This document shows, piece after piece, positions 1-64,000 of a DNA stretch of 64,000 nucleotides. The notes below the pieces were generated by a model, which was given only the letters and a program-made list of their open reading frames with translations, did not search any database and was not told the origin of the DNA. Every line of letters starts with the position of its first letter. Within the stretch, counting starts at the first letter, position 1. The translations under genes and the position numbers were made by a program. This DNA comes from Bdellovibrionales bacterium. GTDB taxonomy: Bacteria; Bdellovibrionota; UBA1018. The stretch is taken from positions 124,001 through 188,000 of the forward strand of contig JAEUWC010000020.1 of NCBI GenBank assembly GCA_016786465.1, read 5' to 3'.

Positions 1-684
1 GCGGAAATGAATTCGGTTTGCGAACGGTATCCCGGAAAAATGGCCGCCGTGATGATTGAACTGGTTCAGGGTGAAGGGGGATTCAATTTTGCTCCACGCG
101 AATGGTACGTGGGGCTTTTTGAAAACGCCAAGAAGCACGGTCTAGCGATTTGGGCCGACGAAATTCAAACCTTTGCCCGTACCGGAGAACTTTTCGCATT
201 CGAGAAGTTTGACCTTGGAAATTACATCGACGTTGCGACTGTCGCCAAAGCGCTTCAAGCCAGTGCAGTGCTTTTTCGTCCCGAATACAACCCGCGCGCC
301 GGGCTTATCGCGGGAACCTTTACGGGAAGCATCACGGCACTTCGATCGGGCCGTCGCGTTTTGGAAATGCTGACCCAGGACGGTTATCTTGGAGAAAACG
401 GAAAGATTCAGAAGCTTTCGCGTGTCTTTGAATCCAAGCTGCGATCACTTCAGGAAAGAAAAAAGATTTCCGAAGTTCGCGTGATTGGATCGATGATTGC
501 GTTTCAACCGGGGCAAGGGACCATGGATCAGGTTAAGGCCTTGCTATTTAAACTGTATGAACGCGGGGTGGTCGCTTTTTACTGCGGCCATGATCCGTAT
601 CTGGTTCGGATGCTTCCTCCGTTTGGAGTCATGACCGAAGACCAGGTTCATCAAGTCTGCTCAATCGTGGAAGAGTGCCTATGA
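1..684 (+). CDS. Class III PLP aminotransferase (ArgD/AstC type), 5' end outside window
   Basis: C-terminal part of a fold-type I aminotransferase of the acetylornithine/succinylornithine family; the frame is open to base 1, so the start lies upstream. Visible family motifs are IELVQGEGG, the cofactor-binding WADEIQ with ARTG after it, the PLP-lysine segment VAKALQ, and GTFTGS in place of the usual GxTYGGNP. The PLP lysine and the aspartate that contacts the pyridine nitrogen are both present, so the enzyme looks active. The stop codon overlaps the next start (ATGA), followed by ArgE-like, AstA and AstD-like genes, which makes succinylornithine or acetylornithine the likely substrate. Family is secure; substrate is inferred from neighbours. 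Confidence 0.85.
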   Translation, partial: AEMNSVCERYPGKMAAVMIELVQGEGGFNFAPREWYVGLFENAKKHGLAIWADEIQTFARTGELFAFEKFDLGNYIDVATVAKALQASAVLFRPEYNPRAGLIAGTFTGSITALRSGRRVLEMLTQDGYLGENGKIQKLSRVFESKLRSLQERKKISEVRVIGSMIAFQPGQGTMDQVKALLFKLYERGVVAFYCGHDPYLVRMLPPFGVMTEDQVHQVCSIVEECL

Positions 685-2162
685 AACACCTGTTAGAAGA
701 CGCCAAAAGGTTAGTTCGCCTGAATTCAACCGCGAAGCACGGCAACGAAGAATTAGCCAATTTAATTCATGGAATGCTTCAAGATCGTGGAATCAAAAGT
801 CAGCTTCAGCTGGTCACGCATTCGCTGGAAGATGTTTCAAAGCGGCAATTCAACGTCATCGGCGTTTTGGGCGATCCACTGGTGGATCGGAAAATCCGCA
901 AGGGCCTTTTGCTGCTTAGCCACCTGGACACATTTCCGGCCGGCCTTTCAGAAAACTGGACCGAAACCGGGGGCGATCCTTTTGCTTTGACCGTGAAAGA
1001 CGGAAAAGTCTTTGGTCTTGGAACCGCTAGCGCGAAACTGGATTTTCTTTGCAAACTTCGCGTGATGGAAAAGTTTCGCGAAAAGAAGCTGAAAATGCCG
1101 ATTTACTTGGTGGGTACTTGCGGTCGCGAAGTGGGGATGCTGGGATCCCGCTACTTGATCAAGTCCTTAAGTCTGAACCCCAAGTATGTGATCGTCGGAG
1201 AACCGACGGATAACCGAATCATTCACGCCCACAAGTCACAGCTGATCTATCGGGTCAGTATCGGCTTCCACCAAGTGGAACGCGATTCAAAAGGTTTCAA
1301 TCGCCGCATTGACCTGCATTCTTTTGGGCGATCCGTTTGTGGAAGTTCACCCGAAAAGGGTGTCAATGCGATCGATCAGATGTTGGATTTCCTGGGCCGT
1401 GGAATTCAAAATGGGTTTGAATTTCGATTCACGACAGTCGAAGGCGGAGAATCTCCTTCACAGGTGCCTGATCGGGCGTTGGGCGAGTTTTACATGACCA
1501 CCCAACAGTTTGAAAATTTCAAACGCTTCTTCCGTGAATCCATTCGAATGGCAGGGAAAGAAAAAGCTTTTCGAGTCGAACTGGGCGGGCTTGGCGATTC
1601 GGGAATTCGATTCATTCCCGATTCCGTCTTTCGTGCAGTACTTGAAGTGCAAAGTTTCTTCAAAAAGACAGCGGAAGTCCTGGCGACGCGACACGACCCT
1701 AGTTTTGATCCCGGAATCAGCACCGTGAACTTAAGCCGAATCGAACCCTTTACTTCAGCGATTCAAATGACTTTCGATGTTCGGCTTTTGCCTGCGCAGG
1801 TTCAGTCCGAAGTACTTGCCCAAATCGAAGCAGGCGTTCAACAGATTGCTTCAAAGTATCCGTCGTTGAACATTCGCGGTACCTTGGACAAAAAAGTTTC
1901 GTCGCTCAGTCTTCCGTCTGAAAGTCAGTGGGTTCAAATCTGCCAAGAATCGTTGAAGGGTGCTGAAATTCCGCCGGTTATGAGCAAAAAATCAACGGCT
2001 TCAGAAGCCGCACTATTTCAAGAAGCCGGCTACGACGCGGTTTCGTTTGGTCCCGGAAGTTCGCAATCGGTTGCGGGTTCCCCCAATGAACACGGTCTTT
2101 TGACCCAAATCGAAAAGGCAGTTGCCTTCTATTCGGAACTGATCGAGCGCACCTGCCTATGA
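681..2162 (+). CDS. M20 (ArgE/DapE-like) metallopeptidase homologue, active site degenerate
   Basis: A 493-residue relative of acetylornithine deacetylase. The start is taken as the ATG in an ATGA overlap with the aminotransferase stop, with GGAAGAG upstream, rather than the GTG two codons earlier. SHLDT (H81, D83), YGLGT-like FGLGT, GEPT (E174) and GVNAI show the fold. Aligned by eye to ArgE, the bridging aspartate of GTADMK is serine (S117), the base glutamate of DEE is arginine (GRE 148-150), the lid-domain GHSS histidine is absent, and the C-terminal ligand histidine (AHxPDE) is glycine (G466, in AGSPNE). Two-metal hydrolysis therefore looks impossible. It may be a structural or regulatory partner in the AST-like operon, or may use another chemistry. 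Confidence 0.8.
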   Translation: MKHLLEDAKRLVRLNSTAKHGNEELANLIHGMLQDRGIKSQLQLVTHSLEDVSKRQFNVIGVLGDPLVDRKIRKGLLLLSHLDTFPAGLSENWTETGGDPFALTVKDGKVFGLGTASAKLDFLCKLRVMEKFREKKLKMPIYLVGTCGREVGMLGSRYLIKSLSLNPKYVIVGEPTDNRIIHAHKSQLIYRVSIGFHQVERDSKGFNRRIDLHSFGRSVCGSSPEKGVNAIDQMLDFLGRGIQNGFEFRFTTVEGGESPSQVPDRALGEFYMTTQQFENFKRFFRESIRMAGKEKAFRVELGGLGDSGIRFIPDSVFRAVLEVQSFFKKTAEVLATRHDPSFDPGISTVNLSRIEPFTSAIQMTFDVRLLPAQVQSEVLAQIEAGVQQIASKYPSLNIRGTLDKKVSSLSLPSESQWVQICQESLKGAEIPPVMSKKSTASEAALFQEAGYDAVSFGPGSSQSVAGSPNEHGLLTQIEKAVAFYSELIERTCL

Positions 2163-3235
2163 TCCTTCTTCGCGAAGCCCGGGCTCGCGACCTGGATGCA
2201 TTCGAAAGGCTGGGTCAGATTCCCGGAATGTTGAACCTTTCGGGTGATCGCGACCAGATTTCACTGCGCCTTGAAAGGGCCGAAAAGTCGTTTCGCGGAA
2301 AAATTTCAAAGAAGGCGAACAGAAAATACATCTTTGTTGCAGAAGATCTTGAAACTAAGAAAGTCGTCGGAACTTCCCTGATCGCGCCCCAGCACGGCAC
2401 CCCGGAATCACCCCACTTTTACTTTGAAGTTGGAAGCGAACAGCGCTTTTCGCAAACGATCGGCACGGGTTTTATCCACGGGACTTTAGAACTGAAGTTC
2501 AATACCGATGGGCCTACCGAAATCGGCGGGTTGGCGGTTGACCTTGCTTCTAGAAACCATCCGGCGCGTGTGGGTCGGCAAATCAGCTTTGTACGATTTC
2601 TTTTCGCCGGGATTCACCGAACTTTTTTTAAGAATCAGGTCCTGGCTGAACTTCTTCCACCTCTGAATAAGAAGGGTCAGTCTCCGCTCTGGGAAGCTGT
2701 GGGAAGACGGTTTACCAATATGGATTATTTGGAAGCGGATCTTCTTTGTTCCAAGAACAAGGAATTTATTCTGTCACTTTTTCCGTCAGAAAAGATTTAC
2801 ACCACCTTTCTTCCCGCGGAAGCCCGAAACGCGATTGGCAAAGTCGGCAAGGATACCGAACCCGTGTTTCACATGCTCAAGAAGATCGGGTTTCGGTACG
2901 CCCATCACGTGGATCCGTTTGATGGGGGCCCGCACCTGATTGCCGACTTTGATCAAATCGCGCCCATTCAGGGGATTCGGAAAATTTCGCTCGACCTAAA
3001 GACATTCGATACAGCGGGTCCAATTGTGGCTTCTGGTTTGATCTGCCCGCAACCGGCTGCCAGGAATCCCCAAGAATTTAGGGCTATTCACGTCGACTTG
3101 GTGGGCAGTGATTCGTCCGGGTACAGAATTCACGCACTTCAGGGTGGGGCGTCCGACCTGAGCCAGGTGAAGGATCAGCTCGGTCTGTCGCACGGATCAA
3201 CCGTTTGCTTTATGCCGTATTATTCTGCGTCTTAA
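2159..3235 (+). CDS. astA: Arginine/ornithine N-succinyltransferase family protein
   Basis: A 358-residue protein of the AstA/AruF family, which transfers succinyl from succinyl-CoA to arginine as the first step of the AST catabolic pathway. The GNAT-like N-terminus (REARARDLDAFERL), the IGGLAVDLASR segment, RSPFWEAxGR-like SPLWEAVGRRF, and the C-terminal VDPFDGGPHLIAD match the family along its length. ATGA overlap with the preceding gene and 10 bp to the next shows tight translational coupling. AstB (succinylarginine dihydrolase) and a recognisable AstE are not in the window and may lie upstream. Because the flanking M20 and AstD-like products look inactive, the true acceptor should not be assumed to be arginine. 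Confidence 0.82.
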   Translation: MILLREARARDLDAFERLGQIPGMLNLSGDRDQISLRLERAEKSFRGKISKKANRKYIFVAEDLETKKVVGTSLIAPQHGTPESPHFYFEVGSEQRFSQTIGTGFIHGTLELKFNTDGPTEIGGLAVDLASRNHPARVGRQISFVRFLFAGIHRTFFKNQVLAELLPPLNKKGQSPLWEAVGRRFTNMDYLEADLLCSKNKEFILSLFPSEKIYTTFLPAEARNAIGKVGKDTEPVFHMLKKIGFRYAHHVDPFDGGPHLIADFDQIAPIQGIRKISLDLKTFDTAGPIVASGLICPQPAARNPQEFRAIHVDLVGSDSSGYRIHALQGGASDLSQVKDQLGLSHGSTVCFMPYYSAS

Positions 3236-3245
3236 GGGAGGGAAA

Positions 3246-4667
3246 ATGAATCTAGATCAGTTTCAGTTTCGTGGGTGCCTGATTGCCGGAAAGTTCGTTT
3301 TGCCGTCACAGCCCAATGGTTCCTGGAGTGTGCAGAATCCTTCTTTCCCCAATCGGCCTGGACCCAAGATCACCTACGAGTTCGGGCTGATTCCCGAAGC
3401 AGTTCGAGCGGCGCGAAGTGCCCAGCCCGGATGGGAAAAGACATCGCTTTCGGAAAGACTGAACTGGCTGAAAAAGTGGCAGAGTATCTTGGTCGAAAAA
3501 AAATCTGTCTTGGTTTCGGCGCTCATGGTGGAAACCGGAAAGCCTGCATGGGACGCGGAACTGGAACTTGACCGGTCGATCCAGCTTCTTTCACAGATTC
3601 CGATCAAGTTGGCTTCAACCGCGACGGGCGCACCGCTGGGTGTGCTGGCCGCAGTCACAGCATCGACCGAAGCATTGGAATCGGTGGTTTCGTTTCTTGC
3701 ATCGGCGCTCGTTACTGGAAATGCGGTGGTTCACAAGGCTTCTGAAAAAACCGTCATTCTAGCCCAGGTTATTGCCGAATCGATTTTGGAATCAGGTCTT
3801 CCGTCGGGTGTATGGAACCTGCTTCAGGGTGATCGTGAAACCGGAAGACGGCTTTGCGTCCACGAAAATATCGACGGGATCCTTTTCACGGGATCCTATG
3901 ATGTCTCGATCCGGATCAAACAGGATACCCTTCAGCAGCACTGGAAAAAGCTGATGCTTTATACGGGCGGCAAGAACACGATCCTTGCCTGGAAGGGCGC
4001 GGATCTGGAAAAAGCCGTCGAATGGACCATCGAATCCGCTTTTTCTTTCTGTGGCCAAGGAGCGTTTTCCGCATCAAGGGTGATCGTTCATGAAAGTATC
4101 GCTCAAGAATTTTTAGAAAAACTGCACCAGGCATCAAAAGCATTTCGAATTGGTCCTGCCGACGCTAATCCCTTCATGGGACCGATGATGGACCACGGAT
4201 CGGTCGACCGGTACATGAAGTTCTTAGGGGTTGCAGTTCGTGAAGGCGCCGAATTGGTCATGCGGGGTAAGGCCCTTGAGCTGGGAAAAGAGGGGGGCTT
4301 TTACGTCGCTCCATCCATCGCGTATTTGAAGGACAATTCGATTGAAGCGACGCGGAAGTCGATTTTTCAGCAGTCCGAAATGACATCGCCTTTCGTGACG
4401 TTGATTGAATCCGATGATCAGGATCACGCCATAGCGCTTGCGAATGCCACCCAGTTTGGTCTTTGTGCATCGCTTTTCAGTGACCCCATTGAAATGGAAA
4501 AGTGGGATCGCGAACTGGATTTTGGATTGATCCTAAAGAATCAGGCGACCACGCGTAGGAAAGGCACTGAAAGCGTGATTGGTCGGAAAAAAAGCGGAAA
4601 CCATCGCAAGGCGGGTCTGGGGCTATTGGAAGAATGTTGTTGGCCCGTAAGCGAATCAGGCGCCTGA
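3246..4667 (+). CDS. AstD-like aldehyde dehydrogenase homologue lacking catalytic residues
   Basis: A 473-residue aldehyde dehydrogenase superfamily member, closest to succinylglutamate-semialdehyde dehydrogenase: the C-terminal SGNHRK...CCWPV stretch is AstD-like. The start has a strong AAGGGAGGG Shine-Dalgarno. The NAD-binding lysine is kept (VVHKASE, K164). The three residues needed for chemistry are not: the oxyanion-hole asparagine of the YNFPGHL region is T141 (TASTEAL), the general-base glutamate of ELGG is Y239 (YTGGK), and the nucleophile of GQRCTC is A273 (GQGAFS). The frame is otherwise intact with no decay, so it seems to be a maintained pseudoenzyme, perhaps a scaffold or acyl-group binder. 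A bidirectional terminator follows. Confidence 0.82.
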   Translation: MNLDQFQFRGCLIAGKFVLPSQPNGSWSVQNPSFPNRPGPKITYEFGLIPEAVRAARSAQPGWEKTSLSERLNWLKKWQSILVEKKSVLVSALMVETGKPAWDAELELDRSIQLLSQIPIKLASTATGAPLGVLAAVTASTEALESVVSFLASALVTGNAVVHKASEKTVILAQVIAESILESGLPSGVWNLLQGDRETGRRLCVHENIDGILFTGSYDVSIRIKQDTLQQHWKKLMLYTGGKNTILAWKGADLEKAVEWTIESAFSFCGQGAFSASRVIVHESIAQEFLEKLHQASKAFRIGPADANPFMGPMMDHGSVDRYMKFLGVAVREGAELVMRGKALELGKEGGFYVAPSIAYLKDNSIEATRKSIFQQSEMTSPFVTLIESDDQDHAIALANATQFGLCASLFSDPIEMEKWDRELDFGLILKNQATTRRKGTESVIGRKKSGNHRKAGLGLLEECCWPVSESGA

Positions 4668-4672
4668 AAATG

Positions 4673-4704
4673 AAAAAGGAAGGACTTTGGGTCCTTCCTT
4701 TTTT
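4673..4704. terminator. Bidirectional intrinsic terminator
   Basis: A 13-bp perfect stem (AAAAAGGAAGGAC against GTCCTTCCTTTTT) with a 5-base loop TTTGG and T runs on both strands. It sits between the convergent AstD-like gene and the cold-shock gene and can end both transcripts. Confidence 0.9.
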
Positions 4705-4731
4705 ACCTGCAAATTTTTAACGCTTCAAAGC

Positions 4732-4947
4732 TTACTGAGTTGCAGCTGCTTTGTTGACGTTCGAAGCTTGAGGGCCTTTCGGTCCGTCAATCAATTCGAA
4801 ATCAACGCGTTGACCTTCGGCGAGGGTTTTGAATCCATCGCCTTGGATAGCGGAATAGTGCACGAAAACATCGCGATCAATTCCGTCGGCTTGGATGAAG
4901 CCGAAACCTTTGCTGTCATTGAACCATTTTACGAGTCCGGTTGCCAT
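4732..4947 (-). CDS. Cold-shock protein, CspA family
   Basis: A 71-residue single cold-shock domain protein that binds single-stranded RNA/DNA and acts as an RNA chaperone. RNP1 (KGFGFIQ) and RNP2 (DVFVHYSAI) are intact, and [10 protein letters not shown] is the classic N-terminus. It has an AGGGGGTG Shine-Dalgarno 7 bases before the ATG, and an AT-rich upstream region of about 250 bases shared with no other start. The leader probably carries the promoter, but no strong -35/-10 pair is clear. It is monocistronic between two terminators. Family assignment is firm; whether it is cold-induced or constitutive cannot be told. Confidence 0.95.
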
Positions 4948-5048
4948 TCGAACACCCCCTAGAAAAAAAGTAGAAGAGCAACGTTTGAGTCAACTAATCG
5001 TGTCGGGTCCCAATCGTCAATTGAATTTTTGAAGCTTTCATTAAAAAA

Positions 5049-5068
5049 GTATCCACATTTCATCCACA
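5049..5068 (+). promoter_or_regulatory. Two tandem DnaA-box-like 9-mers
   Basis: GTATCCACA and TCATCCACA, each one base from the consensus TTATCCACA, lie 11 bp apart start-to-start, which is one helical turn, in the AT-rich region upstream of the cold-shock gene. No dnaA, dnaN or other origin genes are near, so a replication origin is unlikely. DnaA-dependent regulation or chance are the alternatives. Confidence 0.25.
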
Positions 5069-5132
5069 AATTCTTGTTTTGGAAAATCGATGAAATTCAC
5101 CGCAAAAACGGCCTAAAATTGAAAACTCAAAA

Positions 5133-5164
5133 AAAACGGGCCGCCAATTCAGGCGACCCGTTTT
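5133..5164 (-). terminator. Intrinsic terminator of the secreted unknown-protein gene
   Basis: AAAACGGG plus CGCC pairs with GGCG plus CCCGTTTT with one internal mismatch and a 6-base loop; on the minus strand the stem is followed by eight T. It lies 30 bp past the stop of the gene at 5195-6907. Confidence 0.85.
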
Positions 5165-5194
5165 GATTTTATTCTTCTAGAACCGTGCGTCAAA

Positions 5195-6907
5195 TTACAT
5201 GACGAACTGGGGTCCGCCGTTGGTCAACGGAACCGTGGTGTTGATTCCGTAGTTACCACCGCTCCAAAGTGCTGATGGAGTCGTTGACGGATTGTAGAAC
5301 GATTGACCTTGAGCCTGGGTTGGTCTCCAGCCGCTGTTGAAAGTCACAGCACCTGGGTTCTGGGGGCCATTGTTGGTAAACATTGGGCTTTGTCCATAGC
5401 CGCCGCCGAAGTCCAAGCCGCCACCGAAATCCATTCCGCCGCCCATGTTCATCATGTAGCCGCCTTGCAATTCACGCCATTCTTCCAAGCGACGATTGTA
5501 TTCTTCGATCTGGCGCTGCTGACGAACGTACTGAGCTTGTTGCGGGATCTTGTAGCGAACGGTCTGAATCGCTTGCTTCGCCGTCATGCAAGCTTCCAAG
5601 CTTCCGGTCTTGCTGTTGCAGCTGTCCTTGCGCAAGTCCTGAAGGCGATCCAACACTTCGTTACGCTTTTCGCGGTAAACCGAGCGGTCTGATACACCGT
5701 CGGACGCAATCGCAAGAAGTTCGTTCATTTGAATTTCAGTGATGTTGTTTTCGAAGCGAAGTTTGTTTGCATCGCTGACACCATCAAATCCTTGCGCTTG
5801 GCGAATTGTTTCGATCGACTTGGCATAGGCGTCGTTGCCCAGTGCTTTGTCTTTCTGGTACTGCTGCGCAATTTTTTGGAAAACCACTGCGAAATCGTTG
5901 CCGGTCAAGCCTTCTGGCGACTTCATGCGAAGTTCTTCTAGTTCTTCGCGTAGAGCATCCAGTTCTCCGGAATCCATATCGTTAATTTTCTTGGCGTATG
6001 CCGCCAAAAGGTCTTTGTGGGCCTTCTTGACTTCTTCTTCAAGGTTTCCTTTGAATTCGTTCAAGTCTTTCAGAATGGTCAAGGCTTCCAAAGCAACTTT
6101 CATTTCGTCGACGTTCTTACGGCATTCCTTGAATTGCTTATTCAAGGCTTTGACGTAGTTTTCGTGATCGCGGGTTTCAATAATCTTGCTTCCGACGTGG
6201 ACGATTTCGCCACGGCCAGGAATATCGTGGAACCGAGCCGCGTTGGCAGGTTGAGCAGGATCAACTGATTCGATTCCCAGGTTGATCAATGCGTTTTCGT
6301 TCAAAGAAATCAGGTTTCCTTCGCGAGCCGCATCGTTCAATTGGCTATAGGTTTCCGTCCCGAAGCTGCAAGCTTGGGTCACGTTCAAATTAGCGCCGCA
6401 AGCCGCGATCTTGTCCTTTTGTTCCTTCACGCAGGCCAAGCCACCGCCAAGGTCGACCACGCGAACGCCGTGGTAGGCCTTACCGTTGGTTCCGGTTCCA
6501 GGGGAAGTCGATTGAACCAATTTGAATTTTGCGTCGCAAGCTTTGAAAGAAACGCCGTAAACGCGGTAATTGTTTCCTTCGCGAACCAGATCGAAACCCT
6601 TGAAGGTATCGACCACTTCGGCTGCAGTTAAGTCGCGCGAAACCGTGCTCACACCATAAAGGCGATCGTAGGTGGCTTTGTGGCGGGCCAACTTTGGATA
6701 GTCGACATCCAATCGAGCCTTCGCGTCTTTACATTCTTTGGTTTTGGCATTGCCGCACTTTGCGACCGTCTTTTCGTCGCGTGCGATTCGCCATTCGGCG
6801 TTTCCGATCCAGGACTTCAGATCGGCTTCACTGGGTTGCGTCTGAGCGAGTGCGGACATCGGAAAAGCCGCTGCTACGATCAAGAAAACAAGTTGGTTCT
6901 TTGCCAT
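5195..6907 (-). CDS. Secreted coiled-coil protein of unknown function
   Basis: I do not recognise this 570-residue protein. The start chosen is MAKNQLVFLI, with GAGGAG six bases upstream, which gives a clear signal peptide ending ALAQ; an upstream in-frame ATG would bury it. Residues about 20-250 carry scattered cysteines (KCGNAK, KECKD, KACDAK, AACGAN, QACSF) that could form disulfides in the periplasm. About 270-480 is charged and helical, probably coiled coil (EELEELR, EEYNRRLEEW). The last about 90 residues are low complexity, rich in Gly, Met, Asn and Tyr (MGGGMDFGGG). It stands alone, with its own terminator and a sigma-54-like promoter. An envelope or surface structural role is conceivable, but nothing shows it. 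Confidence 0.8.
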   Translation of the reverse strand: MAKNQLVFLIVAAAFPMSALAQTQPSEADLKSWIGNAEWRIARDEKTVAKCGNAKTKECKDAKARLDVDYPKLARHKATYDRLYGVSTVSRDLTAAEVVDTFKGFDLVREGNNYRVYGVSFKACDAKFKLVQSTSPGTGTNGKAYHGVRVVDLGGGLACVKEQKDKIAACGANLNVTQACSFGTETYSQLNDAAREGNLISLNENALINLGIESVDPAQPANAARFHDIPGRGEIVHVGSKIIETRDHENYVKALNKQFKECRKNVDEMKVALEALTILKDLNEFKGNLEEEVKKAHKDLLAAYAKKINDMDSGELDALREELEELRMKSPEGLTGNDFAVVFQKIAQQYQKDKALGNDAYAKSIETIRQAQGFDGVSDANKLRFENNITEIQMNELLAIASDGVSDRSVYREKRNEVLDRLQDLRKDSCNSKTGSLEACMTAKQAIQTVRYKIPQQAQYVRQQRQIEEYNRRLEEWRELQGGYMMNMGGGMDFGGGLDFGGGYGQSPMFTNNGPQNPGAVTFNSGWRPTQAQGQSFYNPSTTPSALWSGGNYGINTTVPLTNGGPQFVM

Positions 6908-6948
6908 AAAATACTCCTCGGTCTTTGAATCTCTCTTCACCCCAATAG

Positions 6949-6964
6949 AGCAAGCGGTGGGCCA
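6949..6964 (-). promoter_or_regulatory. Sigma-54 (-24/-12) type promoter
   Basis: On the minus strand TGGCCCACCGCTTGCT matches the consensus TGGCAYRNNNNTTGCW at all fixed positions but one, with the GG and GC spaced correctly. The predicted transcript start is about 30 bases before the ATG at 6907. If real, the secreted protein would need an RpoN activator. Confidence 0.45.
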
Positions 6965-7116
6965 GCCCCCTAAGCTCGGTCAAATCCAATAAAAACAAAT
7001 AGTTATGCATCATCGCGAGCGTGCCTGCCTGTTTTCCAGACAGCCATGTGTCCAAGACTTAGACAGCTTGCTTCGCCCCTTTTGGGCTGCTACGACCGTG
7101 AAACCGCAGGATTTTT

Positions 7117-8160
7117 ATGAACTCTTTTCGCCCAGCAGACCCGTTTGGCCTGACCCGCGTGATTGAACCCAAAGGGGTACTTCCGCAGCAGGCTCAATCG
7201 ATTGATCCGACGCTGCCCCTTGCCGAGGATGAACTTCAGATTTCCGTCGAAAGCCTGAATATTGATTCAGCAAGCTTTCATCAGATTTCGAAAGCCTGTG
7301 ATGGAAACCTGGATGCGATCGAAAAGCACATCCTGAATTTGGTGAAGACCCGGGGTAAGCAGCACAATCCGGTCACGGGGTCGGGCGGTATGCTGATTGG
7401 AACGGTCGAAAAGATCGGACCCAAGTTTCCCATTCAGACCAAGCCGGTTTCAGTTGGCGATCGGATCGCGACCTTGGTTTCTCTTTCGTTGACCCCGCTT
7501 TTGATTGAAAAGATTACCGCCATTCACCCCAAGATCGATCGCGTGGATGTAAAGGCCAAAGCGATCTTGTTCGCCTCTGGGCTTTTTGCACGACTGCCCA
7601 AAGACCTTCCCGAAACGGTTTCGCTGGCAGTCTTGGATGTCGCAGGCGCGCCTGCGCAGACACGGCAGCTGGTTCAGCCCGGAAATACGGTTTTGATCAT
7701 TGGGGGCGGAGGAAAATCCGGTTTGCTGTGCGCTTACGAAGCTAAGAAAAAGCCAGGAACGCGGGTTTTGGCCATAGAATATTCGGCAGCCGCAGTAGAA
7801 AGAACCAAGGGGCTGCCATTTTTTGATGACGTCATTCAAGCCGACGCGCGAAATGCGGTCGAAGTCATGCAAAAAGTTTCGGCTGCAACGGGCGGCCGAA
7901 TGGCCGATCTGGTGATCAACGTTGCAAACGTTCCCGAAACGGAAATGGCCAGCATCCTGGCCTGCCGTGCAAAAGGGATCGTCTACTTTTTCAGCATGGC
8001 TACCCATTTTACGCGCGCGGCCCTGGGTGCCGAAGGCGTAGGGGCGGATATCGATTTAAGAATTGGCAACGGATACACCGAAGGCCACGCGGACTTGGCG
8101 CTTTCGTTGATTCGCGAAAGCAAAGAACTTCAGAAGATTTTCACCGAAACGTATTGCTAA
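7117..8160 (+). CDS. kdd: L-erythro-3,5-diaminohexanoate dehydrogenase
   Basis: A 347-residue NAD(P)-dependent dehydrogenase that oxidises 3,5-diaminohexanoate to 5-amino-3-oxohexanoate in lysine fermentation. The N-terminal RVIEPKGVLPQQA, the GTRGKQHNPVTGSGGMLIG-like stretch, and a Rossmann glycine motif (IIGGGGKSG) fit Kdd, and the length is typical. It opens an operon with kamD (10 bp gap) and kamE, the enzymes that make its substrate. The other pathway genes (kamA, kce, kal) are not in the window. The 209-base upstream gap to the divergent secreted-protein gene should hold its promoter, but no clear sigma-70 site is visible. Confident call. Confidence 0.92.
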   Translation: MNSFRPADPFGLTRVIEPKGVLPQQAQSIDPTLPLAEDELQISVESLNIDSASFHQISKACDGNLDAIEKHILNLVKTRGKQHNPVTGSGGMLIGTVEKIGPKFPIQTKPVSVGDRIATLVSLSLTPLLIEKITAIHPKIDRVDVKAKAILFASGLFARLPKDLPETVSLAVLDVAGAPAQTRQLVQPGNTVLIIGGGGKSGLLCAYEAKKKPGTRVLAIEYSAAAVERTKGLPFFDDVIQADARNAVEVMQKVSAATGGRMADLVINVANVPETEMASILACRAKGIVYFFSMATHFTRAALGAEGVGADIDLRIGNGYTEGHADLALSLIRESKELQKIFTETYC

Positions 8161-8170
8161 GGGGAATTCC

Positions 8171-9739
8171 ATGGCCAGCCTGACATCCATCAAGAAGGAA
8201 GACGTCGCTCACTGCCGGAAAATGGCGCAGGACATTTCGAAACCGGTCGAAGAAATGATTCATTCGCACACCACCGTTGCGATCGAACGGGCGACCCTGC
8301 GCCTTTTGGGCGTCAATGGCGCCATCCAGCGTGGAGGTCAATGGTACCCTGAAGCCAATGCCATCATCGATGCCCTTCACAAAGAAAAGGCCCTAGGAAA
8401 AGGTGTTTTGCATTGGTTTGTGAATGGCATGATTCAAAAAAAGATGCCGGCGCGAGAACTTGGGGCGCTGGTTGCGTCGGGAAAAATCGATCTGACAAAA
8501 CTTCCGCGCGCACCCGAAGCAGAAGTCGCCGCGAAAGCAAAACAGCTTTGTATTCAAGCCAAGGATTTTCTTCTATCGCAACGTGAATTTCGGGACGGAA
8601 TTCGTCGGGAAACAAATGACCCATTTGATCCGGAAGGCAAGAACGGACCTTTGCTTTATGTCATTGTCGCCACCGGAAATATTTACGACGACGTGATTCA
8701 GGCCAAGGCGGCAGCTCAAGCGGGCGCGGATGCGATTGCCGTGATTCGAAGCACCGCCCAGTCTCTTTTGGATTACGTCCCACACGGGGCGACGACCGAA
8801 GGATTCGGCGGGACCTACGCTACTCAAGAAAATTTTCGCATCATGCGCGAAGCGCTGGATGAAGAAAGCAAGAAGCTGGGACGTTACATTCGCCTGACGA
8901 ACTATTGTTCCGGTCTTTGCATGCCGGAAATCGCGGCACTGGGCGCGATGGAACGGCTGGATTTCCTTTTGAACGACGCGATGTACGGGATTCTTTTCCG
9001 TGACATCAATATGAAGCGCACGCTGATCGATCAGCATTTTTCCAGACGAATTATCGCGGTTTCCAGGATTGTCATTCACACCGGTGAAGACAACTACCTG
9101 ACCACGGCGGATGCGATTGAAAACGGGCATCAGGTATTGGCTTCACAGTTCATCAACGAACGTTTTGCGCTTAACGCAAAGATGACGGAAGACCTGATGG
9201 GTCTGGGGCATGCGCAAGAAATGAATCCTGAACACCCCAACGTGTTTCTGCTGGAAATCGCGCGCGCGCAAATGACCCGCGATATTTTTCCAAAAGCCCC
9301 GATTAAGTTCATGCCCCCGACGCGCCACAAGTGCGGGGACATCTTTTACAGTCACCTGATGGACGCTATGTTTAATTTCGTAGGTGTTTTGACCGGGCAG
9401 ACCATTCAGCTTTTGGGAATGGCGACGGAAGCCATGCATACTCCACTTTTACAAGACCGCTGGATGAGCATTAAGAACGCAAAATACATCTTCAACGGAG
9501 CGAAAGACCTGGGTCGCGACATCACCTATCGACCCGGGGGCCAGATTGAAGCCTGGGGTGCAAAAGTCATGAAGGACACTGTGGATCATCTAGAAATGAT
9601 CCACAAAAAGGGCATGTTCAAGGCGATTGAAGAACGCGCCTTTGCCGAAGTTTCGCGCACGGAAAAAGGCGGAAAGGGCTTTGATGGTGTTATGCTTCGC
9701 GATCCGGCCTACTTGAACCCATTCTTCGAGATTTTATGA
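8171..9739 (+). CDS. kamD: Lysine 5,6-aminomutase alpha subunit
   Basis: A 522-residue catalytic subunit of the adenosylcobalamin- and PLP-dependent lysine 5,6-aminomutase, which moves the terminal amino group of beta-lysine (or D-lysine) to carbon 5. TEGFGGTYATQENF, TNYCSGLCMPE, and ITYRPGGQIEAWG are family signatures and the length matches characterised enzymes. The start ATG follows AAGGGG. It overlaps kamE by ATGA, so the subunits are translationally coupled in the expected 1:1 manner. This type of mutase is inactivated by substrate-induced damage to the cofactor and usually depends on a reactivating factor; the genes downstream may supply one. Confidence 0.95.
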   Translation: MASLTSIKKEDVAHCRKMAQDISKPVEEMIHSHTTVAIERATLRLLGVNGAIQRGGQWYPEANAIIDALHKEKALGKGVLHWFVNGMIQKKMPARELGALVASGKIDLTKLPRAPEAEVAAKAKQLCIQAKDFLLSQREFRDGIRRETNDPFDPEGKNGPLLYVIVATGNIYDDVIQAKAAAQAGADAIAVIRSTAQSLLDYVPHGATTEGFGGTYATQENFRIMREALDEESKKLGRYIRLTNYCSGLCMPEIAALGAMERLDFLLNDAMYGILFRDINMKRTLIDQHFSRRIIAVSRIVIHTGEDNYLTTADAIENGHQVLASQFINERFALNAKMTEDLMGLGHAQEMNPEHPNVFLLEIARAQMTRDIFPKAPIKFMPPTRHKCGDIFYSHLMDAMFNFVGVLTGQTIQLLGMATEAMHTPLLQDRWMSIKNAKYIFNGAKDLGRDITYRPGGQIEAWGAKVMKDTVDHLEMIHKKGMFKAIEERAFAEVSRTEKGGKGFDGVMLRDPAYLNPFFEIL

Positions 9740-10617
9740 ATCAACCCGGACCAAAACAAGTCAACCTAAAGAAGCTGAAGCCTTACGGCGACATCATGGA
9801 CGATGGAACGATCCAGATCTGTTTCACGCTTCCCGTCGAACCATCCCCTGAAGCGAAAGAAGCCGCGATTCGATTTTGCGAAAAAATGGGGTTGGACCAA
9901 ATCAAGGTCGCGACCATGGAGAAGGCGGCCGATGGCTTTGCCCTTTTTGTGATCTACGCCAATTTGCGCGTTACCGTTGATTTTACAGAAATCAAAGTGG
10001 TGAAGATCGAATCCAAAAAGCGTTCACGCGAAGAAATCGACGAAATCATCAAAGAAAAGATCGGTCGAAAGCTAGTCGTCTTGGGGGCGTGCACGGGATA
10101 CGACGCTCATACGGTCGGAATCGACGCGATCATGAATATGAAGGGGTTTGCGGGCGATTACGGCCTGGAACGTTATCAATGGTTGGATGCTCGGAATTTG
10201 GGTGCTCAGGTTTTGAACGAAGACCTTCTTCAGTTAGCGCTTCGTGAAAAGGCAGACGCCGTTTTGATTTCAAAAGTCGTTACCCAGCACAACATTCATG
10301 TGAAGGACCTGAAGGACTTTGTTCGTCGCGCAGACCAGTTGGGTGTGAAGGATCGACTGATTTTGGTGGCGGGTGGCCCCAGGGTGACCCACCCGATGGC
10401 CTTGGAATGTGGATTCGACGCTGGATTCGGTGTTGGAACCAAGCCTTCGGACGTCGCCAGCTACATTGTCGAAGAATTTTTGAAACGCCGCGATCAGCAG
10501 GCAGCGGAAACTGGTGAAAAGAAGGTTTCTCAAGTAAGCTTGAAAGCAAAAGCTAAACGCAAAAATGCCAAAAAACCAAAAGCCAAAGCAAAAACCAGCG
10601 CCAAGAAAAGGAAGTAA
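9736..10617 (+). CDS. kamE: Lysine 5,6-aminomutase beta subunit with B12 domain and Lys-rich tail
   Basis: The 293-residue beta subunit carries the cobalamin-binding Rossmann domain. The base-off motif DAHTVG gives the cobalt ligand H125 and G128, and K136 in NMKG is the lysine that forms the PLP aldimine in the known structure. GGPRVTH and FGVGTKPSDVA end the conserved part near residue 250. Beyond that is a tail of about 40 residues rich in Lys and Ala (AKAKRKNAKK), longer than usual for the family. The DNA of this tail also encodes the N-terminus of the next gene in another frame (53-bp overlap). Function is secure; the tail's role is unknown. Confidence 0.94.
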   Translation: MNQPGPKQVNLKKLKPYGDIMDDGTIQICFTLPVEPSPEAKEAAIRFCEKMGLDQIKVATMEKAADGFALFVIYANLRVTVDFTEIKVVKIESKKRSREEIDEIIKEKIGRKLVVLGACTGYDAHTVGIDAIMNMKGFAGDYGLERYQWLDARNLGAQVLNEDLLQLALREKADAVLISKVVTQHNIHVKDLKDFVRRADQLGVKDRLILVAGGPRVTHPMALECGFDAGFGVGTKPSDVASYIVEEFLKRRDQQAAETGEKKVSQVSLKAKAKRKNAKKPKAKAKTSAKKRK

Positions 10618-11497
10618 GACTTCCTTCGTCGGTCGCGCGAACGAAAAGGAACAGATTCTGGCTTGCCTTCAAGCGGGAAGAAACGTCCTTTTGGAAGGGC
10701 CCGTGGGCGCCGGAAAAACCACTTTGGCGCTTTCGGTGGTTCAAGAATTGGGGCGCCCTAGTTTTCGAATCGATGGCGACAATCGATTTAATGAACAAAA
10801 ACTGACCGGGCTTTTTGACCCTCCCGCGGTTTTAAAAAAGGGTTATCAGTGGTCGACCTTCTTAGCGGGTCCCCTGGTTGAAGCCATGCAAAAGGGCGGG
10901 GTCCTTTTCATCAACGAATTGAACCGTCTTCCCGAAGGCGTTCAAAACGTCCTATTGCCCGCGATTGATGAAAAGAAAATCGTGATTCCAAGGCTTGGAG
11001 AAATCACCGCGCGTGAGGGGTTCACCGTCGTTGCGACCCAGAATCCAAAAGAATTCGTCGCGACGTCACATTTAAGTGAAGCGATCCTGGATCGCTTCGA
11101 ATTGGTGGTGATCGATTACCAGTCAGAAGCCGAAGAAAAGCAGATCGTTGCCGGTGCGCTGGAAGCTTTAGACCTACCGCCGGATAGCGGTTTAGTTCAG
11201 GCTTCGGTCACTTTGGCGCGATTAACGCGTGGGCATCCGCAGATTCGCCGTGGCGCTTCGGTTCGCGCGGCACTTGCAGTGGCTGAAATCGCTGCCGTTT
11301 TGAAAAAAACTGGTAAACCCCTGGCAGAAGCTTTCACTACAGCCGCCGTTTTGGCGCTTCCGACCCGAATTGAAATGGAACGCGACGCCGAAGCCGAAGG
11401 CGGTGAAGGCGCGAACCTAAAGAAGCTGATTTCAGAACTGACCGAAAAAGCACTTGCGGGTTCGGGTTCGGGTTCGGGCGAAAAAAAAAAGATCTAG
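10565..11497 (+). CDS. MoxR-family AAA+ ATPase in lysine aminomutase operon
   Basis: A 310-residue AAA+ ATPase of the MoxR class. Walker A is GPVGAGKT (45-52); the Walker B is VLFINE (113-118), with Asn where Asp is common; TQNP is sensor 1-like. MoxR ATPases work with VWA proteins to remodel or metal-load enzymes (known pairs: CbbQ/CbbO, NorQ/NorD, RavA/ViaA, CobS/CobT). It starts inside kamE and has no Shine-Dalgarno of its own, so it is probably coupled to kamE. The C-terminus is a (GS)n linker and EKKK just before a TAG. The VWA partner follows in the -1 frame past a slippery A tract. Likely job, by inference: reactivation of KamDE. Confidence 0.88.
   Translation: MPKNQKPKQKPAPRKGSKTSFVGRANEKEQILACLQAGRNVLLEGPVGAGKTTLALSVVQELGRPSFRIDGDNRFNEQKLTGLFDPPAVLKKGYQWSTFLAGPLVEAMQKGGVLFINELNRLPEGVQNVLLPAIDEKKIVIPRLGEITAREGFTVVATQNPKEFVATSHLSEAILDRFELVVIDYQSEAEEKQIVAGALEALDLPPDSGLVQASVTLARLTRGHPQIRRGASVRAALAVAEIAAVLKKTGKPLAEAFTTAAVLALPTRIEMERDAEAEGGEGANLKKLISELTEKALAGSGSGSGEKKKI
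11485..11491 (+). promoter_or_regulatory. Putative -1 frameshift site, heptamer A AAA AAG
   Basis: In the MoxR frame the codons run GAA AAA AAA AAG ATC TAG, giving the canonical slippery heptamer A AAA AAG inside an A10 run (11481-11490), 3 bases before the MoxR stop. A small GC stem (CGCC 11498-11501 with GGCG 11508-11511) begins 6 bases downstream. A -1 slip enters a frame open to the end of the VWA gene and yields a fusion of about 657 residues. RNA polymerase slippage adding one A, or a miscounted homopolymer, would give the same product. Confidence 0.6.
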
Positions 11498-11646
11498 CGC
11501 CTGAAGGGGCGGCACCACAGGACCTAAAGAAAGCGCCGACCAGCGGCATTCGTGAACGCTTTCGAAGTCTTTTTTCCGGTAAAGATTCGCAAAAGAACAC
11601 CAGCACCGTTTTTCTTCCGCCTGAAGCTTTTCAGTCGGGCGCAGAA

Positions 11647-12537
11647 ATGGCGGACGAAGAACAAGGTTTTGATCTGGCTTCCGCCAGCAGCTGGGACGTA
11701 GCGACCCGCTATCACGATTTTAAGTCCAGGCCCGGATTCGCCCATTTGACCAAGCAATTGCGCCAGATTTCAGCGCACGCAGTACTAAAGCGCGCGGAAG
11801 CGGTTCTGGGGTCTGTGGTCCACCCTGTTCTTCAAGGATCGGGAACCTTGGATGCGATTCCCAAGGACGCCACGCAAGTTGAAATCGATTTGGATGAAAC
11901 CCTTCAAAATTCAATTCTTGGATTTCGAAATGCGGACCGGTCGGGGTTTTCTACGCGCGATATCTATGTGGAATTTTCGACCCCAAGAAAAAAGCCCCTG
12001 ATTCTGACCGTCGATACCAGCCTTTCAATGACTGGCGAAAAGCTTGCGATCACGGCCGTTGCCCTTGCCGTCGTCCTTTTGCAGTTTCCCGAAGACCCAC
12101 TTGGGATCATCGCATTTGAAAACGTGGCGCGCGTTCTTAAGCGTCCGGATGAAGTGATTTCAGTGGCTGAATTGGTGGAAAGATTCTTAGACGTACCTGC
12201 GCAAGGTTACACGCACCTGGAAGACGGGATGCGAGGGGCCCTGAAGCTGATGCAGAAGTCGGGGCGCAGGTCGGGTCAGGGAATGCCGCGAAATATTTCA
12301 ACTGTATTGGTTACGGATGGCAAGTACACGGCTGGGCGCGATCCGGCCTATTTGGCGCCCCGTTTTCCACACTTGGTGGTCATGAAGATGGGGCGCGAGA
12401 AAGCCAGCTTACAGCTTTGTCGCGATTTGGCGCGACTGGGACGGGGTTCGCTGCGTCAGGTGCCTGAACTTGAAGCGCTGCCGGCGGTCATGTACGGGGT
12501 CGTTAAGGATATTCTGCGGGGTAGGGCTCAGACTTGA
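11647..12537 (+). CDS. VWA-domain protein, partner of MoxR; probably made as a fusion
   Basis: From the first ATG this is 296 residues ending in a von Willebrand A domain with a full MIDAS: DTSLSM (D123, S125, S127), the threonine of GYTHLEDG, and VTDG. The ATG has no convincing Shine-Dalgarno. The frame is open upstream to 11407 with normal codon use and no ATG, GTG or TTG start in between, so the real N-terminus most likely comes from a -1 shift out of the MoxR gene at 11485-11491. That would give a MoxR-linker-VWA polypeptide alongside free MoxR. VWA partners recruit the target enzyme through MIDAS-bound metal; here KamDE is the obvious candidate. Confidence 0.85.
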   Translation: MADEEQGFDLASASSWDVATRYHDFKSRPGFAHLTKQLRQISAHAVLKRAEAVLGSVVHPVLQGSGTLDAIPKDATQVEIDLDETLQNSILGFRNADRSGFSTRDIYVEFSTPRKKPLILTVDTSLSMTGEKLAITAVALAVVLLQFPEDPLGIIAFENVARVLKRPDEVISVAELVERFLDVPAQGYTHLEDGMRGALKLMQKSGRRSGQGMPRNISTVLVTDGKYTAGRDPAYLAPRFPHLVVMKMGREKASLQLCRDLARLGRGSLRQVPELEALPAVMYGVVKDILRGRAQT

Positions 12538-12539
12538 TC

Positions 12540-12567
12540 TTGTCATTCGGCCCTAAATCGATAGGAT
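12540..12567 (+). promoter_or_regulatory. Possible sigma-70 promoter for the small gene
   Basis: TTGTCA, 16 bases, TAGGAT. The predicted start falls close to the ATG at 12577, which would leave almost no leader; translation might then begin at the second ATG (12595). Confidence 0.3.
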
Positions 12568-12576
12568 GGGCGCCTT

Positions 12577-12765
12577 ATGAGAGACGATTATAAGATGAAA
12601 ACCGCGACCCAAAAGGTCAGCGTCGAAGTCGAACAAGAAGTGGCCAAGCTTTTGGCCTCGATGGAAAAATATTCTAAAATTTCGCAGTCCGAATTGGCAA
12701 ATACGGCGTTGAAGCGCTTCATTTCCCAGCACAAAGACTTCTTGCCGCCAGAAGACCGCAAGTAA
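12577..12765 (+). CDS. Small protein, possible ribbon-helix-helix
   Basis: A 62-residue protein of unknown function. AGGATGGG lies 7 bases before the ATG; a second ATG six codons on is also possible. The sequence TQKVSVEVEQEVAKLLASMEKYSKISQSELANTALKRFI has the pattern of a beta strand followed by two helices seen in CopG/Arc-type DNA-binding proteins, but no diagnostic residue settles it. It lies between the lysine operon and a convergent lipoprotein gene, with no toxin gene beside it. Coding status is likely from codon use and spacing. Confidence 0.6.
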   Translation: MRDDYKMKTATQKVSVEVEQEVAKLLASMEKYSKISQSELANTALKRFISQHKDFLPPEDRK

Positions 12766-12778
12766 GATCAGGCGCGAA

Positions 12779-13327
12779 TCAATCCGCGCATTCTGCGTAA
12801 ATTTTCAGCGAATGGGTGTGATTCAAAAGAGCAGTAAGCTTCTTATCGCTGACCTTTGAATCCACCTTCATCATGACGGAATTCGTTCCAAGCAGATTCA
12901 GTTGAATCAAGGGGCTTTCATTTAAGCCTAATTCTTTGATTTCTTCCGCAGTCAAAGTCACTTCAAAAACAGCCGTAAATTTCGGTTTGTAGTCGCTGAT
13001 GGGCACGTTGAATTCGATGTAGTCGCGGGTCAGCACGTCTTTGATTTCCTGCGAATTCAATTCCTGAACCAGGGCCTGCGATTGACGTGGATCGACCAAG
13101 TCACGCTCGGGCGCGACGTACGAAGCCAGGCGATAGGTCACCGTCCAAGACGACGCATTCAAAAGATTTGAAGGCGCCGAACTTCCACTGCTGTTCGATG
13201 ATCCAGAATCCTTAGATCCGCCGCGTTTTGAAATGCTGACAGCTAAGGGCGAACAAGCGGCCTGAAGGGTCAATAGAACCCCAAGCACCACCATCGCTAA
13301 CAGCTGTTCAATATGGCTTTTCAGCAT
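12779..13327 (-). CDS. Lipoprotein of unknown function
   Basis: A 182-residue lipoprotein. The start at MLKSHIEQLL is chosen because it gives a proper signal peptide with lipobox LQAAC; the longer frame would place 46 non-signal residues before it. A GGTGG/GGGG stretch precedes the ATG. After a Ser/Gly-rich linker (SKDSGSSNSSGSS) the mature part looks like a compact beta-rich domain, with no family I recognise. It follows the phosphodiesterase-like gene on the same strand with a gap of about 130 bases and may be expressed with it. Confidence 0.75.
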   Translation of the reverse strand: MLKSHIEQLLAMVVLGVLLTLQAACSPLAVSISKRGGSKDSGSSNSSGSSAPSNLLNASSWTVTYRLASYVAPERDLVDPRQSQALVQELNSQEIKDVLTRDYIEFNVPISDYKPKFTAVFEVTLTAEEIKELGLNESPLIQLNLLGTNSVMMKVDSKVSDKKLTALLNHTHSLKIYAECAD

Positions 13328-13461
13328 AGGCTTTTCCCCACCACCCAGACTTATATCCAAGCTTTGTGCCAGGGTGCTGCGGCGCGTTAAAGCGCGGACA
13401 GATCCCCTGGGGTGACGAAGTTTTCGACTGACCGTGTAAAAAGGAAAGGATTTCTGTGATT

Positions 13462-14490
13462 TCAATGGGTGACCAGTGACTTTCCGTGGCTGGCCACTGG
13501 GCTAACCGACTTCACTTGCATCAGACCTTCAAGGGTTGGGCGAATATCAACGTGACGAAACTTGCCCTTTTTTCGGGCCTTCACGCCTTGAGCACGCCAA
13601 GTTTCAGATGGAATCACCGCGGCCCAAACCCGATGGGCGGTCGGCAACATGGCGCTGTGATTGTACCAAAGGGGACCTGGGTTGCGACCATGGTCAGTGG
13701 TGATGACGATTGAAGTACGTTTCCCGTAGTCGCCCATGCTGGCCAAGGTGGCTTCCAGCTGTTCCAGATAATGGTTCACGTCTTGAAATGATTGAACGTA
13801 GTTTTTGTAGTTATTCTTGTGGCCCCATTCGTCCGTGTCCAAAAACGAAATGTACAAAAAGCGCGGGGCATGGCGCTTCAAATAATGGTTGGCAACTTCG
13901 AATGTGAAGACGTCGCGGCGTGCTTCACCCCAGGGGGCTTCTTCTGCAAAAGCGCGCGCGTTGTAATCGTCGATCCAGGCTTGTTCAACGGGATCAGCAC
14001 CGGGTTCTGAATACCGATTGATTCCGATATTCCGAGTCGCGCGCCCCACGACGCTTTCTGCGGCTTCTTCGATTCCGGGCCAAGATGCGAAAACTGCGAT
14101 GTCCTTTTTTGCAAAACCTTGTTCAGCCAATGAATCAAAAATCGTGTGTCGGGTCGTATTTTCGCAGTCGTTGCTTCTGCACTTGTCTTCGTAGACCCCC
14201 GACATCAGCGACATATAGGCCGGCTTGCTGAGATTGACGGGATTGCTGACCAGCATGGGGTTTTTCAGTCGGTGACGGCCATAAATGAAGGCTTCATTCT
14301 TTTCTGCCTTGGCATCCAGCCAGGGAAGCATTCGTGTCCCACGCTTTTGACCCGCTGATTTAGGCCGACGAACACCCTTGAAGAATTCCTGATAGCGAGC
14401 GCCGTCGATCGTGATGAAAATCACGTTTTCTTGGGCCAGGGCCTCGGCTCCGGAAAGGGCAAAAATGAATGCGCAAACCAGGGACTTCAT
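13462..14490 (-). CDS. Exported alkaline phosphatase-superfamily protein
   Basis: A 342-residue protein with a signal peptide (MKSLVCAFIF...ALAQ) and the alkaline phosphatase/phosphodiesterase fold. IFITIDGARYQEF carries the first metal aspartate, NLSKPAYMSLMSG the nucleophile Ser region, LDTDEWGH and ITTDHGR the further metal ligands. These are the signs of an active metal phosphohydrolase or sulfatase of the nucleotide pyrophosphatase/phosphodiesterase group, acting in the periplasm. The substrate is unknown. There is no normal Shine-Dalgarno: a stable hairpin ends two bases before the ATG. It stands downstream of etfD, separated by 54 bases. Confidence 0.82.
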   Translation of the reverse strand: MKSLVCAFIFALSGAEALAQENVIFITIDGARYQEFFKGVRRPKSAGQKRGTRMLPWLDAKAEKNEAFIYGRHRLKNPMLVSNPVNLSKPAYMSLMSGVYEDKCRSNDCENTTRHTIFDSLAEQGFAKKDIAVFASWPGIEEAAESVVGRATRNIGINRYSEPGADPVEQAWIDDYNARAFAEEAPWGEARRDVFTFEVANHYLKRHAPRFLYISFLDTDEWGHKNNYKNYVQSFQDVNHYLEQLEATLASMGDYGKRTSIVITTDHGRNPGPLWYNHSAMLPTAHRVWAAVIPSETWRAQGVKARKKGKFRHVDIRPTLEGLMQVKSVSPVASHGKSLVTH

Positions 14491-14492
14491 GG

Positions 14493-14516
14493 GGGGTGGA
14501 ATAACAAATCCACCCC
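14493..14516 (-). promoter_or_regulatory. Hairpin abutting the phosphohydrolase start codon
   Basis: On the minus strand GGGGTGGA, an 8-base loop and TCCACCCC form a perfect 8-bp GC-rich stem ending 2 bases before the ATG at 14490. There is no T run, so it is not a standard terminator. It probably affects translation initiation. Confidence 0.5.
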
Positions 14517-14544
14517 ACTAATACAAGACTAATTTGGTCCGGCT

Positions 14545-16521
14545 TTAGGTGACTGACTGATCGATCAATTCGGCGATGTCCATGACCCGGACTTTATCCT
14601 GCATTTCCTTAGACTTAACTCCGTCTGAAAGCATGGTCATGCAGAATGGGCAGCTCGACGCAACGACGCCGGCCTTGGTTTCCAAAGCCTGCTCGGTACG
14701 GGTGATATTGACCCGCTTGCCGATCGTTTCTTCCATCCACATCCGGCCCCCGCCAGCGCCACAGCACATGCTTTGATCGTGGTGGCTTTTCATTTCGACC
14801 AATCGAATTCCGGGCAGGCTTTTCAAAGTATCCCTAGGTTCGTCGTAAATTCCATTCCAACGTCCCAAATAGCAGCTGTCGTGGAAAGTCACACTTTCTT
14901 CAATTCCCTTGCTGGGTTTGATCTTTCCTTCGCTGATCAGCTTCGCGACGAATTCCGAATGGTGGAAGACTTCGTACTGTCCGCCGAAATCCTTGTATTC
15001 GTTCTTGATCGTGTTGAAGCAGTGAGGGCACGCCGTGACGATTCGCTTCACGTTGTAGCGATTCAAGGTTTCGATATTGGCCTTGGCCAGGGTTTGGAAA
15101 AGATATTCGTTTCCAATGCGTCTTGCCGAATCACCGGTGCATTGTTCTTCATTGCCCAGAATTGCAAAGCTGGTTCCGGACTTTTTCAAAAGGCTTGTGA
15201 AAGCACGAAGCACCTTTTTGTTTCGATCATCAAATGAACCCGCGCATCCGACCCAAAGCAAGACATCGACAGTTGGGTTTTCAGCCATGGTCTTGATGTT
15301 CAAACCTTCGGCCCAGTTCGCGCGATCGGACGCCGAAAAAGCCCACGGACTTGCGTTGGTTTCCAGGTTCTTGAAAACCGTCTGAACTTCTGCCGGAAAC
15401 TTGGATTCCATCATCACCAAGTTTCGACGAACGTCGAAAATCTTGTCGGTGTGTTCGATGAAAACGGGGCAAGCGATTTCACAAGCGCGACAGCTGGTGC
15501 ACGCCCAGATGACGTCTTCGGTGACGTTCTGGTCGATCACAGCAGATACTTCGTCGATCTTGCCGGCCAGGATCTTGTCCTTGTTCCGGTACATATTGTC
15601 CTTCAGATCCAGAATCAGTGCCTTGGGCGAAAGCGGCTTTTGCGTATTCCAAGCCGGGCACAGGTCCTGGCAGCGGCCACATTCAGTGCAAGAATAATAG
15701 TCCAGCGTGTCCTTCCAGCTTAAATCCGTGATCTTTGCTGTCCCATACTGCTGGATCGATTCGTCTTCGAAGTTGATCGACTTCATGCCTTTTGGGCGAT
15801 CCAGTTTTTTCAAAAAGGTGTTGGGGCCGGCGGCGACAATATGAAGGTGCTTGGAACTGGGGATGTAGACCGCAAATCCCAGTACCAGGACCATGTGGAT
15901 CCATTTAAAGACCAATGCCAATGCGTGGTTTCCTTCTTGGGACAATCCCAACGCGGCTAATTTTTCAGAAAGAAAATTCGAAACCGGCAATGAATCTTTG
16001 AACCAAGGCTGCGTTCCTAGAATGTGAAACGCGTTCATCAGTAGGATCGAAACCATCAGCGTCCCGGTAATCAGGATCACCAGATTCGCGTCGGTGCTTT
16101 TCCCCAAACCTTCAGGACGCACCACAAATCGGCGATAGGATGCGTAGCCCAATGCAAGCAAGATTCCGAAAGTGAAAAGATCCTGCGTGAAGATCAAGGC
16201 ACGATACGGTGCTTGTCCGATGAATTCAAAATTCAAGGGTTCGTAAATTGTGGTCGCAAACTGTTCCAGCGTTCCCAGGGTGATGATGATGAATCCCCAG
16301 AAGATGGTCGTGTGCGCGATCCCGATGGCTTTCTTTCGAAGAACCGCTTGTTGCCCCAAAACGTTTAGAAGTGTGGTGGCGATCCGTTCCGGGATCCGAT
16401 CCAGCTTGGGGCCTTTTCCCTGATGGGCCTTCATCATTCTGAAAAGAAGGGAGAATCGATAGCCGGAATAGCCGAACGCACCGCCTGCTAGGGCGATGAA
16501 TAGAAATGTTTGCCAGGTCAT
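14545..16521 (-). CDS. ETF-linked membrane Fe-S oxidoreductase (EtfD-type)
   Basis: A 658-residue protein with an N-terminal integral membrane part (about 5-6 helices, residues 1-230, nitrate reductase gamma-like, likely heme b), then two 4Fe-4S motifs (CTECGRCQDLCP and CTSCRACEIACP), then two CCG domains (LLWVGCAGSFDD region and CCGAGGGRMW / SCPFC). This layout is that of the membrane-bound ETF:menaquinone oxidoreductase found next to etfBA in several phyla. It would pass electrons from EtfBA to the quinone pool, replacing the flavin-type ETF-QO. It lies directly downstream of etfA with a 63-base gap in the lysA-dapAB-etfBA operon. Confidence 0.88.
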   Translation of the reverse strand: MTWQTFLFIALAGGAFGYSGYRFSLLFRMMKAHQGKGPKLDRIPERIATTLLNVLGQQAVLRKKAIGIAHTTIFWGFIIITLGTLEQFATTIYEPLNFEFIGQAPYRALIFTQDLFTFGILLALGYASYRRFVVRPEGLGKSTDANLVILITGTLMVSILLMNAFHILGTQPWFKDSLPVSNFLSEKLAALGLSQEGNHALALVFKWIHMVLVLGFAVYIPSSKHLHIVAAGPNTFLKKLDRPKGMKSINFEDESIQQYGTAKITDLSWKDTLDYYSCTECGRCQDLCPAWNTQKPLSPKALILDLKDNMYRNKDKILAGKIDEVSAVIDQNVTEDVIWACTSCRACEIACPVFIEHTDKIFDVRRNLVMMESKFPAEVQTVFKNLETNASPWAFSASDRANWAEGLNIKTMAENPTVDVLLWVGCAGSFDDRNKKVLRAFTSLLKKSGTSFAILGNEEQCTGDSARRIGNEYLFQTLAKANIETLNRYNVKRIVTACPHCFNTIKNEYKDFGGQYEVFHHSEFVAKLISEGKIKPSKGIEESVTFHDSCYLGRWNGIYDEPRDTLKSLPGIRLVEMKSHHDQSMCCGAGGGRMWMEETIGKRVNITRTEQALETKAGVVASSCPFCMTMLSDGVKSKEMQDKVRVMDIAELIDQSVT

Positions 16522-16584
16522 GGTCTTAGTCTACCTAAGCATCGCGGAAATGAACAAGAAATCGATGTCTAGGCCGACAGAAGA

Positions 16585-17562
16585 TCAGTGATCTTTGACT
16601 TTCTTGAATTCGTCCTTCAGCAAGGGAACCAAGGTGAACAAGTCGCTGACGACGCCGTAGTCGGCCACTTGGAAAATCGGAGCTTCACCATCGGTGTTCA
16701 CTGCAACGATGCACTTGGACGTGCGCATTCCGGCTAAGTGCTGGATTGCGCCACTGATTCCGCAAGCGATGTACAGGGATGGCGAAACAACCTTACCCGT
16801 TTGACCCACCTGATCGCGGTGCGGACGGAAACCCGCGTCTACCGCGGCGCGTGATGCACCGACAGCGGCACCCAATACATCTGCCATTTCTTCCAAAATT
16901 TTGAAGTTCTCGGCATTCTTCATCGCGCGTCCACCCGAAATAACGATGGATGCTTCGGTGACGTCCGGACGGGCGCTGCTTCCTTTGGCCAGATCCAAAA
17001 CCTTGGTCTTCAAATCGCCCAAATCAGCGTTGGCTTGGATGACTTCAGCAGATTTGCCGGTGTCCGGCTTTGGAATCCCCAAGGCGTTCGCACGAACGGT
17101 CGCCATTTGCGGGCCGCTACCCAAGAATTCAACCTCGCAGGTCGCTTTTCCGGCGTAAACCGGACGGCGCACCTTGATTTTGCCGCCATCGAAGGAAAGC
17201 TGGGTGCAATCGCTAGCCAGACCCACGTTCATTCGTGCAGCAATCCTAGGCATTAAGTCCCGACCCGTCGGAGTATGAGACGCCAAAACCACTTCGGCCC
17301 CACCTGACTGCAGAATCGGAATGATCGCCTTGGAATAAGCTTCCGAAGTGTAATGCTTCAAAGCAGCGTTTTGAACCAAATGAACCTTTGCGGCGCCGTA
17401 GTGCCCCAATTCCTTCGCCATTTCGGCAACACCATCGCCCAAAAGGATAGCGTGAGTTTCATTTCCAGCTGCGCTGGATGCTCCCAAAAGTTCAAATGTC
17501 GATTTCTTTAAACGGCCGTCGCGGTGCTCGGCGATAACGAATACTTTTGCCCCTGTTGCCAT
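16585..17562 (-). CDS. etfA: Electron transfer flavoprotein alpha subunit
   Basis: A 325-residue EtfA. The C-terminal FAD-binding signature is present (SRAAVDAGFRPHRDQVGQTG...PSLYIACGISGAIQHLAGM), as is the N-terminal domain with VFVIAEHRDG. It pairs with EtfB, encoded 2 bases upstream on the same strand, to carry electrons from acyl-CoA or similar dehydrogenases. The partner downstream is the EtfD-type membrane oxidoreductase, so the electrons most probably go to quinone. No bifurcation-type features can be judged from sequence alone. Confidence 0.95.
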   Translation of the reverse strand: MATGAKVFVIAEHRDGRLKKSTFELLGASSAAGNETHAILLGDGVAEMAKELGHYGAAKVHLVQNAALKHYTSEAYSKAIIPILQSGGAEVVLASHTPTGRDLMPRIAARMNVGLASDCTQLSFDGGKIKVRRPVYAGKATCEVEFLGSGPQMATVRANALGIPKPDTGKSAEVIQANADLGDLKTKVLDLAKGSSARPDVTEASIVISGGRAMKNAENFKILEEMADVLGAAVGASRAAVDAGFRPHRDQVGQTGKVVSPSLYIACGISGAIQHLAGMRTSKCIVAVNTDGEAPIFQVADYGVVSDLFTLVPLLKDEFKKVKDH

Positions 17563-17564
17563 GA

Positions 17565-18338
17565 TCAGATCACCTTTGCTTCTTCGTGGAGAAGGCGAAC
17601 GAGCTCTTTTGCTTGAGCTGCCGGATCGCCGGAAATTTTCTTACCCGCTTGTTTTGGCGGAGGTAGTTGGAAGTTCTTGAATCGAATCTTCTGATCGGAT
17701 TCAGAAGCTCCGACATCGGCCATTTTCAGGGCTTTCACTTCCTTCTTTTTGGCCTTCATGATGTTTGGAAGGCTGGCGTAACGGGGTTCGTTCATGCCCT
17801 TTTGAGCCGCGATCAAAGCGGGAAGCTGGACTTCGATCATTTCGAAAGCACCGCCTTCGACTTCGCGCTTACACTTCACGCTGCTTGCGCTGTATTCGGC
17901 GTTCAAGACGACCGTGACGTAAGGAATTCCAAAATATTCGGCAATCAACTGGCTGCCTTGTGCCGCGCCGTCATCGATGGCTTCTTTACCGCTAAATACG
18001 ATGTCGACTTTGGCTTCTTTCTTCAAAGCACCCGCAAGCGCTTTCGCGGCTAGATTGCTGTCAGCGGTTTCGGGAATTTCGACATGAATTCCGTTGTCGG
18101 CACCCATCGCCAAAGCAGTGCGGATTGCATCCACCACACGAGCAGGGCCCGCGGAAATGGCGGTGACCGTGCTTCCTGGATTCTTTTCCTTCAGTCGAAG
18201 GGCTTCTTCGACTGCAAATTCATCATACGGAGAAAGGATCCATTTGATTCCGGCGGTGTCGATCCAGTTTCCGTCGCCGCTGACCTTGATTTTGGTTTCG
18301 GTGTCCGGGACCTGCTTGATGCAAACGTAAATATTCAT
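17565..18338 (-). CDS. etfB: Electron transfer flavoprotein beta subunit
   Basis: A 257-residue EtfB with MNIYVCIKQVPDTE at the N-terminus, the SPYDEFAVEEALRLKE motif, GKEAIDDGAAQG for AMP binding, and the C-terminal signature near EVQLPALIAAQKGMNEPRYASLPNIMKAKKK. Its start overlaps the dapB stop, so it is translated as part of the lysine biosynthesis operon. That linkage is unusual; no metabolic reason is certain, though lysine degradation elsewhere in the window would deliver electrons at the acyl-CoA level to ETF. Confidence 0.95.
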   Translation of the reverse strand: MNIYVCIKQVPDTETKIKVSGDGNWIDTAGIKWILSPYDEFAVEEALRLKEKNPGSTVTAISAGPARVVDAIRTALAMGADNGIHVEIPETADSNLAAKALAGALKKEAKVDIVFSGKEAIDDGAAQGSQLIAEYFGIPYVTVVLNAEYSASSVKCKREVEGGAFEMIEVQLPALIAAQKGMNEPRYASLPNIMKAKKKEVKALKMADVGASESDQKIRFKNFQLPPPKQAGKKISGDPAAQAKELVRLLHEEAKVI

Positions 18339-19057
18339 AGAAGCTCGTTATAACCAATCTTCTCGACGGAAATCAAACCCGCGGGTTCGCCTTTTTGCTG
18401 TTTTTCCTTCAACAGCCATTGGCCAAAGCGAATCGCTCCAGAAGCGAAGATCGAGCGATCTTCAGCACGGTGGGAAAGAACGATTTCTTCGTTTTGACCG
18501 ATGAAACGCACGACGTGTTCTCCTACGATCTTTCCTGCCCGAATGCTGTGGGTCTGAACGTTGCCAGGTCCTGACGGAGACACGATGCGCTGAAGTGTAA
18601 TCGCCGTGCCTGACGGAGCGTCTTTCTTCTGGTTATGGTGACTTTCCACGATGACGGGCAGCATTCCAAGCGACTGCATCAAAGGCGCTGCCGTCTTCAA
18701 GATCGTTTGGAATGCGATGACGCTTAGGCTTAAGTTCGACCCAGCCACAATCCACGCTTTCTTAGCGTATTCTTCTAGCTCGCGGCGCTGATCCAACTTC
18801 CATCCTGTACTTGCAATGACCCAAGCCGTCGACTTGTTCCCGGCCGTGGTGGCTTGACGCAAGGTTGAAATGACAGCGTCTGGGCTTGAAAACTCGATCA
18901 CCAAGTCGCACTCAAATAAAGGTGCAGGGTTTTCATTTCTTGAGATTTCGGCGGACAGCACCCAACCTTCGGGCGCAGAAGTTCGAAGAAATTCGACCAA
19001 CTTTTTTCCCATCTTTCCTTGGGAACCCAGAACCCCGACGCGAATCGAACTAGCCAT
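18335..19057 (-). CDS. dapB: 4-hydroxy-tetrahydrodipicolinate reductase
   Basis: A 240-residue DapB, shorter than the E. coli enzyme (273) but with the key parts: VGVLGSQGKMG for NAD(P)H, and ESHHNQKKDAPSGTA, which holds the catalytic His and Lys. It reduces the DapA product in the diaminopimelate/lysine pathway. Start and stop overlap dapA (8 bp) and etfB (4 bp), so the operon is tightly packed. Confidence 0.93.
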   Translation of the reverse strand: MASSIRVGVLGSQGKMGKKLVEFLRTSAPEGWVLSAEISRNENPAPLFECDLVIEFSSPDAVISTLRQATTAGNKSTAWVIASTGWKLDQRRELEEYAKKAWIVAGSNLSLSVIAFQTILKTAAPLMQSLGMLPVIVESHHNQKKDAPSGTAITLQRIVSPSGPGNVQTHSIRAGKIVGEHVVRFIGQNEEIVLSHRAEDRSIFASGAIRFGQWLLKEKQQKGEPAGLISVEKIGYNELL

Positions 19058-19955
19058 TCAGGCCCCCTGCCGCATGGGCGCCTTCGTATGCACGAAAAAG
19101 GTCTTCCGCGTGGCTTGCGCGAATTTCAGTTAAGGGAAGCCGGACAGAAGCGTCCAGCATTCCTAGCTTTGCCATCAAGGCCTTCACGGGAATCGGATTG
19201 GGTTCAATGAATAATGTCTGAAAAAGGTGAAACCAACGGGCGTGCAGTTTTCTTGCCGCTTCAACATTCCCTTTTTCGAAGTTCTGATGAATTTGAACCA
19301 AGACTTCGGGCACGACGTTGCTTGCGACAGACACGACGCCCGTCGCACCACACGAAAGCATGGGCAAGAAAAGTGGGTCGTCCCCTGAAAGTACGTTGAA
19401 GCCTTCCGGAGCGACTTGCATGAATTCTTGAAACTTGGTCAGACTTCCCGATGCTTCCTTTAGACCAAGAATCTTTGGATTCTGCGCTAAAGACGCGATG
19501 GTCGACGCTTTGATTTCACAGGCGGTGCGACCTGGCACGTTGTACAAAAGCACCGGACAATCCACGGAATCGGCGATTTTTGAAAAGTGCGCGAAAAGTC
19601 CATCCTGGGTCGGACGATTGTAATAGGGGCTGACCAACATGATTCCGTCGACACCCAGTTGGCTTGCCCACTTGGACAGGTTCACCGAAGCAGCGGTGTT
19701 GTTATTTCCCGTGCCCGCAATTGTGGCCACGCCGGTTCCTTTTAAATTCTTTAAAGTGAAAGAAATCAGTTCCTTCTTTTCAGCTTCAGAAAGCGTCGGT
19801 GATTCGCCCGTGGTCCCGCACGAAACAATTCCCGAAACTTTGGCACGAACTTGGTGTTCTAAAATTTTTTCGTAAGCAGGCCAGTCGATCTGATCGTCAC
19901 GAAAGGGCGTGACCACTGCTGTAATGACACCGTGAAAAGGATTGCGCTTCTTCAT
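19050..19955 (-). CDS. dapA: 4-hydroxy-tetrahydrodipicolinate synthase
   Basis: A 301-residue TIM-barrel enzyme that condenses pyruvate with aspartate semialdehyde. GTTGESPTLSEAEK, YYNRPTQDGLFAHF, YNVPGRT and the Schiff-base lysine in GLKEAS are all present. It overlaps lysA (ATGA) upstream and dapB downstream. DapA, DapB and LysA supply lysine and meso-diaminopimelate for peptidoglycan; the intermediate steps are encoded elsewhere. Confidence 0.95.
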   Translation of the reverse strand: MKKRNPFHGVITAVVTPFRDDQIDWPAYEKILEHQVRAKVSGIVSCGTTGESPTLSEAEKKELISFTLKNLKGTGVATIAGTGNNNTAASVNLSKWASQLGVDGIMLVSPYYNRPTQDGLFAHFSKIADSVDCPVLLYNVPGRTACEIKASTIASLAQNPKILGLKEASGSLTKFQEFMQVAPEGFNVLSGDDPLFLPMLSCGATGVVSVASNVVPEVLVQIHQNFEKGNVEAARKLHARWFHLFQTLFIEPNPIPVKALMAKLGMLDASVRLPLTEIRASHAEDLFRAYEGAHAAGGLNG

Positions 19956-21232
19956 AGCGGCTCGATCTTTTCACGGTCACGGATCAAAAAAAACTCTTTA
20001 TTCTTCACAAGAACTTCGGCGGGCCGCGGTCGGGAATTATAGTTGCTGGCCATGCTGTAACCGTATGCCCCGCACGAAAGAAGGGCCAGGAATTCTCCGC
20101 GCTTCCAAGAAACCGGGACTTTTCGTCCAGAAGCAAAACGGTCCGCAGTTTCACAGGCTGGACCTACGATATCTGTCGAAGCGGTTTTTCCTTTTCGCAG
20201 CGCTGAATTCAAAGGAATGATTTCATGGTAACTGCCGTAAAGGCTGGGTCTGGCCAAGTCATTCATCGCTGCATCGACGATCAAAAAGGTTCGGCTTTTG
20301 CGTTCTTTTCGAAACTGCACCTGGGTCAGTAATACGCCCGCGTTTCCTGAAATCAGCCGACCCGGTTCTAGAAAAACCCGAGTCGCGGCACGTCGACCTT
20401 GAATCCAGGCGGACCATTCTTTCTGAATCAACTTGCAGTAATCTTCGATCGTTGGGGGCTTTTCGTTCTTGTATCGAATTCCTAGTCCACCCCCCAGATC
20501 GACGTATTCCAGTTCGATCTTGGAAAGACTTTCAAAGGTTTCCACACAGGACTTTAACTTCTGAAAGGCTTCCTTCATGGGGGCCAAGGTCACTAGTTGG
20601 CTTCCAATATGAATGCTCAGGCCCGCGATTTGGATTCGCGGCCAGTTCTTTAGATTCTTCGCAACCCAAAGAATTTCTGACTTTTCCAAGCCAAACTTGT
20701 TTTCCCGAAGTCCGGTCGAAATATAAGGATGGGTTTTCGGGTTCACGTCGGGATTGAAGCGAAGGGCGACTCGGGCGCGGCGGTCAGGTGGAAACCGAGC
20801 CTCTAGAATTTCTTGAATCAAATCCAGTTCCGGAATCGATTCAACATGAAAACTAAAAACATCGTTTTTCAGCGCGGATTCGATTTCCTCGGGCAACTTT
20901 CCGACACCACTGAAAACCATTTGGTTGCCCGAAAAGCCGACACTCCTTGCGATTCTCATTTCGCCGCCGCTGACCAGGTCGATTCCGATTCCACACTGTT
21001 TTAGAATCTTCAAAAGTTCTGGGTTCGAATTCGACTTCATCGCAAAGCAAATCTGAACCGGTAGGCCTGATAGCCCGGTCTTTAGGCGTTCGACGGGCGA
21101 ACGAAAGCCTTCGTGTGAATAAACATAGGTCGGGGAACCATGCTTTCGAAGGATTTCAGAAAGATCGACTTCTTCGCAGAAAAGTTTTCCACCGTGGTAC
21201 GGAAAAAATTCTTGGGGGTCGGACTTTTTCAT
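19952..21232 (-). CDS. lysA: Diaminopimelate decarboxylase
   Basis: A 426-residue fold-type III PLP decarboxylase that makes lysine from meso-diaminopimelate. CFAMKSNSNPELL holds the PLP lysine, HIGSQL and DLGGGLGI the phosphate-binding region, EPGRLI and GPACETADRFA (the catalytic Cys) the substrate site. The start overlaps the stop of a 41-residue lipoprotein gene (lptM) by ATGA, an arrangement also seen around lysA in many proteobacteria. Confidence 0.95.
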   Translation of the reverse strand: MKKSDPQEFFPYHGGKLFCEEVDLSEILRKHGSPTYVYSHEGFRSPVERLKTGLSGLPVQICFAMKSNSNPELLKILKQCGIGIDLVSGGEMRIARSVGFSGNQMVFSGVGKLPEEIESALKNDVFSFHVESIPELDLIQEILEARFPPDRRARVALRFNPDVNPKTHPYISTGLRENKFGLEKSEILWVAKNLKNWPRIQIAGLSIHIGSQLVTLAPMKEAFQKLKSCVETFESLSKIELEYVDLGGGLGIRYKNEKPPTIEDYCKLIQKEWSAWIQGRRAATRVFLEPGRLISGNAGVLLTQVQFRKERKSRTFLIVDAAMNDLARPSLYGSYHEIIPLNSALRKGKTASTDIVGPACETADRFASGRKVPVSWKRGEFLALLSCGAYGYSMASNYNSRPRPAEVLVKNKEFFLIRDREKIEPL

Positions 21233-21354
21233 CGCGAAGGTGCCGGGCTTGGGGACTTTTCAGGTGTGGTCGGCAACGGCGGCTGGGGATTTCCCTTTAC
21301 TCCGCAGGCCGAAGTCAGACCCATTAAAAGAAGGATCAAGATCAGGATCTTCAT
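21229..21354 (-). CDS. lptM: LptM (YifL)-like small lipoprotein
   Basis: A 41-residue gene directly upstream of lysA: MKILILILLLMGLTSACG... The signal peptide ends in a lipobox (TSAC, Cys17), and the mature protein begins CGVKGNP followed by a Pro-rich tail. CGxKG at the mature N-terminus and the position next to lysA are typical of LptM/YifL. In E. coli this lipoprotein helps the LPS translocon LptDE to mature by assisting disulfide formation in LptD. It overlaps lysA by ATGA and begins 2 bases after the preceding stop; it has no strong Shine-Dalgarno, which suggests coupling. Strong call from motif plus context. Confidence 0.85.
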   Translation of the reverse strand: MKILILILLLMGLTSACGVKGNPQPPLPTTPEKSPSPAPSR

Positions 21355-21356
21355 AA

Positions 21357-22508
21357 TTAGAAACTTAGCATAAGACCGAAGGCCAGCATGTCAAAGCCTG
21401 CATCAATTCGAATATTCCAACTTGGACCGATGGATCCTAAAATGCCGATGCCGCCTGCTGGCAGGGGCGATGACATTCCAGCAACCGCCGCATCTGAAGC
21501 ATTCTGTGCCGAAAGAATATTGCTTAAAAGAATGCCGCCATAGGCAAAGAAGCCGATATTGTTGTTGAAGTTGATCGTGTACCGGACCGTGATGGGATTG
21601 GACATCAGCGAATACCGCTGGTTTCCCTCGCCATAAGTATACATTCCCATACCACCTTCGACGGTGAAGGTGTCTTGGACTTCATGCTTTCGGATCAAGA
21701 TCATTCGGCCCAGATTCAAACCGTAACGAAGCAAAACACCTGAATTCAGTGCCTGTGAATCGCCGTCAGCTGTTCGGCTGCGGATGTGTCGGATTAGACC
21801 GTATTCCAACGAAAAGCTGCTGCGGTGGGTTTCCAGGGGTTCGATTTCGTCGACGACCAATTCTTCAGCTTCTTCTTCAAGCTGATCAATCGTTTCATCT
21901 AGGGACGGAGGATCTGAACGCGTGTCGGAATCAAAGTCTCCCGACGGCGGAGGCGACGACCCCGCATCCAGTTCTGGATCGTATTCTTGTGCCTGCGCAC
22001 TGCCGCCGCGAACGCTTCCGATAGAAGAAGGCGGCGTCGGGGTTATTCCCATTCCTTTTTCAAGTTCACTGAGGTCGACCCGGTCCTGTTGCGTGGGTTT
22101 CATCGGTCCTAGGTCGGATACTTTTTCTAGGGCCATGAAGGGTTGGTCGCCGGGAAGAACGTCCAAACCTGGGTAGCGCCTGACGACTCGGGCTGCGAAT
22201 TTCTTCTTTTCTGGGTAATTTCTCAAGACTCGAAACGCCATGATCGGCGTCTTTCCTTCGCGAAGAAGTAAAATTCTTCCCGGAAAGGGTCGCGCTTCAT
22301 TTAAATCATTCATCAAATAGACACGCCCGGACTTACTGGCTCGGTCTGAAGAAACGTCAAAGCTACGAGCCCGAATGTCCGGAAGTTTTGGTTCGTCTTG
22401 GGCAAATGTAGCGGAAGTCAGCGCGGTCCAGATCAAGATCACTTGACAGAACTGGCGCTTCCAACTGTGATGGCGGTATGCGGTTTTTTCCATCCTCATT
22501 GATGACAT
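21357..22508 (-). CDS. Probable outer-membrane beta-barrel protein
   Basis: About 380 residues, unknown family. An N-terminal signal peptide (CQVILIWTALTSATFAQ) is followed by a domain of about 120 residues (RVYLMNDLNEARPFPGRILLLREGKTPIMAFRVLRNYP), a disordered acidic Pro/Ser/Asp linker, then about 160 residues of alternating hydrophobic strands ending in phenylalanine (FGLMLSF), typical of an outer-membrane barrel. There are three candidate ATGs within 15 bases at the start, and the 5' end overlaps the divergent TPR gene, so the start is uncertain. It lies 2 bases upstream of lptM and could be the first gene of that operon. Confidence 0.72.
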   Translation of the reverse strand: MSSMRMEKTAYRHHSWKRQFCQVILIWTALTSATFAQDEPKLPDIRARSFDVSSDRASKSGRVYLMNDLNEARPFPGRILLLREGKTPIMAFRVLRNYPEKKKFAARVVRRYPGLDVLPGDQPFMALEKVSDLGPMKPTQQDRVDLSELEKGMGITPTPPSSIGSVRGGSAQAQEYDPELDAGSSPPPSGDFDSDTRSDPPSLDETIDQLEEEAEELVVDEIEPLETHRSSFSLEYGLIRHIRSRTADGDSQALNSGVLLRYGLNLGRMILIRKHEVQDTFTVEGGMGMYTYGEGNQRYSLMSNPITVRYTINFNNNIGFFAYGGILLSNILSAQNASDAAVAGMSSPLPAGGIGILGSIGPSWNIRIDAGFDMLAFGLMLSF

Positions 22509-23494
22509 TAGCGGTCATGGTAGGTGCTGTCGAGCCTCGGGTTGCAAATTCGTCTGAAGTTCTGCCGCAATGGGCGGCTCAAGCCATCGCTGAAAGTCGT
22601 CAGCTGGGGGCACAAAAAAAGTGGAATGAAGCAGTCATCAGCCTTCGAAAGATTCACCAGTCGCATCCCGAATCCTTCGAAGTGGCCGTCGAATTTTCAA
22701 AAGCATTGGTTTACCTAGGTCGCCGCGAAGAATCCCTTTCAGTTCTTCAGCAGCTGATCGCGAAATCGTCGGGATCCATTCGCGCCCAGGCTACCCGGCG
22801 CGCACGGGTCATGGCTCGCCTTTTCATGACCCAGGCGGTAAGCCAGATTTACCAGGACGGTCTGCTTCTTGCGAATCAGCGCAAGTACAAGCTGGCGCGC
22901 GAAAAATTTGGGAAGGCCCTGGATGCCGAAGCGGACAACGCGGAAGTTCTATTACGGCTGGGGCAATGTCTTTACCTAGACGGCGATGTCGACAGTGCTT
23001 CAGAACGTTTGAAGGCTGCGAAAAAGCTTTCGCCGTACGAACCGCAGATTCGACTTTGGTTGGGCCGGGTGATGCTGGATCGCGGAGAACTGGAAGCCGG
23101 GCTACAAGAAGTCAAGTCCGCGTACGAAGAACTTCCTAGGTCCGAGTTAGCAACCGTTTGGTACGCCGCCGGACTTGCTCAGTCTGGAAAAGCGGACGAA
23201 GCCGTACGCGTTTTGGAATCGGACGTGAAAAAGAATCCGATGCACCTGCATTCGCTGGTCAGTTCCGCGCGAACGCTACTTTCTTCGACGCCGACCAGTG
23301 AAAGCCAGAAGATCTGGGAAATTCGGAAAAAGCTTCAGGTCGCGCTGAGCCGCATGCCCGAATACGTGAAATCAGACCCCGACGGTAGTGAAGGCGAAAT
23401 GGGCCTAGACCTTCGCGATCCCGAACGCCTTCGATCGGAAGTCGATCTGATGCTCGAAACCGTTGAAGCGCGTCTAGGTCGGTTTTCCCGTTAA
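22478..23494 (+). CDS. Exported TPR protein
   Basis: A 338-residue protein with a signal-like N-terminus (MRFFPSSLMTLAVMVGAV) and at least five tetratricopeptide repeats over residues 30-270 (for example KWNEAVISLRKIHQSHPES, KYKLAREKFGKALDAEADNAEVLLRLGQ). TPR arrays bind protein partners; none is indicated. Its start region overlaps the divergent barrel gene by up to 31 bp, and its stop codon sits in a palindrome shared with citrate synthase. Confidence 0.78.
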   Translation: MRFFPSSLMTLAVMVGAVEPRVANSSEVLPQWAAQAIAESRQLGAQKKWNEAVISLRKIHQSHPESFEVAVEFSKALVYLGRREESLSVLQQLIAKSSGSIRAQATRRARVMARLFMTQAVSQIYQDGLLLANQRKYKLAREKFGKALDAEADNAEVLLRLGQCLYLDGDVDSASERLKAAKKLSPYEPQIRLWLGRVMLDRGELEAGLQEVKSAYEELPRSELATVWYAAGLAQSGKADEAVRVLESDVKKNPMHLHSLVSSARTLLSSTPTSESQKIWEIRKKLQVALSRMPEYVKSDPDGSEGEMGLDLRDPERLRSEVDLMLETVEARLGRFSR

Positions 23495-23510
23495 GCGTTT
23501 CGCTTAACGG
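23488..23510. terminator. Palindrome holding both convergent stop codons
   Basis: CCGTTAAGCG, loop TTT, CGCTTAACGG: a perfect 10-bp stem with a 3-base loop. The TAA of the TPR gene and the TAA of citrate synthase both lie inside it. No T run follows on either strand, so it may act as an RNA 3'-end stabiliser or a weak terminator. Confidence 0.5.
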
Positions 23511-24640
23511 CTTCCGATTGGCGTCGACTTCGAATCCGTTTTTCCGACGTAGAAAGCTCGAGGCCGGAAAATGCGGTTGTTCGCGTACTGTTCCAGAACT
23601 TGAGCGCTCCAGCCAGAAATCCGACTGACCGCGAAGATCGGAGTAAAGTCGCGTGGGCGAAGTCCCAGGGCCGTGTAGACCAAGCCGCTGTAGAAGTCGA
23701 CGTTTGGCATCAAGCCTTTCTTCGCTTCCATCTGTTCTTGAATACGGACCAACATGCGGTGGTAATCTTCCAGGCCCGCTTTTTTGCAGATCTGAACCGA
23801 CATTTCTTTCAGGATGCGTGCGCGCGGGTCGCCGTTTTTATAGACGCGGTGACCGATGCCCATGACTTTCTTCTTCGCGTTGACGGCGTCTTCAATGAAA
23901 GCATCGACTTGCGCGTAGCTGCCGATTTCTTTCAACATCAACATGACTTGTTCGTTGGCGCCGCCGTGCAGGGGCCCCTTCAAAGCGCCCAAGGCTGCAA
24001 CCATGTCGCTGTAATAATCGCTGGTCGTTGAAGCAACGACACGTGCCGTGAAGGTCGAAGCGTTCAATTCATGATCGGCGTGAAGAACCAAAGCCGTATC
24101 AAATAGTTTTTCTTCTTCGGCGTTAGGTTCCTTGCCACGGATCATGTTCAGGAAGTTCCAAGCCACGGACTTGCCCGAAACCGGGTCAATTGGGCGTTGG
24201 CCTTGTTCCATTCGTGAAATCGCAGCGACGATTGGTCCGATAGCGCCAGTGGTCCGTGCAGCTTTAGCGCGGACGCCTTCTGGGCTTAGGTCTTCAGCCT
24301 TTTGATCGAACAAACCGTAGTAGCTTAGGGCCGTGCGAAGCTTGGCCATTGAATGGTTGTTCGTCTTCGCAATCGATTCAAGAATCGGGAAGATTTCTTT
24401 TGGAAGCTGCATACCGGCGAACAGATCTTTTTTGGTCTGCGCCAGTTCAGAAGTGTTTGGAAGTTTGCCGTGCCAGAGAAGATGGACGATTTCTTCGAAT
24501 CCACAATTCGCAGACAGGTCTTCGATGGTGTAACCGCGATACAGCAAGGTCACGTCGAAGATCGTGCTGATTTCACTGGTGATGGCGACGATGTTTTCGA
24601 GGCCTTTGTTGGCCGTTTCTGGAATTTGCGCTTGTGACAT
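23504..24640 (-). CDS. gltA: Citrate synthase (type II short form; 2-methylcitrate synthase possible)
   Basis: A 378-residue citrate synthase of the short, dimeric class. The active-site residues are present: HADHELNAS (His), GIGHRVYKNGDPRA (His and oxaloacetate contacts), NVDFYSG (Asp). It condenses acetyl-CoA with oxaloacetate for the TCA cycle; members of this subgroup may instead use propionyl-CoA, and sequence alone does not separate them. There are no prpB or prpD neighbours, which favours citrate synthase. A perfect DnaA-box 9-mer TTATCCACA overlaps the start codon (24640-24648, minus strand), probably by chance. Confidence 0.92.
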   Translation of the reverse strand: MSQAQIPETANKGLENIVAITSEISTIFDVTLLYRGYTIEDLSANCGFEEIVHLLWHGKLPNTSELAQTKKDLFAGMQLPKEIFPILESIAKTNNHSMAKLRTALSYYGLFDQKAEDLSPEGVRAKAARTTGAIGPIVAAISRMEQGQRPIDPVSGKSVAWNFLNMIRGKEPNAEEEKLFDTALVLHADHELNASTFTARVVASTTSDYYSDMVAALGALKGPLHGGANEQVMLMLKEIGSYAQVDAFIEDAVNAKKKVMGIGHRVYKNGDPRARILKEMSVQICKKAGLEDYHRMLVRIQEQMEAKKGLMPNVDFYSGLVYTALGLRPRDFTPIFAVSRISGWSAQVLEQYANNRIFRPRAFYVGKTDSKSTPIGSR

Positions 24641-24709
24641 GTGGATAACCTACATCAGCTGCAGGAAATTGCTCAGAAAATTTCCGCGATTGAAAAAAGC
24701 CCGGGGCCC

Positions 24710-24738
24710 TTGACCTTTGCGTAATGCCAACCTATGAC
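24710..24738 (+). promoter_or_regulatory. Sigma-70 promoter of the deoxynucleoside kinase gene
   Basis: TTGACC, 17-base spacer, TATGAC. The predicted start near 24745 lies past the upstream in-frame ATG at 24724, which rules that codon out as a start for this transcript. Confidence 0.6.
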
Positions 24739-24852
24739 CGATCCCACCGGGGGGCAGCAGTGGCAGTGAGTAAATCAGGCAGACACGCGTCGAATGGCCA
24801 GAATGGCCACAGTGGGATGAACAACGACATCGTCGATTTTTCGGGTGATTCG

Positions 24853-25548
24853 ATGAATACGAAGATCTTCATCGCTGTTGCAGGAAATATCGGAACCGGA
24901 AAAACCACGCTGACGCAGATGCTCTCTCAGCGCTTTGGGTGGAAATCCCATTTGGAAGCCGTCACCGGTAATCCTTATCTGGCGGATTTTTATTCGGACA
25001 TGAAGCGTTGGGCTTTCCCGCTTCAAATTTATTTTTTGAATCACAGATTTAAAGCGCACCAAGCAATTACCTGGGGGTCCGGAAGTTCGATCCAGGATCG
25101 TAGCATCTATGAAGATGCCAACATCTTTGCGCGGAACCTATATGACCAAGGTCAGATGGAAGAACGGGACTACAGGAACTACTTGGACCTTTATCGGGTC
25201 ATGTCCGGGTTTTTGACGCCCCCTGACTTGGTGATTTACCTTCGCAAGTCACTTCCCCGTTTAAAGGAACAGATCAAGAAAAGGGGTCGCGAATATGAAA
25301 AAAGCATCCCAGACAGCTACCTGGACAGCTTGAATCGTTATTACGAAGAATGGATGGGGAACTACGTTCAGGGCAAGAAACTGATCATCGACAGCGATGA
25401 ACTGGATTTCGTCAATCGACCCAAAGACTTTGATTTGATTTGTGAAAAGCTGGTTGGCGCCCTGGATCAAAGGGACCTGTTCCTAGAATCACGCGCCGCA
25501 CCGGGTCAGCCTATCCCCTCGGTATCAGCTGATATTCTACTGAAGTAG
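24853..25548 (+). CDS. Deoxynucleoside kinase (dNK/dGK/dAK family)
   Basis: A kinase that phosphorylates deoxyribonucleosides for salvage. P-loop GNIGTGKTT near the N-terminus, the ERS-like DRS motif (QDRSIYED), and the lid Arg-rich segment KKRGREYEKS are present. The start MNTKIF is preferred because it puts the P-loop at residue 11, as in relatives, has GGGTGA five bases upstream, and lies downstream of the promoter; ATG 24817 and a GTG upstream are alternatives. The resulting 231 residues fit the family. Substrate preference (dA, dG or dC) cannot be read. Salvage of foreign deoxynucleosides would suit a predator. Confidence 0.88.
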   Translation: MNTKIFIAVAGNIGTGKTTLTQMLSQRFGWKSHLEAVTGNPYLADFYSDMKRWAFPLQIYFLNHRFKAHQAITWGSGSSIQDRSIYEDANIFARNLYDQGQMEERDYRNYLDLYRVMSGFLTPPDLVIYLRKSLPRLKEQIKKRGREYEKSIPDSYLDSLNRYYEEWMGNYVQGKKLIIDSDELDFVNRPKDFDLICEKLVGALDQRDLFLESRAAPGQPIPSVSADILLK

Positions 25549-25586
25549 TCAAAAGATTTCCTAAAGTCTTTGGTCCCAGACTCCGA

Positions 25587-25653
25587 TCTTACGCATGAAA
25601 CCCTGAAAGTCCCATTTTCGGACTTTCAAACGGAGAGAACGCTATGCGTAAGA
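25587..25653 (+). promoter_or_regulatory. Leader inverted repeat that sequesters the LysM-gene start codon
   Basis: TCTTACGCAT (25587-25596) is the exact complement of ATGCGTAAGA (25644-25653), which contains the start codon. Between them TGAAAGTCC/GGACTTTCA (25604-25628) forms a 9-bp hairpin with a 7-base loop. The Shine-Dalgarno CGGAGAG lies between the inner hairpin and the AUG. If transcribed, this fold would close the AUG. Confidence 0.5.
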
Positions 25654-26315
25654 ACTTTTCAAAATGGTCAGTCGTTGCAATTGCACTGAGTCTTTCGGCC
25701 TGTTCTTCATCTGAAAAGAAAGAAGGAGACCTGCCGGCGGACGAAGTCCCGGTGGTGGAAGCTGGAACCGATGCTGCCCCGATCGAGACGACCGAGATCC
25801 CTGCTCCAACCGGTGATCTTCCAGCCAGCGAAGCCGTAGCTCAAGAAGGGGAAGCTCCTGCAGCGCCTCCGGCGATGAGCGGCGAATCCACCAGTTACAC
25901 GGTGAACGGCGGCGATACGTTGATGAAGATCGCTTTCGAAGTTTACGGCGATCTTTACCAGTGGCGCCACATTCACGAAATGAATCGTGACAAAGTCCAG
26001 GATCCCAATCGCTTGACCAAGGGTTTGGTTCTGATGATCGACAAGCCCGCATCGCCTGTTCAAATTGAACGAAACGGCGAAGCTTACTTGATCAAGACCG
26101 GCGACACGCTGGGATCGATTTCCAACGAAGTCTATGGAACGCCGGGCAAGTGGCGTGCGCTTTGGGAAAACAATCGTCAGTTGATCAAGGATCCCAACCG
26201 CATTTTCGCAGGATTCACCCTGTACTATGCGCCAGATCCAGCCCGTCAAAACAATACCGCTCCGTTGGCGAATGACCCTGCCGGCGTAGACGGGCGTACG
26301 CCTTCTAGTAAATAA
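25644..26315 (+). CDS. LysM lipoprotein with two LysM-like domains
   Basis: A 223-residue lipoprotein: signal peptide with lipobox LSAC (ALSLSACSSS), an acidic Pro/Glu/Ala linker, then two LysM-type repeats, YTVNGGDTLMKIAFEVYGDLYQWRHIHEMN... and YLIKTGDTLGSISNEVYGTPGKWRALWENN. LysM binds GlcNAc-containing polymers, here peptidoglycan, from an outer-membrane anchor. GGAGAG precedes the ATG. The leader shows an unusual inverted repeat that covers the start codon. A terminator follows about 40 bases after the stop. Confidence 0.88.
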   Translation: MRKNFSKWSVVAIALSLSACSSSEKKEGDLPADEVPVVEAGTDAAPIETTEIPAPTGDLPASEAVAQEGEAPAAPPAMSGESTSYTVNGGDTLMKIAFEVYGDLYQWRHIHEMNRDKVQDPNRLTKGLVLMIDKPASPVQIERNGEAYLIKTGDTLGSISNEVYGTPGKWRALWENNRQLIKDPNRIFAGFTLYYAPDPARQNNTAPLANDPAGVDGRTPSSK

Positions 26316-26351
26316 TTAGATTCAGGGATATTCTTAAAAAGAAATCACTGC

Positions 26352-26385
26352 GAAAAGCGGCTCCCTTACCGGAGTCGCTTTTTCG
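26352..26385 (+). terminator. Intrinsic terminator after the LysM gene
   Basis: AAAAGCGGCTCC pairs with GGAGTCGCTTTT (one G-U pair), loop CTTACC, then a run of T. Confidence 0.85.
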
Positions 26386-26427
26386 TCTTTCAAGCTACTT
26401 TTCTAGGAAGGAAAGGTTCATCAGTCG

Positions 26428-27189
26428 GTGCGACTTCGATTCGGTATTTTTCTAGCTGCTTTCCCCTTGGTTATTTCGTCTTGTTCGATGCCAGAAGAAA
26501 AGCCGGCGCCCACGCTGGAAGAACGCATCCGCGAAGACAATCAAAAAGGTGAAAAACTTTCGACCGAATTTGAAGAAAAGATTCAGATCAAGTCGGATAC
26601 GGAAATCACGGTTTATCTGCGATCCATCGCCGTGAAACTTTCCCAGTCGCAACCCGAACTGAAAGTGGCTCCTGTCGGAGTATTCTTGGTTTCAAACGAA
26701 GCCCAGCGCTGGCGGAACTATTCGTTACCCGGGAATCGAATCTATATTTCAGTTAATCTTCTGAAGGAAATCGAGTTTGAAAACGAAGCAGCAGCGGCCA
26801 TCGCGATCGAACTTTCGCACATCTATAAGCGCTGGGTTCTAGAACGTTCACAGCCGAAAAATTCACCCGAATCCAATTCTCCCATTGTGGCGGCGCGCCC
26901 CACTTTTTTTGGTGAACACAGTTTGTTTGAATACAGCGACGTCGAATGGAACGAATCGCTGACTGAAGCCGTGAAGCTGATGTATCGCGCGGGCTACGAC
27001 CCCCGAGGCATGGTCACGCTTTTAAAGAAGTACGAAAAAAAGGGTAAGGCGTCGCCTTTCAGCGCAAAGAAAATCAATCTTTTACTGGAAGGGGTGCGTT
27101 CGACGGTGGTGTCGCTAGCGCCGCTTCGTAACCCAGTGGTTCGAACGGAAGCGTTTATGAACCTAAGGCAAAGAATCGATCGATTGTGA
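26428..27189 (+). CDS. M48-like lipoprotein with lost HExxH motif
   Basis: A 253-residue lipoprotein starting at GTG (AGGAAGGAAAGG upstream). Lipobox ISSC at Cys19. Residues about 45-180 follow the M48/BepA-Loi pattern: a helical lead-in (ITVYLRSIAVKLSQSQPELK), a strand pair (VGVFLVSNEAQRWRNYSLPGNRIYIS), then EIEFENEAAAAIAIELSHIYKRW where active enzymes have ENELAAVLAHExxH. Here the first zinc histidine is isoleucine (IELSH 127-131). The later parts (YDPRGMVTLLKKYEK) are also M48-like. It probably folds as a peptidase but cannot bind zinc normally. It overlaps amgK's frame through GTGA at its stop. Confidence 0.75.
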   Translation: MRLRFGIFLAAFPLVISSCSMPEEKPAPTLEERIREDNQKGEKLSTEFEEKIQIKSDTEITVYLRSIAVKLSQSQPELKVAPVGVFLVSNEAQRWRNYSLPGNRIYISVNLLKEIEFENEAAAAIAIELSHIYKRWVLERSQPKNSPESNSPIVAARPTFFGEHSLFEYSDVEWNESLTEAVKLMYRAGYDPRGMVTLLKKYEKKGKASPFSAKKINLLLEGVRSTVVSLAPLRNPVVRTEAFMNLRQRIDRL

Positions 27190-27215
27190 AGCCACTACTA
27201 TTGGAGGTCAGGCAA

Positions 27216-28238
27216 ATGATGGAAGTTCTGGTTCAAGGCGACGAAGAAGTCACCGCGTGGGTACAGAAGTCAAAGACCATCGAGTCCGTGAAAAGGATTC
27301 CTGGGGACGCCAGCACGCGCCGCTATTATCGGATCTATTCGAAGGACCAAAGCTACATCCTGATGCGGATGGAACCCTTCGAGGCCGATGGAATTCACCT
27401 TCCGTTCCTGGTGGTTCAAAAGCATTTGGAAAGCGCCGGCGTCGATGTTCCAAAAATATTGGATGTCGATCCCAGCAAAGGCTTCATTCTTTTGGAAGAT
27501 TTGGGCGACGTAACCTTGCTTCGCCGACTTCAGGAAGTTGAACACGAAGACCTGGAAAGATCGATTTATCAGCGTGTCATTGATTCCTTGATCCAGATGC
27601 AAATCTACGCATCGCCGGAAAAGAAGCCCGCTGAAATCCCCGCCTACAAAATGCGTTTCGACATCGAAAAACTGATGTGGGAAATGAATTTTACTGTCGA
27701 ACACTTTTACGAAGGCTATCTGAAGCGCAAATTGAAGGATTCAGACCGGAAGATCATGATGGATGGATTGACCGATATTTGCTCGATCCTGGACAAAGAA
27801 CCCACGGTCTTCACCCACCGGGATTTCCATTCAAGAAATGTGATGGTCGCGCCGGATAGCGGACGACTGGTCATGATTGATTTTCAGGATGCGCGGATGG
27901 GCCCGGCTCAATATGACTTGGCATCGCTTCTGAAAGACAGCTACTACCAATTAGAAGAAAGCCAGATCACCCGCCTTTTGGATTACTATTTTGTGAAGTG
28001 GGAAGCGTTGACCGGAAAGTCCCTAAATGCGACGCACTTTAGAAAAGTCTTCGATCTGATGTCGGTTCAGCGAAACTTTAAAGCGATCGGCAGCTTCGCA
28101 TCCTTCATGAATCGCCGCGGCGATCCGGGCTATCTAAAGTACATCGGAAACACCTTCGAAAACATCCGAAGGAATCTTCTGAAGTACCCGGAATACGCGC
28201 AGCTTCGCGAGGTCCTTTTCCATTACTACTATTTCTAA
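27216..28238 (+). CDS. amgK: AmgK-like amino-sugar kinase (peptidoglycan recycling)
   Basis: An aminoglycoside phosphotransferase-fold kinase, closest to AmgK, which phosphorylates MurNAc and GlcNAc at the anomeric carbon. The catalytic loop THRDFHSRNVM and IDFQDARMGPAQYDLASLLKD are the AmgK signatures. The start is set by GGAGGT seven bases before the ATG at 27216; an upstream GTG overlapping the previous stop lacks such a site. The next gene, 4 bp on, encodes a MurU-like nucleotidyltransferase, the partner enzyme in the MurNAc salvage route to UDP-MurNAc. Good call from sequence plus context. Confidence 0.88.
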   Translation: MMEVLVQGDEEVTAWVQKSKTIESVKRIPGDASTRRYYRIYSKDQSYILMRMEPFEADGIHLPFLVVQKHLESAGVDVPKILDVDPSKGFILLEDLGDVTLLRRLQEVEHEDLERSIYQRVIDSLIQMQIYASPEKKPAEIPAYKMRFDIEKLMWEMNFTVEHFYEGYLKRKLKDSDRKIMMDGLTDICSILDKEPTVFTHRDFHSRNVMVAPDSGRLVMIDFQDARMGPAQYDLASLLKDSYYQLEESQITRLLDYYFVKWEALTGKSLNATHFRKVFDLMSVQRNFKAIGSFASFMNRRGDPGYLKYIGNTFENIRRNLLKYPEYAQLREVLFHYYYF

Positions 28239-28242
28239 GGCG

Positions 28243-29247
28243 ATGATCATGGCGGCGGGTCTAGGCACCCGTCTGAAACCCTTTACGGAAGATTCGGCCA
28301 AAGCCGCGCTTCCTGTGATGGGTGTCCCCATGATTCAGCTGGCGATCGACGCGGCTTCGGGTGTCGGCGCTAGGGATTTGATCGTGAACGTCCACGCGCA
28401 TGGAAAGGCCTTTCAGCAAGTTCTGGGGCGGATGGATTTGGGTGGCGGAAAGATTCGAATCAGTGATGAATCCAAGCAGCTTTTAGGAAGCGCCGGTGGG
28501 GTTCGGCAAGCACTGGATCTTTTGGGGGCAGGTTCATTTGTTTTGCTGAATGCCGATACCCTGAACGACATCGATCTAACGGCTTTGGTGAAAAGACATC
28601 AGGAACTTCGAAAGTCACACGGCGTTTGGATGACCATGGCGCTTTTTAAGGAAAGCCCGATGCCCGGAAAGTACCGTCAGATGAAGATGGATTCTTCAAG
28701 CGGTTTGATCCACGGATTTGATCCCGAACCCAAGCAGAAAGTTCCATTCTTCATCGGAACAGCTGTCGTTGAAAAAGAAGCTTACGATTTTCTTCCCGCA
28801 GGAAAACCCAGCGAATTCGTCCCCACCGTATTGGATCGACTGATCGTAGAAAAAAAGCTGGGGTTCTTTTTGTCCGATGGAATCTGGTTCGACATAGGTT
28901 CTCCCGTGCTTTGGCTTCAAGCCCATCAAGAATGCATGCGACTTTGGAACCAAGGTCGGCTGCCTATGGAATGGAAAAGACGCTTCATGGACGCGCACGT
29001 TCAGAAGGTTTCAGATCGTCTTTTCATCGGGCCGATTCGAAGCCAGGCGGATGAAAAAGAATGGCAGAAGCGACTTTCAGCAGACATCGAAGGTTTCTTT
29101 TACCTGGATCCCGCGCGACTGACCGATTGGACCGGGGAAGATTTCAAAAGGACGACGGGATCCGTCGTCTATCAGGTTTCAGCCGAAATGATTCGCACGA
29201 ATCCCGGTAAGGGAATCGGGTATGAAGATCATTGGGTCTTGATCTGA
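28243..29247 (+). CDS. murU: MurU-like nucleotidyltransferase
   Basis: A 334-residue sugar-1-phosphate nucleotidyltransferase. MIMAAGLGTRLKPFTEDSAKAALPV carries the nucleotide-binding GLGTRLKP and a lysine further on; LNADTLNDID and FDIGSPVLWL complete the active site. With AmgK beside it, the likely reaction is MurNAc-1-P + UTP to UDP-MurNAc, which bypasses de novo synthesis. The ATG leaves almost no residues before the first strand, so initiation could be slightly upstream at a non-standard codon. The C-terminal about 100 residues extend past the usual MurU. The last 19 bp overlap the convergent anmK. Confidence 0.82.
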   Translation: MIMAAGLGTRLKPFTEDSAKAALPVMGVPMIQLAIDAASGVGARDLIVNVHAHGKAFQQVLGRMDLGGGKIRISDESKQLLGSAGGVRQALDLLGAGSFVLLNADTLNDIDLTALVKRHQELRKSHGVWMTMALFKESPMPGKYRQMKMDSSSGLIHGFDPEPKQKVPFFIGTAVVEKEAYDFLPAGKPSEFVPTVLDRLIVEKKLGFFLSDGIWFDIGSPVLWLQAHQECMRLWNQGRLPMEWKRRFMDAHVQKVSDRLFIGPIRSQADEKEWQKRLSADIEGFFYLDPARLTDWTGEDFKRTTGSVVYQVSAEMIRTNPGKGIGYEDHWVLI

Positions 29248-30395
29248 TCGCGGATGATTTTGATTCGTTCGGTAAGGGTAGACCAGTTTTCCCCTGGGAT
29301 GATCGATGCCGGAGGAACCCAGCCTTTGGCACCGGTCCAGACGCCACTGGACGAAAGCCCCAGAAGACTTCGAAATCCGAAATAGGCAAAACCTTGTGAT
29401 TCAATTCCGGAAGGATCGACGCCAGCGTCCAGGCTGCTGATGACCTCGATGTTTGGAAGGCGAATGGTCAGCGCTTCCATCAGGGAAGGATTCTTTGCGC
29501 CGCCGCCGCAAACGACGATGGTTTGAAGCGGTTTTCCTTTCGAAAGTATGTTTTTTTCGTAAGCCTGCGCGATGGATTCTACGGTGAACCACAATGCGGT
29601 GGCGATCAGGGATTCTCCCTTTTTCTTGGATGCCCGAAGCAGGATTTCAAAAGGGAAATCGTCTCGGCCGGTGCTTTTCGGAGCAGGTTTTTTCAGAAAC
29701 GGAATTCGCATCAGTTTTTGAAGGGCGCCCGTATCCACTTCGCCCTTCAGTGCCAGCTTTCCGTCCCGATCGAATCGTTGCTTTCCGCGGGTTAGCTTTT
29801 CGGTTGCAGCGTCCAACCAAAGATTTCCGGGCCCAGTATCAAAAGCCAGGATGTCACCTTCGGGTCCCACGTAGGTCAGGTTGCTGATGCCCCCGATATT
29901 GTGAATCGCGATTCCCGAACTATGTCCCAAAATGTCGGCCAAAAGGCGGTGGTAAAGGGGAAGCAAGGGTGCTCCTTGTCCGCTTGCCGCCAAGTCGCCT
30001 TCACGAAATCCAGATACCGTGGTCAGTCTGGTCTTTCGCGCGATTTCGTAGGGGTTACCCATTTGAATCGTGATTCGTTCTTTGGGGTGATGCCCCAGGG
30101 TTTGACCGTGATTCGCGATAGCATCCGGTTTTTCAGAATGTTTCTGAATCAGCTGCTCAAGTGCCTTCGCGTACCAGTCGCCAAGATCTCGATCCAGTTT
30201 GTGCCAGTCCAAAAGACTAGCCTGCGTGTAAGGTTCTTGAGCCTGCAGGACCCTTTTTCTTAATGCCGCGGGATAGGGCGCAGAATCCGCCCAAAGAATT
30301 CGACTTCCGTCGCCGTTGAAATCCACGCAAGACGCGTCCAAGCCATCGCAAGATGTCCCGGTCATGACCCCCAGGACTCGAATGGATTCGTTCAT
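29229..30395 (-). CDS. anmK: Anhydro-N-acetylmuramic acid kinase
   Basis: A 388-residue kinase of the ASKHA fold that converts 1,6-anhydroMurNAc to MurNAc-6-P. GVMTGTSCDGLDASCV, ANHGQTLGHHP, HNIGGISNLTY, AFDTGPGNLWLD and VVCGGGAKN are hallmark segments. The start MNESIRVLGV is set by an ATGA overlap with the ferredoxin stop codon; the longer frame upstream is the ferredoxin gene itself in another frame. It is convergent with murU, so three sugar-recycling genes cluster here on two strands. Confidence 0.93.
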   Translation of the reverse strand: MNESIRVLGVMTGTSCDGLDASCVDFNGDGSRILWADSAPYPAALRKRVLQAQEPYTQASLLDWHKLDRDLGDWYAKALEQLIQKHSEKPDAIANHGQTLGHHPKERITIQMGNPYEIARKTRLTTVSGFREGDLAASGQGAPLLPLYHRLLADILGHSSGIAIHNIGGISNLTYVGPEGDILAFDTGPGNLWLDAATEKLTRGKQRFDRDGKLALKGEVDTGALQKLMRIPFLKKPAPKSTGRDDFPFEILLRASKKKGESLIATALWFTVESIAQAYEKNILSKGKPLQTIVVCGGGAKNPSLMEALTIRLPNIEVISSLDAGVDPSGIESQGFAYFGFRSLLGLSSSGVWTGAKGWVPPASIIPGENWSTLTERIKIIRDQIKTQ

Positions 30396-30589
30396 TCCTT
30401 GCTCTCGTTTCTCAGTTTCCTCAAAGGGACGATGGCCTTGACTGGACACACCGCCACACACGCGGCGTGATCGGCGCAAGTGTCAGTGTCGATGAAGACT
30501 TGTGTCGGTCCAGTCACGATGGAATCGGTGGGGCATTCAGGAAGGCAAGCGCCACACAGCGTGCAGGTGTTCAGGACTTGATAGGGCAC
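30392..30589 (-). CDS. Two-cluster ferredoxin with a His in the second motif
   Basis: A 65-residue ferredoxin with a GTG start. The first cluster motif is standard: C9-x2-C12-x2-C15-x3-C19-P. The second is CADHAACVAVCP: C38, H41, C44, C48, so the second cysteine of the usual CxxCxxCxxxCP is histidine. The cluster could be 4Fe-4S with His ligation or 3Fe-4S. It is co-transcribed with anmK through an ATGA overlap, but no redox partner is encoded nearby; a link to sugar recycling is not evident. Confidence 0.88.
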   Translation of the reverse strand: MPYQVLNTCTLCGACLPECPTDSIVTGPTQVFIDTDTCADHAACVAVCPVKAIVPLRKLRNESKE

Positions 30590-30666
30590 CGCTTATACCT
30601 CTGGCATTCACTGTAAGGTCAGGCCGATCCGTTGACAAGGGAAGCGTGTGCAGGCAGCTTGAATGA

Positions 30667-31413
30667 ATGCGGATTTTGAAGGCTCCCACCCGTCTGAAAT
30701 GGACGGTCACTTTGTTGTACCTCAGCATCCCGATGGCGATCCTTCAGCTTTTGGTGGCTGCACGCATCCAGTGGTGGAGCCTGCCGCTTCGCCAGATTCT
30801 AATCATGAGCGTGCTGGTCGGAGCACTTTGTACCTTTTTCGCAATATTCCTGATTCGAGGAAATCGTTGGGCGATGACGTGCGTGAACATTTCGACCATT
30901 CTTTGGACGGTGTTCAGTGGGATTCACGCTTTTCGAATGGAGAACTACGGGATGGCCTTCTATTCCGTCTTCATCGCATTCTACGGATTGACCCTTTCCT
31001 TTCTGATTTCGAATGAAACACAAAGGTCGTTTTTCGATCCTCGAATGAAATGGTTCCAGGGGACCCCTGAAAAAATTCCAGGATTGAAATGTTGGTTCAT
31101 AGACCCAGCCACCGAATTCGAACTGAAAGTGGGCCGGTTTGATGAAGACGGAGCATTTGTTTACGCAGACTCGCAACAGCCGTCCGAAAAACTGAAGGCT
31201 TTGCTCAGTGACAAGAAAAGCGCGAAGAAGCTGATGAGAAAAGTCGATATCGGTTTCGAATTTCAGAATCGAAAAATTCAGTGTTCAGGGAATGTCATTT
31301 CAGTACTAGAATATGGAGCAGGTGTCGGGATTCAGTTTCGCGCAATGGATTTTGATGCGCGAAAAGACCTCGGAGACTTTGTCGAGGAACTCAAGGGGAT
31401 GGGGTATGTCTAA
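30667..31413 (+). CDS. Membrane protein with PilZ-like C-terminal domain
   Basis: A 248-residue protein with about four transmembrane helices in the first 120 residues (LLYLSIPMAILQLLVAARI, QILIMSVLVGALCTFFAIFLI and two more), then a soluble domain of about 110 residues with the beta-strand pattern of PilZ (VGRFDEDGAFVYAD ... IQCSGNVISVLEYGAGVGIQF). The c-di-GMP-binding RxxxR and DxSxxG motifs are not clear, so ligand binding is doubtful. It overlaps the next lipoprotein gene by 8 bp (ATGTCTAA), so the two are coupled. Function unknown. Confidence 0.7.
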   Translation: MRILKAPTRLKWTVTLLYLSIPMAILQLLVAARIQWWSLPLRQILIMSVLVGALCTFFAIFLIRGNRWAMTCVNISTILWTVFSGIHAFRMENYGMAFYSVFIAFYGLTLSFLISNETQRSFFDPRMKWFQGTPEKIPGLKCWFIDPATEFELKVGRFDEDGAFVYADSQQPSEKLKALLSDKKSAKKLMRKVDIGFEFQNRKIQCSGNVISVLEYGAGVGIQFRAMDFDARKDLGDFVEELKGMGYV

Positions 31414-31870
31414 AATTCTTCGTCTGGCGTTCATCGCTGCCTTGATCATGGTAGCGGCCTGTTCAAAGGGGCCCGACGTCAGCGGCGATCCCAAGAAGAT
31501 GTTGGAATCGTATATCGAAAAAAGTTTTTCGATTCGATCAGTCGACGACAGAAAAGACCTGGCACAGTACCTTTCGGGTGAAACCCAAAGAAAACTTCTA
31601 GCTTGGAGCGACGATCAGTTCCGGTTGGCATTCATCGAAACCAAACGGGTCTTTCAAAAATTATTGGTCCGAGAAATCAAGAAACTGAGCGCGGCCGAAG
31701 TTTCGATCACTTATGAATTGGTCTATTTGGACCAGAATCGCGGAAAAGACGCCAAGGTGACTTCGAAGAAACTGGCGTCCCTGCTTTTGCAAGACTCCAA
31801 GTGGACGATTTCCGAAGTGAAGAACATTAAGGAAGTAGTCGAATACCGAAACGAAATGTCGCTGCCCTAG
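31406..31870 (+). CDS. Lipoprotein of unknown function
   Basis: A 154-residue lipoprotein whose start, MSKILRLAF, overlaps the previous stop and follows GGGG; a longer frame starting at 31313 is only overlap with the membrane gene. The signal peptide ends in lipobox VAAC. The mature part (KKMLESYIEKSFSIRSVDDRKDLAQYLSGETQRKL) is helix then a strand-rich half and resembles the NTF2-like lipoproteins loosely; no catalytic residues are seen. Likely acts in the envelope with the preceding membrane protein. Confidence 0.78.
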   Translation: MSKILRLAFIAALIMVAACSKGPDVSGDPKKMLESYIEKSFSIRSVDDRKDLAQYLSGETQRKLLAWSDDQFRLAFIETKRVFQKLLVREIKKLSAAEVSITYELVYLDQNRGKDAKVTSKKLASLLLQDSKWTISEVKNIKEVVEYRNEMSLP

Positions 31871-31873
31871 ATT

Positions 31874-32311
31874 CTAGATCAGCGATCCGGTACAGGAAGC
31901 GCTTCCTGCGCTGATGTTCTGGCGAAGTTCAACCACGGCCCAACCCGACGGAGCATAGGTTCCCGTGCTGATTGTGCTGTTGTAATTCTGATCCCCTGAC
32001 GAACCCTTCAAAGAAGCAGAAAATAGAACATTAGGCGTGCCCGAAACGTTGGCGGTAACAAAAAGGGGTAGGGTTACCGACGAAGGTAAGGCTAGCCCTT
32101 CCAAGCGAAGCACATAGAAACCAGACACGCGGTAAACCTTCACGGTCCCTGCGTTCGTGCCTGAACAGTTCATAGAACCGGTTCGGACGACGTCGGTACC
32201 GGGCACGGGATCAAAAAACGAACTGGATCCGCTCAGTGTCCCACAGCCCCAAAGCGTCACCGCCAGCAGCCCAAATGCGGCCAAATGCAATAGGTTCGAT
32301 CGAATCGTCAT
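31874..32311 (-). CDS. Lipoprotein with DM13-like pattern
   Basis: A 145-residue lipoprotein with lipobox LWGC. The mature part (VKVYRVSGFYVLRLEGLALP ... ASLKGSSGDQNYN ... YAPSGWAVVELRQ) follows the strand order and the LKG-x-G-xQ-Y motif of DM13 domains, which are proposed electron-transfer or matrix domains, but the match is short and by eye. It is convergent with the preceding lipoprotein gene, 3 bp apart, and divergent from the GAF gene. Confidence 0.65.
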   Translation of the reverse strand: MTIRSNLLHLAAFGLLAVTLWGCGTLSGSSSFFDPVPGTDVVRTGSMNCSGTNAGTVKVYRVSGFYVLRLEGLALPSSVTLPLFVTANVSGTPNVLFSASLKGSSGDQNYNSTISTGTYAPSGWAVVELRQNISAGSASCTGSLI

Positions 32312-32384
32312 CGGTTTGACACCTAAAAATAGTCCTCAAACCATGGTCACACAGTTCCGAAATGTTCACAAGGAGGGTCGAAGT

Positions 32385-33077
32385 GTGAGCCAAGGTGGCG
32401 ATTCAAATAGCGGTTCGGGTTCTTCTTCGATTTCTTTGGAAAGCTTCGTTCCAATTCTCGAGGCCCCAAGTTCTAGCGAGACCGGGTCCGAAACATTGGG
32501 GGGTTTGTTAGGGGATGAAGTCGCCGCTACCAACACACGAAAGCTAGCGCTGAACGAAGCGCTTCTGAACTTGTTGCCCAAAGATCTAGCCTTTCAAGAT
32601 TTCATGCGCGAACTGCTTCTTTCTTTCCAAAAAGTGGTTCCGTCCGAAGCGGGTACGATTTTCGAATTGGATCAGGAAAGTAACAGCCTTTTCTTTCGGG
32701 CGGTGTCGGGACAAGCGTCCGATACAGTCACAAAGTTTTTGATTCCCATTGGCCAGGGTATTGTCGGTTTTGTCGCCGAATCCAGAAAATCGGCCAAGGT
32801 GGATCAGGTGCAAGACAATGCACGGCACATCAAGGCGATCCAGGCTGCTGTCGGATTTTCACCCAACAACTTAGTAGCTGTTCCGATCTTTGTTCGCGGA
32901 AAAATTTACGGCGTTCTAGAACTTTTGAACCGAATTGGCGAACCCAACTTCAAGGCCAGCGACGTCGAACTGTTGGAATATGCCGTTTCGATGGCATCCA
33001 AGGTCATTGAAACACGGCTGGTGATTGCTTGGGCCTTGAACCAGAATTCCGCAGCCACGGAGAAAAAGTCGGCATGA
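32385..33077 (+). CDS. GAF-domain protein
   Basis: A 230-residue protein starting at GTG with a strong AAGGAGG eight bases before it; the longer frame (from 32157) would run across the divergent lipoprotein gene. Residues about 1-60 are a Ser/Gly-rich disordered region, then one GAF domain fills the remainder (FQKVVPSEAGTIFELDQES ... GIVGFVAESRKSAKVDQVQDNARH ... LVAVPIFVRGKIYGVLELLN). It binds a small ligand, probably a nucleotide. It overlaps the PilT-like gene by ATGA, which suggests it senses something that regulates the pilus motor. Confidence 0.85.
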   Translation: MSQGGDSNSGSGSSSISLESFVPILEAPSSSETGSETLGGLLGDEVAATNTRKLALNEALLNLLPKDLAFQDFMRELLLSFQKVVPSEAGTIFELDQESNSLFFRAVSGQASDTVTKFLIPIGQGIVGFVAESRKSAKVDQVQDNARHIKAIQAAVGFSPNNLVAVPIFVRGKIYGVLELLNRIGEPNFKASDVELLEYAVSMASKVIETRLVIAWALNQNSAATEKKSA

Positions 33078-34222
33078 GATCAGAATTCGAAGATCAAGGT
33101 GAAGGGTCGCAGACCGATTTGCATCGGATCGAACTTCGCTATTTGATCAAGGCGCTTTTGAAATTTAATGCGTCGGATCTGCACATCCGTGCGGGTCGTC
33201 CGCCCCTTTTTCGAGTCAACGGAAACTTGGTTCCTGCCAAAATGGAAGAACTGAGCCAGGTTCAGGTCGAAATGCTTTTGAAGCCGATCTTGACGGAAAA
33301 GACTCGCGCAAAACTTGAAGCCGATCGTCAGGTCGACTTTTCGTTTGGCGTTGCGAAGGTGGGGCGTTTTCGTTGCAACGTTTACTTTCAAAAGGGTTTG
33401 ATTTCCGCAGCGATTCGAATGATTCCGACAGCAGTCCCCAGATTGGAAAGCTTGGGCCTTCCCAGCGTCATCAAGGACCTTTGTCACCAGTTTCAGGGTC
33501 TGACCTTGATCACCGGCGCGACCGGCAGCGGAAAGTCGACCACGCTTTCAGCGATGATCGACGAAATCAATCGCACCGAATCGAAGCACATTCTGATTCT
33601 GGAAGACCCGATTGAATTCATGCATCGGGATAAGAAATCAATGATCACTCAGCGTGAACTGGGGTCGGATGTCGTGTCGCTGAAGGAAGCCCTTCGCGGA
33701 GGTCTGCGCCAGGATCCAGATGTGATCGTCATTGGGGAACTTCGTGACGCTGAAACAATTCAGGCCGCGCTATTGGCAGCTGAAACGGGTCATTTGGTCT
33801 TGGGAACACTTCACACGCGCGATGCCAAGTCCAGTGTCGACCGCATGATCGAAGTGTTTCCCGCCGACGCACGAACGCAGCTTCGGTATCAGCTGGCGGC
33901 GTGCTTGAACGCCGTGATCAGTCAGCAATTGATTGAACGCTTGGATCGCCGGTCACGGGTGCCTGCTTGTGAAGTGATGATCAAGTCACCGACCATTGAA
34001 ACCTATATTCGTGAATACAGCCTAGAACGCATCAATGACGCGATTGCTGGATCGAACCACTACTATCAAATGCAAACCATGAATCAGGCGCTTCATCGCC
34101 TCGTCAACGCCGGTGCAATCTCCGAAGAAGAAGCACTGCGTAGCTCAACTCAGCCAGAAGACTTGAAACTGGCCTTCTCGGGAATGGTTCGCGGCGAAGG
34201 TTATCTTCCCAAGGCAAGCTAA
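33074..34222 (+). CDS. PilT/PilU-like type IV pilus ATPase
   Basis: A 382-residue secretion-type ATPase of the PilT retraction family. ASDLHIRAGRPP is the N-terminal signature, GATGSGKST the Walker A, LEDPIEF the Asp box, GELRD the Walker B, TGHLVLGTLHT the His box. The C-terminal AIRNLIRE retraction motif is altered to TIETYIRE, so it may be a PilU-like accessory motor or a paralogue with changed function. The start is the ATG in the ATGA overlap with the GAF gene. Gliding or twitching and prey attachment are known uses of such motors in Bdellovibrio. Confidence 0.9.
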   Translation: MRSEFEDQGEGSQTDLHRIELRYLIKALLKFNASDLHIRAGRPPLFRVNGNLVPAKMEELSQVQVEMLLKPILTEKTRAKLEADRQVDFSFGVAKVGRFRCNVYFQKGLISAAIRMIPTAVPRLESLGLPSVIKDLCHQFQGLTLITGATGSGKSTTLSAMIDEINRTESKHILILEDPIEFMHRDKKSMITQRELGSDVVSLKEALRGGLRQDPDVIVIGELRDAETIQAALLAAETGHLVLGTLHTRDAKSSVDRMIEVFPADARTQLRYQLAACLNAVISQQLIERLDRRSRVPACEVMIKSPTIETYIREYSLERINDAIAGSNHYYQMQTMNQALHRLVNAGAISEEEALRSSTQPEDLKLAFSGMVRGEGYLPKAS

Positions 34223-34240
34223 GCGAGCTAGACTGGATCT

Positions 34241-35020
34241 ATGCTTGGGATTCGCTACTTGGCTCTATCGATCTGGCACGCCATTCCGTTTTGGGTACTT
34301 CTTTTCTGCTTCATTGGGGCAACCCTAGAAACGACTCTGGTTGGAATGGGATTAGGATGGCTTTGTGTCCTTTGGGCCGGGGTTCGCGGGTCGCGGTGGA
34401 TTCTGAAATCCTTGGGCGCGACATCCTTGAAAAGCCCTGAATTGGAAAGGTCCGTTCGCCAGATCGTTTGGAAAACCAAAGATACGGATTTGATTCATGC
34501 AAACCCTTTTCGAATTTATCGATTTTCGGAAGTCACGGAACAGGCGTTTCTGTTGAAGCCCTTCTTTGGAAAGTCAGTCTTGGTTCTCAGTTCCGGAATC
34601 CTGACCCCACAAAAAGCTCAGGCTTTAGAAGCCGTGATTCGCCATGCAACGCGGCTTTCTCTTCGTCGCGACGCGGGTCTTTGGACGGTGACAGCGGCTT
34701 TGATGGGGCGGGCACCCACATTACTGGGAAGCGGAACTAGGCACTGGATGGATTCTTTAATGGGGGCTCGCGCCTTGGATCAAAGGGACCGACGTTTGGA
34801 CGGGGCCTTTTCCGCGCTGGCCGTCTGCATCCTTTCTTACTGGAACTCGATGGTCCGAAAAATGGGGATGACCCAAAGCCTTCGGATGGAAAATCCCGGC
34901 ACTGCAGTGCAACCGGGCTTTGGCTGGGGAATGGGGTTTCAGATGGGTGTTTCGGATCTTTGCTTTTTTGCGCCGCACACTGCTCCCACCCAAGATCTTC
35001 TGTCTTGGTCTTCGCGCTGA
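34241..35020 (+). CDS. Membrane protein, degenerate M48/HtpX-like
   Basis: A 259-residue protein with two or so N-terminal transmembrane helices (FWVLLFCFIGATLETTLVGMGLGWLCVLW). The following region aligns with HtpX-type peptidases: NPFRIYRF and SVLVLSSGILTPQKAQALEAVIRHATRLSLRRD, where active members read VLAHELGHxxxRD. The zinc motif HExxH is here HATRL (135-139): the first His is kept and both Glu and the second His are lost. A catalytic role is therefore unlikely. It stands 18 bp after the PilT-like gene and may be in the same transcript. Confidence 0.68.
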   Translation: MLGIRYLALSIWHAIPFWVLLFCFIGATLETTLVGMGLGWLCVLWAGVRGSRWILKSLGATSLKSPELERSVRQIVWKTKDTDLIHANPFRIYRFSEVTEQAFLLKPFFGKSVLVLSSGILTPQKAQALEAVIRHATRLSLRRDAGLWTVTAALMGRAPTLLGSGTRHWMDSLMGARALDQRDRRLDGAFSALAVCILSYWNSMVRKMGMTQSLRMENPGTAVQPGFGWGMGFQMGVSDLCFFAPHTAPTQDLLSWSSR

Positions 35021-35039
35021 ATTTTTGTAAATAGGGGGA

Positions 35040-35312
35040 ATGACCCCCGAATCTCCCAAGCTGGATTTGACCACATTTTTTCTTTCAGTCGGCTCTTCTG
35101 CCTTGATGGCACTGGGGATGAATCCCAAAGGAGAGTTCGAAAAAAAGAACGCAAATCTTCAATTGGCCCGGCACAACATCGACCTGTTGGAACTTTTGGT
35201 TGAAAAGACCAAAGGCAATCGCACCAGCGACGAAGACCGCCTTCTTCAACAGCTGCTTTTTGAAACTCGAATGCGTTACGTAGAAGTTCAGAAGAAGGTC
35301 GAAGGCGCATGA
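35040..35312 (+). CDS. DUF1844 family protein
   Basis: A 90-residue soluble protein matching DUF1844: LDLTTFFLSVGSSALMALGMNP followed by helical LQLARHNIDLLELLVEKTKGN and LLQQLLFETRMRYVEVQK. Function of the family is unknown. GGGGG precedes the ATG. It overlaps the HtrA gene start (ATGA), so the two are expressed together; a role near protein quality control is possible by context only. Confidence 0.88.
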   Translation: MTPESPKLDLTTFFLSVGSSALMALGMNPKGEFEKKNANLQLARHNIDLLELLVEKTKGNRTSDEDRLLQQLLFETRMRYVEVQKKVEGA

Positions 35313-36817
35313 CCCGAAGATCGGCTTGGGGAATCATCCCATCGGTTCTTTTGTTCATTCCATTTTCGGCGGGGCATTCGTCCAGTCTGCCCGGCAATCC
35401 CAACATTTTTGTCGAACTTTCAAAGAAAGTCGTGCCGTCAGTCGTGAACATTTCAAATCTAAGCCGTCCACGCGGGATGGCTTTTCGGGGTGGTCCCGAG
35501 GATTTCTTTCGACGCTTTTTTGAAGATCATTTTGGACCTGGGGGTCCCGGGGCACCCGGGGGTCGGGGCCGTCCAATGCCCCCACGCCCAATGCCAGATG
35601 ATGACGATGAAATGGAAGAAGGGCCGGGACCGCGCGCCGGACCCGGCGGAAAGCAGGGTAAGCCACAGCCGGTTTCGTTGGGAACCGGATTCATCATCGA
35701 TGCGTCGGGTCTGATCCTGACGAATCATCACGTGGTCGACGGTGCGGATGAAATTCGAATTCAGTTCACCGAAGATTTTGAAGAAGTCCCAACCGAAGGA
35801 AAAGTGGTCGGACGCGACGAAGCACTGGATTTGGCTTTGATTCGGGTCAAAACGAATCGAAAATTGGTTCCACTGGTTCTAGGAAACAGTGATGCGCTTC
35901 AAGTCGGTGAATACGTCGCTGCTGTCGGAAATCCATTTGGTCAGGGTCATTCGGTCACCCACGGAATTGTTTCGGCCAAAGGACGCAAGGCGCCGGATTT
36001 TCAGTTGGCGAACTACATTCAGACGGATGCGCCGATCAACCCGGGAAATTCGGGCGGGCCGCTGGTGAACCTAAAAGGTGAAGTGATCGGCATCAACAAC
36101 GCAATCGATCAGCGCGCGCAGGGAATTGGTTTTGCGATTCCAGTAAATTTAGTGAAGGAAGTTCTTCCCCAGTTAAAAACCAAGGGCAAGGTTTCGCGCG
36201 GGTACATCGGGGTCTTGATTGATCAATTGAATCCCGACATCGCCGAAAAAATCGGTGCACCTAAAGACTTGGTCGCACCCTTTGTAACCCAAGTGAATCC
36301 TGGCGAACCCGCGGACGCGGCTGGCGTGAAGCCTTACGATGTCATTGTCGAATTTGCGGGAAAGAAAGTGAAGTCCGCTACGGATTTAGTGACGGCAGTC
36401 ACGTCAGTTGCCGTGGGTGAAACGACAACCATCAAGGTCCTGCGCGAAGGAACGACCAAAGAATTAAAGATCAAGCTGACGGAAAGACCCGGAAACGAAG
36501 AATTGGCGCAAGAAGGTCGGCCCGGAAAGAAGGGGCCAATAGGAAAAGGTCCGGTTCCCGAAAAATCAGCCGCTGGCTTGACCCTGGAAGCCAATTCTGA
36601 AGGCGTATTGGTCACTTCGACGGCGTATGGGGGCCCCGCCGATCGGGCCGGAATTTTAAGGGGCGACATCATCCTGGAAGTGGATCGTAAGTCCGTGAAA
36701 TCCCCGGATGATTTCTTCAAAATCGCCAAAGACAAAAAGACCTATATGGTCCGGGTCAAGCGCACGGATCCTCGCGGCCAGGAAGGGTTTTTGGTCATTC
36801 TCCTTGACCTGAAGTAG
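35309..36817 (+). CDS. degP: DegP/HtrA-type periplasmic serine protease
   Basis: A 502-residue Do-like protease with a signal peptide and two PDZ domains. The catalytic triad is visible: [10 protein letters not shown] (His), [11 protein letters not shown] (Asp), NPGNSGGPL (Ser). An unusual insert near residues 70-115 is rich in Gly and Pro followed by an acidic run ([19 protein letters not shown]). The linker before PDZ2 is also Pro/Gly-rich. HtrA degrades or refolds misfolded envelope proteins. It is followed by clpB 38 bp later, so this may be a stress-response locus. Confidence 0.93.
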
Positions 36818-36846
36818 ATCGCACCCACCTTTCTTTTAGGTGGAGG
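36803..36846 (+). promoter_or_regulatory. Heat-shock-like promoter or Shine-Dalgarno hairpin before clpB
   Basis: Two signals overlap. CTTGACC-14-CCCACCT resembles a sigma-32 promoter (CTTGAAA/CCCCATNT). CCACCT (36825-36830) also pairs with AGGTGG (36838-36843) across a 7-base pyrimidine loop, burying part of the Shine-Dalgarno AGGTGGAGG. Either could give heat control, but they would not act on the same transcript. Confidence 0.35.
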
Positions 36847-36855
36847 AATCGAAAA

Positions 36856-39369
36856 ATGGCCTCGGGATACAGCGATCAGCTTCGGCAGGTCTTTCAAGAC
36901 GCGCAGTCAGAAGCGATTCGGCGCGAACATCAGGAACTTTTGCCAGAACATCTTTTCTTTGTTTTGGATCAAAGCGCCGATGAATCGTTGGATCTGCCTG
37001 GACTTCGAAAAGAAGTCTTCTCACAGGAACTTGAAAAAAGCTTAAAGCAACAGCCCAGGGTTTCGGGAAAAGGGACCCAGATTTACGGATCCCAAGAACT
37101 GACCAAGCTGATGGCTTGGGCCGAACAGGGTAAGCCTGAAGTCACTCCCAGTGATCTAGTCGCGGCTGTTTTTCATCCTAAGTTTCAGGCTCAATCGAAC
37201 GGAAAGATTTTAGCGATCTTCAAAGCGGCAGGAGTCCATCAAATGCCTACGGAAAATCAGCAAGACGGAAACAAGAAAAACAAGGTTTTGGAAAAGTACT
37301 GCCGCAACCTGACTCAGGCGGCAAAAAGCGGAAAACTGGATCCGGTCATCGGCCGTGATGAAGAAATTCGTCGCGTCGTTCAGGTCCTTTCGCGCCGTAC
37401 GAAGAACAACCCGGTGTTGATTGGCGAACCCGGGGTTGGAAAGACGGCAATCGCCGAAGGATTGGCGCAAAGGATCTTCAGCGGGGATGTTCCCGAAAGC
37501 CTAAAAAACAAGGAACTTCTGGTCCTGGATTTGGGGGCTTTGATTGCAGGCGCCAAGTTTCGCGGAGAATTTGAAGAACGTTTGAAAAGCGTGGTTCAAG
37601 AAGTCCACAAAGCTGAAGGCCAAGTCATTTTGTTTATCGATGAACTTCATACCTTAGTCGGTGCAGGCGCGGCCGAAGGATCGATGGATGCGTCGAATCT
37701 TTTAAAACCCGCACTTGCGCGAGGCGAACTTCGTTGCATTGGTGCGACCACTTTGGATGAATATAAAAAGCACATCGAAAAAGATGCTGCGCTAGAACGT
37801 CGTTTCCAGCCGGTTTATGTGAAGGAACCCACGGTTGAAGACACCGTCAGCATTCTTCGGGGATTGAAAGAAAAGTACGAACTTCATCATGGTGTCCGGG
37901 TTCAAGATGCGGCCCTGGTCGCGGCGGCAAATCTTTCGAATCGCTACATTGCAGATCGGTTTTTGCCCGACAAGGCGATTGACCTAGTGGACGAAGCTTC
38001 GTCGAAGATCCGCATTGAAATGGATTCGCGTCCTGAAGAATTGGATCAAGCGGAACGTAAGCTGATCCGAATGGAAATCGAACGCCAGGCATTGAAGAAG
38101 GAAACCGATCCAAAATCTTTGGAACGTGCAACGGCATTGGATCGCGAAATTTCTGATTTGAAAGCCAAGCAGTCCGAACAGATGAAGCTTTGGGAAAAGG
38201 AAAAATCCGCCGTCAGCGAAATCAAGGTCTTGAAGGAAAAGCTGGAAAAGGCTCGCCTAGAAAGTGAATCCGCCGAAAAAGCGGGGAATCTTGAACGTGC
38301 TGCCGAACTTCGTTATGGGACGCTTCCAGCCTTGAAGAAAGAACTGGATGAAAAAGTCACATCGACCGCGACCCGGTACCTTCGCCAAGAAGTCACCGAA
38401 AACGACGTTGCGGAAGTGGTCGCCAAGTGGACCGGAATTCCAGTCACCAAGATGGTCGAAAGTGAAAACCAGAAACTTTTGAACATGGAAAAACGCCTGG
38501 GCAGTCGTGTGATCGGCCAAGATCGGGCGCTCGAAGCGATTTCAAATGCCGTACGGCGTTCACGTATCGGATTGCAAGAAGCCCATCGGCCGATGGGGTC
38601 CTTTCTTTTTCTTGGGCCGACGGGCGTGGGCAAAACTGAAACTGCAAAAGCTTTGGCCGAATTTCTTTTTGATCATGAAGAAGCGATGGTTCGCATCGAC
38701 ATGAGCGAATACATGGAAAAACACGCCGTTTCTCGACTGCTCGGAGCCCCTCCCGGGTACGTTGGGTACGAAGAGGGTGGCTCGCTGACCGAAGCTGTCA
38801 GACGCCGCCCTTATTCAGTCATTCTTCTAGATGAAATCGAAAAGGCGCACCCGGATGTCTTCAATATTTTCCTTCAGATCCTGGACGATGGACGTGTAAC
38901 GGATGGCCAGGGAAGAACCGTCGATTTCACCAACACGCTGATCATTATGACGTCCAACCTGGGCAGTCATTTGATCTTGGAAGAAAAGGACCCCGTACGT
39001 CGCGAAGAAGGGATTCAGCATCTTCTTCGCAAAAGCTTCAGGCCCGAATTCCTGAACCGAATTGACGAAACCGTGATCTTCGCGAACTTGGAAATTTCGC
39101 AGCTTCGGTTGATCGTGGATCAGTACATCGAAAAGCTGAACCGCATGCTGAAAGACCGGGGACTTCAGATCCACTTTTCGGAAAAGGCCAAGGAACGGAT
39201 CGCGGATCTGGGTTATGACCGCGATTTTGGCGCACGGCCGATGAAGCGGGTCTTCCAGCGTGAAGTGCAGAATCCGCTAGCGGCCGAAATCCTGTCGCAG
39301 AAATATGGGGCAGGATCCCAGGTTTGGGTCGATTCGGTGAATGGGCAGATGGTCTTCAAGAGCGCTTAA
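36856..39369 (+). CDS. clpB: ClpB-type AAA+ disaggregase
   Basis: An 837-residue chaperone that unfolds aggregated proteins with DnaK. It has a Clp N-domain shorter and more divergent than usual, NBD1 ([13 protein letters not shown]), a coiled-coil middle domain (about residues 395-510, shorter than in E. coli), and NBD2 ([16 protein letters not shown], with [11 protein letters not shown] and the arginine finger region). The M-domain and lack of an IGF loop favour ClpB over ClpA/ClpC. The start is ATG with GGAGG eleven bases upstream. Confidence 0.93.
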
Positions 39370-39432
39370 CTGTATGGATTTAAAGGGTATTTGTAAAAAC
39401 CCTAAGAGATCATTAAGTTAACGCATTCAGAT

Positions 39433-39461
39433 TTGCGCTCCTCGACTAAACCCTCTACAAT
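39433..39461 (+). promoter_or_regulatory. Sigma-70-like promoter for spoVG
   Basis: TTGCGC, 17-base spacer, TACAAT. The -10 is good and the -35 weak. The predicted start is about 27 bases before the spoVG ATG at 39495. Confidence 0.5.
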
Positions 39462-39494
39462 TTAAGATAGTTGGGTTGGAATGAGGGGCTCAGC

Positions 39495-39806
39495 ATGGAG
39501 ATTACGGAAGTCAAAGTATTCCCCGTAAACGAAGATAAGCTCAAAGCTTATATCACGATCATTTTGGACAACTGCTTCGTTGTTCGGGATCTGAAGATTA
39601 TCGCCGGAAACGGCGGACTCTTCGTCGCAATGCCCAGTAAGCGCCGCAAGGATGGCGCTTTTAAAGATATTGCACACCCTTTGAATCAGCAGACTCGCAC
39701 CGTCATGGAAAAAACCATTCTGGATGCGTACCTTGCGGAAGCCAAGAAACTGGGAGGCCGTCCAGCCACCCAGACGGCCGAACAGGCCGAGAACCAAGAT
39801 AGTTAA
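39495..39806 (+). CDS. spoVG: SpoVG family RNA/DNA-binding regulator
   Basis: A 103-residue SpoVG homologue: MEITEVKVFPVNEDKLKAYITIILDNCFVVRDLKII, then GLFVAMPSKRRKDGAFKDIAHPLN and a short helical tail. The MPSRK-like positively charged segment that binds nucleic acid is intact. The start ATG follows GAGGGG; a start eight codons upstream lacks one. SpoVG is best known from Gram-positives and spirochaetes but also occurs in Bdellovibrionota. Its targets here are unknown. The stop is at once followed by a tRNA promoter. Confidence 0.93.
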   Translation: MEITEVKVFPVNEDKLKAYITIILDNCFVVRDLKIIAGNGGLFVAMPSKRRKDGAFKDIAHPLNQQTRTVMEKTILDAYLAEAKKLGGRPATQTAEQAENQDS

Positions 39807-39807
39807 T

Positions 39808-39836
39808 TTGACGCCCAAAAGCGCTGTATGTTATTC
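39808..39836 (+). promoter_or_regulatory. Promoter of tRNA-Gln
   Basis: TTGACG, 17-base spacer, TTATTC, starting 2 bases after the spoVG stop. The transcript would start about 17 bases before the mature tRNA. Confidence 0.5.
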
Positions 39837-39859
39837 CCAAGGCTCACGTCAGTGATTGT

Positions 39860-39934
39860 TGGGGTATCGACAAGTGGTAAGTCACAGGATTTTGATTCCT
39901 GCATTCCTAGGTTCGAATCCTAGTACCCCAACCA
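39860..39934 (+). tRNA. tRNA-Gln (anticodon TTG)
   Basis: A full cloverleaf: acceptor TGGGGTA/TACCCCA, D-arm GAC...GTC, anticodon stem CAGGA/TCCTG with loop TTTTGAT (anticodon TTG), T-arm CTAGG-TTCGAAT-CCTAG. CCA is encoded. An intrinsic terminator follows 7 bases on. Confidence 0.96.
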
Positions 39935-39940
39935 AAAACT

Positions 39941-39988
39941 AAGCCCGATCTAACGGCGGAAACGCAGGTTAGGTTGGGCTTTTTTTTT
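39941..39988 (+). terminator. Intrinsic terminator after tRNA-Gln
   Basis: AAGCCCGATCTAAC pairs with GTTAGGTTGGGCTT over 14 bp with three G-U pairs, then nine T. Confidence 0.93.
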
Positions 39989-40011
39989 ATTCGATGCCAC
40001 CCTTAAATCCT

Positions 40012-41424
40012 ATGAAACCTGTTCTGCGCCTTTCGTGGGGTCTGGCCTTATTCGTCCTATTTACGAACGTGCCGGCCTTTGCCGGTGAAAAGTCGTTAAT
40101 GGGGATTTTCTTAGGAGAAAATTTGGACGAAACGGTCACGAAGCTGACCAAGAAGTACGGAAAGTCTGAAAAATTTTCTCAGTCGGCGATGAACATCCAC
40201 CGATTCCCCCTAGATCAAGCGGGTAAAAACTTTTTGATCGTGGGTTCGGCACAAGGTCCAACAAAGTGGATCGGTCATATTGAAGTCCAAGGGAAACAGG
40301 CGATTTCGGATCTGAACTTCTTAGGCGGGGTCAACCTAGGAACGAAAACAGACGCGATCGAAAAGCTCCTTCCCGGAGCTGTGACGAAAAAATCCCCAGA
40401 TGGAGCGCGTAAGTTCCACGATTATCCGGGTGTGAACTATTTCTTGGAATCCGAAAAGGGTTTGGTCAGTTCTATTGCGATCAATATGGTGGGGCAGTAC
40501 CCCGTGATCGCACCGGACGAAGGCCGGGCCATGATTCTCAGCCCTACCGAACTCGAGATCCTTGCGTCATTCGGCGAAAACCAGAAAGACAACAAAGAAG
40601 AAGCTTCTCGATGGCTCGAGCGCCTCAGCAAAGACGAGCTCAAGGACCATTGTGAAATGCGCTATCCAATTTATCGGAAGAATGGCGTCTACTTGGTGAA
40701 AGTGACGGTAGGAAACTTGAAGACTCGCGCAGAAAAGATTCACACCTTCCTTCTAGACACAGGGTGGTCGCAGACTGCTATCGACGGGAAGATTTGCAAA
40801 GAAACGAACTGCAAAATTATTCCGGGTGCTTCGAACGAAATGGGTGAAAATATTTCGGGCAGCGGTGGCCTGTATGGGTTGGCCAATCGGTTTTTCACTT
40901 TTGGCCAGCTTCGCCTTCTTAAGACGGATGTGGTTAAAAAAGTCGGAGCCGAAGCCGTCCTGGGAGGAGAATTTTTTTCAGCCACGCCGATGGTCTTCAA
41001 TCTCAGAAACGAATACGTTTGCTTTCCTCGAATCTCTTTGGAAGAGCTTGCAAAGAAAGTTCCTTCTCATCAATTACCGGCAGTTTTTGATGCTGGCCGG
41101 ATTTGGATCGATTTCACCGCTAACGGAAAACCGGTCAAAGACTACTTCATCGACACGGGTTCGAACATCACTTCGTTCCTGAAGAAGGATATTGAAACTT
41201 TAGGTCTGAAAGTGAATGGCAAACACGAGGGTCTAAATATCGACGGGAAATACAAGACGAACCTGTATGGCCCCGTGACATTGGGTTGGCCTGAACTCTC
41301 CATGAAATTGGAAAGTGTATCCGTTGCAACTTCTGACGACTTTAGAAAGTTTGGAACGGACTTCCTGCAGTTCTTTCACTTAGGCATCGAACCTAAAACG
41401 AAAAGGATCTATTTCTTTAAATAA
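40012..41424 (+). CDS. Secreted protein with two retropepsin-like DTG domains
   Basis: About 470 residues with a signal peptide (LSWGLALFVLFTNVPAFA). Residues about 20-200 are an N-terminal domain of unknown type. Then come two aspartyl-protease-like motifs: FLLDTGWSQTAID (Asp249) and YFIDTGSNITSFL (Asp381), 132 residues apart. In retropepsins one DTG per monomer is the rule and the dimer makes the active site; here one chain carries both, as a fused pseudo-dimer would. The usual flap and the C-terminal hydrophobic-Gly strand are plausible but not certain. A second ATG six codons downstream of the first in-frame one was chosen because it starts the signal peptide. Confidence 0.75.
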   Translation: MKPVLRLSWGLALFVLFTNVPAFAGEKSLMGIFLGENLDETVTKLTKKYGKSEKFSQSAMNIHRFPLDQAGKNFLIVGSAQGPTKWIGHIEVQGKQAISDLNFLGGVNLGTKTDAIEKLLPGAVTKKSPDGARKFHDYPGVNYFLESEKGLVSSIAINMVGQYPVIAPDEGRAMILSPTELEILASFGENQKDNKEEASRWLERLSKDELKDHCEMRYPIYRKNGVYLVKVTVGNLKTRAEKIHTFLLDTGWSQTAIDGKICKETNCKIIPGASNEMGENISGSGGLYGLANRFFTFGQLRLLKTDVVKKVGAEAVLGGEFFSATPMVFNLRNEYVCFPRISLEELAKKVPSHQLPAVFDAGRIWIDFTANGKPVKDYFIDTGSNITSFLKKDIETLGLKVNGKHEGLNIDGKYKTNLYGPVTLGWPELSMKLESVSVATSDDFRKFGTDFLQFFHLGIEPKTKRIYFFK

Positions 41425-41491
41425 CGCGGACTTTGGAAAAAGATACGCGGATCAGATTCGCGGGGAATTCACCTTTTCGAGTGATCACCGA

Positions 41492-42046
41492 TCATTCACG
41501 ATCCGTCAGTCGATGCGGGTTGATCGTTCCGGCGATACTTTCACCGCCAATGGAAATGTTGATTTCGCCGTCGTTAGCAATCACGCCCCATCGGTTGTCG
41601 CGTTCCAGGTGTGATGCCAGTTCTTTCAAGAACTTTGTGGAAAGTGAAAAGACTTCGATTTCGTCCTGACGATGCACGCCTTCGGCCTGGACTTCACGTT
41701 TTAGATTTTCGGGATCTTTGTAAGTGAAGATTTTCACGGTGCGCGAAGCCTTTGCCGCCTTATGAATTCGACGTGGCGCAGGGTTCCCGATTTCAATCCA
41801 AAGTTCGTATCCGCCGCCCGGATCTTTACGATAAAGCGCAGGCTGATCGTCGACACATAGCCCCGGCGCAATTTCTAAGTCATCGGCGTCCGTTTGGTTC
41901 AGCGCAAAGGCGATGACGCGCGTGATTAGATAGTCGTCGTTTTCAGAAGGGTGTTTTGCAATGCGGAAATCCAGGTCCCGATAGACACCGCGGTCCACAT
42001 CGGAAAGTTCAATTTGAAATCGGTATAGGGAAGAAGGTGCAGCCAC
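41492..42046 (-). CDS. yaeQ: YaeQ family protein
   Basis: A 184-residue YaeQ: SSLYRFQIELSDVDRGVYRDLDFRIAKHPSEND at the N-terminus and LTRVIAFALNQT- and GNPAPRRIHKAAKAS-type segments throughout, with length matching E. coli YaeQ (181). The family has a PD-(D/E)XK-like fold, and its role is unclear; a link to transcription elongation was proposed. It is divergent from the acetyltransferase gene with a 38-base gap. Confidence 0.92.
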   Translation of the reverse strand: MAAPSSLYRFQIELSDVDRGVYRDLDFRIAKHPSENDDYLITRVIAFALNQTDADDLEIAPGLCVDDQPALYRKDPGGGYELWIEIGNPAPRRIHKAAKASRTVKIFTYKDPENLKREVQAEGVHRQDEIEVFSLSTKFLKELASHLERDNRWGVIANDGEINISIGGESIAGTINPHRLTDRE

Positions 42047-42084
42047 GAGGACAGGATGTCATACTTCTTTAGGAAAAGAGAGTC

Positions 42085-43101
42085 ATGCAGATCCATCAAG
42101 CTAACTCAGCCGAAGAAATCGAACGCGACCGCAAGACGGCCGAAGCCTGGGGCGAGCACTTGACGCTTGAAGGGTACCTGCAGCGGGAAAGCACCCTTCG
42201 TGAAACCGAATTCGGAGGTGGCAAGCGGACTTGGCTTGCGACAGTTTCAGAAGTTCCCGGTGAAGTCGTGTGTTCCTGCGAAAGCTACGAAACCGTTTCC
42301 TGGTTCGGCGGCAAGAAAGTCCAGTCGTTGGGGTTGGCCAGTGTTTACACGGAACCGAAATTTCGCGGCAAAGGCTACGCTTCAAGAATGCTGGCGTTGG
42401 TTGCAGACCAATTGAAGAAGACGTATCCCAACGCATTTGCCTGGACGGGCTATTCCGAAGTCGGCGCGGCGATCTATCAGCGCGTGGGATTTCAGATTCC
42501 AAAAACCTTTGAATGGAAAGCTCAGTATCCGCGGAAGAACCCATCCATCGACCCAGAAGTGCGTCTTTATACCCAGGTCGAGATTCTAGAAGAAACCTAT
42601 GCGGGAAAACGCAATTGGTTCACGCCTGGTAAACCTGTTGAATCCGGTGAATGGGACGCCGTGGGTTTCGACGGACGCCAAGCGATTTGGATCTGGGGCC
42701 GCGAAGAAATTTATCGTGCGGCTAAAGGCCGAAAGGCCGCGCCCGCGCACGGGGCCTTGATCCAGGGTTCGTCCGGATTTTCAGGCCTAATGTGGACTTT
42801 GAATCATAAGGCCGACGAACTTTGGATCCTGAACGCATTCAGCACTTCAGAAAAAAAGTCCGCCCAAAGTGAAATGAAGAAACTTATTCATGCCGCGATC
42901 GGTTCAACCCAGAACTTGGGTTTGAATACGGCCATTCTTTGGAACGAATCTGCGTTTTCTGATTTTGACTTTTTGGAATCAGAAACTGAAATGGCTTGGA
43001 AAAAGGCGCCAAACACCGATTCGATTCCCATTGTTTACCCACTAAAAGCAGGGGTCACCGCCGAAAAAATCCGCGTCGTTCCTTTTGGGGCTTGGCTTTA
43101 A
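42085..43101 (+). CDS. GNAT acetyltransferase, LYC1-like
   Basis: A 338-residue protein with an N-terminal GNAT domain: LTLEGYLQRESTLRETEF, then SLGLASVYTEPKFRGKGYASRMLALVADQL, with the acetyl-CoA motif A (RGKGYASR). The opening stretch and length recall fungal LYC1, a lysine N6-acetyltransferase, as known to me; the C-terminal half (about 170-338) is a second domain with no clear family. If the resemblance holds, the substrate may be lysine or a related amine. This is a family-level call with the substrate uncertain. Confidence 0.75.
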   Translation: MQIHQANSAEEIERDRKTAEAWGEHLTLEGYLQRESTLRETEFGGGKRTWLATVSEVPGEVVCSCESYETVSWFGGKKVQSLGLASVYTEPKFRGKGYASRMLALVADQLKKTYPNAFAWTGYSEVGAAIYQRVGFQIPKTFEWKAQYPRKNPSIDPEVRLYTQVEILEETYAGKRNWFTPGKPVESGEWDAVGFDGRQAIWIWGREEIYRAAKGRKAAPAHGALIQGSSGFSGLMWTLNHKADELWILNAFSTSEKKSAQSEMKKLIHAAIGSTQNLGLNTAILWNESAFSDFDFLESETEMAWKKAPNTDSIPIVYPLKAGVTAEKIRVVPFGAWL

Positions 43102-43626
43102 TTACAAAGAATCAGCGTACTTCTGGGCTGTGTAAGCAAAACCGTTGGCCGTGAATCCATAAAAGCCGGTGGGAATATCGCCCACGCTTCCTTGAAAGAC
43201 CTTTTTGTCACCGACGTAGATCTGCAACGTCGGATAGAAGCTTAATCCAGAAGCGACCAATGCGGGCGTGTACTTTTTCGATAGAACTTTGGATGAATTG
43301 TCGCCCGTCACTTCAAGTTGTTGAATTCGCACGGACTGTTTTTCACCGCTTTTGTTTTCAATGGTGACCGTTCCGAAATACTGGCCCGCGACTTCGCCAT
43401 CTTTCAGATAACCCGAAGCTTTCAATTCCTTCTTCATCGAAGCGCAGTGAGGGCACCAAGTTGCGGCCAAAAAACGAAAAAGGATTCCTGAATCGGGAAG
43501 GGCCTGGGTCTGAGCGTCTTTCGCGCTTGTGGGGCCTTCGGAAGCACCGGGATTCGAACCACACGAGGCTAGGATCAACGAAAATGAAAGGGCCAGGGTT
43601 CTGAACAAGGGTTGGTAAAAATGCAT
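43102..43626 (-). CDS. Thioredoxin-fold lipoprotein with CPHC
   Basis: A 174-residue lipoprotein (lipobox LASC). After a short linker the sequence LFRFLAATWCPHCASMKKELKASGYL carries a CPHC motif, as in DsbA-like oxidoreductases, in a thioredoxin fold, and SGLSFYPTLQIYVGDKKVF gives the cis-Pro loop (YPT). Probably a periplasmic disulfide oxidoreductase or isomerase held at a membrane. No Dsb partner is adjacent; it abuts the acetyltransferase gene end to end. Confidence 0.85.
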   Translation of the reverse strand: MHFYQPLFRTLALSFSLILASCGSNPGASEGPTSAKDAQTQALPDSGILFRFLAATWCPHCASMKKELKASGYLKDGEVAGQYFGTVTIENKSGEKQSVRIQQLEVTGDNSSKVLSKKYTPALVASGLSFYPTLQIYVGDKKVFQGSVGDIPTGFYGFTANGFAYTAQKYADSL

Positions 43627-43669
43627 TCCAAGCCGCTAACACGGGCCATGACTCGGCGCAATAAGATCC

Positions 43670-44491
43670 TTAAACCTTTTCGGCGATGATGTTCATCACC
43701 GACGGTGCGTAGAAGAACGATGAACTTTCACGCGAAGCTTTCTTCCACTGAACGAAAAACGTGTCTGCCGACTTCTGATCCAAGAACCCGGTCTTCACCA
43801 ATTCCGGGACGAAGCTAGCGTAAAAAGTATCCGGCCATTTCCAAAGCTTGGAAGTCGGCCGAGCAATCCTGGAAACTGCGCGCAGATGCCGGACGCGGAA
43901 TCCAGTTTGTTCCAAAAGTTTGGGAAGTCCCTGGCCCACATCGGGGTCACCCCCACGGGCACGCCAACTTTTAAATATCGCTTCGACTACGGTTGGAAGC
44001 ACCCCGGGTTCTGGATAAAGAGCCATCGAACCGTAATCGACGTATTCTTGAAGCGCAAAGATTGCTCCGGGACGAAGGTGCGAAGAAATCTTTTCCAAGC
44101 AGTGTTTGGGATCTTTCACAAAACACAGGACCCAACGGCAATAGGCGCCATCATAATCCTTTTTCTTTAAGGCAAGGTCTTCCAGGGTGCTTCGGTGCGT
44201 TTGGATCTGGTGAAACCCTTCGTTCTGAATGCGTTGGTTCAAGTGACCCAGAAACTTTTCAGAAGTATCGATTGCGGTAACTGAAGCCTTCGGACCCGCA
44301 AATCGAGAAAGGTCGATGGATGTATAGCCGGGACCACAACCAATATCCAAAAGCCGGTCGGATCCGCCAAAGCCTGCCTTCCACCAAAGCTTACGGGCAT
44401 GCGCTAACCAAAGCCCGTGCTGGATCCCCAGACGGCGCAGTTCTTCGTCAGACGTACTTAAGACGTATTCGCTATTTTCCTTGCGTGCCAA
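43670..44491 (-). CDS. SAM-dependent methyltransferase
   Basis: A 273-residue class I methyltransferase: LLDIGCGPGYTS is the SAM glycine motif, VTAIDTSEKFLGHLNQR and GAYCRWVLCFVKDPKHCL the next two. The C-terminal half is helical with no marker of substrate. It overlaps the fatty-acid hydroxylase gene by 20 bp, so it is part of the lipid gene run; a lipid head group or small molecule is a reasonable guess. Confidence 0.85.
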   Translation of the reverse strand: MARKENSEYVLSTSDEELRRLGIQHGLWLAHARKLWWKAGFGGSDRLLDIGCGPGYTSIDLSRFAGPKASVTAIDTSEKFLGHLNQRIQNEGFHQIQTHRSTLEDLALKKKDYDGAYCRWVLCFVKDPKHCLEKISSHLRPGAIFALQEYVDYGSMALYPEPGVLPTVVEAIFKSWRARGGDPDVGQGLPKLLEQTGFRVRHLRAVSRIARPTSKLWKWPDTFYASFVPELVKTGFLDQKSADTFFVQWKKASRESSSFFYAPSVMNIIAEKV

Positions 44492-45053
44492 AGACGTAAT
44501 CCCAAATCGGGGTGCTCACGCCAAACTTTTCGCCGGCTTCCATTTTTGAAAAATGGTGAAGCATGTGCATGCGCTTCATCCGAAGTACAAAACCGGTTGG
44601 CCGATCAAAGTAGTGCACCGCAAAGTGCATGTAATCGTAAGCCAGGTAGCCGACCAAGAATCCCGACATGAACGGCATCCACAGATCCGTGCCCAAGGTC
44701 ACGCGAAAGATCAGCATGAAGGGAAGACTTAAAATAATGGCTGGCAGAATCGGCATCAAGATTCGACGCTGGTCATTTGGATCGTCGTGGTGATTGCCGT
44801 GAATCAGGAAGTGCAAACGCTTGGACCAAGCCCACTTGCCTTCCCAGTGAAACACAAATCGATGAAGGATGTATTCAACGAAGGTCCAAAGGAAAAAGCC
44901 GCTCAAGAAGTGAATCAAAGACGGGCGCTGGGAAAAGAAGTACGTTGCGATCGGAAGCCAAAACATCCCAGGCATGATTGGATGAACAAACGTCATCCGG
45001 TTCAGCAAAGGATTTTCAAAAAGCTTCAGATCCTTACCTGGTTTCAGAATCAC
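44472..45053 (-). CDS. Fatty-acid hydroxylase / sterol desaturase family membrane protein
   Basis: A 193-residue membrane di-iron hydroxylase. The His motifs are complete: HRFVFH, HGNHHDDP, HFAVHYFD and HMLHHF, among about four transmembrane helices. It resembles the FA2H/sphingolipid 2-hydroxylase type by length and pattern. With the serine-palmitoyltransferase-like gene just upstream, hydroxylation of a ceramide fatty acyl chain is a good hypothesis. The methyltransferase gene follows with overlap. Confidence 0.88.
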   Translation of the reverse strand: MILKPGKDLKLFENPLLNRMTFVHPIMPGMFWLPIATYFFSQRPSLIHFLSGFFLWTFVEYILHRFVFHWEGKWAWSKRLHFLIHGNHHDDPNDQRRILMPILPAIILSLPFMLIFRVTLGTDLWMPFMSGFLVGYLAYDYMHFAVHYFDRPTGFVLRMKRMHMLHHFSKMEAGEKFGVSTPIWDYVFGTQGK

Positions 45054-45148
45054 AATACTACTCCTACGATTGCGTTAACGGTTTCCCACCGGATATCGGC
45101 GGCGTTTGGCGATTATGGACGAGGTCGTCTTTAAACGCCAAGCGTAAA

Positions 45149-46402
45149 TCACGCAAACTTTTCGAAGCTGTAGCCCGCTGCGCGCGAATGCAATCCATCG
45201 GTAGATGGAGCTTCGACGCGAAGCTGAAGCTGGTCAGCCACTTTTGACCAAGCGTCCAACGCGAAATCCAAGTCTTCCTTCGAATGGGAAGCCATCAGGC
45301 TGGTACGAATGATCGCATTGCCGAATGGAACTGCTGGGAAAAGAACTGGGGTTGCGAAAACGCCCAAGTCCGCCAAAGCAGCCACGACTTTCAACGATTT
45401 CACTTCGTCGCCGATCCAGATTGAAAGAATCGGTGATTGGCTTGGAAGAACTGGAAGCCCCAGGTTCTTGTAGCCGTTCTTCAAATATTCAATGTTTTCA
45501 GCCAGTTTCTTCAAGTGCTGGGGTTCTGATTCGATCAGTTCCAGAACTTTCAAGACAGCTGCTGCTGACGCGGTCGGAAGAGCAGCCGAAAAGATGAATC
45601 CGCGTGCGCGGTGGCGCAAGTAATGGATCACGTCTTTTTTGCCTGCGATCACGCCGCCCAACGAAGCCATGGCTTTCGAGAAAGTTGCGGTGATCAGGTC
45701 GATTTCGTCTTCAAGACCGAAGAATTCCGCAGTTCCGCGGCCAGTTGCGCCGATTGCGCCTAGACCGTGGGCATCGTCGACCAAAATCCAGGTGTTAGGA
45801 ACCTTTTTCTTCAACGCGACGATTTCGGGAAGTTTCGCCAATTCGCCCGTCATGCTGAAAACGCCGTCGACGACGATCAACTTCGTGGCTTCTGCTGGGA
45901 TTTCGGCCAGCTTCTTTTCAAGATCGACCATGTCGTTGTGGTTGAAAACGACGGTCTTGGCTTGTGTATTGCGGCAACCGGCGATGATCGATGCGTGGTT
46001 TTCTGAATCCGAAAGAATGAAGTCGCCCTTTTCGACCAGCGTTCCGATTCCGGTGTAGTTGGTCAAGAATCCGGTGGTCATCACCAGTGCGGCTTCTTTT
46101 TTGAAGAATTTTGCGAAGGAAGTTTCCAGCTGTTCGTGAAGGTCGCTGTTTCCGTTTAGGAAGCGAGAACCGGTGCAGCCTGTACCGTATTTGTCGATGG
46201 CGTCTTTAGCCGCCTGCTTGACACGGGCTTCGTGGGTCAGGCCCAAGTAGTTATTCGAACCCAACATGACCATTTGCTTGCCGCCGTAATTCACTCTGCG
46301 GCCTTCTGATCCAGTCATGGGGCGGAAGAAAGGGTAAAGACCAATCTTCTGGAGGGTTTTGGCGTCTTTATACTCTGCACAACGTTTTTCAATTGAGTTC
46401 AT
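45149..46402 (-). CDS. Serine palmitoyltransferase-like alpha-oxoamine synthase
   Basis: A 417-residue PLP enzyme of the alpha-oxoamine synthase family. Motifs include NNYLGLTHEARV, GTGCTGSRFLNGN, DSENHASI, VDDAHGLGAIG and the PLP lysine in TATFSKAMASLGG. Close relatives make 3-ketosphinganine (SPT), KAPA (BioF) or 2-amino-3-ketobutyrate (Kbl). The N-terminal extension beginning MNSIEKRC and KTLQKIGLYPFFRPM, with the hydroxylase, SDR and TetR beside it, favours SPT. The start is a Met 26 residues into the open frame. Two operator-like palindromes lie 88-118 bases upstream. Confidence 0.87.
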   Translation of the reverse strand: MNSIEKRCAEYKDAKTLQKIGLYPFFRPMTGSEGRRVNYGGKQMVMLGSNNYLGLTHEARVKQAAKDAIDKYGTGCTGSRFLNGNSDLHEQLETSFAKFFKKEAALVMTTGFLTNYTGIGTLVEKGDFILSDSENHASIIAGCRNTQAKTVVFNHNDMVDLEKKLAEIPAEATKLIVVDGVFSMTGELAKLPEIVALKKKVPNTWILVDDAHGLGAIGATGRGTAEFFGLEDEIDLITATFSKAMASLGGVIAGKKDVIHYLRHRARGFIFSAALPTASAAAVLKVLELIESEPQHLKKLAENIEYLKNGYKNLGLPVLPSQSPILSIWIGDEVKSLKVVAALADLGVFATPVLFPAVPFGNAIIRTSLMASHSKEDLDFALDAWSKVADQLQLRVEAPSTDGLHSRAAGYSFEKFA

Positions 46403-46489
46403 GACGCATAGTTCTACAGGATGTCCCCAACAGAGGCTATTAACATAGATCAATGAAAAAACGATTTTTGTGAATTGCACTTGGAACGC

Positions 46490-46520
46490 TGAACGTCGTT
46501 CAGAAAATGAACGTCGTTCA
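46490..46520. promoter_or_regulatory. Tandem TetR-type operators upstream of the SPT-like gene
   Basis: Two identical copies of TGAACGTCGTTCA (46490-46502 and 46508-46520), each with 6-bp perfect arms around a central T, 18 bp apart. The second includes the TetR gene's own stop codon. The likely ligand is the adjacent TetR, which would repress the SPT-like gene transcribed leftwards from here. Confidence 0.72.
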
Positions 46521-47174
46521 GTTTTTGTGCTCGGGAATCATGATCAAATCGGCCATCAGTTCGACCAAAGAATCACAGGAATGGGTGGCAAAAAGTGTCG
46601 ATCGTTCGGTGCCAAAAATTTGCGCTACGCCTAAAAGCTGCGCCCAAAGCAGCAGAACGCGATCGGCCAATTGGTCGGGTTGTAAGGAAAGCGACGGATT
46701 GCTTCGCCGAAGAAGGTCCCCGGCTTTTTCCAGCGAAGACGAAGTGACCGACAATAGATCCAAAAGATTTTCCTGAGAAATTTCAGGCTGAACCCCACCG
46801 CGCGACAGTGCGCTAAGGAGATCGAAGTACCCGCTGTATTCTTGCAAAGTGCTTAAAGCATGGCGAAGAAAGTCGACGACTTGCGGACGCGCAGGACGGC
46901 CTTCTTCTGCGACCAGTTCAGAAAGCTTTGAATCGATCAGACGACAGCCGCGCGCTGCTAGCGCTGCATAAATGTCGTCTTTGCTTTTGAAATACAGGTA
47001 CAGCGTCCCGATCGAATAGTCGTTCGCTCGCGCAATGTCTTGCATTGTTAAATTTGCAACACCTTCGTCGCGAAAAAGCTTTTGGGTTGCGTTCAAAATC
47101 GATTCGCGTTTTGCCGCTTTTTCACGCTTTTTTCGTTCTACAGTTTTTGAAGTGATTTTTGCGGGGATGCTCAT
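46518..47174 (-). CDS. TetR-family transcriptional regulator
   Basis: A 218-residue regulator. The N-terminal helix-turn-helix ILNATQKLFRDEGVANLTMQDIARANDYSIGTLYLYFKSKDDIYAAL is typical; the C-terminal ligand domain is not diagnostic. It starts at the ATG in an ATGA overlap with the SDR stop, so the two are one operon. Tandem palindromes at its 3' end, in front of the SPT-like gene, suggest it controls lipid synthesis, perhaps in response to a fatty acyl ligand. Confidence 0.92.
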   Translation of the reverse strand: MSIPAKITSKTVERKKREKAAKRESILNATQKLFRDEGVANLTMQDIARANDYSIGTLYLYFKSKDDIYAALAARGCRLIDSKLSELVAEEGRPARPQVVDFLRHALSTLQEYSGYFDLLSALSRGGVQPEISQENLLDLLSVTSSSLEKAGDLLRRSNPSLSLQPDQLADRVLLLWAQLLGVAQIFGTERSTLFATHSCDSLVELMADLIMIPEHKN

Positions 47175-47980
47175 GTGGCCTCGGGGCGGGCTAACTTCGA
47201 ATACACGCGGTACCCGGACCGAGTGCTCCAAGAACGGGGCACCCACTTTTGCAGCCAGTAAAGAACGTTGTTCAAGAAACCCGGAATCGCAATCGGGGTC
47301 GGAGCTTCTGAAAAATCGACCAAGCTTTTGGCGACTTCATCTGCAGACTGCATGAAGCGTTTCAGTCCGTTCAATCCGGATTTTTCGTAACCTGCGTTCT
47401 CAAAAAATTCGGTCCAGGTTCCGCCGGGGCAGAAAGCGACGACGCGAATTCCGTCACGCCTAATTTCCTGATCCAAGCCTTCGCTAAAATTTTGAATAAA
47501 GGACTTTGCTGCCGAATAGCTGGTCATAAATGGGAGCGCCTGAAACGCAGCCATCGATGCGACGTTTACGATCACTCCGGACTTACGCGCCCGCATTTTC
47601 TGCGCAAAGGCGTACGTAATTTCCATTGGCCGAATCGCGTTTAAGACCACGGTGTTCTGGTGATTGCTGATCGGAGTGTCTAAGGTTTGCGACAAAGTCC
47701 CAATACCTGCGTTGTTCACAACGATGTCGGCGGAAGGTGCAAAGTCGACCAGCGTCTTTGCGGCATCGCTGGAATAAAGGTCTAATTTTAGAATTTGAAC
47801 TTCTTTGGATCCCAGCTGGCGGCAGCGTTCTTCGACCTTCTTCAGCCGGTCTTCGCGCCGGGCAACCAAGACCAGGCGGTATCCCCGACGGGCGAATTCA
47901 TAGGCAGCGGCTTCTCCGATACCCGAAGACGCACCTGTCACCACCACTTGGGTCTTTTCACGCGCTTTTGGATCCGTCAT
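47171..47980 (-). CDS. Short-chain dehydrogenase/reductase
   Basis: A 269-residue classical SDR: TGASSGIGE cofactor loop, NNAGIG, and the catalytic SYSAAK (Tyr and Lys) with the upstream Ser in NVASMAA. The C-terminal tail is hydrophobic (FLNNVLYWLQKWVP), as if membrane-associated. In a sphingolipid setting it could reduce 3-ketosphinganine, but many SDRs look alike. Its promoter at 47992-48020 predicts a nearly leaderless mRNA; TetR follows with overlap. Confidence 0.87.
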   Translation of the reverse strand: MTDPKAREKTQVVVTGASSGIGEAAAYEFARRGYRLVLVARREDRLKKVEERCRQLGSKEVQILKLDLYSSDAAKTLVDFAPSADIVVNNAGIGTLSQTLDTPISNHQNTVVLNAIRPMEITYAFAQKMRARKSGVIVNVASMAAFQALPFMTSYSAAKSFIQNFSEGLDQEIRRDGIRVVAFCPGGTWTEFFENAGYEKSGLNGLKRFMQSADEVAKSLVDFSEAPTPIAIPGFLNNVLYWLQKWVPRSWSTRSGYRVYSKLARPEAT

Positions 47981-47991
47981 AGACGGACAAG

Positions 47992-48020
47992 TAATTACAC
48001 CGCTGTGCGTCGTAATTCAA
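47992..48020 (-). promoter_or_regulatory. Sigma-70 promoter of the SDR-TetR operon
   Basis: On the minus strand TTGAAT, 17-base spacer, TAATTA. The predicted start is only about 5 bases before the SDR ATG at 47980, and no Shine-Dalgarno is present. Confidence 0.5.
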
Positions 48021-48043
48021 GCGTTTCGAGGACTTAGTTCAGC

Positions 48044-49729
48044 TTAGCGAGCGATGGTCCGGTCTAGAAGCCGGGTGCCTGCGGTATCATAAATTTCAAT
48101 GATATCGCCCGGTTGAGTCGATACTGGCGCCGTAACTGATGTCAGTGCAACAAAGATTCGGCGTTGGTCAATGACCTGGTTACCTCGAGACACGACCAAT
48201 AGAACGTTTTTAGGGGCCGTAGGGGCCCAGCGGCTGATCGCAATTTCACCTGTGTGCCCTTTGGCCTGGGCAACGATCAGGTGTTGGTTAAAGGGGACGT
48301 GAATATAGGGTTCTTCATAGGCCTGGCGGACGGTCCCATCGGGCAAAACGCGCGCAACCGCAACCCACATTTCTCGATCCGTGTTGGCGTAAACTGAATT
48401 GTGAAGATTTCCGTCCCTGGCTGCAGTTTCACGCGAAATGGTTTCGGCTTCGGGTTGTCCGATCAGGATGCCTTGTTTTTCGTAATCGATGATTCGGTCG
48501 ATCTGACCTTGGTATCGAAGTCGGTAAGACCCTGTTGTACGCGGATCGCCTTTTGGACCATTGGCCCCGTAAGATCGAAGCCGCATTTTTTGGTCCATCG
48601 AAAAGTCTGCACGGGCGATCGCGTTTTCCAAAGGCATCGAATACTGTTCGCCATTCACTAAGGCTAACTTTTCCTTTGGGTCGTTGCCATGGAAGGAGGC
48701 AACGTACTTCCCAGACGCTTCAACGGCATAACCTACTTTTTGCCCGTGGCTCAATTCTCCCGAATCAGCGTAAATGAAGTTGGTTCCGTAAGTGGTCGAT
48801 CCAATCTTTTCCCAAGCGCGTGCAACTTCTTCAGCCGTCTGCGCTTCGGAAAAAAGATTCCGGGTCACGATCTGCCATGGCGTATTGATCTTGATGTCGT
48901 AAGAAAACCCCCAGACCTGGCCCAGTGAAACGCCATAAGCGTTCATTCCCGCAAAGACGCCAGTCATTCCTGCAAAGGAAGCCGCTGCAATGGGAATCTT
49001 GCCCGACTTCTTGAAGATGATGACTAAGGGGTACTTTTCTAATCCTTCACCCGTGTCCAAGTCGGTGTTTCGAGTCTGAAAGGTTTTACCTTGAACGGTT
49101 CTAGGGCCCCAAGCTGCAAAGGTGTCGCACTGATTGGTGAAGTGAGGAACGCTGAGAAAGTCAAAAAACTGGGTCAGGCTGGGGCGCTCTTTCTTTGCGT
49201 TTCCTTTTTTCAGTTTTGCTTTTAAGCGCGCAATATTTTCCGTAATCCCATCGGTGATTCCGACCAGGTCGATGATGGAATTCAGAAATGCTAGGTCGAA
49301 CTTGTTGATTTTGATCTTATCGGGGCGTTTTTTAGCTCCTTCGATAATTCCCAAAATGTGATCCTTGTTTTCTTTGGGAAACTTGTTCCAAAAAAGAAGT
49401 CCCACTGCACGTCGAAGAAAAGTGAAAAGCCCATCAGGAAACCATTTGAAAAGTTTCGGGTCGCGGTTCTTCGTGACTTGGATCAGGTTTTCGATATTGG
49501 CTTTCACCAGATCCCCGGCCAGATATCCGTACTGTTCACCCATTTCTTTTTCAGATCCGCTGATGTGAAGAACAGGATAGGGACCTGACCGATCAATCCA
49601 GCCGGACTGATAAGTCGTTACTGAAGCAGGTGCCGCGAAAAGGGATTTGGTGGGAAAGCAGATCCACGCCACAAGGACGAACAAGAAGGCCAAGCGCTTT
49701 CGATAAGGTCGGAAAGTTTCCGTCGACAT
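48044..49729 (-). CDS. C45-like Ntn amidohydrolase (acyltransferase/phospholipase B type)
   Basis: A 561-residue exported protein with a signal peptide (LAFLFVLVAWICFPTKSLFAA). ISGSEKEMGEQYGYLAG, NSIIDLVG, and NQCDTFAAWGPRTVQGKTFQTRNTDLD match the acyl-CoA:6-APA acyltransferase/C45 group, where Cys201 (NQ|CDTF) would become the N-terminal nucleophile after self-cleavage. These enzymes cleave or form amide bonds, some on N-acyl lipids. Lying upstream of the SDR-TetR-SPT genes, an N-acyl sphingoid substrate is possible but unproven. The C-terminal about 120 residues form a separate beta domain. Confidence 0.82.
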   Translation of the reverse strand: MSTETFRPYRKRLAFLFVLVAWICFPTKSLFAAPASVTTYQSGWIDRSGPYPVLHISGSEKEMGEQYGYLAGDLVKANIENLIQVTKNRDPKLFKWFPDGLFTFLRRAVGLLFWNKFPKENKDHILGIIEGAKKRPDKIKINKFDLAFLNSIIDLVGITDGITENIARLKAKLKKGNAKKERPSLTQFFDFLSVPHFTNQCDTFAAWGPRTVQGKTFQTRNTDLDTGEGLEKYPLVIIFKKSGKIPIAAASFAGMTGVFAGMNAYGVSLGQVWGFSYDIKINTPWQIVTRNLFSEAQTAEEVARAWEKIGSTTYGTNFIYADSGELSHGQKVGYAVEASGKYVASFHGNDPKEKLALVNGEQYSMPLENAIARADFSMDQKMRLRSYGANGPKGDPRTTGSYRLRYQGQIDRIIDYEKQGILIGQPEAETISRETAARDGNLHNSVYANTDREMWVAVARVLPDGTVRQAYEEPYIHVPFNQHLIVAQAKGHTGEIAISRWAPTAPKNVLLVVSRGNQVIDQRRIFVALTSVTAPVSTQPGDIIEIYDTAGTRLLDRTIAR

Positions 49730-49887
49730 TGAGATTTCAGAATGACGGATTTTTGGGGATTAGAAATCGGTATTTTTTTCCCGCCACAGTGCGGTGACAG
49801 AAGGCTGCGAAACTGTTTCCGCCGTTTCTGGATCCAGGACGCACCCAGCCGTATAACGGGCCCACAACAAATTCCTTGGAGGGAATC

Positions 49888-50565
49888 ATGAAGTCTTTAA
49901 AGTGGATCAGATTTGGATTGGTTTTTTCGCTGAATTCTTTCTTTGTTTCAAATGGTTACGCAGTGATGGGAACAGGTGATGTCCTGACCCACGAACAAGT
50001 CGACCAAGCGGCAGTAGGCGGCGAATTACGCGAGAAAAAGGGCGATGAATTGTTTCGCGTCCTTTGCACCGAGTATTCGGCAACAAACCCTAACGAGTGC
50101 ATCAGTTTTGGAATGGTCGAGCTTCGTGACCAGGGAACCCACTACCGCGTCTTGTATGTTTACAACTATGGTGGTCACGACCCCCAACAATTGGCACAAG
50201 AATCTTTGGAAATTGGAAAGTTCAGTCGCCGCGCGAAAGATCGCGATGAATTCGGTGTGGTTGTCGACTTTGTTCCGACAACGACCGGTGCGATTGTGCT
50301 TGCAGCATTGGCATACCAAGACGGTTCGAAGGCAGCTGGCATCGTTTTCGGAACGATCGCAACACCGGTTTGTTTGGCATTTGATCTCGCAAGTGCCCCA
50401 GTACGCTTACCGATCAAATTGATCCGCAAAGCCAAGTTCAATAAGCGCGTGAAACGCTTCCTTAAGTCAATTGTCGAAAATGACAAAAGCTATACGGCTG
50501 AAATTCGTAGTGCAGACTTCAGCGACCTGAGCTCTGCAATGCAGATTTTCGGGGCAACTCACTGA
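49888..50565 (+). CDS. Secreted protein of unknown function
   Basis: A 225-residue protein with a signal peptide (MKSLKWIRFGLVFSLNSFFVSNGYA) preceded by a strong GGAGGG. Cysteines occur in LCTEYSATNPNECIS. A hydrophobic stretch around residues 120-160 (TGAIVLAALAYQDGSKAAGIVFGTIATPVCLAF) could be one or two membrane helices; a basic segment follows (RKAKFNKRVKRF). I recognise no family. It stands alone, and a strong terminator lies 36 bases past the stop. Confidence 0.78.
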   Translation: MKSLKWIRFGLVFSLNSFFVSNGYAVMGTGDVLTHEQVDQAAVGGELREKKGDELFRVLCTEYSATNPNECISFGMVELRDQGTHYRVLYVYNYGGHDPQQLAQESLEIGKFSRRAKDRDEFGVVVDFVPTTTGAIVLAALAYQDGSKAAGIVFGTIATPVCLAFDLASAPVRLPIKLIRKAKFNKRVKRFLKSIVENDKSYTAEIRSADFSDLSSAMQIFGATH

Positions 50566-50601
50566 TCCTCTAGTTCCGCTTTGGAGTAGAGAGAGCGAGA
50601 G

Positions 50602-50644
50602 AAAGGGCGTTGGTCTCACCCTCCAGAGACCGGCGCCCTTTTTG
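50602..50644 (+). terminator. Strong intrinsic terminator
   Basis: AAAGGGCGTTGGTCTC pairs with GAGACCGGCGCCCTTT (two T-G pairs) across an 8-base loop, followed by T-rich sequence. Confidence 0.92.
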
Positions 50645-50684
50645 TTTTGGATTCTCAGACCTTCAGCGCAAAAATGGGATCTCC

Positions 50685-51818
50685 ATGCGGAAGTTTTCTC
50701 GAATCCACCTGATTCCTTTCTTTCTTCTAGCGACGGCGCTGATTTTCCTGCTGGCGAATCTGCCCTTTTACTTTCTGCTGGACCGGAATGCCCAAATCTT
50801 TCCGTTCATGGATCTCAGCAATTCCAAGGCAGAAAAGTACTGGAAAGAAGCCTACGCAAGGACGGGGAAAAAGTTTCCCTGGACCTACGGCGCCGAGTAT
50901 CCGCCAAACGAATCTTTGATCGAAAACCCGGGTCGAAATATTCATTTCTCGGAACAACTTCTGAAACCCAATGAAACCTTTCGCGAAAGGCAGATCGGAA
51001 GAATCACGGGTCGTGTCATCACCGATACGACCTATTCGGCGGATGCCCTAGGCAGGCGCAAGACACCTGGACCGAAGAAGACGCCCAGGGCGACTGTGCT
51101 GATGCTCGGTGATTCGCTCACGTTTGGACATGCGGTTCAAGATCACGAAACAGCATCGGCCTTCTTGGCCGAAAGGTTTCCCGATCTTCGGGTTCTGAAC
51201 TTTGGGATAGGTGGGGCAGGGTTGAACGATATTCTCGATCTATTTCTAGGGCCTCGAGGCACGGAAGTTCTCAGCGACATTAAGGGTCCGGCAATCGTGA
51301 TCTTGAATCTCATTGATCACGATTGGCTTCGAGGGGTCTGTGCGACGCGACACTTCTCGGTCGATAGAAATTGGATGCTGAAGAAGAACAAGTATGAAGT
51401 GCAGTCTTCGGGCCAGTTGGTGCGCGTCGGAACGATTGGTGATCGCTGTCCGTTTTACAACGTAGCCAATGAATTGCTGTCTTGGCCGGTGTTTCGTTTT
51501 TACAAAGTTCAGTTAGACGAATTTCAATGGGGAAATGGAAAGAAGAATTCACTGGCGATGCTCAGTGCTTTGATCCAGCAACTGAAAAAATCGATCCAAG
51601 TCGAAAAAGCCGTGGTCAGCCTGGTTCCTTGGTACAGCAGCCGAATTGGGATGGATTTTGAGAAGGACCTAGCGACAGTCGGATTCGAAACTTGGGACTT
51701 TTCAGATGTCGTATTTGATCACTTGATCAAGAACCCCAGGATTCCAGTGGATCATCATTTCACGCCGGAATCTCAGTTCATCTATTCGCTGATGCTTGGG
51801 GAAAAACTAGAAAAGTAA
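50685..51818 (+). CDS. Membrane-anchored SGNH-hydrolase-like protein
   Basis: A 377-residue protein with one N-terminal transmembrane helix (IPFFLLATALIFLLANLPFYFLL) and a periplasmic domain. LMLGDSLTFGHAVQD is block I of SGNH/GDSL enzymes with the Ser; NFGIGGAGLNDI gives the Gly/Asn blocks; VDHHFTPESQFIY ends with the Asp-His pair. The residues for ester hydrolysis seem present. AlgX/AlgJ-type acetyltransferases share the fold, so acyl transfer to a polysaccharide is an alternative. Start chosen at MRKFSR, since upstream codons run through the terminator. Confidence 0.8.
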   Translation: MRKFSRIHLIPFFLLATALIFLLANLPFYFLLDRNAQIFPFMDLSNSKAEKYWKEAYARTGKKFPWTYGAEYPPNESLIENPGRNIHFSEQLLKPNETFRERQIGRITGRVITDTTYSADALGRRKTPGPKKTPRATVLMLGDSLTFGHAVQDHETASAFLAERFPDLRVLNFGIGGAGLNDILDLFLGPRGTEVLSDIKGPAIVILNLIDHDWLRGVCATRHFSVDRNWMLKKNKYEVQSSGQLVRVGTIGDRCPFYNVANELLSWPVFRFYKVQLDEFQWGNGKKNSLAMLSALIQQLKKSIQVEKAVVSLVPWYSSRIGMDFEKDLATVGFETWDFSDVVFDHLIKNPRIPVDHHFTPESQFIYSLMLGEKLEK

Positions 51819-51821
51819 AGA

Positions 51822-51905
51822 TGGTGCTCACGGAGGGACTCGAACCCCCACGCCAAGGGCACTGGCTTCTAAGACCAGCGTGTCTACCAATTTCACCACG
51901 TGAGC
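51822..51905 (-). tRNA. tRNA-Leu (anticodon TAG)
   Basis: Type II cloverleaf on the minus strand: acceptor GCTCACG/CGTGAGC, D-arm with TTGGTAGACAC, anticodon stem CTGGT/GCCAG with loop CTTAGAA (anticodon TAG), a long variable arm (TGCCCTTGGCG), T-loop GGTTCGAGTCC. CCA is encoded. Confidence 0.95.
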
Positions 51906-51949
51906 ACATTGGGTAGGAACGGGTTTTTTTTAGATCAAATCAGGCGGAA

Positions 51950-52702
51950 TCAGAAGTACTTTCCAAAGGATTCGTAAAAAAGACCCATATGGTCAACGGC
52001 CTGGCCGCTGTAAAGGGCGCAGGATGAATGTTGGGGCATGGGCATCTTCGTTCCGTAACAGACTTCTAGACACCCCTGCGCCGTGGTTTGGGCCTTGGGA
52101 AGGGCCGAAGGCAGGGTGCTGTACAGGCATTGAATCTGGGACTGGCGCTGAACCGCAAATGCCCGAAACTCGGCCTCGATCGTGGGTGGGGTCGTCATCA
52201 ATCCGTTTAAATAGGTGGCGTCGACCAGCGTGTATTCCTGGATCAGTCCAGGATTCATAGCCTCGATACGGGGGACGACTTTCATCCCTCCGCTATGGGC
52301 AGCGACACGAAATACAGGGTTCCTGGCAATCGTGGGCACCGTGGAAGGGAGCTTGCCGACCACCGAAGCGACAAACTGCGGGACTGTGAATTGGGTGAAA
52401 TGTGCCAGCGTTCCTTGAACGCAAAGCATGGACGCCGGCGACATGGGCATCAAATAAAGCGTTCTGGCCCGAGGGTTCTTGAAAAGACTTAGGTCTAATT
52501 TGGACCAACCCGTCCAGGGATTACAGCCGTGAAGAAGCAAAACGATGTCGGTGAATTCAAGCGCCGATGGTTCGTAAATCACCCGGGTTTCTTGAAGGGC
52601 ACCTTCGCCCGAAACGGTATGGTGGACGGTCGCCGGCACAGGTGCTGAAGCCTGGGCACAAAAGCAAAGTCCTGCTGCAACGGAAAAAAGAAATCCCCTC
52701 AC
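51950..52702 (-). CDS. Exported alpha/beta-hydrolase-like protein
   Basis: A 250-residue protein with a signal peptide (MRGFLFSVAAGLCFCAQASA). IVLLLHGCNPW gives an oxyanion-type HG motif and FRVAAHSGGMKVV a nucleophile-elbow Ser (AHSGG, for GxSxG); a C-terminal His (VDHMGLF) could complete a triad. Several cysteines (LHGCN, MLCVQG, QCLYS, CLEVCYG, SCALY) suggest disulfides in the periplasm. The substrate is unknown. Confidence 0.72.
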   Translation of the reverse strand: MRGFLFSVAAGLCFCAQASAPVPATVHHTVSGEGALQETRVIYEPSALEFTDIVLLLHGCNPWTGWSKLDLSLFKNPRARTLYLMPMSPASMLCVQGTLAHFTQFTVPQFVASVVGKLPSTVPTIARNPVFRVAAHSGGMKVVPRIEAMNPGLIQEYTLVDATYLNGLMTTPPTIEAEFRAFAVQRQSQIQCLYSTLPSALPKAQTTAQGCLEVCYGTKMPMPQHSSCALYSGQAVDHMGLFYESFGKYF

Positions 52703-52743
52703 GGGGATGGTCCTAGCTTAGGGGTTGCGACAGGGCAAGTTCA

Positions 52744-54678
52744 CTAGGCGGCTTTCTTCTTCGTGGGGTCGGCCACGCCGGTCTTTAAGCGCATCAATTC
52801 TGCCTGTGCTTTTTTCAGTTCGGCCTTGGCGTTCGCTTCCACCTGTTTGGATTGATTCACCAAAAAATGCAGACGATCGTTGTCGCGCTTGTGGTTCATC
52901 ACCATTTTTGAAGCGTTTTCAAGCATTTTACGCATCTGGTCAAGTTGGCCGCTGTTTCCGGACGTCTTGCGCTTTTCCTGATCCAGGCGTTCCAAAAGCT
53001 TGTGGTTTTGGCGCTTAATATCTTCCACTTCCTTGGCTGCGCGTTCGGCACGTTGTTTTAGGTTATGAACTTCGGCGTTTGAAGCACCCATAGTCATCGA
53101 CATGGCGTTGTTTCGTTCTACGTTCAGGCGCGTTTTGAATTCGTCGATCTTTTGAAGCATTCGAACGTTCTGTTCACGTGCGACGTTCAATTCATTGTTC
53201 AGCTGCATGACCTTGTCTTTCAACATGGCACTGTCGCCACGGTTCTTCACCAGGGACTTCATTCGTTCGATTTCAATCGCGGCACTGGTCAACTGTTCCT
53301 TGCTTCTTGAAATCAAAAGCTGACGCTGGCGCAGAAGTTCATCTTTGGCGCGGACCTGTTCCTTCAAGGCGGTTTCGCGTCCTTGGAATTCAAGATCCAT
53401 CTGTTTGATCATGTTGTTCATGCTTTTCGAAAATTCCTTCATTTTCGCGCGTTCAGCCAAAAGTTCTTTCATGGATTCATCAAAAAGCTTTTTCGTGTCC
53501 GGACTGCTGATGTCCTCACGAATTTCTTTCATGATTTCTTCCGTCTTGGTCAAATCCAGTTCCGCCATTTCGCGGACCTGTTCCAGAATCTGCTGGTTGG
53601 ATGTCAGATCCACGATTGTGGGGTCAGTAGGCAAAGCATCCGTCGGTTCGCCCTGAGTCTGATCCGTGATCGTCACGCCGGCAACGTCGGCCGCGGATTG
53701 TTCAACAGGGGGTTCTGTAGGTGCAACGGGTTCAAAGGGAACTTCTTGCGGCGAAGGGGCCTGGGGTTGGGATTCAACAGGGACCAAGGGTGAAAGCTCG
53801 GGAAGTTCTGATTTCTTTCCGAATCCAAAAATCTTTGAAAGAAATCCCCCAATTCCCCGGGTCACCTTTGAAAGAAATCCCCCCGAAATTCGATGGATGA
53901 CTTCTTCTTCTTGGGTGGCCCCTTCGATCTTGGACACAAATTCGCGTTGAATTTTTCCAGAAATTTCTGCTTTTGCCTTCTTTTCTTCAGACGAAGAATC
54001 AATGACTTCCTGCCGACTTCCGGCTTCTTGGATGTCGCGTCCCACGACAAGTTCTTGCAAGTCAGGATCTGAAATCGAAGCTTTGCCTTCTGGGGCCAGA
54101 AGCTTCTTTGTGTCTAGATCACCAAGTTCGGTGTACGAAAAAGCTTTTGGCGTTGCTTCGGCTTCGTCCGGAATTTCAACCGCATCGAAAACCGCTTCCG
54201 TGTCCCATTCAAACGGCAGCAAGCAAACCAGTTCTAGCCGTCGGTACTTTTGCTGATAACGGATGACGAAGGAATGCGAATCCTTGGTCGCCAAGAAAAG
54301 CATCTTTTCAAAGTCGTCAGCAGGAGCCTGGGTGACCAAACGGTCTTTCAGTTTCGCGATTTCGACTTTGGATCCCTTGGGCAGAACCCACGAAACCCCG
54401 ATTGCGATTTTTTCTCGATCAATTCCGATTTCAATGCTGACGGACTGTTGTGAAGGTACCGATTTTGGAATTGAAAAGATCGCATTCAAGATGCTCAGTC
54501 TGAACTTGTATTCGTCCGGAGCCGCGGACCTGAGCTTTGCTGACATCAGATCCGAAATTCGACCAATCGAACTGTAACCGGAAATCGGCTGATAGAATAC
54601 ACGACATTCTTCACCCAGAAGTCCGGCGACTCCGAAACTGTATCGTGATCTTAAGGGTGAAAACTCGCGGCTGCTCAT
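52744..54678 (-). CDS. Cytoplasmic coiled-coil protein of unknown function
   Basis: A 644-residue protein with no signal peptide. Residues 1-190 form a globular domain (FGVAGLLGEECRVFYQPISGYSSIGRISDLM ... HSFVIRYQQKYRRLELVCLLPFEW) I do not recognise. About 190-370 is disordered, acidic and Pro-rich (VPVESQPQAPSPQEVPFEP), with a short hydrophobic GGFLSKVTRGIGGFLSKIFG repeat. About 370-630 is a long coiled coil (AKMKEFSKSMNNMIKQMDLEF onwards). It overlaps the next gene upstream by ATGA. It has the look of a filament, scaffold or chemotaxis-associated protein, but nothing proves that. Confidence 0.78.
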   Translation of the reverse strand: MSSREFSPLRSRYSFGVAGLLGEECRVFYQPISGYSSIGRISDLMSAKLRSAAPDEYKFRLSILNAIFSIPKSVPSQQSVSIEIGIDREKIAIGVSWVLPKGSKVEIAKLKDRLVTQAPADDFEKMLFLATKDSHSFVIRYQQKYRRLELVCLLPFEWDTEAVFDAVEIPDEAEATPKAFSYTELGDLDTKKLLAPEGKASISDPDLQELVVGRDIQEAGSRQEVIDSSSEEKKAKAEISGKIQREFVSKIEGATQEEEVIHRISGGFLSKVTRGIGGFLSKIFGFGKKSELPELSPLVPVESQPQAPSPQEVPFEPVAPTEPPVEQSAADVAGVTITDQTQGEPTDALPTDPTIVDLTSNQQILEQVREMAELDLTKTEEIMKEIREDISSPDTKKLFDESMKELLAERAKMKEFSKSMNNMIKQMDLEFQGRETALKEQVRAKDELLRQRQLLISRSKEQLTSAAIEIERMKSLVKNRGDSAMLKDKVMQLNNELNVAREQNVRMLQKIDEFKTRLNVERNNAMSMTMGASNAEVHNLKQRAERAAKEVEDIKRQNHKLLERLDQEKRKTSGNSGQLDQMRKMLENASKMVMNHKRDNDRLHFLVNQSKQVEANAKAELKKAQAELMRLKTGVADPTKKKAA

Positions 54679-55490
54679 GATCCGTGCTTGCGAGCCTCCT
54701 CGTACTTATTCACCTGATCCAAGCGAAACGAAATCTTCTGGGCCACTCTTGAATCCCAGTTTTCCATGATTTCAGACGAACTCAGGCCTTCTGGGGTTTT
54801 TCCAAGCCAGGTGTTCACTAGCTTTTCGACTTCGTCCAGTTCTGGGGAAATCAGATCTTCTGCAGAATCCCCAAGGGCTCGCTTGAAAAGTTCAGTACGG
54901 TAGCGATTCAAGAAGTCGATGTCCGTGTAGCCCAAGTGAAGGGCAAAGAACAAAACCCAGCTCGATCGATAAAGGATCTCGTCAAACTGCTGAATGCTGA
55001 TTTCTCGAAGGCGCAACCAAAGTTCTCCGGGCACCCCGCGACAGACCGAATCGATATAGGCGACGATTTCCCAATTCATCAAGGTGCGCTTAGTGCCCCA
55101 AACTTCGCAGATTTTTTCCATCGTGTTTGCAGAAACTTCGAACGATGCGGGGGGTTCTTCTTTTGGATCAGGGTCGCTTGCCAACTTCTGTTCCACGTCC
55201 CAAACAGATTCCAGATAACGACGAAGCAGGCGGCCCTTTTCTTGGTAATAATCAATTTCTGTCGAACGCTTGGGAGTGAAAAAGACTTCAAAGGGGGCAA
55301 GCTTCTGAAGTTCTTCGGGTGTGAAGAAATCTTTTGGACCTTTTACGGCTACGAATTTTTGATTTCGCTTCAAGAAAACGTACACCGCTGACCAGGTCAG
55401 CTCGTAAGCCTGATTCACGCGGATGGGTTCGGATCGAAGATCCGAAGCTGCTTCCGGCGGAAGTTTCTTGATGCTCGAGATGTCACGCAT
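54675..55490 (-). CDS. Protein of unknown function, paired with coiled-coil gene
   Basis: A 271-residue soluble protein. An N-terminal half with strands (VNQAYELTWSAVYVFLKRNQKFVAVKGPKDFFTPEEL) is followed by a largely helical half (GELWLRLREISIQQFDEILYRSSWVLFFALHLGYTDIDFLNRY). I know no family. Its stop overlaps the start of the coiled-coil gene (ATGA), so the products probably work together. The upstream end is divergent from the pseudouridine synthase gene. Confidence 0.75.
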   Translation of the reverse strand: MRDISSIKKLPPEAASDLRSEPIRVNQAYELTWSAVYVFLKRNQKFVAVKGPKDFFTPEELQKLAPFEVFFTPKRSTEIDYYQEKGRLLRRYLESVWDVEQKLASDPDPKEEPPASFEVSANTMEKICEVWGTKRTLMNWEIVAYIDSVCRGVPGELWLRLREISIQQFDEILYRSSWVLFFALHLGYTDIDFLNRYRTELFKRALGDSAEDLISPELDEVEKLVNTWLGKTPEGLSSSEIMENWDSRVAQKISFRLDQVNKYEEARKHGS

Positions 55491-55587
55491 CGTTGATCAA
55501 ACACACCTTTCCGCAATCCTTTTCGGTATTTCCGCAGCCAAATCTGACTGGAATTTGTCAGGAAAAAAGGCGACATTTCGAAGACTT

Positions 55588-56559
55588 GTGAAAACTCAGC
55601 GGATTCGGTTTCAAGTCCCCGCCGACGCACGGGGTCGGCGCCTGGACCACGTTATATTCGATTACTTGGACACATCTCCGGGCGGTGCTGCGACGCGTTC
55701 GGCAATCCGGGCATGGATTATTGGCGGCAAGGTTCGACTGGGCGACCGAATCGTCAAAATTCCGACGCGTCCAATGCGCCCCGGAGATTGGATTTCTTTC
55801 GACCTAGACGAACGAGCAAGAAACCCCAGATCTGCGGATGTCGCATCGATTTTTTCCGAAAAGTGGATTCGCTTCGAAGACGACGACGTGATTGTGGTTG
55901 ATAAGCCTGCAGGTCTTCCCACGCAACCGACTTTGGATCCAATGCGCCCAAACCTTTTTTCGCTTCTGAAAGATTTTCGTGCACTTCGAAAAGACAGCGA
56001 ACCCTATGTAGGACTTCATCATCGATTGGATCGCGATACTTCTGGATTGGTCCTTTTCACAAAGAGGAAAGAAGCGAACGCAGGGGTTGCCAGTCTTTTC
56101 AAAGACCACCGAATCCAAAAAACTTATTGGGCGCTTTGCGTTCCTGCAAAAAAGGGAAGCCTAGCGACCCAGAAGGTCTGGCAGGTAAAGAATTTTTTGA
56201 AGAAGGTGATGCTCCCAGGAAAAAAGAACGTTATGAGGGCGGTAAAATCAGGCGGCGATTTAGCCATTACGGATTTCAAGATTCTGGACGATTTTTCCCA
56301 AGCGTTCTTGGTTCAGGCAAGACCGCTTACAGGGCGCATGCATCAGATTCGCGCGCATCTTCAGCAATCCGGTTCGGCCATTTTTGGGGATTGGGATTAC
56401 GGTTACCAACAGGTAGCGGGGGTTGATCCAAAAACCAGGGTCATGTTGCACGCCCATGAACTTGAATTCGACCACCCGATTTCTGGAAAGCCGATGAAGG
56501 TTAAGGCCGATGTCCCTGGAGACATGTCGGCGCTGATTGAAAAAATGAAAAAAGGCTAA
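55588..56559 (+). CDS. RluA-family pseudouridine synthase
   Basis: An S4 domain ([36 protein letters not shown]) followed by an RluA-type catalytic domain with [14 protein letters not shown], where the Asp of HRLDRDTSG is the nucleophile, and [10 protein letters not shown]. It modifies uridines in rRNA or tRNA (RluC/RluD type). The GTG at 55588 is chosen as the start, since it begins just before the S4 domain; ATGs upstream lie within the divergent gene. It is convergent with dppF: their stop codons overlap by 4 bp. Confidence 0.88.
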
Positions 56560-57536
56560 TTTTCAGGGAAAAAACACGAAAAATCGTGCCCATTCATTGA
56601 CGAAACCGATGGTTTTTCTTGCGAGCATCGCGCCTGTGCGCGCGGGCACCGTGGATGAAACGTGCACCCGTTTGGCGGATTGAGCGGAGACGGAACATCA
56701 CCCTTAAGAATAATTCGGTCGCGCTTTCTTTCCGGATCCGGAATCGGGATCGCCGACAAAAGCGCCCGAGTGTAGGGGTGTTTTGGATTCGCGTAAAGTT
56801 CGTGGGCTTCAGCAAGTTCGGCAATCTGGCCCAAGTACATCACCGCCACGCGGTTTGAAATATGTTCAACCACTTTTAGGTCGTGTGCGACGAAAAGGTA
56901 GGTCAGCTTCAGTTCTGACTGCAGATCCATCATCAAGTTGATGATCTGCGCTTGAATAGAAACATCCAAAGCGGAAACGGGTTCGTCGCAAACGATGAAT
57001 TCAGGTTCCACCGCCAATGCGCGGGCAATGCAGATTCGCTGCCGTTGACCGCCTGAAAATTCATGAGGGTATCTTGAAACGCTTTCGCGACGCAGACCGC
57101 ATAAATCCAAGAGCTTGTGGATCCTATTCATTCTTTCTGGCCCCGAACCGTACAGATTGTGGATTTCCAATGGTTCGCGCAGGATTTCTTCAACAGTCAT
57201 CCGGGGGTTTAGCGAAGCAAAAGGATCTTGAAAAATGATCTGCATTTTCCGCCGAAGTTTTCGCATTTCTGCGGTCGGAATCTGGGTAATGTCTTGGCCA
57301 TTGAATAGGACCTGACCTGCGGTCGGTTCGATCAGGCGCAAAATGCAGCGACCCAGCGTAGATTTTCCGCAGCCCGATTCGCCGACTAATCCCAAAGTTT
57401 CTCCGCGCTGAATGGAAAACGAAACGTTTGAAACGGCCTGGACCGCCCCGACTTCCTTTCCAAAGAAGCCACCTTTCACCGGAAAACGCTTCACCAAGTT
57501 TCGCACTTCGACTAGCGGAGTATTAGACGCGCTCAC
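56556..57536 (-). CDS. Oligo/dipeptide ABC transporter ATPase (DppF/OppF)
   Basis: A 326-residue ABC ATPase: [13 protein letters not shown] (Walker A), [15 protein letters not shown] (signature), CDEPVSALD (Walker B), and the C-terminal oligopeptide-ATPase motif [15 protein letters not shown]. With DppD just upstream (14-bp overlap) it forms the ATPase pair of a peptide importer. No permease genes follow. Confidence 0.93.
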
Positions 57537-58521
57537 GTGAAACCTCCTTCACGCAACGAATCAGGTGGGATTCCCGGGAAGCCTTGCGAAGATCGGGTTC
57601 GCGGGTTTTGCATTCATCCGCCACGTACTTGCAGCGTTCTTGAAAGCGGCAGCCGTGGGGTAAGTGCAAAAGATTGGGAACGATTCCGGGAATCGCTTCT
57701 AATCGGCTTTTCTGTTTGGCAGTTCCGGCGTCCATTTTGGGGATGCTGTTCAAAAGGCCCAATGTATAGGGATGCCTTGGGTTGGCGAAAATGTCTTTGA
57801 CCTGTCCTTGCTCAACGGTGCGACCCGCGTACATGACCATCACATCGTCGGCCATTTCAGCAACGACACCCAGATCATGCGTGATCAGGATGATCGATAG
57901 TCCGGTCTTTTGTTGCAGTCCGCGAAGTAGATCAAGAATTTGTGCCTGAATCGTCACATCCAGCGCGGTCGTGGGTTCGTCGGCGATCAAAACTTTGGGT
58001 TCGCAGGACAGTGCCATGGCAATCATCACGCGCTGGCGCATTCCGCCCGAAAGTTGATGCGGATAATCGTCGATTCTGCGTTCGGGCGAAGGAATTCCAA
58101 CCAGCTTCAGCATTTCAATGCTTTTGTCGCGAGCGTCTTTCTTGGAAAGCTTTTGGTGAAGTTCGATGGATTCGCTGATCTGGTTGCCGATGGTGAAAAC
58201 GGGGTTCAGTGCCGTCATGGGTTCCTGAAAAATCATGGAAATTTCATTTCCACGGATCCCACGCATTTGCTCGGTCGGCAGCTGAAGTAGATCGCGGCCT
58301 TGGTAAAGGATTTTTCCGGCGACAATCTTTCCCGGCGGATCCGGAATCAATCGCATGATCGAAAGGCTGGTGACGCTTTTTCCGCAGCCCGATTCGCCGA
58401 CGATTCCAAGCGTCTTTCCTGGCATCAGATCAAAACTGACGTCGTCGACAGCTTTGACTTCACCATCTTCGGTGTAGAAAGAAGTTTTTAATCCTTGAAC
58501 GGAAAGCGTAGGCGTACTCAT
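57523..58521 (-). CDS. Oligo/dipeptide ABC transporter ATPase (DppD/OppD)
   Basis: A 332-residue partner ATPase: [13 protein letters not shown] (Walker A), [15 protein letters not shown] (signature), [10 protein letters not shown] (Walker B) and the Cys-containing C-terminal tail ([11 protein letters not shown]). ATGA overlap with the substrate-binding protein gene upstream. Together with DppF it would power peptide uptake, but permease genes are missing between them and the binding protein. Confidence 0.93.
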
Positions 58522-60269
58522 TTGGGTCTCTTTCCGGAAGATCGCAGATACTTGGATATTCCGAAATCAAAATCATGGTGTTGATAATTGGCCAGATCCT
58601 TTTTAACGACGCGGTAGCTCACCCTGTGGATTCCGTAGATCCACGGAGCATCTTCAGTCAAAAGGTCGACCAAGGCCTTGAGGTGGGCTTGCGCGGTCTT
58701 GGGATTCTTTTCGGCCACCCATTTGTCGAAAGTCCGGTCAAAGGTCGGGTTTTGATACAAGGATTCATTCGCGCTCAAGTCATTCGCACTGCCATAAAAG
58801 CGAAACAAGATGGCCTCGGGGTCCGGAAAGTCAGCTCTCCAGGTTGAATTCCAAATCTGAGCTGAACGAGCGGCCTTAGCAGCCTCGAATTCGCGAAGCG
58901 CTAAAGGGCGGATCTCGGTCTTTACGCCAATCTGTTGAAAGCTTTTTGAAACGTATTCTGTCAACTGGCGCGACCCTTCGTCATCGGAAGTGACGTAAAC
59001 CAACGGGGCTAGTCCCTCTCCGCCAGGAAAACCCGCTTTGGCCAGGTGTTCACGCGCTTTGACTAGGTTGAATTTTCGAAGAGGGTTTGAAAGTTGAAAA
59101 TCAAATCCCAACAGGCCTGGAACCAGGGGACCGAAGGCGGCTTGCGCTTGTCCACCGTAGAAAAGATCGATCCACGGTTCTGCCTGCAATGAAAGACTCA
59201 GGGCCTGTCGCAAAAGGCGATTCTTTCCCAAAACTTTGTCCGAAAGATTGAAGGCGACGTACGAAAGATTGGGAATCTGAATCTTTTCCAGACGAAGCCC
59301 TTGTTCTGAAACTTCTTTTGAAAGGTGTTTTCCTGCTGTGATTACCTTTTCGTAAATCACTGGGGCCAGATCCATCCATTCAACTTCTTGGGCCAGCATC
59401 CTTTTCCAGCTTTGTTGCGGGTCTGAAATTCTTTCGACCAGAATCTGGTCAGCGTAGGGCAGCGGTTGGGTGGTGGAGAAACTAGAATCAAATTCCTGGC
59501 GAAAGGTGGGGTTTCGCGTCCAAACCCATTTTGGGTCTTTCGATATGGGGTCTAGTCGAAACGCACCGGTTCCTACGACGTGGTTTCCAAACTCGTTGCC
59601 ATAGTGTTCTACGGCTTCAAAAGGGACGACGGACAAAGCAGGGCTTGCCAAAAGGTACTGAAACTTTCTGGACCTTCCCAAGGGTTTGACCTCGATCGTG
59701 TAGCGATCCAGCGCTCGAATCCCCAGGCCCTTTTGAAAGTCTTCTTGGATCCAATTTCGAAGCAAGTCTTGATCTGCGGTGCGAACTCTCCAAGCGTCAA
59801 GCCCGACTAGGCTTCCCGATAGCCAAGCCCAGGCATAGGATTGTGTCTTTGCGTGCGCTACCCGAAGGAAGGAAAAGATCCAATCTTCTGCTGTGACTTC
59901 ACGGCCCTTGCCTCCGGTACTTTTGAAACAAGGATCATCGTGAAACAGAATTCCTTTTTTCAGGCGCAGGACCTGAACCCCTTCGGGTCCTGGTTCGGGC
60001 ATGCTTTCCAAAAGCGCGGGTTCCAAGGCGTAGGGGCGCTTGTGGTAACTGTATTGAAGCAGTCCTTCGTAACCGTGCTTCAGTTCGGTCTGGGATGTAA
60101 CGTCTTCGGCCTTGGCGGGATCCAGGGTTTTTGGAGCCACAGCAATTCCAAATCTTAGGACTTCTTTGGGTTCAAACTTTTCTTTCTTCGAACAAGAGAA
60201 TCCAGCCACGAAGATCGCGGCTGCCAGGATAACGACGAATCGGTGACCCAGCCAGAAGTGCCGTTTCAT
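58518..60269 (-). CDS. Peptide-type ABC substrate-binding lipoprotein
   Basis: A 583-residue SBP of the DppA/OppA class with lipobox GFSC. Characteristic stretches are [55 protein letters not shown] and the C-terminal [18 protein letters not shown]. Such proteins capture peptides or peptidoglycan fragments. It follows a LolB-like lipoprotein gene by ATGA overlap and precedes the two ATPase genes. Confidence 0.92.
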
Positions 60270-60982
60270 TTGATTTTCCGATTCTTCCAGCGAACCTTGA
60301 CTTCACCTTGTGATGACCTTGCTTCCCAGCGCTTTGGGCCCTGGGTTTCGGGGTCAAATTCTTCAAACTTGAAGTCCACTTTTTGGGCGAAAGTTCCGGC
60401 CCTTTCCCAGGTTAACGAATCTGGAAAAGGCGCGGGTTCCTTCAGATTCCAACGAAAAATGTAGGTTTCGGCGTCGCCTTGGACGCCGGCTTCCGTTTTT
60501 AGTTGAACAATGCCGGGTTGTTGCAGTGATTTTCCGTCCACTGCGATTTTGTCAGGACACGGAATTCTTCCCAAAAAAAGATTAGGCGCCCAGCGAAGCG
60601 GAATCCCCGCCCAGATTCCAGAACCACGTTCGGTCTGTTCCGGTTTTCCCGGAACTTCGATCTTGTAGTTTCCCTGGTCCACCGTGATGACGGCTTCGGT
60701 GCCACCGATCAGATTGGTGATTTCCATCCGAAGTTTTCCGGTCGCATCTGCCGCAACGTCGGCTGGAAATTGGCCCGAAGATTCGGTCGACTTCACTTTC
60801 ATGGATACGACCCCGTCCACACGTGAAGCCTTACGACCTAAAGAACAGGCACTTGAAATCAATTTTTCTGGGTTCTTCAGATCTTCTTGGCTCATCTGAA
60901 AATCGGGCATGCGGCGCGTGCCACTACAGGCGGATGCAAAAAGAATCGGGAAGATCAAAAATGCGCGAACCCAGAGCTTCAT
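60266..60982 (-). CDS. LolB/LolA-fold-like lipoprotein
   Basis: A 238-residue lipoprotein (lipobox ASAC). Residues about 55-230 are strands with the pattern of the LolA/LolB/DUF4292 beta half-barrel (VDGVVSMKVKSTESSG, GKLRMEITNLIGGTEAVITVDQGNYKIEVPGK, ... KVDFKFEEFDPETQGPKRWEARSSQGEVKVRW). It may bind a lipid or lipoprotein acyl chain. It is not the genuine LolB of gamma-proteobacteria. It is between a TPR lipoprotein and a peptide-binding lipoprotein in one operon. Confidence 0.72.
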   Translation of the reverse strand: MKLWVRAFLIFPILFASACSGTRRMPDFQMSQEDLKNPEKLISSACSLGRKASRVDGVVSMKVKSTESSGQFPADVAADATGKLRMEITNLIGGTEAVITVDQGNYKIEVPGKPEQTERGSGIWAGIPLRWAPNLFLGRIPCPDKIAVDGKSLQQPGIVQLKTEAGVQGDAETYIFRWNLKEPAPFPDSLTWERAGTFAQKVDFKFEEFDPETQGPKRWEARSSQGEVKVRWKNRKIK

Positions 60983-61041
60983 GATGAAGCCCTAGGTTCG
61001 TTCAAAACGGACGGGAAGTAAATCGATCCGGCCTGCTTTCG

Positions 61042-62940
61042 CTATTGCGTTGCAGGTGGTGGGGTGCTGGCCGAAGCCGGAGCACGTTGCGGAGTGTCGC
61101 CCGGAACCGGGCGGCCCATGCGAACCAGCTCTTGCTTGATGATTTCCAGCTTGGATTCAATCTTCCGCTTCAAGGTTTCGTCTTCCGCAAATCGCACTGC
61201 ATCACGGTACTGATGAAACGCTTTTTCACGAAGATTCTGGTGAACATAGGCGTCGCCCAAGTGTTCCAAAATGGTGCTTTCGGTTGGCTTCAACTTCACG
61301 GCCTTTTCCAATTCGACGATGGCTTCGTTGAACTTGCCGCGCATGAAAAGGTGCCAGCCCCAGCTGTCTTGGATGTAACCATTGTTCGGACGCAGCGCCA
61401 TCGCCTTGCGAAGCAGGCGTTCTGCGTCGTTCAGGCGGATCCCTTTTTGGGTCCAGGTGTAGCCGATGTAATTCAATGCATCGACGTTTTCGGGGTTTAA
61501 CCCCAAGATTGCTTCCATCTGAACTAGTGCTTCATCGGTACGGTTGACTCGATCAAAGATACTACCTAGGTAGTAACGGACCTTTTCATCCGAAGGGAAA
61601 CGTTTTGAAGCTTCTTCCAAGATCGTGATCGCTTGGTTCAAATTCTTGGATTCCTCTTCCAGGCTTGCGTAGAAAAGATAGAAACCCGAAATGTGTGGGG
61701 CCTTCTGGATCGCGTCGGCGATAAAGACTTTCGCGTCATTGAATTTATCAGCCTGCTTCAAAAGGTAAGCGACGTGCAATGCAGCGTCCGAATACAGCTT
61801 GCTATCGGACTTGATCTTTTTCAGTTGTTCGATCGCAAGATCCGGGCGCTTGGTTTCTTCATACAGGCTTCCCAGGTAATACAAGATGCGATCCGAATCT
61901 GGGTTCTTCTTCAGAATGTCCGAGAAAAGCTGAATCGCCTTTTCGTAGTTCTTCATTTCCATTTGGACCAAACCCAGCTTGACCCGTGTATTCAGGTCTT
62001 CTGGATCGTTGGCTTGGATGGCTTCCAAATATGGAATCGCCGCGGCGTAGTCTTCCTTCTTTAGATATAGGGTCGCAATGCGGTTGGCCGCTGCCAATTC
62101 TTGGCTTTGTTCGTACAGCTCGCGATAGACTTCTAAAGCTTCGTCTTGGCGCTTGTTTTCTTCGTACAGGAAGCCCAATGCCAACGCGGCCTGTGTAAAT
62201 GAAGGGCGAAGTTCCATCGATTGCTTGAAGGACTTGATCGCTTCTTTTGTCATTCCTTCACGCTGATATCCGCGGCCCAAGTAATAATGCGCCAACACAG
62301 ATTCAGGGTTGTTCTTTACAAACACTTTCAGTTCGTTAATCGCGGGCTTTGCTTTTCCGTCTTCAAACAAGATCTGTGACTTGTAGACCACCGCTTCTTC
62401 ATTCTTTGGGTCTAGCTTCAGCACCTTGTCATACTGACTAAGGGCGGCTTGGGTTTCGCGCGAAGTCGAGAGCAGGCCTGCCAAAAGCAAATGAGCGTCG
62501 ACGTACTTTGGATCCAGGCGGATCGCTTGGCGGCATTCTTCCAATGCTGCGGCCAATTCACCTTTCTTGACGTATTCACCTGCAAGACGTGCGCGGATCA
62601 GTGCGGAATTTTGATCATAGCTTAGAGCGATCTTAAATTCTTCGATCGCGCGATCTGGATTTCCTTCTGCGACATAGGCTTGCGCCATCGAGAAGTGATA
62701 TTCAGCAGTTGCTTGGAATTTTTTCTGGCCGACTTGCTGCGCGTAAGTCGCCTGCGGCACAGATGCGTCTGATTTTTTTTCTTCTTTTGAAGGTTCCGAC
62801 ACGACGGAATTTTCATCCGCCTTCTGACCTTCTTCAGATCGACTGATCAATCCTGCGCAGCCCGCAAGTGGCAGCGACAAGATCAGCAAGAAATGAGAAA
62901 CTTTTCGAACTTCACCAAAAACAGAGTGTTTTTTCACCAT
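61042..62940 (-). CDS. TPR lipoprotein
   Basis: A 632-residue lipoprotein (lipobox LAGC) with a Ser/Asp/Lys linker, then roughly 14 tetratricopeptide repeats covering residues 70-600 (for example NPDRAIEEFKIALSYDQNSALIRARLAGEYV, PTESTILEHLGDAYVHQNLREKAFHQYRDAVRF), and a Pro-rich tail. Likely a scaffold on the inner face of the outer membrane. First gene of an operon that continues with the LolB-like, peptide-binding and ATPase genes. Confidence 0.9.
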   Translation of the reverse strand: MVKKHSVFGEVRKVSHFLLILSLPLAGCAGLISRSEEGQKADENSVVSEPSKEEKKSDASVPQATYAQQVGQKKFQATAEYHFSMAQAYVAEGNPDRAIEEFKIALSYDQNSALIRARLAGEYVKKGELAAALEECRQAIRLDPKYVDAHLLLAGLLSTSRETQAALSQYDKVLKLDPKNEEAVVYKSQILFEDGKAKPAINELKVFVKNNPESVLAHYYLGRGYQREGMTKEAIKSFKQSMELRPSFTQAALALGFLYEENKRQDEALEVYRELYEQSQELAAANRIATLYLKKEDYAAAIPYLEAIQANDPEDLNTRVKLGLVQMEMKNYEKAIQLFSDILKKNPDSDRILYYLGSLYEETKRPDLAIEQLKKIKSDSKLYSDAALHVAYLLKQADKFNDAKVFIADAIQKAPHISGFYLFYASLEEESKNLNQAITILEEASKRFPSDEKVRYYLGSIFDRVNRTDEALVQMEAILGLNPENVDALNYIGYTWTQKGIRLNDAERLLRKAMALRPNNGYIQDSWGWHLFMRGKFNEAIVELEKAVKLKPTESTILEHLGDAYVHQNLREKAFHQYRDAVRFAEDETLKRKIESKLEIIKQELVRMGRPVPGDTPQRAPASASTPPPATQ

Positions 62941-63405
62941 GGAGATCCGTCTCCCTCAGGAAGCAGATCGACATTTTGGGCGGGCTTCTTAACGGGCAAA
63001 TAATGCCGTTTCCGTAAGGATTTTGACGACTTATCTGGGGTCAGCTGAAGTGTATTTGAGCCTAGATATTGTGAGTAACCCTTGCTTGACAATGGCGCAG
63101 TGGGTTGCTATTCGGCTTATAGAGCAGCACTAACGCTCTGTGGCAGCAAACCTAGTCAAGCTAGAAATGTCACAAAGAGTCAGGGCTGGGGGAAATCCTG
63201 ATTGACGCTGGCATGAAAATGGGGTCAATCAAGAGCACTGAAATTGACAGTTCGAAAAAAGACGGTTTTGATAGTCCGTCCCAAGAACACTTTTAAGCGG
63301 TTCGGTAAAAGTTTTTAGGGGAAAAGACTGAATAAACGTCTGACTTGAGAGAAGCAGTAAGTAGAGAGAGATCAGTAAACAAAAGAGGAGAAGTTAGGGG
63401 GAACT
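62941..63405. other. 465-base non-coding stretch with divergent promoters and a long phaR leader
   Basis: No gene is visible here. The plus-strand promoter (63086-63114) predicts a leader of about 285 bases before phaR. That leader holds inverted repeats: AGAGC/GCTCT just after the start, CTAG-TCAAG-CTAG, TGATTGAC/GTCAATCA over about 30 bases, and GACGG/CCGTC. I could not match them to a known riboswitch. The promoter of the TPR operon must lie at the left side. Confidence 0.55.
63086..63114 (+). promoter_or_regulatory. Sigma-70 promoter upstream of phaR
   Basis: TTGACA, 17-base spacer, TATTCG. The -35 is a perfect consensus. Transcription should begin near 63121. Confidence 0.6.
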
Positions 63406-63792
63406 ATGAACGAAATGAAAATCATCAAGCGTTATCAAAACCGTAAGCTCTATGACACCCACGAGTCCAGCTATGTGACTCTGGATGAAATCGCGAAAAT
63501 GATCAAAAACGGTGAAGATCTTCGCGTCATCGACAACAAGACCAAGAACGACATCACCGCAGCGACTTTGACGCAGCTTCTTTATGAAAGCGAGCGCAAA
63601 GCCAAGACTCAACCATCGGTTGACCTTCTGAAAGAAATCATTCGCCACGGCGATGGTTCTTTCTCGGGCTACATCCACGCCAAAATGGGCATCGAGTTGG
63701 CCAAGTTCGACAACGAAGCAGCCGCTTCGACTTCGATCAGCAGCTCGGCATCGTCGGCAGCCGTTTCACGCGCTCCTTCGATCACCCAGTAA
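63406..63792 (+). CDS. PhaR-type polyhydroxyalkanoate regulator, DNA-binding domain protein
   Basis: A 128-residue protein: IIKRYQNRKLYDTHESSYVTLDEIAKMIKNGEDLRVIDNKTKNDITAATLTQLLYE is the PHA/PHB accumulation regulator DNA-binding domain nearly in full. In PhaR proteins this domain binds promoters of phasin genes and PHA granules. The usual second domain is missing; after residue 85 a short helix and Ser/Ala-rich tail follow. No PHA synthesis genes lie in the window, so the target may be other than PHA. A strong AGGGGG precedes the ATG. Confidence 0.88.
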   Translation: MNEMKIIKRYQNRKLYDTHESSYVTLDEIAKMIKNGEDLRVIDNKTKNDITAATLTQLLYESERKAKTQPSVDLLKEIIRHGDGSFSGYIHAKMGIELAKFDNEAAASTSISSSASSAAVSRAPSITQ

Positions 63793-63800
63793 GTCGTTAA

Positions 63801-63871
63801 TCGCCAAGAAATTGGCGAGAATTCAGTCTTAGGGAAACAAAAAGGCTGGTGCATTTGCACCGGCCTTTTTT
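63801..63871 (+). terminator. Hairpin with GAAA loop plus intrinsic terminator
   Basis: TCGCCAA-GAAA-TTGGCGA is a 7-bp stem with a GNRA tetraloop; 20 bases on, AAAAAGGCTGGTGC pairs with GCACCGGCCTTTTT before a T run. The second is the phaR terminator. Confidence 0.87.
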
Positions 63872-63903
63872 GTTTTGTAAACTAAACTTCGGGGGTCGCA
63901 AGG

Positions 63904-64000
63904 ATGCGCAAAGCAAGTTTTGGGCTGGTCGCCATTTTCAGTTTTATTTTCTTTGTCCTGATTTCTGAATCGTTTGCCGCAACGAGTTCATCATGGACGG
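63904..64000 (+). CDS. Start of a secreted protein, truncated by window end
   Basis: ATG followed by an open frame to the window edge: MRKASFGLVAIFSFIFFVLI then SESFAATSSS, an evident signal peptide with an AxA-type site. AAGG lies next to the ATG. Nothing can be said about the mature protein. Confidence 0.65.
   Translation, partial: MRKASFGLVAIFSFIFFVLISESFAATSSSWT

Follow-up and report, generated by a model that had tools for sequence, protein, structure and literature searches.

Organization of the lysine 5,6-aminomutase locus

Lysine 5,6-aminomutase destroys its own cofactor, and the locus studied here raises the question of what a MoxR-type AAA+ motor and a von Willebrand factor A (VWA) domain do at the end of an operon encoding this enzyme. 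The window, the whole stretch of 64,000 nt that was analysed, covers positions 124,001-188,000 of the forward strand of contig JAEUWC010000020.1 of Bdellovibrionales bacterium GCA_016786465.1. Profile matches placed five genes on its plus strand in the single run described in the original prediction: kdd, encoding L-erythro-3,5-diaminohexanoate dehydrogenase (KDD, 7117..8160; NF052381, 253 bits, cut-off 200), kamD (KamD, 8171..9739; NF052384, 744 bits, cut-off 600; PF09043), kamE (KamE, 9736..10617; NF052385, 340 bits, cut-off 280; PF02310, PF16554), the MoxR-type motor (10565..11497; PF07728, 74.5 bits) and the VWA/MIDAS domain (11647..12537; PF13519).

As also predicted, MoxR starts inside kamE: the overlap is 53 nt, and 10565 is the sole start codon before the conserved region. 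In many relatives, kamE and MoxR overlap by ATGA. Spacing in the kdd-kamD-kamE-MoxR series (10, -4, and -53 nt) fits a single transcription unit. A terminator scan gave one forward terminator-like site, located within kamD, with no excess relative to shuffled sequences, and no cobalamin riboswitch was found in the 64-kb window. The stated absence of a MutS gene held as well; neither a MutS/KamC nor a KamB gene was found at the locus, and a profile search of the whole genome did not find KamB.

A conserved A-run probably joins MoxR and VWA in one recoded gene

A run of ten A's (plus strand, 11481..11490) sits just 5' of the MoxR stop and is the presumed slippage or frameshift site, the VWA frame being open across it. 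In 54 of 57 MoxR/VWA gene pairs, A9-A11 occupies the corresponding position. The frame offset was 2 in 55 of these pairs (offsets 55:1:1) and stayed the same while run length varied, whereas none of 414 other long frames carried A9 or longer in their last 60 nt. Judged by the counts of runs and offsets, the AAA+/VWA frame overlap contains a conserved shift-prone site of the chlD type. One relative encodes MoxR-VWA as a plain in-frame fusion of 658 aa. Excluded from the junction count were G194 and L113, which represent the same contig and have an NNN gap within MoxR; G175, G183, G206, G060, and G178, whose stretches gave no VWA; and G180 and G197, whose stretches lack MoxR. The gapped contig shows A9 at its junction, as does G178, and G060 has A10.

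In front of the VWA domain lies a linker (plus strand, 11482..11646) that is predicted to be disordered (low pLDDT) and contains an FLPPE motif with a conserved Phe. Its third-position bias (codon-position differences of 187/143/375 over 20 non-independent pairs) is that of a sequence translated in the VWA frame. Upstream, this frame stays open as far as 11407 without an ATG, GTG, or TTG before 11647 and overlaps the 3' end of MoxR across the A10 run; 11647 is probably not the real start. In seven pairs, no start codon precedes the conserved domain (of 43 pairs, 8 were scored as lacking a start ahead of WDxA, G113 among them through a false motif match).

Together, the A-run, the shared offset, the coding character of the linker and the start-less VWA indicate that one gene should yield both MoxR and a MoxR-VWA fusion. 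In these relatives of Bdellovibrio, nine or ten consecutive A's, conserved at the junction, appear to allow two readings of the motor gene, and we infer that both MoxR alone and the fusion are made. The two genes of the original prediction are very probably one recoded gene, of which the motor is the zero-frame product and the VWA domain the C-terminal region of the presumed fusion protein. A simple list of ORFs breaks the gene in two and assigns the VWA part a false start.

The fusion is probably made via slippage by RNA polymerase and not by the ribosome. A serious alternative of somewhat lower probability is that the ribosome shifts by -1 on A AAA AAG, the mechanism put forward for chlD (PMC5009743, PMC9227772): AAA AAG, read in the MoxR frame, closes most runs, and G134 has A AAA AAG only. 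However, runs are kept at at least nine A's in 54 of 57 junctions, and several lie in other codon positions. Shine-Dalgarno or stem-loop frameshift stimulators were rejected, as neither Shine-Dalgarno-like sites (9 of 55, versus 15%) nor downstream structure (mean z 0.03) showed an excess at the junctions.

Very unlikely is an arrangement of two separate proteins, in which MoxR ends at its stop, VWA is initiated independently and the A-run is incidental. An ATG at 11647 stands directly before the folded VWA domain in the window, a start codon of some kind occurs between run and domain in most relatives, and the Lokiarchaeal relatives are two plain genes. Separate initiation of VWA is therefore possible in the window and in many relatives. 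The near-universal run, the common offset, the linker's VWA-frame coding bias, the seven pairs without a VWA start and the natural fusion all argue against two proteins. Long A-runs are prone to error and mutation, and G081 has A8 with a different offset, but a phase-variable switch or a sequencing error is highly improbable with offsets that are not mixed and that remain constant while run length varies.

Family assignment of the motor and the VWA domain

The MoxR part has an AAA+ core of the NorQ/CbbQ type. Its Walker A, sensor 1, and arginine-finger regions are present, the predicted fold is NorQ/CbbQ-like, and the GKT, QNP, DRxE, and RGxSxRA positions are invariant or nearly so in 47 MoxR rows. 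In Walker B, where Asp is the usual residue, the canonical Asp-Glu pair is replaced by Asn117-Glu118, invariant in all 47 rows, and the Asn also occurs in Lokiarchaeal relatives. NorQ was the best structural match of the motor model (9qh4, Foldseek E 3e-19), with CbbQ (6l1q) also close, and Midasin/Rea1 (6or5) was its best profile match. For the VWA model, Rea1-MIDAS (6qt8) was the best fold match, and NorD (9qhe) was matched as well. The MIDAS is intact, with D178, S180, S182, T244, and D279 invariant in 46 rows.

Several other identities were rejected. The gas-vesicle ATPase GvpN was the best NCBIfam match of the motor, but TIGR02640 scored 80.6 bits, far below its cut-off of 266.8. Chelatase models scored lower still (BchD-ChlD, 28.1 bits versus 499.55; CobS, 18.7 versus 558.55), PADLOC gave only weak generic ATPase matches for a defence system, and placement by VIA-align was set aside because generic VWA domains filled its results. 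Neither MoxR nor VWA matched the KamB or KamC model.

Linkage to kam genes and exclusion of KamB

The survey of MoxR-VWA beside kamDE suggested in the original prediction was carried out in a phylum sample of 56 kam genomes (57 before removal of G212, an 18-bit partial match) and 234 kam-less genomes. The gene followed kamE directly in 41 of the 56. All 41 were among the 46 kam genomes without KamB, the other five of which have kam loci ending at contig ends. The MoxR family was present in 43 of these 46 genomes and in none of the ten with KamB; as the sampled genomes are related, p-values for such counts are overstated. Genome searches found no KamB in the 46, including the genome of the window. 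KamB alone was counted, since the KamC model also finds MutS in 284 of 290 genomes, which makes a genome search with it useless. In the sister family, neither KamB nor KamC reaches its curated cut-off, and it is the NCBIfam names that give them a reactivase role.

Families f1 and f10, with only about 25-30% identity between their VWA parts, have both kept the linkage to kam, which persists over distant families through changes of kdd and other neighbours. On genomic comparison, the kam link of the MoxR-VWA gene is strong; such comparison likewise establishes the recoding site, the operon, the use of the linker as VWA-frame coding sequence and the exclusion of KamB. The canonical MoxR that adjoins kamE in Clostridium sp. 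CS001 (L171, 80 bits) proved to belong to an unrelated MoxR/DUF58-type pair. Of 80 loci inspected, 18 lacked KamB, KamC and the MoxR of the present type in their vicinity.

The counter-evidence named in the original prediction, MoxR-VWA genes elsewhere with no kam link, was found in part: 17 of 234 kam-less genomes carry the MoxR family, and in five of them the flanking genes are those of kam-bearing relatives, with kamDE missing. It is conceivable, if rather less probable, that the recoded AAA+/VWA chaperone mainly serves a broader or different client (some other B12 enzyme, or none), its place beside kam being inherited with the operon. Consistent with this, the gene is kept in the 17 genomes, which retain other B12-binding proteins; second recoded or fused copies lie away from kam in three genomes (G000, G038, and G143); and in family f2 the gene stands beside amino-acid permeases in all seven contexts read, out of 12. 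The exclusion of KamB over 56 kam genomes and the linkage across distant families speak for the aminomutase as client. Evidence that MoxR evolves faster once kam is lost was mixed in a tree that included two Lokiarchaeal relatives (an earlier tree, with outgroup branches of length 10, was dropped). Among the kam-less rows, three exceed their relatives in branch length (G075 and G152, the longest in their clades, and G105), whereas the branch of G054 is not longer and that of the kam-bearing G143 is about as long as that of G152.

Proposed function of the recoded gene

The idea of a B12-enzyme reactivase thus gains from kam adjacency, KamB exclusion, and the NorQ/NorD-CbbQ folds, and loses from the kam-less carriers. 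Adjacency and exclusion support, without proving, replacement of KamBC by the MoxR-VWA gene as aminomutase reactivase, because 17 kam-less genomes keep the gene. The motor gene probably helps to keep the B12 enzyme working. On balance, we favour a model in which the recoded gene closes the lysine-degradation operon and slippage on the conserved A9-A10 would give two products, the AAA+ motor alone and a motor-linker-MIDAS/VWA adaptor fusion. These would form mixed rings, with plain motor subunits in the majority and one or a few fused subunits. By analogy with NorQ/NorD and CbbQ/CbbO and their clients, such a ring would act on KamDE, its ATP-driven opening of the aminomutase allowing exchange of inactivated cobalamin, the role that NCBIfam gives KamB/KamC elsewhere.

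Clearing damaged cobalamin from KamDE and supplying fresh cofactor, the two tasks of the original prediction, fit the genomic data alike. It is rather unlikely that the pair instead serves in assembly, loading AdoCbl or PLP into newly made KamDE. NorQ/NorD are reported to insert iron into new enzyme (PMC13036017), but recombinant KamDE is described as active without helpers and subject to suicide inactivation (PMC3958899). The exclusion with KamB, named a reactivase by NCBIfam, also favours reactivation.

DdrA/DdrB, MeaB, and GlmL are known types of adenosylcobalamin-enzyme reactivase. The recoded gene may tentatively represent a class unrelated to these and to KamB/KamC, an AAA+ ring whose share of VWA adaptor would be set by RNA-polymerase slippage on A9-A10. 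If so, upkeep of the aminomutase in a lineage without KamBC would be explained, MoxR/VWA machines would extend to adenosylcobalamin radical enzymes, and ring:adaptor stoichiometry would be written into an A-run, a clean testable case. Among the matches listed for open-licence PMC papers, none dealt with MoxR recoding or with MoxR and kam.

Comparison with known systems

The closest systems are NorQ/NorD and CbbQ/CbbO, which share the motor and VWA folds, are encoded adjacent to the genes of their client enzymes, and are partners servicing metal or cofactor enzymes. They consist of two genes, with a reported 6:1 stoichiometry (PMC4660213, PMC9976466), whereas here one recoded gene with a short adaptor has a B12 radical enzyme as presumed client; if slippage sets the adaptor share, this one gene would give a similar motor:adaptor ratio. 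Midasin/Rea1 also combines AAA+ and MIDAS in one chain, a giant chain with six AAA modules that acts on ribosome precursors. KamB and KamC occupy the same type of operon position, presumably for the same task, and KamB and MoxR-VWA are mutually exclusive; KamC is MutS-like and KamB belongs to another protein family, neither with detected similarity to MoxR-VWA. In chlD, of the Mg/Co chelatases, AAA+ and VWA parts are likewise joined across an A-rich shift site that gives short and long products (PMC9227772, PMC5009743). MoxR-VWA differs from chlD in its AAA+ family, its longer A-runs, the lack of a chelatase context and of a detected stimulatory structure, and would, if the proposed recoding is correct, constitute a second recoded AAA+/VWA family beside it.

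Operon structure in the window

The genes kdd (a dehydrogenase, 7117-8160), kamD and kamE (lysine 5,6-aminomutase subunits, 8171-9739 and 9736-10617), MoxR (10565-11497) and VWA (11647-12537) all lie in one run on the + strand, as originally noted, with the first three above the NCBIfam equivalog cut-offs. The start of MoxR inside kamE was likewise confirmed, with an overlap of 53 nt; in many relatives this overlap takes the four-base ATGA form. A terminator scan yielded a single forward terminator-like site in the run, within kamD, and a total below that of shuffled sequences, while a riboswitch search found none. Upstream, four genes at 7-4667, encoding a class III aminotransferase, an M20 deacylase, an AstA-like N-succinyltransferase and an aldehyde dehydrogenase, look like an arginine/ornithine succinyl-type catabolic operon, with scores under the curated cut-offs; this run remains close to kam in several relatives. 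A small frame of about 60 aa at 12578-12766, 3' of VWA, was ribbon-helix-helix-like by eye.

Probable recoding at an A-run

MoxR and VWA are, judged from their sequences, very probably one recoded gene. The VWA frame extends upstream without a stop as far as 11407, which places 91 nt of it inside MoxR, and no ATG, GTG or TTG occurs in it between there and 11647. An A10 run at 11481-11490 lies immediately 5' of the MoxR stop; with one A added, MoxR and VWA would be read as a single protein of about 657 aa. Junctions were gathered from relatives in the phylum sample, and the count covers the 57 gene pairs whose MoxR and VWA parts share a single stretch. The run was A9 in 27 pairs, A10 in 26, A11 in 1 and A8 in 1, with no run of at least seven in 2; the offset of the VWA frame was 2 in 55 pairs, 1 in one (genome G081, the A8 case) and 0 in one. 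In the offset-0 pair, a second copy in genome G143, the two parts are naturally fused into one chain of 658 aa. The other pair lacking a long run, in genome G134, reads CGA AAA AAG ACC TGA and has just the heptamer A AAA AAG.

A ribosomal frameshift could also make the fusion; a plain heptamer would suffice for it, yet runs of nine or more were present in 54 of the 57 junctions. The position of the run within the codon varied, Shine-Dalgarno-like sites upstream of the run were at background (9 of 55 versus 15%), and downstream RNA structure showed no excess (mean z 0.03). For these reasons, polymerase slippage, which an excerpt of PMC5009743 reports on runs of nine A in bacteria, is favoured as the putative recoding mode, with ribosomal shifting the less probable one.

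In the window, the VWA protein could, though improbably, be initiated separately, at Met 11647, because in the structural model the folded VWA domain starts directly after this residue. In the linker that separates the run from the VWA domain, 20 related pairs (not independent) showed 187/143/375 differences at the three VWA codon positions, the pair G002-G064 alone showing 7/3/25. An FLPPE motif lies 5' of the earliest start codon that the window could use, and its Phe was kept in 90% or more of 46 rows. A start-codon check covered 43 pairs in which the conserved WDxA motif was recognised; no ATG, GTG or TTG preceded this motif in the VWA frame in G070, G131, G172, G054, G105, G066 and G160 (G113, also listed, was left out as a false motif match). 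The linker is thus, as far as these patterns indicate, translated in the VWA frame.

Random homopolymer error or a phase-variable tract would give mixed offsets and is very unlikely given the observed 55:1:1 split. Of 414 further open frames, each 250 aa or longer, from the window and 40 loci, none had a run of A9 or longer within its last 60 nt. In these genes AAA accounts for 57% of lysine codons (loci not independent), so chance would not be expected to leave AAA codons unbroken at a single site in almost all genomes. No A-run was present in L003, a MoxR pair of another type from the same genome, or in two Lokiarchaeal relatives of MoxR, which each adjoin a VWA gene as two plain genes. Because the 59 MoxR members of this phylum formed one supported clade in the tree against the two Lokiarchaeal rows, recoding probably arose once within the phylum.

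Linkage to kam and exclusion of KamB

In the phylum sample of 290 genomes, 57 matched the kamD family; one 18-bit match was dropped, leaving 56 kam genomes. The proposed link of MoxR-VWA to kamDE held in 41 of these, with the MoxR family 728-1050 bp 3' of kamD on the same strand; it was on another contig in 2 and absent in 13. The family also occurs in 17 of 234 kam-less genomes, which speaks against a dedicated role. The 13 genomes comprised nine of family f15, one of f9 and three of f1. By coordinates, kam genes stop at contig edges in the three f1 and the two split genomes (for G072, inferred from a truncated match). The f15 operons read contain genes matching KamB and KamC, the aminomutase reactivase by NCBIfam name; one representative of each was scanned, KamB scoring 105.5 bits against a curated cut-off of 210 and KamC 127.6 against 300. 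A KamB search of the kam genomes hit all ten from f9 and f15 and 0 of the 46 others, and the MoxR family occurred in 0 of these ten versus 43 of the 46 (Fisher p 8e-9, uncorrected for relatedness). KamB and this MoxR are therefore mutually exclusive among the 56 kam genomes.

Among multi-phylum kam loci (best 80 of 581 relatives), 56 had KamB and/or KamC nearby, 6 had MoxR-VWA and 18 neither. The six all belong to this phylum and overlap the phylum sample, other phyla being partly surveyed; one locus of the 80, L171, carries an unrelated MoxR. Some of these 18 loci from other phyla (all 18: L129, L135, L138, L146, L152, L153, L156, L158, L161, L169, L172, L173, L176, L183, L187, L189, L190, L192) are short contigs, and the rest may depend on a different helper or on one encoded far away. 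A MoxR profile match at E 1e-30 or better was found in 3 of the 34 kam genomes behind these loci, two of them Lokiarchaeal. At L242 and L243, from Lokiarchaeal genomes with kam, the MoxR relative (E 1e-81 to 1e-87) lies next to a VWA gene.

The gene without kam

Twelve of the 17 kam-less carriers were f2 genomes. In the seven of twelve f2 contexts read, permease genes adjoined in 7/7 and a DUF455 gene in 5/7, with no kam; at these loci (L097, L098, L100, L101, L102, L103, L107) the recoded MoxR-VWA stands by two divergent amino-acid permeases. The DUF455 and permease neighbours possibly represent another client. In G054, G105, G152, G084 and G075 the gene lies beside neighbours known from kam-bearing relatives and kamDE is absent; G054, G105, G152 and G075 nest within kam-bearing clades in the tree and therefore probably lost kam and kept the gene. 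Other B12-binding proteins are retained in these kam-less genomes. Because kam-less genomes keep the gene, the MoxR-VWA machine either serves some further purpose or is able to acquire one. The window's genome itself encodes one further close MoxR relative with a VWA gene (G000:C13, locus L106, 6604-8414), with an A9 junction, no kam and a neighbour read by eye as metallophosphoesterase-like.

Structural likenesses and proposed mechanism

The usual Walker B motif is Asp-Glu; at MoxR residues 117-118 it was Asn-Glu in 47/47 aligned rows and both Lokiarchaeal relatives. The MoxR model (pLDDT 92.4) matched the structures of NorQ (9qh4, E 3e-19) and CbbQ (6l1q) best, and by sequence profile its best PDB match was Midasin. 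In the VWA model (pLDDT 86.5) the linker was disordered; the Rea1 MIDAS domain was the first match and NorD was among the best, the rest being generic VWA domains. MIDAS residues were invariant in the 46 rows of the VWA alignment. In one of the 46 VWA rows (alignment A2) the transposase domain PF07592 is matched as well, the probable cause being an insertion after or within the VWA frame.

KamDE is reported to be active without helpers, yet suicide-inactivated with cob(III)alamin formation (excerpt of PMC3958899), which makes ATP-driven opening of KamDE, leading to cofactor exchange, the likeliest task of the machine, as suggested by position, KamB exclusion and fold. If the slip rate were well under one half, most subunits of a ring would be plain motor and one or a few would carry the fused adaptor, so the A-run could fix the motor:adaptor ratio. 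Reported stoichiometries are CbbQ6CbbO1 and one NorD per NorQ hexamer (excerpts of PMC4660213 and PMC9976466), and NorQ is described as acting on a NorD linker, remodelling the client (excerpt of PMC13036017). Among the matches listed from the open-licence literature, none dealt with MoxR recoding or with MoxR in connection with kam. The nearest precedent is chlD, in which, according to excerpts of PMC9227772 and PMC5009743, a frameshift between the AAA+ and VWA parts has been proposed to give two chelatase subunits.

Follow-up and report, generated by a model that had tools for sequence, protein, structure and literature searches.

Frameshifted chlD genes are the closest precedent for the gene pair described here. 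In those genes, standard decoding delivers an AAA+ protein, while -1 recoding at an A-rich site delivers an AAA+-VWA fusion (PMC3711429; PMC9227772). The same division of products is proposed here for a moxR gene and the VWA reading frame that follows it. Both sets of genes are found in bacteria and in archaea, and both have in-frame fusions among their relatives. The preliminary description of this DNA had also cited frameshifting at A-rich sites in chlD genes. The moxR/VWA genes differ from frameshifted chlD, of course, in belonging to a different AAA+ family. They differ as well in that some of them are found with genes for lysine 5,6-aminomutase, and in that many of their slippery sites are runs of nine to eleven A's that lack a hairpin.

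A second precedent is dnaX, where nature has used two ways to recode (PMC5009743; PMC3711429). In E. coli dnaX, the heptamer A_AAA_AAG works together with a Shine-Dalgarno element and a hairpin. Slippage of the Thermus dnaX type relies instead on a homopolymer of about nine or more A's or T's; nine suffice for efficient slippage by bacterial RNA polymerase (PMC5009743). The moxR/VWA family resembles dnaX in having either short sites with stimulators, as a ribosome would use, or runs of nine A's, as a slipping polymerase would use. The outcome is reversed, however. Recoding of dnaX gives a shorter product, whereas recoding of moxR/VWA would give a longer, fused one.

At the level of the proteins, the relevant systems are NorQ/NorD and its like (CbbQ/CbbO, RavA/ViaA), in which a MoxR AAA+ ATPase and a VWA partner remodel one client enzyme (PMC9976466; PMC13036017). 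About one NorD is present for each NorQ hexamer (PMC9976466). The partners in these systems are encoded by separate genes, whereas here the VWA domain would be joined covalently to some of the ATPase subunits by recoding. Midasin (Rea1/Mdn1) likewise combines AAA modules with a MIDAS-bearing VWA domain, a likeness seen at the level of AAA+ profiles and of Foldseek matches. Midasin, however, serves in the assembly of eukaryotic ribosomes; each of its chains contains six AAA modules, and no recoding is involved.

Conserved cellular genes that use recoding are few in prokaryotes, and moxR/VWA looks like one more. No report of recoding in MoxR/VWA genes was found in the literature searched, whose coverage was partial.

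The moxR/VWA locus

The window (the whole stretch of 64,000 nucleotides that was analysed) carries on its + strand a row made of kdd, kamD, kamE, moxR and the VWA reading frame. The first gene of this apparent operon, kdd (7117-8160), encodes an L-erythro-3,5-diaminohexanoate dehydrogenase of lysine fermentation (NF052381, 253 bits against a cut-off of 200). It is followed by kamD (8171-9739; NF052384, 744 bits, cut-off 600) and kamE (9736-10617; NF052385, 340 bits, cut-off 280), for the alpha subunit and the B12-binding beta subunit of lysine 5,6-aminomutase. The 3' end of kamE overlaps moxR by 53 nt.

The moxR frame (10565-11497) encodes, by standard decoding, a MoxR-type AAA+ ATPase of 310 amino acids. 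Its scores for AAA_5 (74.5 bits) and AAA_3 (49.1 bits) both exceed the Pfam cut-offs, and its Walker A and RRGASxRA motifs are invariant across 23 relatives. The frame closes with the codons GAA AAA AAA AAG ATC TAG, where TAG occupies 11495-11497. Here lies a run of ten A's (11481-11490), conserved in orthologues. The run holds an in-phase A_AAA_AAA (11482-11488) and, together with the G that follows, an in-phase A_AAA_AAG (11485-11491). With its flanks, it occurs once in the genome assembly.

The VWA frame lies at -1 relative to moxR and stays open over 11407-12537. A linker encoded in the -1 frame only (11491-11646, beginning DLAPEG) connects the run with the VWA domain; most of it is modelled by AlphaFold with low confidence. 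The VWA domain itself (11647-12537), reached via the frame change, scores 33.9 bits for VWA_2 against a cut-off of 27, and its MIDAS residues (DxSxS-T-D) are intact as DTSLS, GYT and TDG. This ATPase, with a MIDAS-bearing VWA domain beside it, thus has the parts of a MoxR AAA+/VWA pair. The earliest ATG, GTG or TTG in the VWA frame is an ATG at 11647, and none of AGGA, GGAG or GAGG stands just upstream of it. The reading of both frames in the preliminary description, including its missing early start codon and missing Shine-Dalgarno sequence, therefore stands.

From these features and those of its relatives, the moxR/VWA pair is very probably one recoded gene, giving both MoxR and a MoxR-VWA fusion. 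Normal decoding would halt at the TAG to give the 310-residue ATPase. A fraction of expression events would shift into the -1 frame at the run of ten A's, and deliver a fusion of about 655 residues with the junction ...GSGEKKK-DLAPEG.... The logic of the products would be that of an ATPase alone versus an ATPase with a targeting domain. By analogy, MoxR and a few fusion subunits might assemble into mixed rings that show the VWA/MIDAS domain to a client, much as we infer from what the separate NorD does for NorQ.

Kinship of the encoded proteins

A search with the ATPase profile finds midasin modules as its closest solved proteins (E 1.2e-67), followed by MoxR 2r44 and NorQ. These neighbours bear on the suggestion that the pair is a plain member of the described frameshifted chlD (cobalt chelatase) family, with which it shares the order of AAA+ domain, slippery site and VWA domain (PMC9227772; PMC3711429). 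The scores make such membership scarcely credible. Both curated cut-offs are missed, with 28.1 against 499.55 bits for BchD-ChlD (TIGR02031) and 29.9 against 779.45 bits for the putative cobaltochelatase (TIGR02442). No match above the TIGR02442 cut-off was found in 20 related genomes, and even a fused archaeal member of the moxR/VWA family scores 58.3 for that profile.

The VWA domain was modelled with a mean pLDDT of 86. Foldseek places the NorD VWA domain at the top for this model, with the Rea1 MIDAS domain among its top matches. Ranking by VIA-align recovers the general VWA fold only (Z about 20) and does not discriminate; neither NorD nor Rea1 is among the best 50 VIA-align matches listed, though Foldseek ranks both high. 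An archaeal fusion was predicted by AlphaFold as two domains on a loose linker with a pTM of 0.46, and therefore no arrangement of the domains is claimed.

Conservation of the slippery run

Orthologues were gathered from relatives and from one named genome collection, giving 102 dereplicated loci, mostly from metagenome assemblies. Those outside Bdellovibrionota come from one scan of the collection, which returned 80 loci. Separate frames for moxR and VWA are found in 80 of the dereplicated loci. The VWA frame is -1 in 78 of these 80 by script, and in 79 once one locus (L141) was read by eye. The odd one, L054, has a run of eight A's and its VWA in the +1 frame, which may be a homopolymer error in that single genome.

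At 79 of the 80 junctions, A_AAA_AAN is found in phase no more than 45 nt from the stop codon of moxR; among other ORFs from the same DNA, only 6 of 586 have such a heptamer. Further, none of those 586 has nine or more A's in its last 48 nt. The slippery run is therefore present at these junctions far beyond chance. The one junction that lacks A_AAA_AAN belongs to an actinobacterium and carries C_CCA_AAA, a canonical heptamer. Across the 79 loci, the runs consist of six (1 locus), seven (11), eight (1), nine (40), ten (25) or eleven A's (1), which places 66 of the 80 relatives in the range from nine to eleven. As a held-out check, six loci were fetched once the rule was set. All have nine or ten A's and a -1 VWA frame; five are counted as new, as the contigs of L165 and L144 are equal in length and the two are probably one locus.

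Lysine codons can, of course, produce A's by themselves. Elsewhere in these loci, however, only 7 of 90 KKK tripeptides start with AAA AAA, and 52% of lysine codons are AAG. The need to encode lysine therefore does not account for the run.

The uniform frame also bears on two explanations that do without recoding. One holds that the run is a contingency switch in the DNA, turning the fusion on or off between cells by phase variation; tracts of ten A's are hypermutable in some bacteria. Such a switch would be expected to leave all three frames in a sample of genomes, whereas 79 of 80 share the -1 state and none combines an A-run with joined frames, making this a very improbable account. The other is an assembly or sequencing error, in which one A was lost from the run and the gene is really a plain in-frame fusion. 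Homopolymers are error-prone, and in-frame fusions do exist in archaea and in L033. Yet dozens of independent assemblies, with runs of 6 to 11, show this same state, and sites of seven A's and C_CCA_AAA are not error-prone homopolymers. Errors in single genomes are possible, yet they do not explain the pattern, and the chance that this account is correct is close to negligible. Phase variation and assembly error were thus both rejected on the uniformity of the frame.

About 15 relatives, mostly archaea together with L136 and L033, encode the AAA and VWA parts in one frame and have no run; their proteins have roughly 600-660 amino acids. The proposed fusion is for this reason a sensible protein. 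An A-run with its frames already joined, which the preliminary description had named as grounds to refute its proposal, was found in none of the relatives examined. That proposal, of two products from one gene pair, gains support from the frames and sites of the 79 loci.

Where translation of the VWA part could begin

A different possibility is separate synthesis of the VWA protein, beginning at the ATG at 11647 or at a non-standard start and coupled to the termination of moxR. The ATG lies just 5' of the well-folded part, so that a start there keeps the predicted fold, and start codons occur within the linker of some relatives. The region upstream is nevertheless free of stops in every locus that was read. 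All 78 loci keep the VWA frame open through the slip site, and the stretches that separate the run from the earliest start codon, summed over all loci, come to 2502 codons without one stop. In the window, the linker upstream of 11647 holds a motif, FLPPEAF, that close relatives keep.

Start codons themselves are scarcer than expected. No ATG precedes the conserved Trp of the VWA domain in 45 of 77 loci (27.7 expected), and no ATG, GTG or TTG does so in 17 of 77 (3.5 expected); a start of any kind with a Shine-Dalgarno-like motif is present in only 7 of 77. Comparison of orthologues, which the preliminary description had proposed as a check, thus finds the run kept at nearly every junction and no conserved start for the VWA part. 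Separate synthesis would, moreover, leave the A-run without an explanation. It is an improbable alternative to recoding. Recoding of the pair would also mean that annotation splits the VWA part or gives it a wrong start in many genomes.

Proposed slippage by the polymerase or by the ribosome

Two routes might deliver the fusion from such a run. RNA polymerase could add an A, giving transcripts with eleven A's, or the ribosome could slip by -1 on A_AAA_AAG. The two would yield an identical fusion sequence, and both may contribute.

The preliminary description had proposed a signal of the dnaX type, with a small GC stem shortly downstream. The in-phase heptamer is there, and it is all that the window shares with the layout of E. 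coli dnaX. The stem is no more stable than chance would give (z = 0.11, with 101 of 200 shuffled sequences doing as well), and none of AGGA, GGAG or GAGG occurs in the 30 nt 5' of the run. The run of ten A's does have the length used in slippage of the Thermus type.

Within the family, the sites are of two kinds. Those made of six A's, seven A's or C_CCA_AAA have strong hairpins on their 3' side (n = 13; mean MFE -24.7, mean z -2.26, 11 of 13 below -1). Those with nine or more A's have none (n = 65; mean z +0.41). The two groups differ in z by a Mann-Whitney test with p = 1.4e-6, a value obtained from related loci that are not independent. The short sites are also richer in GC, and z was taken against windows from the same gene region. 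The difference appears even within one clade, where members with seven A's have hairpins while members with nine (L113, L137, L146) have weaker predicted structures. One locus, L075, reproduces the layout of E. coli dnaX: GGGAGG stands upstream of six A's and a G, and a hairpin is present as well. As candidates for a general stimulator, the downstream GC stem was ruled out for the window and for the group with nine or more A's, and a Shine-Dalgarno-like element, striking in L075, is weak in the family and not general.

Since these two kinds mirror the dnaX genes of E. coli and Thermus, polymerase slippage is, judging from the sites themselves, at least as likely as the ribosomal route in the window, and may be put slightly ahead of it. 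The simplest reading is that two mechanisms operate in one family. The ribosome is kept in contention by the frequency of the A_AAA_AAG phase: 46 of the 66 runs of at least nine A's, many of them related, end in a way that gives an in-phase A_AAA_AAG or A_AAA_AAC. Slipping of the ribosome on A_AAA_AAG in the window has a chance that, on the sequence, would fall just short of even.

A purely ribosomal account, programmed -1 frameshifting at A_AAA_AAG with the same two products, is a little more doubtful. It draws on that heptamer, which is in phase in the window, on the textbook appearance of L075 and of the seven-A and C_CCA_AAA sites with strong hairpins, and on the analogous chlD sites, at which frameshifting in E. 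coli reaches as much as 63% (PMC3711429). It must contend, however, with a window that has neither stem nor Shine-Dalgarno-like stimulator. It must contend as well with the fact that sites without hairpins nearly always have at least nine A's, a length that is needed by RNA polymerase, not by the ribosome. The family thus offers a natural experiment, with related genes that have either a short slippery site and a hairpin, or a run of nine A's and none.

A tree built quickly from the AAA+ domains requires at least 10 changes among long run, short site and in-frame fusion, with 4 changes for fusion and 6 for short sites. About half of the inner branches are weak, so that these counts are rough and undirected. 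More tentatively still, these genes may form a family of recoded AAA+-VWA remodelling ATPases, spread over Bdellovibrionota, Myxococcota, Chloroflexi, other bacteria and some archaea. Its members would have met one problem of subunit ratio with three solutions: frameshifting by the ribosome where a short site is followed by a hairpin, slippage of the polymerase on runs of nine to eleven A's, and in-frame fusion. They would have switched among these many times and, in Bdellovibrionota, would supply the missing reactivating chaperone for KamDE.

A possible client: lysine 5,6-aminomutase

The case for KamDE begins with gene order. In a survey of 58 genomes of the class, KamD was found in 35. The moxR gene lies on the same contig directly 3' of kamDE in 31 of the class genomes. 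In two others (G029, G006) the start of moxR is visible at the end of the contig, and in two more (G034, G009) the contig ends inside kamE. Wherever the sequence continues, in 33 of 33 class genomes, moxR follows kamE.

Clostridial-type lysine fermentation clusters carry KamC (NF052383), by its family name an accessory ATPase of lysine 5,6-aminomutase. Its role in the clostridial pathways is read from that NCBIfam name, by which it is presumably unrelated to AAA+ proteins. None of the 58 class genomes has a KamC match at E <= 1e-60. In the genome that contains the window, the best score for NF052383 is 166.9 bits against a cut-off of 300, inside an open frame of 1023 amino acids.

Lysine 5,6-aminomutase undergoes suicide inactivation (PMC3958899). 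Because of this inactivation, the adjacency to kamDE and the absence of KamC, KamDE is the most likely client, and the genomic pattern makes it somewhat probable that the pair acts as an ATP-driven reactivating chaperone. It would then be a candidate for keeping B12 aminomutases active where KamC is missing.

This role would not extend to the family as a whole. Many members are not found beside kamDE; the family is therefore no aminomutase chaperone in general, and other clients must exist. A common function among the neighbours at these other loci was considered and rejected, as the neighbours scanned are unrelated: a permease, a GMC oxidoreductase, a Glu/Leu dehydrogenase, a kinase and others. 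One of the members away from kamDE is a paralogue in this same genome (L032), which has a run of nine A's of its own.

The moxR/VWA pair and its relatives

The Walker B motif of the MoxR protein (window 10565-11494) reads FINELNR, having N-E at residues 117-118, where D-E would be expected. Both the N and the E are invariant, being found in all 23 of the 23 relatives that were aligned.

The same genome holds a second, diverged MoxR/VWA pair (locus L032, contig C13, with moxR at 6004-6918). Here an A9 run is present and, as at the pair in the window, the VWA gene lies in the -1 frame. The kamDE genes do not adjoin this paralogous pair. In a Bdellovibrionota relative (locus L033, reverse strand), MoxR and VWA are encoded in a single open frame of 660 amino acids, with a linker that retains KKN and has no slippery run.

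One clade of loci (L100, L106, L112, L126, L131, L133 and L147) carries the site GCA AAA AAA G. Most of its members have a long GC hairpin beginning approximately six nucleotides 3' of the heptamer. Compensatory changes in this hairpin look likely.

Two other loci, L129 and L090, come from records labelled Klebsiella pneumoniae and Lysobacteraceae. In a tree of the AAA+ domain, however, their moxR genes cluster with delta-proteobacterial and Bdellovibrionota sequences. Because this grouping disagrees with the record names, the bins are probably mislabelled.

Neighboring genes

Upstream, at window 675-4667, the best profile matches, every one of them under the curated cut-off, are to M20 deacylase-like, arginine/ornithine N-succinyltransferase-like and succinylglutamate-semialdehyde dehydrogenase-like genes. 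This gene content suggests an arginine or ornithine catabolic cluster. Immediately 3' of the VWA frame lies an ORF of 62 residues (window 12577-12765), which has no match in NCBIfam; its product is possibly a small DNA-binding protein. At the other end of the pair, kamE and moxR overlap by 53 nucleotides (window 10565-10617) in two different frames, both of which encode lysine-rich tails there.
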